From positions 1 to 20,328 of IMG/VR virus record IMGVR_UViG_3300006350_000238: 20,328 nucleotides of DNA. One strand, written 5' to 3'. Positions 1 to 20,328 of this stretch are shown here, in pieces. Positions within the stretch are counted from its first letter, which is position 1; every line of letters begins with the position of its first letter. Below the pieces are notes generated by a model. The model saw only the letters and a program-made list of their open reading frames with translations, ran no database searches and was not told the DNA's origin. Source of the DNA: a virus. A program made the position numbers and the translations under genes.

Positions 1-1
1 A

Positions 2-670
2 CCAGGTGGATGGTACATCGAGAACTCATTAACTACTATAGGACAGAACGATCCTGTTGGTGAGTTAAACAGATCACTATGGAACAGTGGTTTAGATTCG
101 GACAAGGAAATAGCACGCAAACAAAAGCGTAAGTTATCATACTACAGCAACATCTATGTTATCAAAGATGCTGCATCTCCAGAGAACGAAGGAAGAGTAT
201 TCCTTTACAAGTATGGTAAGAAGATACATGATAAAATTATTGCAGCAATGCAACCAGAGTTTGAAGGTGAAGAACCAATCAATCCTTTTGATTTCTGGCA
301 AGGTGCTGACTTTAATTTAAGAATCAAAAAGGTTGCAGGTTTTTGGAACTATGATAGTTCTACTTTCGGTAGTGTCTCTCCACTAGGTGGATTTGATGAT
401 GCTAAACTAGAGAGTATCTACAATCAAATTCATGATCTTAATGAGTTCACAGGTGCATCTAACTTCAAAACATATGCTGAACTTAAGGCAAGATTAGATC
501 TAGTTCTTAAGGGTACTGCTACTAGAAGAGTAGATGAAGAGGAACTAGAGAATGAGATCGTTGCAAAGATGGAATCAAAACCAAGTCCTTCTGTTGCAAC
601 ACCATCATCTGTTAACACTGATGAAGAGTCCTATAGTTACTTCGATCAATTAGCGAACGAAGAGTTTTAG
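2..670 (+). CDS. gp32: Single-stranded DNA-binding protein gp32, C-terminal part (5' end outside window)
   Basis: The frame is open from base 2 to the TAG at 668-670 and gives 222 residues, so the start codon and N-terminal part lie before the window. In T4 and its relatives gp32 coats single-stranded DNA in replication, recombination and repair. Visible features are the OB-core-like stretch with YYSNIYVIKDAASPENEGRV followed by VFLYKYGKKI, a PINPFDFWQGADF segment typical of cyanophage gp32, and a low-complexity linker leading to an acidic tail ending YFDQLANEEF. In T4 the acidic tail contacts partner replication proteins. The Zn-binding region of T4 gp32 would lie upstream and cannot be checked. 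A strong terminator follows 20 bases after the stop, so the transcript probably ends here. Family assignment is confident; the exact length is unknown. Confidence 0.93.
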   Translation, partial: PGGWYIENSLTTIGQNDPVGELNRSLWNSGLDSDKEIARKQKRKLSYYSNIYVIKDAASPENEGRVFLYKYGKKIHDKIIAAMQPEFEGEEPINPFDFWQGADFNLRIKKVAGFWNYDSSTFGSVSPLGGFDDAKLESIYNQIHDLNEFTGASNFKTYAELKARLDLVLKGTATRRVDEEELENEIVAKMESKPSPSVATPSSVNTDEESYSYFDQLANEEF

Positions 671-689
671 GTACATACTGATACACATT

Positions 690-721
690 AAAAAGACCCT
701 ACTATTAATAGGGTCTTTTTT
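690..721 (+). terminator. Intrinsic terminator after gp32
   Basis: A 12-bp perfect stem (690-701 with 709-720) carries a GACCCTA/TAGGGTC core and a 7-nt loop, and ends in a run of six T (716-721). It lies 20 bases downstream of the gp32 stop and separates gp32 from the next small gene. Confidence 0.92.
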
Positions 722-742
722 AATTGTTAAGATTTCTAACAG

Positions 743-750
743 TATAGATA
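743..750 (+). promoter_or_regulatory. Candidate promoter element TATAGATA upstream of the 60-aa gene
   Basis: TATAGATA differs from the T4-type late promoter box TATAAATA at one base. It lies 20 bases before the start codon at 771 and just after a terminator. The longer string TATAGATA-A-TGTTAG recurs with one change (TATAGATA-G-TGTTAG) at 16411-16424, also just after a terminator and before a small gene. No good -35 box is seen. Promoter function is inferred from position and recurrence only. Confidence 0.4.
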
Positions 751-770
751 ATGTTAGGAGGTAAAGACAA

Positions 771-953
771 ATGTTACGTATCAATGTATCTTTTAATAGA
801 CCAGATGTTCCAGAATATGATGAAGAAATCCATAATCCAGAGAAGGTCTTTGCTCTCCTGTGTTATAGAGGTGTTCATTATGCTAAGTGGGTACTATTAA
901 ATCCCTTCGGTATAATAGATTGGAATCTAAAGAATCCCCGAAAACGAAATTGA
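771..953 (+). CDS. Small hypothetical protein (60 aa)
   Basis: The ATG at 771 has a strong Shine-Dalgarno AGGAGGT at 755-761, about nine bases upstream, which supports translation. The product has 60 residues, is mixed charged and aromatic, and ends in a basic NPRKRN tail. It has no signal peptide, membrane segment or motif I recognise. It is the only plus-strand gene between the gp32 terminator and the convergent minus-strand operon, so it is probably a single-gene transcript ending at the hairpin at 1003-1044. Function unknown. Confidence 0.7.
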   Translation: MLRINVSFNRPDVPEYDEEIHNPEKVFALLCYRGVHYAKWVLLNPFGIIDWNLKNPRKRN

Positions 954-1002
954 CCTTTTAGTTTCAAAAAACGGGGGAAAAAAATCTGGGCAATTTTTAG
1001 CC

Positions 1003-1044
1003 AAAAGGGTCGATTAGGTAAATATACCTAGTTGACTCTTTTTT
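1003..1044. terminator. Long hairpin, probable bidirectional terminator between convergent genes
   Basis: Bases 1003-1020 pair with 1025-1042 to form an 18-bp stem with three G-T wobbles and a 4-nt AATA loop. On the plus strand the stem ends in six T (1039-1044). On the minus strand it ends in four T (complement of 1003-1006). It sits between the plus-strand 60-aa gene and the minus-strand gp53 stop codon at 1043-1045, where it could end transcription from both sides. The T run touches the gp53 stop codon. Confidence 0.85.
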
Positions 1045-1666
1045 AGTTATTAGACAAACGAAGTGATTCTGTTCTAAATTCGGTACTTGGTGAATATCTC
1101 ATTTCTTCTACAAACAGTTGATTAAACTGTGCTAATAAATCTGGTCTTAATGTTACAATCTCTCTTTTCTTTTCATTTAGATCTATTTCATATTCATAGT
1201 TTGATACAGATACTCTAGATTGCAATTTAGGTAAAGTTGTTCCCTCTGGAGTGATAAACTGGTATTGCTCTGGTACTTTAGTTCCCGATTCTAGTATTAT
1301 ATTACCATTATGACTTTGTTCTATAGTTTCATAGTGATGAACACCCTCAGGATTTTGATACTTATAATTAACATAATTATCTAATGCATTTTTTGATTTT
1401 GGCCAATCTTCATAGAAATTTACCATATTATTCATTAATAATATAGTCCAGTCATAACCAGGATCACCATATAAATCAAATGATATAGTATCTGGTCTAT
1501 CACCATCTTGTATAATAAAGTCCTCAAATACAGTTACGTTACCTTTAACATTATCTACTAGTTTGATTCTAGAGAATATATTTTTAATAGTAATCCACTG
1601 CCCATCATATGGGTTTTTTGTGTATTTAAGGTATAATAAATTTGGTATTTTAGAAAAATATGCCAT
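1043..1666 (-). CDS. gp53: Baseplate wedge subunit gp53
   Basis: The 207-residue product matches T4 gp53 (196 aa) in length and character. It opens MAYFSKIPN, and residues about 57-80 carry the characteristic RPDTISFDLYGDPGYDW block followed by TILLMNN. Gp53 clamps neighbouring wedges together when the baseplate ring forms around the hub. The ATG at 1666 overlaps the gp48 stop codon by one base, so the genes are co-transcribed and probably translationally coupled. A strong Shine-Dalgarno (AAGGAGGT, minus strand, 1677-1684) lies inside the arginine-rich end of gp48. It is the last gene of the minus-strand operon. Confidence 0.93.
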   Translation of the reverse strand: MAYFSKIPNLLYLKYTKNPYDGQWITIKNIFSRIKLVDNVKGNVTVFEDFIIQDGDRPDTISFDLYGDPGYDWTILLMNNMVNFYEDWPKSKNALDNYVNYKYQNPEGVHHYETIEQSHNGNIILESGTKVPEQYQFITPEGTTLPKLQSRVSVSNYEYEIDLNEKKREIVTLRPDLLAQFNQLFVEEMRYSPSTEFRTESLRLSNN

Positions 1667-2781
1667 TATCTTCTTGACCTCCTTCTATATGAATTAGATG
1701 GTTTTGTTTTTAAGAAATTAAAGTCGTCTTTTTGATTTTGTACATTTCTTCTAGCACCACTTCCTCTTACTTTATTTTGTCTACGTTGATTAATTTCATA
1801 TTGTTTAGGAACTGATGCTTTCTGTGTTTCTATCCATGCCCATTCTTCGGGAGTTGCAGTGTCCTCAATTTCATGTATATCCTGTCTTGTGAGTGTTGTC
1901 ATCTCAGAGAAGGTTAATTGTAATGATACTGCTGATACAAAATTATTAGGAGTTAGTGATAAAACGTTATCTGGAGTGTAATTTACAGTAACGTTAGTTA
2001 ATGCACAATATTTAGTTTGTGGTAAGAATTGTGATACATCTTTTTTACCTGATTGAATTACTCTGAAAATATAGGGATATTCTAAGAATAAACTGTTATT
2101 AGTACCACTTCTTCTACTACTAGGATGCATTCCCATTTTAAAGAATTTAATTATATTTTTAATATCTTGCTCTTCTGAAGGATTTCTTGCTGCCATTACA
2201 TAACTAAAACCAAATTCACGAACATTCATTTTATTGAATGTTTGCATTGTATTATCATTAAATGTAACTCCAAATGCACCACCCAAAATAGCATTTGCAT
2301 CTACATTTTCTGCTTTGGGTGCCATAGCTAATTTATCTTTTACAAATTTATCAAATGCAACATTAACACCAGTTGCAAGACCAGCACCTATTGCCTCACC
2401 GCCACCACCTAACGCAGAACCAAGAGCACCAAATGATACTGAATTCCAGTTAGCACTATACTTATATTCTAATGTAGATGGTATATAGAGTTTAACACAA
2501 CCTAAAGAACTATTTGCTGGTATATCACTATTTCTATCAAAAGTTTTATTACTTAAACCATAAGTTTCTTCAGAATTTTGAACTCTTTCTCTTTGTTCTA
2601 CTGATAGGTTTTGCATAAAATCAGCATTATTTCCTGCTAAATCTGTCGTTGCACCAGAAAGCATATCCCTGATACTTTTGACACCTAGAGATTGTGCTTT
2701 GTTATAATCATATGCATAGAAATTGAGATAATATCCAGTTTTCTCAACTGATCTAGGATATGATAATTTTGTGTATGCCAT
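1666..2781 (-). CDS. gp48: Baseplate tail tube cap gp48
   Basis: The 371-residue product is close to the T4 gp48 length (364 aa). In T4, gp48 sits on the hub and, with gp54, gives the platform on which the tail tube polymerises. Supporting features are a glycine-rich middle (around 120-140), a block reading NVREFGFSYVMAARNPSEEQ that resembles the tube-fold strand of gp48/gp54, and a C-terminal strand ending LQLTFSEMTTLTRQDI, where T4 gp48 has LEITMREIITLNR. Beyond the T4-like end there is an extra basic tail of about 70 residues rich in Arg and Asn. The start overlaps the stop of the upstream 150-aa gene by one base. Confusion with gp54 is the main alternative. Confidence 0.85.
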   Translation of the reverse strand: MAYTKLSYPRSVEKTGYYLNFYAYDYNKAQSLGVKSIRDMLSGATTDLAGNNADFMQNLSVEQRERVQNSEETYGLSNKTFDRNSDIPANSSLGCVKLYIPSTLEYKYSANWNSVSFGALGSALGGGGEAIGAGLATGVNVAFDKFVKDKLAMAPKAENVDANAILGGAFGVTFNDNTMQTFNKMNVREFGFSYVMAARNPSEEQDIKNIIKFFKMGMHPSSRRSGTNNSLFLEYPYIFRVIQSGKKDVSQFLPQTKYCALTNVTVNYTPDNVLSLTPNNFVSAVSLQLTFSEMTTLTRQDIHEIEDTATPEEWAWIETQKASVPKQYEINQRRQNKVRGSGARRNVQNQKDDFNFLKTKPSNSYRRRSRR

Positions 2782-3233
2782 TAGATTTGTACTTTTTTAG
2801 CACTGACGAATTTATTACGACTATCATAAAACTGTTCCAAAGGTAATACTGCCATTTCTAGCACGTCAGATTCTGGAATCTTAAAGAATAGGTTGTCTGC
2901 CTTGTCTATAATATATCTATGCCATATAGATTTAGGTATATTAGCACTTTCTTTATTTATTATCTTTTCTGCTAGATTTACTCTCTTTTTTGGTTCCATA
3001 TAGTGTAAATTTGCACCATAGAACCCATCAGGGGTAGAATCACCTACAATTACCATTGGATATCTATCCCAATGATCTAATCTTTTAAGAAATTTTGGTT
3101 TATATTCAAAAAGGTAAAATTCAGTAGATGTTACACTATCTACTGCTTCATCAAAGAGGTAGTTAAATGCTTCCGTTCTCTGTCTTGCTCTATTTGTTAT
3201 TCTTTTTTCTTTTATTGTAGTAAGAATACTCAT
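2781..3233 (-). CDS. Conserved T4-like phage protein of unknown function (150 aa)
   Basis: The gene lies between gp4 and gp48, overlapping gp4 by 4 nt (ATGA) and gp48 by 1 nt. It has a compact motif at residues 41-81: LFEYKPKFLKRLDHWDRYPM, then a DGFYGANLHYMEP segment. I recognise this pattern (Y-x-P-K, a W/Y-D-x-Y/F-P pair, DGF-x-G-x-N-L-H-Y) from small conserved proteins in many T4-like phages, but not with a proven function. In T4 the DNA end protector gene 2 lies near gene 4, so a role in genome-end protection or head completion is possible, but this is only a positional guess. There is no membrane segment or signal peptide. Confidence 0.8.
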   Translation of the reverse strand: MSILTTIKEKRITNRARQRTEAFNYLFDEAVDSVTSTEFYLFEYKPKFLKRLDHWDRYPMVIVGDSTPDGFYGANLHYMEPKKRVNLAEKIINKESANIPKSIWHRYIIDKADNLFFKIPESDVLEMAVLPLEQFYDSRNKFVSAKKVQI

Positions 3234-3664
3234 ACCCTTAGTTCTTTTTCTGTTAGTATCTTAAACTGCATATTCCTTAATTTGCAGTATTTTTCTGCTG
3301 CTTGCCATTTTGCTTCATTTATTGCATACCTAGTAACCTCTGTAAGGTACTTTTTAGTTACTCTTGACTTCTTAATTGGTGGTTCTGTCTGTTTTGCAGG
3401 TTTTACCTCAATAACATACTTTGCTGTAGTACCAATTGTGGTACGACATTTTACATAGAAGTCAGGAAAGTACCTATGAACTCTTTTATCAACGGGAGAA
3501 CGATATGGTATAAAGAACTCTTCAGAACCCCATTCCATTATATTTGAGTTCAAATCACACCACTGCATGAACTTTCTTTCCCATAATGACCTATAAATTA
3601 CATTAGTTGGATCACCTTTGTACTTTCTAGGGTTAGTTGGTCTATATTTTCCAGAATATGCCAT
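3230..3664 (-). CDS. gp4: Head completion protein gp4
   Basis: The 144-residue product matches T4 gp4 (150 aa) across its length: an N-terminal NPRKYKGDPTNVIYRSLWER block, WGSEEFFIPY, HRYFPDFYVK and YVIEVKPAKQ. These make a nuclease-like PD-(D/E)xK arrangement with E29, P67-D68, E86 and K88 as candidate catalytic residues. In T4, gp4 is needed to complete the DNA-filled head before tail joining. It is the first gene of the minus-strand operon. The start codon at 3662-3664 is 28 bases from a minus-strand CTAAATA late-promoter motif. Confidence 0.92.
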   Translation of the reverse strand: MAYSGKYRPTNPRKYKGDPTNVIYRSLWERKFMQWCDLNSNIMEWGSEEFFIPYRSPVDKRVHRYFPDFYVKCRTTIGTTAKYVIEVKPAKQTEPPIKKSRVTKKYLTEVTRYAINEAKWQAAEKYCKLRNMQFKILTEKELRV

Positions 3665-3677
3665 ATAAATATAAATA
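3664..3677 (+). promoter_or_regulatory. Tandem overlapping late-promoter boxes (TATAAATA twice)
   Basis: Two exact TATAAATA boxes overlap at 3664-3671 and 3670-3677. This is the T4 late-promoter -10 sequence, which is recognised by phage gp55-type sigma factors without a -35 box. The second box ends 22 bases before the ATG at 3700, which has no evident Shine-Dalgarno. They would drive the plus-strand tail operon. The first box overlaps the start codon of gp4 on the other strand. Confidence 0.8.
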
Positions 3678-3692
3678 AACCGTCTATAGACC

Positions 3693-3699
3693 TATTTAG
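3693..3699 (-). promoter_or_regulatory. Minus-strand late-promoter box (CTAAATA) for the gp4 operon
   Basis: CTAAATA reads on the minus strand at 3699-3693, preceded by T. It is a known cyanophage variant of the T4 late box. It lies 28 bases upstream of the gp4 ATG and directly abuts the plus-strand start codon at 3700. Together with the plus-strand boxes it makes a divergent late promoter in a 35-nt intergenic space. Confidence 0.6.
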
Positions 3700-4380
3700 A
3701 TGAAAATATCAGATATTAGAACACATATAATAGGTGATTATGGTATTGCCAATTCAAACAGGTATCAAATATCATTTGCTCCTGCTGCAAATCTTAGTGA
3801 GTGGTTGGATTATTCACCATTAGAAGCACCACAGGTATATGATAATGAATGGAATACTAGCAGTAAAAATGCACAAATATTCAGTTGGTTAGCAGATGAT
3901 GTTCAATTGCCAGGATTTAACGTTGCTACTGGAGATTTGAAGGGATATGTACCTGGTATTAATATGAAGTATGCACACACTAAAACATTTCAAGAGTGTC
4001 AAATTAACTTTATATTAGATAGAGAGCACACTCCATACAAAATTATGCAAAGATGGGGTGAATATATTTTCCAACACCAAGACACTCCTAGTATATCAGG
4101 GGAAAGAGGTCGTGCAGCACCTGATTCTTTCATAAGAACTGGTTATTATGATGATTACACTGCAGATTTAATAATAGATAAGATTGAAACTAAAGATAAG
4201 CTAGGAAGAGAAGTAGTATCTAGATATAGATTGACTAATGCATATCCATATACAGTATCTGCTTTAACATATGCTAATGGTCCTAATCAACCAGTTAGAT
4301 TTATGTGTAACTTTAATTTTGAGTACATGAGAGAAATTGATCCTAATACGGATCCTATGGAAGAGTTTCTTTTTACATAA
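3700..4380 (+). CDS. Tail-tube-fold protein, probable baseplate tail tube initiator (gp54-like)
   Basis: The 226-residue product has hallmarks of the gp19/gp48/gp54 tube fold: WLADDVQLPG at 63-72, a MKYAHTKTFQECQINFILD strand, a PYKIMQRWGEYIF helix and a C-terminal YPYTVSALTYANG stretch ending in FNFEYM. The beta-hairpin and 'LPG' motif are typical of tube proteins. Because gp48 is encoded just across the divergent promoter and gp26 follows, the gp54 tube-initiator role is the most likely. It is shorter than T4 gp54 (320 aa), so a tail-tube paralogue or another hub-tube adaptor remains possible. It is the first gene of the plus-strand operon. Confidence 0.72.
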   Translation: MKISDIRTHIIGDYGIANSNRYQISFAPAANLSEWLDYSPLEAPQVYDNEWNTSSKNAQIFSWLADDVQLPGFNVATGDLKGYVPGINMKYAHTKTFQECQINFILDREHTPYKIMQRWGEYIFQHQDTPSISGERGRAAPDSFIRTGYYDDYTADLIIDKIETKDKLGREVVSRYRLTNAYPYTVSALTYANGPNQPVRFMCNFNFEYMREIDPNTDPMEEFLFT

Positions 4381-4412
4381 CACCACTATATAATATACCT
4401 ATATCATAACTT

Positions 4413-5114
4413 ATGGCATTACCTACATTAAGTACACCAACGTATGAATTGACAGTACCCTCTAATAAGAAGAAAATAAAATATAGACCATTCTTGGTTA
4501 AGGAAGAGAAAGTTCTTCTATTAGCACTAGAATCTGAAGATGATAAGGAAATTGCAAATGCAATGAAAGGATTGATAAAGGCATGTGTCTTAACTAAAGG
4601 TATTGATCCTGATGAACTTGCTACATTTGATGTTGAATATATCTTCTTAAATATCAGAGGTAAATCTATTGGTGAGGACATTGACGTTAAAATGGTTTGC
4701 CCAGATGATGGGAAAACTGAAATAACTACAAAGATACCAATAGATAAAATTAAGGTTAGATTTACTAAAGGACATACTAATCAAATACAAATTAGTGATG
4801 ACCTTTGGGTTGAAATGAAATATCCAAATATTGATTCTCTTGCTATACAAGAGGAAACTGTTGAGGATACATTTAAATTAGTGTCTAAATCTATTAAGAA
4901 AATCTATAATGAAGAAGATGTATGGGATTCATCTACTACAACAGAAGATGAATTTATGACATTTATTGAATCAATGAATAGTAAGCAATTTGCTAAAATT
5001 CAAGAGTTCTTTACTACCATGCCATCATTGAAGCATACTGTTAAAATAATAAACCCCACTACAAGAGTTAAAAGCGAATACACAATTGAGGGATTATCCA
5101 ATTTTTTCATATAG
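4413..5114 (+). CDS. gp26: Baseplate hub assembly protein gp26
   Basis: The 233-residue product fits the T4 gp26 family of baseplate hub proteins (T4 gp26, 208 aa). It opens with MALPTLSTPTYELTVPSNKK followed by a basic stretch and YRPFLVKEEKVLLLALES, a conserved block. A CPDD segment around 90-94 lies in the central beta region, and the C-terminal part has MNSKQFAKIQEFFTTMPSL. Gp26 is needed for hub assembly. Its position before a tiny gp51 and the tape-measure-like genes resembles the tail assembly chaperone slot of other tailed phages. A TATAAT hexamer at 4389-4394 precedes it but has no -35 partner. Confidence 0.86.
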   Translation: MALPTLSTPTYELTVPSNKKKIKYRPFLVKEEKVLLLALESEDDKEIANAMKGLIKACVLTKGIDPDELATFDVEYIFLNIRGKSIGEDIDVKMVCPDDGKTEITTKIPIDKIKVRFTKGHTNQIQISDDLWVEMKYPNIDSLAIQEETVEDTFKLVSKSIKKIYNEEDVWDSSTTTEDEFMTFIESMNSKQFAKIQEFFTTMPSLKHTVKIINPTTRVKSEYTIEGLSNFFI

Positions 5115-5161
5115 CCCTCTTCCATACTTCACTTGAGACCCATATAAGGATCAATTTTGGT

Positions 5162-5302
5162 ATGATGCAACATCATAAGTATGGTTTTGAAGATATCAAT
5201 AATATGCTTCCTTGGGAAAGGGACATATACGTTGAACTATTAAGACAACACTTGGAAGAGGAGAAAAAGAAAATAGAGGAACAAAGACAACGTAACCGAT
5301 GA
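5162..5302 (+). CDS. gp51: Short baseplate hub assembly catalyst gp51-like protein (46 aa)
   Basis: A 46-residue frame starts at ATG 5162 (a second ATG follows at 5165) and ends with TGA at 5300-5302, overlapping the next start by ATGA. Residues 7-27 read YGFEDINNMLPWERDIYVEL, followed by a charged helix rich in Glu, Lys and Arg. The 'YGF-x-x-I-x-x-M-x-x-x-E-R' core is the signature I associate with short gp51-type proteins in T4-like cyanophages and with the second tail assembly chaperone in other phages. T4 gp51 is far longer (249 aa). Position directly after gp26 and before tape-measure-like genes agrees. Homology to T4 gp51 cannot be proven by eye. Confidence 0.72.
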   Translation: MMQHHKYGFEDINNMLPWERDIYVELLRQHLEEEKKKIEEQRQRNR

Positions 5303-7053
5303 CTGCACTTGTCAAAGTCAAAAGTGAAGATCTAAAAATGCGAGGTTTTAATGACCTAACGCAGTCAATTTTTGATGTCAAGACAGCAATATTCGGTAAG
5401 AAAATGCCAGAGAAGGTAAGTGAGGCAGAGGATACTGAAGAAGCATCAAATAATATAGTTAATTTTAGAGTATTAAAAAAACAAACTGAGAAATTAAAAA
5501 CTACCGCTATACTTCTTCATAAACAATCATTAATGGAGTTTAAGTATGAGCAAAATAGATTTGGTAAATTAAGAATAGGTAAGGGTTCTTCAACAGTAAG
5601 AAGTTTATCCCCTACACTTAAAAGGAATTTAGATTTAAAGAAAGCTGCTGATGCTGATATAGATTTTAGTAGTTTAAAAAAGATGATTGATAGCATCTTG
5701 AAAAAAATAATGAGTAAAGTTTGGTTGAAAATTAAGAGAGGTATAAAGAGATTAATAGGAAAGAAAGGTATTAAATTTATACGAAATGTAAGGAAGTTAT
5801 TTAGAAAGATTAAAATTAATTTTAAACTGTTTAGAAGATTTGCATTTAAACCTTTTAGACAGGCAAGAAGATTTGTTCAAAGTTTACCTAAAAAGGCATG
5901 GAATCTTAGTAAGAATTTAGTTAAAAAAGGTGCATCTGTTGTTAAGACACAACTTTTAAAAAGGGGTGGTATAAAAGGAATAAAATCTAGTGCTACTAAG
6001 GTAATTAAAAATACAGGTAAGATGCTATTAAAACGTTTTAAACTGTTTTATAAAGCAGGACCTGGTAGATTTATTAAAAAGATTCCATTAGTTGGTTCTA
6101 TAATTGACTTTGCTATAAACTACTTTATTTTTAAAGAACCTTTAGGTAAAGCAGTGTTAAAGGCAGCAGGTGCAGGTATTGGTGCTTGGGCAGGTGGACT
6201 TGCAGCAGCTGCAGCTGGATCTGTTATTCCATTCTTAGGAACAGCAGTAGGTGGTACTTTAGGTGCTATTGCTGGTGGTATGATTGGTGATGCTTTAGGT
6301 GGTTTATTATATGATCTTATTGTAGGTGGTGGTAAGGGTGCTAAGACAGAGACAACAACTTCAAAATCTAAGATATCTATCGTTAATGGACAAGTCGTAG
6401 AAGATTCAAGTAGTATCGAAACAACTACAGATGGTGCTAAAGAAGGTGCTAAAGTTAAGAAACCTCAGTTTGTACTTGTTGGTGAGGGTGGAGAAGATGA
6501 ATGGATTGTACCTAAGAGTAGATTAGGATGGTGGGTTGCACCATTAGTAGGAGATATTATTGAAGAATCAGTTGATAAAGAACAACAAGAAAATGCAAAA
6601 TTAAAGAGAGAAACTGATAAGATTTCTGAGGAAAGTGTTGAAAATGTAGAGCAAACAACAGAGGAATCTAAGACATGGAAACCTGGTAAGATATTTAATC
6701 CTGTCATTCAGTTAAGTAAATTATTTGATAAGAAATCAACTAATATAAAGGAAATGATGTCTATAATTTCATCACAAGAACGTATTATTGAGCAATTAAA
6801 ACCAGCTGATAAACCTGATTCTCCTATCAACACTCCAATTCAAAATCCAGAACCTGCTAGAACTACTCTAAATAATATTGATCCAGATCCAGAACCTGAT
6901 TATGCTGAAGTGATACCATCTTTATTACAAGCAACAAATACTACAGTGATATCAGAAGAAGGACAAATGTTACCATTCCCAATACCTGTAGGTGTTGATG
7001 GTGGATCTTCTGCAGCGTATGCAGTATGGGGACGTAAGGTAGTAGGTAATTAA
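5299..7053 (+). CDS. Tape-measure-like / hub structural protein 1 (584 aa)
   Basis: The product has a helical, strongly basic region (about 140-262, full of Lys and Arg), then a Gly/Ala-rich hydrophobic stretch (about 285-345) that could form transmembrane or buried helices. A VGEGGEDEWIVP motif follows at 394-405, and the rest is charged and low complexity. The 'VGE-G-x-E-x-x-V-P' motif and the basic-helix plus hydrophobic layout are typical of tape measure proteins, and the length is near T4 gp29 (590 aa). It begins four bases inside gp51 and is followed one base later by a second large gene of similar character. I infer a role in the tail lumen or hub; direct homology to gp29 was not verified. 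Confidence 0.62.
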   Translation: MTALVKVKSEDLKMRGFNDLTQSIFDVKTAIFGKKMPEKVSEAEDTEEASNNIVNFRVLKKQTEKLKTTAILLHKQSLMEFKYEQNRFGKLRIGKGSSTVRSLSPTLKRNLDLKKAADADIDFSSLKKMIDSILKKIMSKVWLKIKRGIKRLIGKKGIKFIRNVRKLFRKIKINFKLFRRFAFKPFRQARRFVQSLPKKAWNLSKNLVKKGASVVKTQLLKRGGIKGIKSSATKVIKNTGKMLLKRFKLFYKAGPGRFIKKIPLVGSIIDFAINYFIFKEPLGKAVLKAAGAGIGAWAGGLAAAAAGSVIPFLGTAVGGTLGAIAGGMIGDALGGLLYDLIVGGGKGAKTETTTSKSKISIVNGQVVEDSSSIETTTDGAKEGAKVKKPQFVLVGEGGEDEWIVPKSRLGWWVAPLVGDIIEESVDKEQQENAKLKRETDKISEESVENVEQTTEESKTWKPGKIFNPVIQLSKLFDKKSTNIKEMMSIISSQERIIEQLKPADKPDSPINTPIQNPEPARTTLNNIDPDPEPDYAEVIPSLLQATNTTVISEEGQMLPFPIPVGVDGGSSAAYAVWGRKVVGN

Positions 7054-7054
7054 T

Positions 7055-9211
7055 ATGGATTATAAAGATTTTAGTAGAAGAGAAATATTAGATAAAGCCG
7101 AGTACTATAGAAGTATCGGTAAGAAAGCTGAGCAAAAGAAATTAGAAGATTATGTCAAAGCAATGGACTATGGCACTGATGGATTTGGTGTGCCATATAA
7201 GAAATGTAGTGATAGTGAATTAAAGAAATTAATGGATGCAGATCCAGAACCAAATAAACTTCCCACAGCAGCGAAGAGTGATAAGATGGGAGCAATAGAT
7301 GTTGATGTTGTTACTTCAGAACCTAGTAATGCATTGATGATTGCAGAAACAATACGTCAGAATCAAATAAAACAGAAAGAAAAGAAACAACAACCACGAC
7401 TATCATTACCACCTGCTAAGACACCATTAGCATTACCACCAGCACGTCAATTAGCATTACCACCTGCAAAAGAAGAACCTCCCAAACCTACTCCTGTAGA
7501 AGCAGATGAGGATTGGGAAGGTGATCCAATGGATCATCGTGATCTTCCATGGGCTCAAAGAGGTATAGATGATTTAAGAGATCAAATAGATAAAGATCCT
7601 AACATACCTTTTGGTGATGATAAGATACCATATGAGGATGATATTACTCAAATTATGAAAGACCGTGATAAGTCAATAGAACAAGATGAGAAAGAAAAAG
7701 ATGTAATAGAACCTGAGGTATTATTAGATGGTGATCCTAAAGGTGATGCTGCAAAAGAATTACCAACTGCTGATGGTAAAAAACAAAGAAGAAAAACTAA
7801 AGGTAAAGGTAAAATAGGACTTCCTGCTATTGCACCTAAAAAAGGTGGTGGAATGATTGGTGGTTTAAAACAAATAGCAAAGAATGTAAGTGAAGCAAGA
7901 CAAGCATTATTTGATTTTTATAAAGTTCAAAAAGATAGATTTAAATTAAGAAAGAAACTTGATAAGCAACTTGATACTAAGATGGATGCTCAAAAAGATG
8001 AAGCAGCATTGGAAGGTGATTCTGCAAATGATGAAGGAGTAAAGAAGGATCCTAACACAGGAGTTCCTGAAAGAAAACAAAGTGATATTGAAAAAGGTCT
8101 GTTAAAGTCAATGTGGGGAAGTGTAGCAACAATGTTCTTTCCATTATTAATAAGAGGATTTGGAGTATTTTTCAATGATCAAGCAGATGAAATAGAAAAA
8201 CAACAACCAGAAGAATTTGATACTAAGGAAGAAGAACAACTTGCTAATGATGTTGAAAAAGATACTAATGAATTAAAAAAACAAGAAGAAAAGGTAGAAG
8301 GACAGGAAACAGAAACTACAAATGAAACACAGAATACTGAAGAAACAACAGTAACTAATTTAGAATCTTCTGAAACTCAAGATACTAATTTAGAGTCAAA
8401 TACTTCCACTATGGAGAGTAATGTTTCTAATGAACAACAGTCACAAACAGAGGAAGTACCACAGTTTGCTGAAGGTGGTAAGATAACATCTGCACAAGCA
8501 CCTAGTTCTACAGGTAGTAAAAAAGGTGGTTCTATGCAATCACCAAAGGCAGATACTAATAACAGACAAGGACTTCAACAGTTAAGAAAATCAGATCTTT
8601 CTGGTAAAGGTGAAAAAGCACTTAGTAAGTTTGTAGCACCTATAAAGAGTGTATTTAAACTACCAAATATTGTTGCTAAAAATACGTTAAAAATAGGTAG
8701 AAAAGTTTTAAGTCCAGTAGGTAAATTAGCAGGTTCTGTAATTGGTAAACATCCTCTTGGAATGTTAGGTAAAGGAGTGTTTAATTCAATAAAAGGTGAT
8801 AAAGGTCAAGATGGTAAAATGGGACAGTTTAGTGAAGAAAAGATATTAGAAAAACAAATTAAAGAAAGTAGTAGTGTCACCTCTTCATTCAGTAATAATA
8901 TAATAAGTGATATTAAAGATCGTGGTGTTACTGGTATAGCAGGTGGTATTGCTGATCATTTTACTGGCAATTTATTTGATTTTGATGGCAAAAATATAAA
9001 ACCTAATCAAATGAAAAATGCTATGATAGATAAAGGTGAAAGTGTAACTACTAAAATGGTAGCAGCTTTACAAGGTGCAAAATCTAGACAAACTCAACGA
9101 ATTGCATCTAAGCAAAATTCTGGAACTGGTAAGAAGATGCAGATACCTTCTACACCTACTTCTAAATCATCTAAATCATCAATTAATAAGTCATTACAAC
9201 CTGGATTATGA
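7055..9211 (+). CDS. Tape-measure-like / hub structural protein 2 (718 aa)
   Basis: The N-terminal 60 residues are helical and charged. Residues 116-139 hold three LALPPAK-type repeats. A basic region (about 240-310) precedes a single hydrophobic segment at 354-372 (WGSVATMFFPLLIRGFGVF). A long Glu/Thr/Asn/Gln-rich stretch (374-470) follows, then PQFAEGGKI at 469-477, a motif common near the C-terminus of tape measure proteins, and a Lys/Ser-rich tail. It overlaps gp27 by ATGA. Composition is extremely low complexity and AT-rich. It may share the tape-measure job with the upstream 584-aa protein, or be a hub-associated DNA or membrane contact protein. Function inferred only from layout. Confidence 0.6.
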   Translation: MDYKDFSRREILDKAEYYRSIGKKAEQKKLEDYVKAMDYGTDGFGVPYKKCSDSELKKLMDADPEPNKLPTAAKSDKMGAIDVDVVTSEPSNALMIAETIRQNQIKQKEKKQQPRLSLPPAKTPLALPPARQLALPPAKEEPPKPTPVEADEDWEGDPMDHRDLPWAQRGIDDLRDQIDKDPNIPFGDDKIPYEDDITQIMKDRDKSIEQDEKEKDVIEPEVLLDGDPKGDAAKELPTADGKKQRRKTKGKGKIGLPAIAPKKGGGMIGGLKQIAKNVSEARQALFDFYKVQKDRFKLRKKLDKQLDTKMDAQKDEAALEGDSANDEGVKKDPNTGVPERKQSDIEKGLLKSMWGSVATMFFPLLIRGFGVFFNDQADEIEKQQPEEFDTKEEEQLANDVEKDTNELKKQEEKVEGQETETTNETQNTEETTVTNLESSETQDTNLESNTSTMESNVSNEQQSQTEEVPQFAEGGKITSAQAPSSTGSKKGGSMQSPKADTNNRQGLQQLRKSDLSGKGEKALSKFVAPIKSVFKLPNIVAKNTLKIGRKVLSPVGKLAGSVIGKHPLGMLGKGVFNSIKGDKGQDGKMGQFSEEKILEKQIKESSSVTSSFSNNIISDIKDRGVTGIAGGIADHFTGNLFDFDGKNIKPNQMKNAMIDKGESVTTKMVAALQGAKSRQTQRIASKQNSGTGKKMQIPSTPTSKSSKSSINKSLQPGL
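7400..7471 (+). repeat. Short tandem peptide repeat LALPPAK (three copies)
   Basis: Within the 718-aa protein, residues 116-122, 125-131 and 133-139 read LSLPPAK, LALPPAR and LALPPAK. The underlying DNA repeats ATTACCACC-type units. It is a proline-rich flexible spacer and may vary in copy number between relatives. Confidence 0.8.
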
Positions 9212-10494
9212 ACATTTCCGATCCATTACAAACAGATAGTTTTGAGATAGAATCTGCCTTCATTCACCCACATGAGGGTCAAAAAGAGAAGGTTGCTATA
9301 GATGCTGCTGCCATAAAACAGTTTGAATATTCTGAAGGGTTAATGCAGAAATATATAACTGTTACTCTTCAAATTGAGGATAGTACTTCTAGTTTGTTTG
9401 AATCAATTTTTGGTATGGAAGAGATTGAAATTGTTGTATTTGATAAATTTAGTGATAAAAGATTAGAGTTCACAAGACAATCTGCAAATGGATCTTTATT
9501 CATATATGAAGTTCATAGTAAAGAAGTAACTGATACTGTAAAAACATTTGTAGTTGAATTGTGTAGAGAAGATGCTTTAAATAATGCAGTTACTAGGATA
9601 GGTAAAAAGTATACTTCTATTAGTGCTCAAGAATTAGTAAAAGATGTTATAGAAAAAGAATTAAAATCAAAGAAACCTATTGCTTTAGAAAATATATCAG
9701 ATAGTTATAATAAGATAACATTTATACCACCAAACTCAAAACCATATGAAGTATTGGTTTGGACAAGAAATAAATTTATATCTGTAGATCAAAAATCAAC
9801 TAAAACTGGTGGTGCTAATTGTAGTGCAGGTTATTTCTTCTGGGAAGGATATGATACATATAATTTCCAATCATTTGATTCTCTTGCACAGCAAAAACAA
9901 AAAGCAGCAGCATACAGTACTGGAGATGGATCTGGAGGAATGGATGAAGCATTTAGATTACAAGGAATAAATTTTCCTAAAACATTAAATATAATGGAGA
10001 ATTTTGATCAAGGATTTTACTCTGGAGAAATAGATTTCTTTGACATTACTGACTGTGAGGTGGATACTTATCGCTATAATATCAAGGATAATTATGCAAA
10101 ATGGGAGAAAGTCGCTGCACAAAAGGACTTACCTGTTCTATATAAAGAAGCACTGTCTGACGTATCAACACGTACTATGACAGTAGCATACACTAAAGAT
10201 TTGTTTCTTGGGTCTGATGAGGACAACACTAACGACAAGTTAATGTTCCTTGAGACCGTTGGACAAGCGGTTAGTAGATTCGGTGTTTTTACCAGTCAAG
10301 TACTAACTGCTAGTTGTATGTCAAACCTTGAACTTCGTGCTGGTAACATAATTTCAGTAGAGATATATGGTGCTGATGGAGAGGTTGACAAGAACCAATC
10401 TGGACGTTATATACTCTTTGAGTTGCGTCATATTGGAACTGGTGCTAATATGAGAACAAATCTCACACTCGTACGAGATTCTTTCGGAGTTTAA
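9208..10494 (+). CDS. gp27: Baseplate central hub protein gp27
   Basis: The 428-residue product fits gp27 (T4, 391 aa), the trimeric hub torus that carries gp5 and connects to the tube. Supporting stretches are the N-terminal FEYSEGLMQKYITVTLQIED beta segment, RLEFTRQSANGSLFIYEVHS, and a C-terminal domain with MSNLELRAGNIISVEIYGAD and GRYILFELRHIGTGANM that ends near RTNLTLVRDSFG, as in gp27 and related GpD-like hub folds. It starts within the stop of the upstream gene (ATGA). Base composition changes inside the gene: before about 10020 it is roughly 20-27% GC in lines I counted, after that about 35-42%. Confidence 0.9.
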   Translation: MNISDPLQTDSFEIESAFIHPHEGQKEKVAIDAAAIKQFEYSEGLMQKYITVTLQIEDSTSSLFESIFGMEEIEIVVFDKFSDKRLEFTRQSANGSLFIYEVHSKEVTDTVKTFVVELCREDALNNAVTRIGKKYTSISAQELVKDVIEKELKSKKPIALENISDSYNKITFIPPNSKPYEVLVWTRNKFISVDQKSTKTGGANCSAGYFFWEGYDTYNFQSFDSLAQQKQKAAAYSTGDGSGGMDEAFRLQGINFPKTLNIMENFDQGFYSGEIDFFDITDCEVDTYRYNIKDNYAKWEKVAAQKDLPVLYKEALSDVSTRTMTVAYTKDLFLGSDEDNTNDKLMFLETVGQAVSRFGVFTSQVLTASCMSNLELRAGNIISVEIYGADGEVDKNQSGRYILFELRHIGTGANMRTNLTLVRDSFGV

Positions 10495-10498
10495 ACTT

Positions 10499-10726
10499 AT
10501 GAAAACTATAGAAGATCACATTCAACATGATAAAGAGATCGTTAACGATCCACTAGCAAATCCTGCTGCAAGAAGACATGCAAAAGAAGAGTTGCATGAT
10601 CTTGAGGAATATGCAGAACATCACAAAGAAGAAATTAAAGCAGGTGATCATCATGATCCTAATGCTTTAGAATTATTCTGCGATATGCACCCTGATGAAC
10701 CTGAGTGCTTGGTATACGATGATTGA
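10499..10726 (+). CDS. cp12: CP12-like Calvin cycle regulator (auxiliary metabolic gene)
   Basis: The 75-residue product ends in a clear CP12 C-terminus: HHDPNALELFCDMHPDEPEC followed by LVYDD, with the Cys pair C61 and C70 eight residues apart. CP12 bridges and inactivates GAPDH and phosphoribulokinase, slowing carbon fixation. Phage versions are thought to push host flux toward the pentose phosphate pathway to make NADPH and nucleotides. The N-terminal Cys pair of full-length host CP12 is absent. The N-terminal half is acidic and helical (KTIEDHIQHDKE, HDLEEYAEHH). A GGAG Shine-Dalgarno lies nine bases before the ATG, inside the end of gp27, and the TGA overlaps the gp5 start by one base. 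It is thus co-expressed with hub proteins, presumably late. Confidence 0.9.
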   Translation: MKTIEDHIQHDKEIVNDPLANPAARRHAKEELHDLEEYAEHHKEEIKAGDHHDPNALELFCDMHPDEPECLVYDD

Positions 10727-12855
10727 TGGCAGTTGCTAATACACTAGAATCTAATTATTGGTTTGGAGCACAAGGCAATCGTCTTTGGGTTGGTCAAGTC
10801 GAGGGGGATGGTGCTATTGATATAGATCATGAAGATCTGATTGATAAGCAAGAAAATAACAGAGTTAAAGTAAGAATCATGGGTTATCATGCTCGTGATC
10901 GACAAACCTTACCGCCTGAGGATTTACCTTGGGCAACTGTTATGATGCCTACTAGTGCTCCACAATGGCACAAGAGTCAAGGATCAATTCATGGACTAGG
11001 AATTGGTGCATGGGTCATTGGTACATTTATGGATGGAGAAAGTGCCCAACAACCTTTGGTTTTTGGGTCTCTTGGTGTGGTTGAAAAAGGTAACACGTAT
11101 ACTGATGTAGCAGGTAATTTAGGACTAAGTAATAACTATGAACCAACACGTGCAGACACTGCTGCTAACAATAAACCTGCAGAAGGTGGAGGAACAGTAG
11201 GACCCTCAGGTAGAGGAGAACAAACAGGTAAGAATAGTGTTAATGATAAACAACAATTAGATGTAGAAAAGATTACATTTTCAGTATCAAATGGAAAATG
11301 TGGTCATAGACCAGAATCTGAGTTTCAAAGAATACTTGGTGAATTATTTACAAAGAAACGTAGCAATGATATAGTTGGGGATTTATTGATTGATAAGGTA
11401 ACTGGTAAAATAACCAATAAAGCTGAATTAACAAGATCTTATGTATCAAGATTACAACAAGTTTCTAATGGTATTTTAGGTGATACTAAACAAGTAATAC
11501 TATATGAATTAAAGAAGTTCTTCCAAGAGAATGTTCTTACACCATTAACTAAAGCATTAAATTTAACTCCTGATAAAGATCCTACTGTTGTATTCAATGC
11601 TAGTGAAATATTTGACACATTTATGGAGATTGTTAAGTGTCTTTTTGATAATCTTGCCAAGCAGTTATTAGGAACTCTTACTGATATGGTAAATGATTTG
11701 TTTGATAATATACTTAATGCTGGTTTCTGTGTTGCTAGAGATTTAACTGAATTATTAGTATCATTAATTGGTGATGGTATTCAATCTGCATTAGATGCAA
11801 TCAGTAATGCAGCATCAATTATACAATCTAAAGGAAGTTATGAAGTTGGATTCTTAGATAAGTTAGGAGATACACTACAACAGTTCTGTAATATAGATTT
11901 TTCTTGTTTTACAGGAACTGGAGAGTATACAACTAAAGAAGGAGATAGACCAGATAATTTTGTTGATTCATTATTTAATAGAGTAGAAGCATTTGGTGAA
12001 GATGTTGTACCATCATTATTTGGTGACGCTTCTTTCTTCAAGGATATGGATAGTACTAGAATTAAAAATGGTGCTAAAGCAACTGATAGAGTTATAAACT
12101 GTTCTAAAGCAAATGATACATTAATACCTGCATTTCCTAATACATTCTTTACTGGTTGGCAAGGAACACCAGGATCTGGAATAACTCAACCAGTAGCAAT
12201 ACCTGCAATTAATCATGTAGGACAGGTTGTTGGTATTAACGTTACTAATGGTGGTGGTGGTCTAAAAACACCACCAAGTGTTTCTGTAATATCTTATGCA
12301 GGTTATGGTGATGGTGCTACAGCAATATCACGAATAAAAGATGGAAAAGTAGTAGATGTAGTCGTTACTAAAAATGGTGGTGGTTATCCATATTTTGATG
12401 GATCTGTATCTAACAATCCTTTAAAACTTGACGATAATGGAGATCCATTGTATGATCAAATGTATGGTATAGATGTAGAGAATCCATACTGGATTGGTAT
12501 TATAACTTTTGCTCAACCACCTGCAATATTTAATGCAGGATATGGTTTAACTGCTGGCACCAAAGTTTGTGTCAAGAAAGGTAAAAAAGAAACTGCTAAT
12601 CCTATTTTACCAGAGTTCCATCCTATAATGGATAATGGTAAATTAGTATCACTAAAGATTATTAAAGAAGGATTTGGGTTTACTGCTCAACCTGAGATAT
12701 ATCTTTGTGGTGAAGGTGATGTTGGTGGACTACGATCTGCTGTAATAGTACCAGTAATTAACTATGTTCCTAGAAAAGATGTTGAAAATTACATCACAGA
12801 TTATGCTAGATATCAAACAATCATTGATTGTGTCGGTCATCCTGGAGATCAATAA
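10726..12855 (+). CDS. gp5: Baseplate hub protein gp5, OB-fold type without lysozyme domain
   Basis: I chose ATG 10726 (overlapping the cp12 TGA) rather than TTG 10723, giving 709 residues. Residues about 45-117 are the gp5-type OB fold: NRVKVRIMGYHARDR, LPWATVMMPTS, then GSIHGLGIGAWVIGTF and LVFGSLG. In T4 this domain binds gp27. No lysozyme domain with its Glu-Asp-Thr catalytic set can be seen after it. A long amphipathic helical region (about 230-370) follows instead, then three Gly-rich beta repeats (about 495-520, 541-562 and 638-662). The C-terminal beta-helix of T4 gp5 is missing and is encoded by the next gene. The stop overlaps that gene by one base. Confidence 0.85.
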   Translation: MAVANTLESNYWFGAQGNRLWVGQVEGDGAIDIDHEDLIDKQENNRVKVRIMGYHARDRQTLPPEDLPWATVMMPTSAPQWHKSQGSIHGLGIGAWVIGTFMDGESAQQPLVFGSLGVVEKGNTYTDVAGNLGLSNNYEPTRADTAANNKPAEGGGTVGPSGRGEQTGKNSVNDKQQLDVEKITFSVSNGKCGHRPESEFQRILGELFTKKRSNDIVGDLLIDKVTGKITNKAELTRSYVSRLQQVSNGILGDTKQVILYELKKFFQENVLTPLTKALNLTPDKDPTVVFNASEIFDTFMEIVKCLFDNLAKQLLGTLTDMVNDLFDNILNAGFCVARDLTELLVSLIGDGIQSALDAISNAASIIQSKGSYEVGFLDKLGDTLQQFCNIDFSCFTGTGEYTTKEGDRPDNFVDSLFNRVEAFGEDVVPSLFGDASFFKDMDSTRIKNGAKATDRVINCSKANDTLIPAFPNTFFTGWQGTPGSGITQPVAIPAINHVGQVVGINVTNGGGGLKTPPSVSVISYAGYGDGATAISRIKDGKVVDVVVTKNGGGYPYFDGSVSNNPLKLDDNGDPLYDQMYGIDVENPYWIGIITFAQPPAIFNAGYGLTAGTKVCVKKGKKETANPILPEFHPIMDNGKLVSLKIIKEGFGFTAQPEIYLCGEGDVGGLRSAVIVPVINYVPRKDVENYITDYARYQTIIDCVGHPGDQ

Positions 12856-13775
12856 TGGCAATAGATCCTAAGACACAAGAAGTATTAAATTTTCTCGCTG
12901 AAAATAATGACGGTGGAGAAAAGAAATATCCTTATAATAGAACTACACAATATTCATGTGGTCATAAGATAGAGTTCTATGAAGAGAAAGGTGAGGAACA
13001 TATACAGATAAGACATGGAACTACTGGGTCTTATATTAAGATGTATCCTACTGGTGATATACAAATTCATTCACCTGCAAGAGATATAAACATCGTTGCT
13101 GCTAGAAATATTCATGTTAAAACTGGTGAGAAAGTAGATACAGAACAAAAGGATGCTAGTGATAGATTTGTATTACATGTAGTTGGTAATGCTCATCTTG
13201 ATGTTGAAGGTGATATGCACACTCATGTACGTGGTAATAGACATGATAAAGTAGATGGCTTGTACACACTTGATGTTGGTGATAAGTATATCATTAACAT
13301 GGCAGAGGGTGGTGTAAATGCTAGAGGAACATATCAGGTAGATGTAAACAAATATAATTTAGATGGTGCTTATTTGTTTCGTAATTTAAAGAAAGGTGGA
13401 GTCATGAAAGATTCCTTTGATGGAACATATATTATTGAGCAAACAAGTAAAGGAGGAGTTCTTCAACTTAAAAGTGAAGGTGATATGCAAATAGATGTTA
13501 AGGGTCATATGAGAACAACTGTTAAGAGTAATTCAATAAATGACATAACTGGTAAAGTTGAATGGAACGTAGGTGGCAAAAGGGTTATTGGTGCTCCAAC
13601 TGGTCAAGCTAGTGGTTCAATAGGGGCATCCACACCTTCATTCAATATTACTACCTCATCTGGTAAAATAAATATATCAGCAGCAGGGCAATTCGGGATG
13701 GATTGTGGAAGCACCTCCTTGTTTGATTCTGGAGGAAATATGGAGCATAAAGCACCTCGTATCGACCTCAACTAA
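12855..13775 (+). CDS. Beta-helical central spike protein (separate gp5 C-terminal needle)
   Basis: The start at ATG 12855 overlaps the gp5 TAA (TAATG) and gives 306 residues; an in-frame upstream extension would run into gp5 with no start signal. Residues 47-75 (GEEHIQIRHGTTGSYIKMYP then TGDIQIHSPARDI) resemble the linker into Vgr/gp5 spike domains. From about 76 on there are many short beta repeats such as NIHVKTGEKV, HLDVEGDMHTHVRGNRHDKV, LDVGDKYIIN and GDMQIDVKGHMRTTVKSN, typical of triple-stranded beta-helix needles. The end (FDSGGNMEHKAPRIDLN) is a usual spike tip. It would trimerise below gp5 and be capped by the PAAR protein encoded at 14883. Confidence 0.82.
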   Translation: MAIDPKTQEVLNFLAENNDGGEKKYPYNRTTQYSCGHKIEFYEEKGEEHIQIRHGTTGSYIKMYPTGDIQIHSPARDINIVAARNIHVKTGEKVDTEQKDASDRFVLHVVGNAHLDVEGDMHTHVRGNRHDKVDGLYTLDVGDKYIINMAEGGVNARGTYQVDVNKYNLDGAYLFRNLKKGGVMKDSFDGTYIIEQTSKGGVLQLKSEGDMQIDVKGHMRTTVKSNSINDITGKVEWNVGGKRVIGAPTGQASGSIGASTPSFNITTSSGKINISAAGQFGMDCGSTSLFDSGGNMEHKAPRIDLN

Positions 13776-13777
13776 TC

Positions 13778-13990
13778 ATGAACGATGTAACTGGTCACTT
13801 TGAAATATTAGTAGATGGTAACTTAAAGACCTATAATCGTATAGGTGACATACCTTTAATAATAGATAATGTTATAAAGTTTCAACCAGATATACCTGAT
13901 GGTCCTCATACTGAGGAACAACACAATGAGTATGCCAAGTATTCTTGGTATCTTCAACAGATAATGGGTAGAGAGACAAATGGCAGTTAG
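13778..13990 (+). CDS. Small hypothetical protein (70 aa)
   Basis: The frame starts two bases after the spike stop and ends 11 bases inside the next gene. The 70-residue product begins with a beta-like FEILVDGNLKTYNRIGDIP segment and has a helical, aromatic second half (EYAKYSWYLQQIMGRE). There is no known motif. Position between the spike and PAAR genes suggests a small baseplate or hub accessory protein, but that is inference. Confidence 0.7.
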   Translation: MNDVTGHFEILVDGNLKTYNRIGDIPLIIDNVIKFQPDIPDGPHTEEQHNEYAKYSWYLQQIMGRETNGS

Positions 13991-14546
13991 CATAACATGT
14001 TCACCAGCAGGTGAACTTCCTAATTCTCAGTTCGCTGATAAGGAAAGACCTGACTATACATTAAACCATACTGTCTCTGCTAGTACAAACACTGTAAGTG
14101 GTCAAAATGCAAATTGGTCTGTTACAAGTACTAACTGTACTGCAGTAACATATTCTTATTATAATTCATCTGATACAGTAGTAGGTGGAGCAACTGACTT
14201 ATCAAGTACGTTGACAATTACACCTGGTACTACAAGTGTTAGCATCTCTGGGACTTTTGATGATCCGTTTTCTGATAGTTTTACCTATGTTGATAAGGGT
14301 GGTACTAATTTAGTAGACACTCCTACTACTGTTATTGGTGTTGCTAATGTGCCACCGAACAAGGAATTCTATTTTCTCGATCAAGACACTCGGTATTATG
14401 TTCTTGTAACATTTACCATAGAAGTAGTCGAAACTGCTCCTAGTCCAAGTACAGACGAGAACACTGTTACTCGAACTGCTACGTTAAGAGTAGAGAATGA
14501 ATGGGAAGGAATACGATCATTTGTAGATACCTATTACGACACATGA
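13980..14546 (+). CDS. Beta-rich structural protein of unknown function (188 aa)
   Basis: The 188-residue product is rich in Thr, Ser, Val and Asn, with alternating beta strands (LTITPGTTSVSISGTFDD, YYVLVTFTIEVVET, VTRTATLRVENEW), suggesting one or two Ig-like or beta-sandwich domains. There is no signal peptide or membrane segment. It overlaps the preceding frame by 11 nt and the next by ATGA. The setting in a spike/PAAR cluster suggests a virion protein, perhaps a decoration of the baseplate. No family recognised. Confidence 0.72.
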   Translation: MAVSITCSPAGELPNSQFADKERPDYTLNHTVSASTNTVSGQNANWSVTSTNCTAVTYSYYNSSDTVVGGATDLSSTLTITPGTTSVSISGTFDDPFSDSFTYVDKGGTNLVDTPTTVIGVANVPPNKEFYFLDQDTRYYVLVTFTIEVVETAPSPSTDENTVTRTATLRVENEWEGIRSFVDTYYDT

Positions 14547-14707
14547 ACGGACGACTAGACAAAGTAGCAATGACCAACAGGTTAATGCAACTCAAAAGAG
14601 AACTACACTACAAGTGTGAGATCGGAGAGAAAGGTAAATGGGAATGTATAGGAGCGAATGAGTACCTTAATAGATGCTTTGATGTACTTGACGAGTATTG
14701 GCAATGA
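14543..14707 (+). CDS. Small cysteine-containing hypothetical protein (54 aa)
   Basis: I chose ATG 14543, which overlaps the previous stop (ATGA), rather than an upstream in-frame start inside the preceding gene. The 54-residue product is helical with C25, C35 and C45 exactly ten residues apart and a GKWECIGANEYLNRCFDVLD segment. It is tightly packed in the operon and overlaps the next gene by ATGA. Function unknown. Confidence 0.68.
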   Translation: MNGRLDKVAMTNRLMQLKRELHYKCEIGEKGKWECIGANEYLNRCFDVLDEYWQ

Positions 14708-14904
14708 ATATGGGAATAAAAGCATCAGACAAGTTACCTTATGACCAGTGGTTCGATGAGAACCCTCTTAAGGATACTAAATACATAGAGAAGGCAGAAT
14801 ATGAAAAGTGTGACATTTCAATACATAAACAGATGTATGATTTTGCAACAGCAGCAATCAAAAAATTGGGAGGATCTGAAGAATGCCAGCAGTTACAAGA
14901 GTAG
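14704..14904 (+). CDS. Small hypothetical protein (66 aa)
   Basis: I chose ATG 14704 (ATGA overlap) over TTG 14698. The 66-residue product is charged and helical (DKLPYDQWFDENPLKDTKYI, then HKQMYDFATAAIKKL). Its 3' end overlaps the PAAR gene by 22 nt and supplies that gene's Shine-Dalgarno, so the two are coupled. No known motif. Confidence 0.66.
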   Translation: MNMGIKASDKLPYDQWFDENPLKDTKYIEKAEYEKCDISIHKQMYDFATAAIKKLGGSEECQQLQE

Positions 14905-15164
14905 GAGATCCTGAGAATGTTCATTGCTCAGGTATGGTACGAGCCGCTGGTAGCGGTAATGTATTTTGCAATGGTATCTCAGTGAGTAGACAAGGAGATA
15001 AAAATACAGTACACACAAAACCTGGTGATCCATGCCCTCCACATTCTAGTAGTATAAGTAGTGGTAGTTCTACGGTCTTTGTAAATGGCAAAGGATGTGG
15101 TAGAATAGGGGACCCGACCTGTACATCTGTGTCAGGAGGGAGTAGTAACGTATTTGCAAATTAG
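14883..15164 (+). CDS. PAAR-repeat spike tip protein (gp5.4-like)
   Basis: The 93-residue product has the PAAR pattern: MPAVTRVGDPENVHC at the start, GSGNVFCNG at 23-31, RQGDKNTVH at 36-44, CPPHSSSISSGSSTVFVNGK and GRIGDPTC at 73-80. Such proteins form a sharp cone on the beta-helix needle and bind a metal ion with His/Cys residues (candidates H14, H44, H54, C80). In T4 the equivalent is gp5.4. The start follows a good GGGAGGA Shine-Dalgarno at 14868-14874. It completes the puncturing device made by gp5 and the spike gene. Confidence 0.9.
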   Translation: MPAVTRVGDPENVHCSGMVRAAGSGNVFCNGISVSRQGDKNTVHTKPGDPCPPHSSSISSGSSTVFVNGKGCGRIGDPTCTSVSGGSSNVFAN

Positions 15165-15172
15165 AGGTTAAA

Positions 15173-15412
15173 ATGTCAGGAGATTACGAAACACACAACG
15201 ATAGGCAACCAAAAATCACCTATACCCCAAGAGAAATGACAACTTATCACATTTATTTGAATGATAAGTGTTTATTTAAAAATCTGAACCAAGAAGAATT
15301 TGATCTTATTTGGGATAAGATATACCGTTCTTACTTTAAAGAAGAACTTACGTATGCAGAATGCATAGACGATACATGTTTAGTAGGTATGTCTGAGGAA
15401 CACAGTTATTAA
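15173..15412 (+). CDS. Conserved cyanophage hypothetical protein (79 aa)
   Basis: The 79-residue product carries TTYHIYLNDKCLFKNLNQEE followed by FDLIWDKIY (residues about 23-52). I recognise this short beta-beta-alpha module as recurring in cyanomyovirus hypothetical proteins, alone or fused, without known function. A second in-frame ATG (residue 22, just before this module) could be an alternative start. A GAGG sequence at 15164-15167 precedes the chosen ATG. Two Cys (C64, C69) lie in the acidic C-terminal part. Confidence 0.75.
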   Translation: MSGDYETHNDRQPKITYTPREMTTYHIYLNDKCLFKNLNQEEFDLIWDKIYRSYFKEELTYAECIDDTCLVGMSEEHSY

Positions 15413-15427
15413 CAAACTCTTTTTGTG

Positions 15428-15976
15428 ATGATTCAAGTTATTAATGATTATTTGAAACCAGAAGAACTGAAGGTTATACAGGATTTAATGTATGAACCTG
15501 GTTTTTGGTCGTATGATCCCTTTAAAGTCCGCTATAACGATATAGAAGAGGATGATTTAAGGGATGGTCAGTTTAATCATGGGTTCTATAATAGTGCTAC
15601 AATGCACCAATCGGAGCATATAGAGAAATTATTCCCTATTTTTTGGCGAGCGAACCCCTTAGCACTCTACAGAATTAAGGCAAACCTCGAAAAATACGGT
15701 GGAGAGAAGAAATATGAGAGCGAATGGCACTGGGATTGGCAGAATGATGAAAAAATCCCCTGTAAGAATATGCAAACTGCTATATTTTACGTAAATAGCA
15801 ACAACGGATACACACAATTTGAGACAGGAGAGAGTATAAGGAGTTTACCTAACCGTATGGTGACGTTTCCAAGCAACTTAAAACACAGAGGTGTGTCATC
15901 AACCAACTCAAAAGAGCGTTATGTGATCAATTTTAACTGGTTTTTACCAGAGCTTGACAAATCCAAGAGTGTTTGA
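15428..15976 (+). CDS. 2OG-Fe(II) oxygenase superfamily protein
   Basis: I chose ATG 15428 over GTG 15425, giving 182 residues. The iron triad is visible: H101 and D103 in EWHWDW, and H153 in PSNLKHRG, with R164 (KERYVINFNW) placed to bind 2-oxoglutarate. The strand AIFYVNSNNGYTQF before the second His is typical of prolyl-4-hydroxylase-like enzymes. Such proteins are frequent in marine T4-like phages; their substrates (protein side chains, nucleic acid or small molecules) are mostly unknown. It follows the PAAR cluster and is the last gene of the operon. A sigma70-type promoter for a downstream RNA starts inside its 3' end. Confidence 0.88.
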   Translation: MIQVINDYLKPEELKVIQDLMYEPGFWSYDPFKVRYNDIEEDDLRDGQFNHGFYNSATMHQSEHIEKLFPIFWRANPLALYRIKANLEKYGGEKKYESEWHWDWQNDEKIPCKNMQTAIFYVNSNNGYTQFETGESIRSLPNRMVTFPSNLKHRGVSSTNSKERYVINFNWFLPELDKSKSV

Positions 15977-15982
15977 TATACT
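15954..15982 (+). promoter_or_regulatory. Near-consensus sigma70 promoter (TTGACA-17-TATACT)
   Basis: TTGACA at 15954-15959 is followed after exactly 17 bases by TATACT at 15977-15982, one mismatch from TATAAT. The predicted start is near 15988-15990. This is the best host-type promoter in the window and differs from the late boxes elsewhere. It overlaps the last codons of the oxygenase gene. Confidence 0.8.
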
Positions 15983-15987
15983 ATATA

Positions 15988-16153
15988 CGTTGAGTTGATC
16001 GCTCAACACGGGAGTGACTGAATAAACTTACTGGCATATTGCTGGTTAAGGTGATGAGACAGAGGTGGTGCTCGCTGTCAGAAATGGCAGAACTATCTTA
16101 CCAGATAGGTCTTAGGCAAAAAGGTATTTACACTGTAGTAATGCCCCTTTTTT
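15988..16153 (+). ncRNA. Candidate structured small RNA (about 165 nt)
   Basis: The sequence between a sigma70 promoter and an intrinsic terminator has no credible gene. It starts with a 6-bp hairpin (GTTGAG 15989-15994 with CTCAAC 16002-16007, 7-nt loop). A middle domain can pair CTGG-TTAAG 16042-16050 with CTTACCAG 16097-16104 (one bulge), enclosing GACAG 16058-16062 with CTGTC 16075-16079. A competing hairpin CTATC/GATAG lies at 16093-16108. It ends at the terminator at 16118-16153. It could be a free regulatory RNA or a leader that controls the 51-aa gene downstream. I could not match it to a tRNA, Yfr family or known riboswitch by eye. Confidence 0.6.
16118..16153 (+). terminator. Intrinsic terminator of the candidate small RNA
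   Basis: GGTATTTAC (16123-16131) can pair with GTAATGCC (16138-16145) with one T bulge, flanked by AAAAA (16118-16122) and TTTTTT (16148-16153), so the stem can extend. Six T follow a C-rich base. It lies about 70 bases before the next start codon. Confidence 0.75.
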
Positions 16154-16222
16154 GTTGGTATACAGGAATCCAACCTCCCACCTCACCACACACAAGAAAA
16201 ATATCTTTCCTTATTTTCGATT
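16154..16222 (+). other. Leader of the 51-aa gene with a small hairpin and C/A-rich tract
   Basis: GTTGG 16154-16158 can pair with CCAAC 16170-16174. A pyrimidine-rich, then CA-rich unstructured stretch (about 16175-16200) follows up to the ATG at 16223. No promoter box is clear, so the small gene may depend on read-through from the promoter at 15954 or from the oxygenase operon. Confidence 0.4.
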
Positions 16223-16378
16223 ATGGCAGTTAGAACTAAGATGGGTGGATTTGGAACTACTCTTGTAGTAGAGAAGAATCAGAAAAAGACCAGTCAGGGC
16301 ACAAGTAAAAACACAAAATATAGTGCAACTAGTAGAAACAAACGGAAAAAGAGGTATCGAGGACAAGGAAGGAACTAA
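16223..16378 (+). CDS. Small basic conserved cyanophage protein (51 aa)
   Basis: A 51-residue frame runs from ATG 16223 to TAA 16376-16378: it opens MAVRTKMGGFGTTLVVEKNQ and continues with KTSQGTSKNTKYSATSRNKR, ending in a Lys/Arg/Gly tail. I recognise the 'KMGGFGT...GTSKNTKYSATSRNK...KYRGQG' pattern as a recurrent tiny protein of T4-like cyanophages. It is strongly basic and may bind nucleic acid or be a minor virion protein; function is unknown. A terminator follows directly, so the message likely ends here. Confidence 0.82.
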   Translation: MAVRTKMGGFGTTLVVEKNQKKTSQGTSKNTKYSATSRNKRKKRYRGQGRN

Positions 16379-16380
16379 CA

Positions 16381-16405
16381 GGGGGTCATTCGACCCTCTT
16401 TTTTT
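16381..16405 (+). terminator. Intrinsic terminator after the 51-aa gene
   Basis: GGGGGTC (16381-16387) pairs with GACCCTC (16392-16398), one G-T wobble, with a 4-nt ATTC loop and seven T (16399-16405). It begins two bases after the stop codon. Confidence 0.92.
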
Positions 16406-16410
16406 ATGCT

Positions 16411-16418
16411 TATAGATA
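16411..16418 (+). promoter_or_regulatory. Candidate promoter element TATAGATA before the gp25 operon
   Basis: TATAGATA followed by G-TGTTAG repeats the arrangement at 743-756, again just after a terminator. It is one base from the late box TATAAATA and lies 24 bases before the ATG at 16443. It could start transcription of the 38-aa gene and gp25-gp6-gp7. There is no clear -35 box. Confidence 0.45.
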
Positions 16419-16442
16419 GTGTTAGCGTAAAATAATGAAAAA

Positions 16443-16559
16443 ATGACAATCAAAGTCGATAAAAGTGAAGAATTTGTCAAATCTGGCAGAAAATTGATCA
16501 GTGAATACCCTTCACAACCCCCTAAAAAGGAAAAAAGGGAAGAATCTGAGAAACCATGA
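16443..16559 (+). CDS. Possible tiny charged protein (38 aa)
   Basis: ATG 16443 to TGA 16557-16559 encodes 38 residues, opening MTIKVDKSEEFVKSGRKLIS and ending in a Lys/Glu/Pro-rich tail. It fills the gap between a terminator and gp25 and is the only sensible frame there, but the ribosome binding site is weak and there is no known motif. It may instead be a leader region. Confidence 0.48.
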   Translation: MTIKVDKSEEFVKSGRKLISEYPSQPPKKEKREESEKP

Positions 16560-16586
16560 TATATAAAAGGTAAAGTTCGTTAAAAA

Positions 16587-16979
16587 ATGGCGACTGTCTC
16601 TAAAAAATTCGTTGATTTAAACCCTAATTTTGAGAAAAATCCTCTTACTAAGGATTTACCACTGCTGAAGAACGCTGAAGCGATCAAATTTGCAGTAAAA
16701 AACATCGTAATGACCACTAGAGGTGATAGAGCGTTTCGTCCATACTTTGGAAGCACTGTTGTTGGGTCATTATTTGAGAATTTTACCTTAGGAACAGCAG
16801 ATGATATAAGAATTGCTATAGAAGATGCCTTAAATGCATACGAACCAAGGATAAAATTACTTGATGTTAGAGTTCGGGATGATATTGATAACAATGCATT
16901 GGATATAAGAATATATTATAGGATTATAGGAATGCCTTTAGATCCACAATCGCTTAATTTAATACTAGAAAGAGTATAA
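16587..16979 (+). CDS. gp25: Baseplate wedge subunit gp25
   Basis: The 130-residue product matches T4 gp25 (132 aa) and its contractile-injection relatives. VMTTRGDRAFRPYFGS at 41-56 and the conserved EPR triad at E86-R88 (AYEPRIKLLDVRV) are diagnostic. Gp25 joins the wedge core and contacts the sheath, passing on the contraction signal. Its ATG lies 27 bases after the 38-aa frame, behind an AT-rich TATATAAAA stretch. Its stop overlaps the gp6 start by one base. Confidence 0.96.
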   Translation: MATVSKKFVDLNPNFEKNPLTKDLPLLKNAEAIKFAVKNIVMTTRGDRAFRPYFGSTVVGSLFENFTLGTADDIRIAIEDALNAYEPRIKLLDVRVRDDIDNNALDIRIYYRIIGMPLDPQSLNLILERV

Positions 16980-18823
16980 TGGCTTTTAATCAAGTAACTA
17001 ATCTCGACTTTGAAGAGGTAAAAACAAGTTTGAAGGAGTTCATGAGATCTTCTGATACTTTTACTGACTATAACTTTGAAGGATCGGTATTATCACAGTT
17101 ATTGGATGTATTATCCTATAACACCTATTACAGTGCCTTGAACGCCAACCTGGTGGCGAATGAGGTCTTTTTTGATAGTGCATCTATAAGAGAGAATGTA
17201 GTATCACTTGCTAAGTTAGTTGGATATACCCCAAGGTCTGCAAAAGCAGCAAAAGCAACCATTACGATGGATTTTGTCGTAACACCTGCACAGTCATCAC
17301 TTACATTAAAAAAAGGAACTGCCTTTATTGGTAAAAATGCTGAAGGAACTTTCATTTTTAGTGTTTTAGCAGATGTTACCAGAGAATCCTATGTTGATAA
17401 TAATGGAATTCGTCGTGTTACCTTTACAGACATTGACATTTACCAAGGAAATCTATTAAATCTTAATTATGCAGTAGATACATCCACAAAACAGTCATTT
17501 ATCATTCCTAGTGCTGATGCAGATGTTGATTTACTTACAGTTATAGTAGATCACTTTGATACTAGTGTTCCATTGTCATATAGACCAGTAAAAGACATTA
17601 CTGAGATCTCTGCAACTGATAGAGTTTACTTTGTACAGGAAAATAAGAGTGAACAGTTTGAAATTATATTTGGAGACGGAGTGTTTGGACGTAAGATACA
17701 TGATGGTGATCAAATTGCTATTGAGTACCTCAACACCAACAAAGCATTAGCAAATGAGTGTAGTAGTTTTGAATTTGTAGGTACTATCATAAGTGGAAGT
17801 ACAACAATTACGGATTTACAACCAACAATTACCGTAACTACTAATTCTTTTGGTGGTGCTGATCCAGAAGACGTAACTTCTATCAAATATTTGGCTCCAA
17901 GATATTATTCTTCTCAGCGTAGAGCCGTAACTGTACGGGATTATGAAACTTTAGTTGCGGAATTATATCCTAACTTACAATCTTTATCTGTATATGGTGG
18001 AGAAGAAGCAAATCCTCCGCAATATGGAAAAGTGTACATTGTAGCAAAACCTAATGGTGCAGAAGCACTTACAACCACTGCTAAGAAAGAATTACAGAAG
18101 GCAATCAAGAAATATACGATATTAAGTGTTATACCTGAGATTATAGATCCTTCTTTCTTGTATTTGGAGATAACTTCCTTTGTTTACTACAACAATAACA
18201 ATACACGCAGAAATTCAGCAAATATTACCAATGTTGTAAGGAGTACAATCCAGAATTTTGGTAACACTGCAGATTTAGAGAGATTTAACGGTAAATTTAA
18301 GTATTCTAAGCTTGTTGGTCTAATTGATGATGCAGATATTGGTATAACATCTAATATTACACGTATTCGGATGAAAAAGAACATTACAGCACTGACTAAT
18401 GTTTTTGCATCTTACACAATATGCTATGGTAACGTAATTTCACAAAATACTGACCTTGTATCCAGTGGATTTAAGTTGACAGGTGAAGATCAGTCATATA
18501 TTTGGTATTTGGAGAAATACGGTACAAACAGTATTGCAATTTACCGTGTAGACGGAAGTGAGAAGAAATACTACAGTCAAAACATCGGAACTATTGATTA
18601 TACGATGGGTGAAATAAATATTAATGGTATTAATATAAGTTCTACAGTCGGAGGAACTCCATATATCTCTGTATCAATGGTTCCTGCATCTAACGACATT
18701 ATTGCCTTGAGAGATCTCTATTTAACAATAGCAGATTCAGATATTACAGTTACAACAATACTAGATGATATTTCATCTTCATCTAGAACATCAGGAGTAG
18801 GTCAAACACCAGTTTCTAGCTAA
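16979..18823 (+). CDS. gp6: Baseplate wedge subunit gp6
   Basis: The 614-residue product is near T4 gp6 (660 aa), the protein that forms the continuous inner baseplate ring. The N-terminal block contains YNFEGSVLSQLLDVLSYNTY, NANLVANEVFFDSASIRENV and LAKLVGYTPRSAKAAKATI. A FGDGVFGRKIHDGDQIAIEY segment (about 231-250) and APRYYSSQRRAVTVRDYETL (about 305-324) are typical of gp6/J-type wedge proteins. It overlaps both neighbours by one base (TAATG), which fits coupled production of gp25, gp6 and gp7. Confidence 0.95.
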   Translation: MAFNQVTNLDFEEVKTSLKEFMRSSDTFTDYNFEGSVLSQLLDVLSYNTYYSALNANLVANEVFFDSASIRENVVSLAKLVGYTPRSAKAAKATITMDFVVTPAQSSLTLKKGTAFIGKNAEGTFIFSVLADVTRESYVDNNGIRRVTFTDIDIYQGNLLNLNYAVDTSTKQSFIIPSADADVDLLTVIVDHFDTSVPLSYRPVKDITEISATDRVYFVQENKSEQFEIIFGDGVFGRKIHDGDQIAIEYLNTNKALANECSSFEFVGTIISGSTTITDLQPTITVTTNSFGGADPEDVTSIKYLAPRYYSSQRRAVTVRDYETLVAELYPNLQSLSVYGGEEANPPQYGKVYIVAKPNGAEALTTTAKKELQKAIKKYTILSVIPEIIDPSFLYLEITSFVYYNNNNTRRNSANITNVVRSTIQNFGNTADLERFNGKFKYSKLVGLIDDADIGITSNITRIRMKKNITALTNVFASYTICYGNVISQNTDLVSSGFKLTGEDQSYIWYLEKYGTNSIAIYRVDGSEKKYYSQNIGTIDYTMGEININGINISSTVGGTPYISVSMVPASNDIIALRDLYLTIADSDITVTTILDDISSSSRTSGVGQTPVSS

Positions 18824-20328
18824 TGTTCAATTCTTTACAAGTATCAAACTCTATTGAACAGCAGGTTCCAGATTATCTGTCCAATGAGTATCCAAATTTC
18901 ATTAATTTCTTTAAGGACTATTATAGGTTCTTAGAAACTAATGGAAATGCTCTTGACTTGTTAAATGGTCTTACAGAACTTGTAGATATTGATACTTATA
19001 CAGAAGCAGATGCACAAGCAACCCTAGATGGTGCTATAACCGCCTCAGACACGTCTATTACAGTTTTAGGGCATGTTGACTTCCCCTTAAATAACGGACT
19101 GCTTAAAATTGATTCTGAGGTCATTTTTTATAAGAGATTAGAACATACAATAAACGGTAAAACTAATTTTAATGAATGTAGTAGAGGATGGACATATAAC
19201 ACCTTAACTGTTACTGATGGATTCACTCCAAATAACGTAACAGTCGCTGCTGACCATGCAGATGCTTCTATTGTCAATAATCAGTCATATAATTACATTC
19301 TATATTTTCTAGAACAAATTAGAGAGCAATATTTAATAGATTTTCCATCAAACGTCTTAGTTGATAATTTAGACCTTGTAAATGTTGATTTCCTTCTAAA
19401 AAGAGCAAAAGATTTCTATCTTTCTAAAGGAACACCTCAAGGTATTGATTATTACTTCAAATTCCTTTTTCAAGAGAAACCAGAACTTAAAAATTACAAT
19501 GAATCGTTAATTGACGCTTCAAATGCAACTTATCAGAGTAAAGAGATTGTTAGGATTGAATCTTTGGATAATTACGATCCAAGATCTCTTGATGGTGATT
19601 CATTTATGCAAGGAGGTAATGAATTTCCAATTCAGACCGTAGAAAACGTCTTTTCTTCTTCAAGTCAAGTATATGAGGTTGAATTATCAAATGGAGCACT
19701 TTTAAACCCAACAAGATTTACAAAAATCACTTCAACACTAATTGACGACAAATTATTTGTAGATTCTACTTATGAGTTTCCAGAAACGGGATATTTACGT
19801 ATTGGTGAGATTTTAGTAGAGTATACTGGAAAAACTCTCAATTATTTTAAAGTTAAGAACTTTAACACTACAAGATATAAGATTGGTGAAACAATTTACG
19901 ATTCTGCATCTTTAGCAACTGTAAAAGGTAGACCAGCTGTATTTTTCGTAATATATGCAGGTGTTGCTGGATTTACTGTAGATTCTACTCTTACTTCATA
20001 TCAAGTTGGAGATATTGGTCAAGTATCAGATATTATTGAAGTAGACGATAGAATTATCAATAGTTGGGATTTTAATGACACTATACCATGTACAACTAGA
20101 AGAGGATTCTTAACAGGGATTAATACCGTTTGGTATGAAGATAATTCAACATATGTTTATACATCTAGTATTCCTGACTATAACTTCTTTAGAGATCCAC
20201 AAAATGATACAGATCTTATACCATCTGAGGTTTTTCTTGAAGATGGAAAGTATATTAGACAATTCCCTAGAACATTCCAACGTAGTCCAGAAGGAAGTAA
20301 AGAAACTATACCAACAAACGAACCTGTA
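18823..20328 (+). CDS. gp7: Baseplate wedge protein gp7, N-terminal part (3' end outside window)
   Basis: The frame is open from ATG 18823, overlapping the gp6 TAA, to the window edge (502 codons without stop). The N-terminus has the wedge-type motif VPDYLSNEYPNFINFFKDYY then RFLETNGNALDLLNGL. Near residue 190 is FLLKRAKDFYLSKGTPQGID followed by YYFKFLFQE, a block also seen in cyanophage gp7-like proteins. T4 gp7 (1032 aa) forms the core wedge with gp6 and gp25, and the gene order gp25-gp6-gp7 supports the call. The rest of the gene is not available, so total length and the downstream domains cannot be judged. Confidence 0.82.
   Translation, partial: MFNSLQVSNSIEQQVPDYLSNEYPNFINFFKDYYRFLETNGNALDLLNGLTELVDIDTYTEADAQATLDGAITASDTSITVLGHVDFPLNNGLLKIDSEVIFYKRLEHTINGKTNFNECSRGWTYNTLTVTDGFTPNNVTVAADHADASIVNNQSYNYILYFLEQIREQYLIDFPSNVLVDNLDLVNVDFLLKRAKDFYLSKGTPQGIDYYFKFLFQEKPELKNYNESLIDASNATYQSKEIVRIESLDNYDPRSLDGDSFMQGGNEFPIQTVENVFSSSSQVYEVELSNGALLNPTRFTKITSTLIDDKLFVDSTYEFPETGYLRIGEILVEYTGKTLNYFKVKNFNTTRYKIGETIYDSASLATVKGRPAVFFVIYAGVAGFTVDSTLTSYQVGDIGQVSDIIEVDDRIINSWDFNDTIPCTTRRGFLTGINTVWYEDNSTYVYTSSIPDYNFFRDPQNDTDLIPSEVFLEDGKYIRQFPRTFQRSPEGSKETIPTNEPV

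Follow-up and report, generated by a model that had tools for sequence, protein, structure and literature searches.

What is the transcription unit that separates the 2OG oxygenase gene (15425-15976) from the 51-aa phrog_516 gene in a 20,328-nucleotide stretch of viral DNA (hereafter the window), and does it serve the gene that follows it or act in its own right? The window is a fragment of a T4-like cyanophage from the baseplate region, and its genes encode a gp32-type ssDNA-binding protein, baseplate wedge, tube-cap and hub proteins, a PAAR protein, a 2OG-Fe(II) oxygenase, the phrog_516 protein, gp25 and a gp6-like wedge protein. Strong palindromic terminator-like hairpins were also seen at window positions 690-720 and 1003-1042, between the gp32-like gene and the convergent baseplate genes. 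A preliminary description, made from the letters of the window, had proposed an autonomous small RNA unit here and suggested a search with Rfam covariance models.

Running that search with cmscan returned a single Rfam match in the window, the manA RNA (RF01745), with a score of 186.3 bits (E 7.9e-51) against a gathering cut-off of 55.2 bits and an alignment spanning model positions 1-192 of 192. The RNA of the window is a full-length, complete manA copy, and so belongs to a catalogued family and is not a new RNA. It shares with RF01745 all 192 model positions, the same helices and the same host range, marine T4-like cyanophages. The wcaG RNA (RF01761), which was named together with manA in 2010 and is likewise a cyanophage structured RNA of unknown function, is a separate Rfam family and has no match in the window. 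What had been described as a small RNA unit is indeed a promoter-driven structured RNA without a protein; it turned out to be a known family, and its proposed end and middle switch did not withstand comparison with relatives. The features discussed below are collected in Table 1.

Table 1. Features of the manA locus, in window coordinates.
Feature	Position	Strand	Basis or remark
-35 box TTGACA, within the last codons of the 2OG oxygenase gene	15954..15959	+	same place in 140/152 non-redundant manA copies
-10 box TATACT, preceded by TG	15977..15982	+	gap to P1 5 nt, the commonest value in relatives too
manA RNA (RF01745), full length	15988..16184	+	start = predicted transcription start; cmscan
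P1 start-site hairpin of manA	15988..16008	+	Rfam structure
Closing helix GGGAG (16010-16014) / CUCCC (16175-16179) round the multi-branched core	16010..16179	+	37 divergent copies
Core hairpin with ACCA loop (one of two alternatives first proposed)	16093..16108	+	98% paired, 4/5 pairs covary
Helix AAAAAGG/CCUUUUU, first read as a terminator	16118..16152	+	7/7 pairs covary, 99% paired
51-aa gene (phrog_516), downstream neighbour outside the RNA	16223..16378	+	PHROGs E 2.4e-19
Intrinsic terminator (predicted), 8-bp stem then TTTTTT	16380..16405	+	terminator prediction

The TTGACA-17-TATACT promoter of the preliminary description is borne out. It matches at 11 of 12 positions and is the only sigma-70 site of this quality, hence the best, in the 20 kb, while weaker sigma-70 sites are no commoner than in shuffled sequence (35 vs 44; 45 vs 48). 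Because the site is conserved in relatives, it is not a product of chance: a promoter with at least 11/12 matches stands at this fixed place in the non-redundant copies (Table 1) and in 117 of the 128 copies of a first set, compared with 0.9% of random 85-nt pieces and 2.5% of regions upstream of ORFs of at least 150 aa. Of 119 copies, 78 have 5 nt and 109 have 4-6 nt between the -10 box and P1, so that manA has its own promoter fixed at the 5' end of the RNA, as an independent small RNA gene should. Only four copies score below 10/12; two of them lie directly after a tRNA gene (L043, L114), and the other two keep TTGACA with a changed -10 box (L034, L250). A truncated copy (L090) is promoterless and also follows a tRNA gene. 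Host-type transcription of the manA unit can fairly be inferred from these data. The accompanying claim that all other promoters in the window are of a late type was not supported, since TATAAATA occurs there just twice, below the mean chance expectation of 3.6.

In 54 of 136 copies, by a permissive test under which some examples are weak, the -35 box lies within a hairpin followed by a T run, forming an upstream terminator that overlaps the promoter. About 50 nt upstream of manA in L125, L009, L128 and other loci, TTGACA forms part of the loop or of an arm of such a terminator-like hairpin, whose T run then falls between the two promoter boxes (GAGGGTGCTTGACACCCTCTTTTTTTATGCTATAAT is one example).

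The evidence for structure is comparative, since the fold energy by itself is unremarkable (z = -1.7). In a set of 37 divergent manA copies, the whole structure is paired in 91.6% of cells, compared with 78.9% after shuffling and at most 46% after sliding. This analysis of homologues, which had also been suggested beforehand, revealed two-sided changes at 35 of 55 pairs, and manA membership is thereby backed by a conserved secondary structure with compensatory changes. The start-site hairpin and folded middle domain first noticed in the window are genuine parts of manA. All six pairs of P1 change on both sides among relatives, and its low pairing (61% of cells) is probably due to misalignment of this variable stem by MAFFT. 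The closing helix is 100% paired and nearly invariant. Several unpaired stretches that are nearly invariant as well, CUGAAUAA, UAAGGUGAU, GGUGGUG and GUAUACAG, form a candidate binding surface; one idea was that UAAGGUGAU and GGUGGUG might imitate a ribosome-binding sequence.

The same comparison relocates the 3' end of the RNA. The preliminary description had ended the unit at a six-T terminator after about 165 nt, whereas T16148-16153 form the 3' arm of helix 16118-16124/16146-16152, and the RNA is about 197 nt long, reaching 16184, some 30 nt beyond the proposed end. An end at 16153 would remove half of the closing helix, because its CUCCC arm lies further downstream. No G+C-rich hairpin followed by an unpaired U tract was found at 16118-16153; the U tract lies within a covarying helix, and we rejected this terminator candidate. 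A 165-nt small RNA released here would explain the A/U-rich hairpin with six T in the window sequence taken alone, but a T run longer than four occurs at this helix in the window only, being missing from the other 36 of the 37 copies, and the closing helix requires 16175-16179, making this reading highly improbable.

A proposed switch in the middle of the RNA fared no better. Its alternative pairing, 16042-16050/16097-16104, is paired in 74.3% of cells compared with 73.7% after shuffling and lacks covariation, whereas the competing hairpin at 16093-16108 is the conserved one. Mutually exclusive folds, as expected of a riboswitch, were thus unsupported as far as this pairing goes. The statement that the unit holds no convincing gene proved sound: only 35 of 155 copies keep the ATG frame that follows the conserved AAGGUG free of stops across manA, on which ground a protein-coding reading was dropped, and the 64-aa ORF at 16039-16233 has no match to a Pfam or PHROGs family.

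To place the window copy within its family, we relied on a collection of manA loci. A search with a conserved 20-mer yielded at least 120 viral stretches and three GTDB stretches; with two further scans and annotated phages, this grew to 265 copies in 265 loci, 156 of them non-redundant at 90%. The copies were gathered by exact conserved patterns, which biases the sample towards typical marine copies, and the loci share ancestry, so that locus counts are non-independent events. Each of the 12 complete manA-bearing phage genomes carries exactly one copy. Among seven further cyanophages, only S-SSM7 has manA, and a search of the T4 genome found nothing, which marks manA as an accessory element. 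Two of the GTDB matches are contigs of gammaproteobacterial MAGs. The third (L123, QCLS01000003.1) is a 189-kb contig that holds manA and is filed under a Prochlorococcus single-cell genome; a cellular origin was set aside, as its ORFs resemble, by eye, subunits of a T4-type recombination nuclease. This manA is probably phage DNA, and the contig probably represents the genome of a cyanophage that was sorted together with its host. In two cyanophage contigs (L058 and L035), matches to glutamine riboswitches (RF01739, RF01704) lie about 0.1-0.5 kb from manA.

The published view of manA is that of a cis-regulatory leader. Weinberg et al. 2010 (PMC2864571) marked manA as 'certainly' cis-regulatory and 'probably' a riboswitch; Rfam, in which the alignment was revised in release 14.3 (PMC7779021), types it as cis-regulatory. 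A riboswitch would sense a metabolite during infection and control the next gene, here the 51-aa gene. The complex conserved core accords with this view, as does the original judgement of Weinberg et al., and in many loci manA lies 20-60 nt before ORFs on the same strand, among which metabolic neighbours recur (transaldolase, a ManA-like cupin, Hsp20).

The neighbourhood as a whole points elsewhere. Across 143 non-redundant loci, the next ORF falls into 38 families, a count that is approximate because ORF calling was crude; gp32 (31 times) and transaldolase (19 times) are commonest, followed by unknowns, Hsp20, a ManA-like cupin and others. A terminator lies within 150 nt after manA in 41 of these loci and a tRNA gene (Asn, Gly or Asp) comes next in 11, offering the RNA a candidate 3' end of its own in 52 loci, with neither found in the remaining 91. 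With 38 families, tRNAs and terminators downstream, manA does not precede a functionally coherent set of genes, which bears on its functional label and leaves its membership of the family, given by sequence and structure, untouched. Moreover, among 122 pairs of copies that are at least 97% identical, the next family differs in 105, and the ungapped identity of near-identical pairs ends at the 3' end of the RNA (median 0 nt beyond). The RNA is thus independent of its neighbours.

Two observations concern individual neighbours. Past the terminator and about 50-110 nt after manA, five loci (L021, L024, L037, L046 and L050) share a similar stretch, TGTTATAATTAGTAGTGTCGCCTTCGGGGACA, before an Hsp20-like gene; this stretch is possibly a further promoter whose leader forms a hairpin. 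In phage P-TIM68, a minus-strand gene is annotated after manA (AVU42_gp171, L133:4242-4547), and a plus-strand ORF like those of L062 and L088 spans it. The minus-strand gene is probably spurious, and we dropped this opposite-strand neighbour as evidence against cis regulation.

The history of the 51-aa gene bears on the same question. It is conserved in 236 phage records and normally occurs without manA: in P-SSM2 it lies near 71.8 kb and manA at 142.8 kb, about 71 kb apart, and in S-ShM2 it lies between the PAAR and gp25 genes with no manA. The most economical account has manA inserted before the 51-aa gene in the lineage of the window (also L100 and L103). The suggestion that the unit is a conditional leader of the 51-aa gene may hold in cis here but is unlikely to be its purpose, as the gene is found without manA. 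No terminator was found in the window between manA and the 51-aa ORF; the predicted terminator behind this ORF is likely to be a real one that ends a joint transcript of the two.

Taken together, control of the next gene by a riboswitch is, in our judgement, improbable yet deserves to be kept in view. Because manA and the next gene are separated by neither a terminator nor a tRNA in 91 of the 143 copies, the cis-regulatory view retains some standing, whereas the unrelated next-gene families, the near-identical copies beside different genes, the tRNA genes among the neighbours and the single copy per genome speak against it, as do the 51-aa genes found without manA and the failure to find, in the window, an alternative fold acting as an anti-terminator or sequestering a ribosome-binding site. 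RF01745 carries a cis-regulatory type, yet a promoter fixed throughout the family, independence of position and occurrence as a single copy suggest a unit that stands by itself.

About 30% of manA copies (45 of 154 non-redundant ones) are followed, after 6-15 nt, by a companion hairpin module with the layout GACC-UAAGAUGCAA-(short hairpin)-GGGCAGAU-GGUC. Its outer stem is GACC/GGUC in 35 copies and AACC/GGUU in 10, paired in all. In the viral collection, 117 of 118 exact matches to the module follow manA, and the remaining one (L188) is cut by a contig end; examples are L020:8953-8985, L036:1975-2008 (minus strand) and L056:2084-2117, with 115 further loci. The module can often be a terminator, since a run of at least six T follows it in 25 of the 45 copies. 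It has no Rfam match in the loci tested. The window lacks it, and the first terminator there after manA is the one behind the 51-aa gene. A fuller picture, for which we see about even chances, is that manA is a mobile trans-acting RNA gene and not a riboswitch: a host-type promoter, whose -35 box is in some copies part of the hairpin of an upstream terminator, then the manA fold and, in these 30%, a manA-exclusive 3' module with invariant internal loops, often doubling as a terminator, would be shuffled between genomic sites as a unit.

Some structured RNAs at or near the start of transcripts, such as the put RNA of HK022 and the EAR RNA, act irrespective of the identity of the downstream gene. 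By analogy, manA could modify RNA polymerase or protect the transcript, so that the next gene is expressed through terminators. In favour of such an element, manA consistently begins where a strong promoter has its predicted +1, 41 of 143 loci have a terminator separating the RNA from the gene, and manA is indifferent to the identity of that gene. The promoterless copies after tRNA genes (L043, L090 and L114) are not at +1, copies before a tRNA or terminator show no obvious need of an operon, and there is one copy per genome; unlike manA, put and EAR have no Rfam match in the window. We regard this explanation as quite unlikely, less so only than the 165-nt terminated RNA.

The best fit, which we hold with somewhat more than even confidence, is that manA is a phage RNA gene complete in itself, driven by a host-type promoter of its own, and not the switch of any one gene. 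Transcription by host RNA polymerase, whether aided by phage factors or not, would start at about 15988, and the RNA would fold co-transcriptionally, first into the P1 hairpin and then into the multi-branched core closed by GGGAG/CUCCC. During infection, it would work chiefly in trans, as a structured RNA with a role of its own, since a promoter fixed at the first base, a single copy, independence of neighbours and tRNA or terminator surroundings are what such a gene would be expected to show. The sequence downstream would be incidental, being a terminator, a tRNA gene whose processing would free the 3' end of the RNA, or read-through, in the window into the 51-aa gene up to its terminator. 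Several points count against an RNA gene. In 140 of 143 loci, manA and the next ORF share a strand, as for a 5' leader, although this discriminates weakly because cyanophage genes are mostly co-directional. A terminator after the RNA also fits a switch that attenuates transcription. Finally, 91 of 143 loci lack a terminator or tRNA, gp32 and transaldolase recur, and the window has no terminator before the 51-aa ORF.

The passages of the P-HM2 transcriptome study considered here (PMC5082946) contain none on phage non-coding RNA.

Stable RNAs C and D of T4 are phage-encoded, stable structured RNAs of unclear function near tRNA genes, and we know of no relation between them and manA. Since 2010, the manA RNA has stood as an orphan candidate riboswitch. 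Should it prove to be an RNA gene, ligand searches that take downstream genes as their guide are misdirected, manA needs a different Rfam type, and abundant ocean phages would possess a stable structured RNA with which they probably manipulate Prochlorococcus or Synechococcus.
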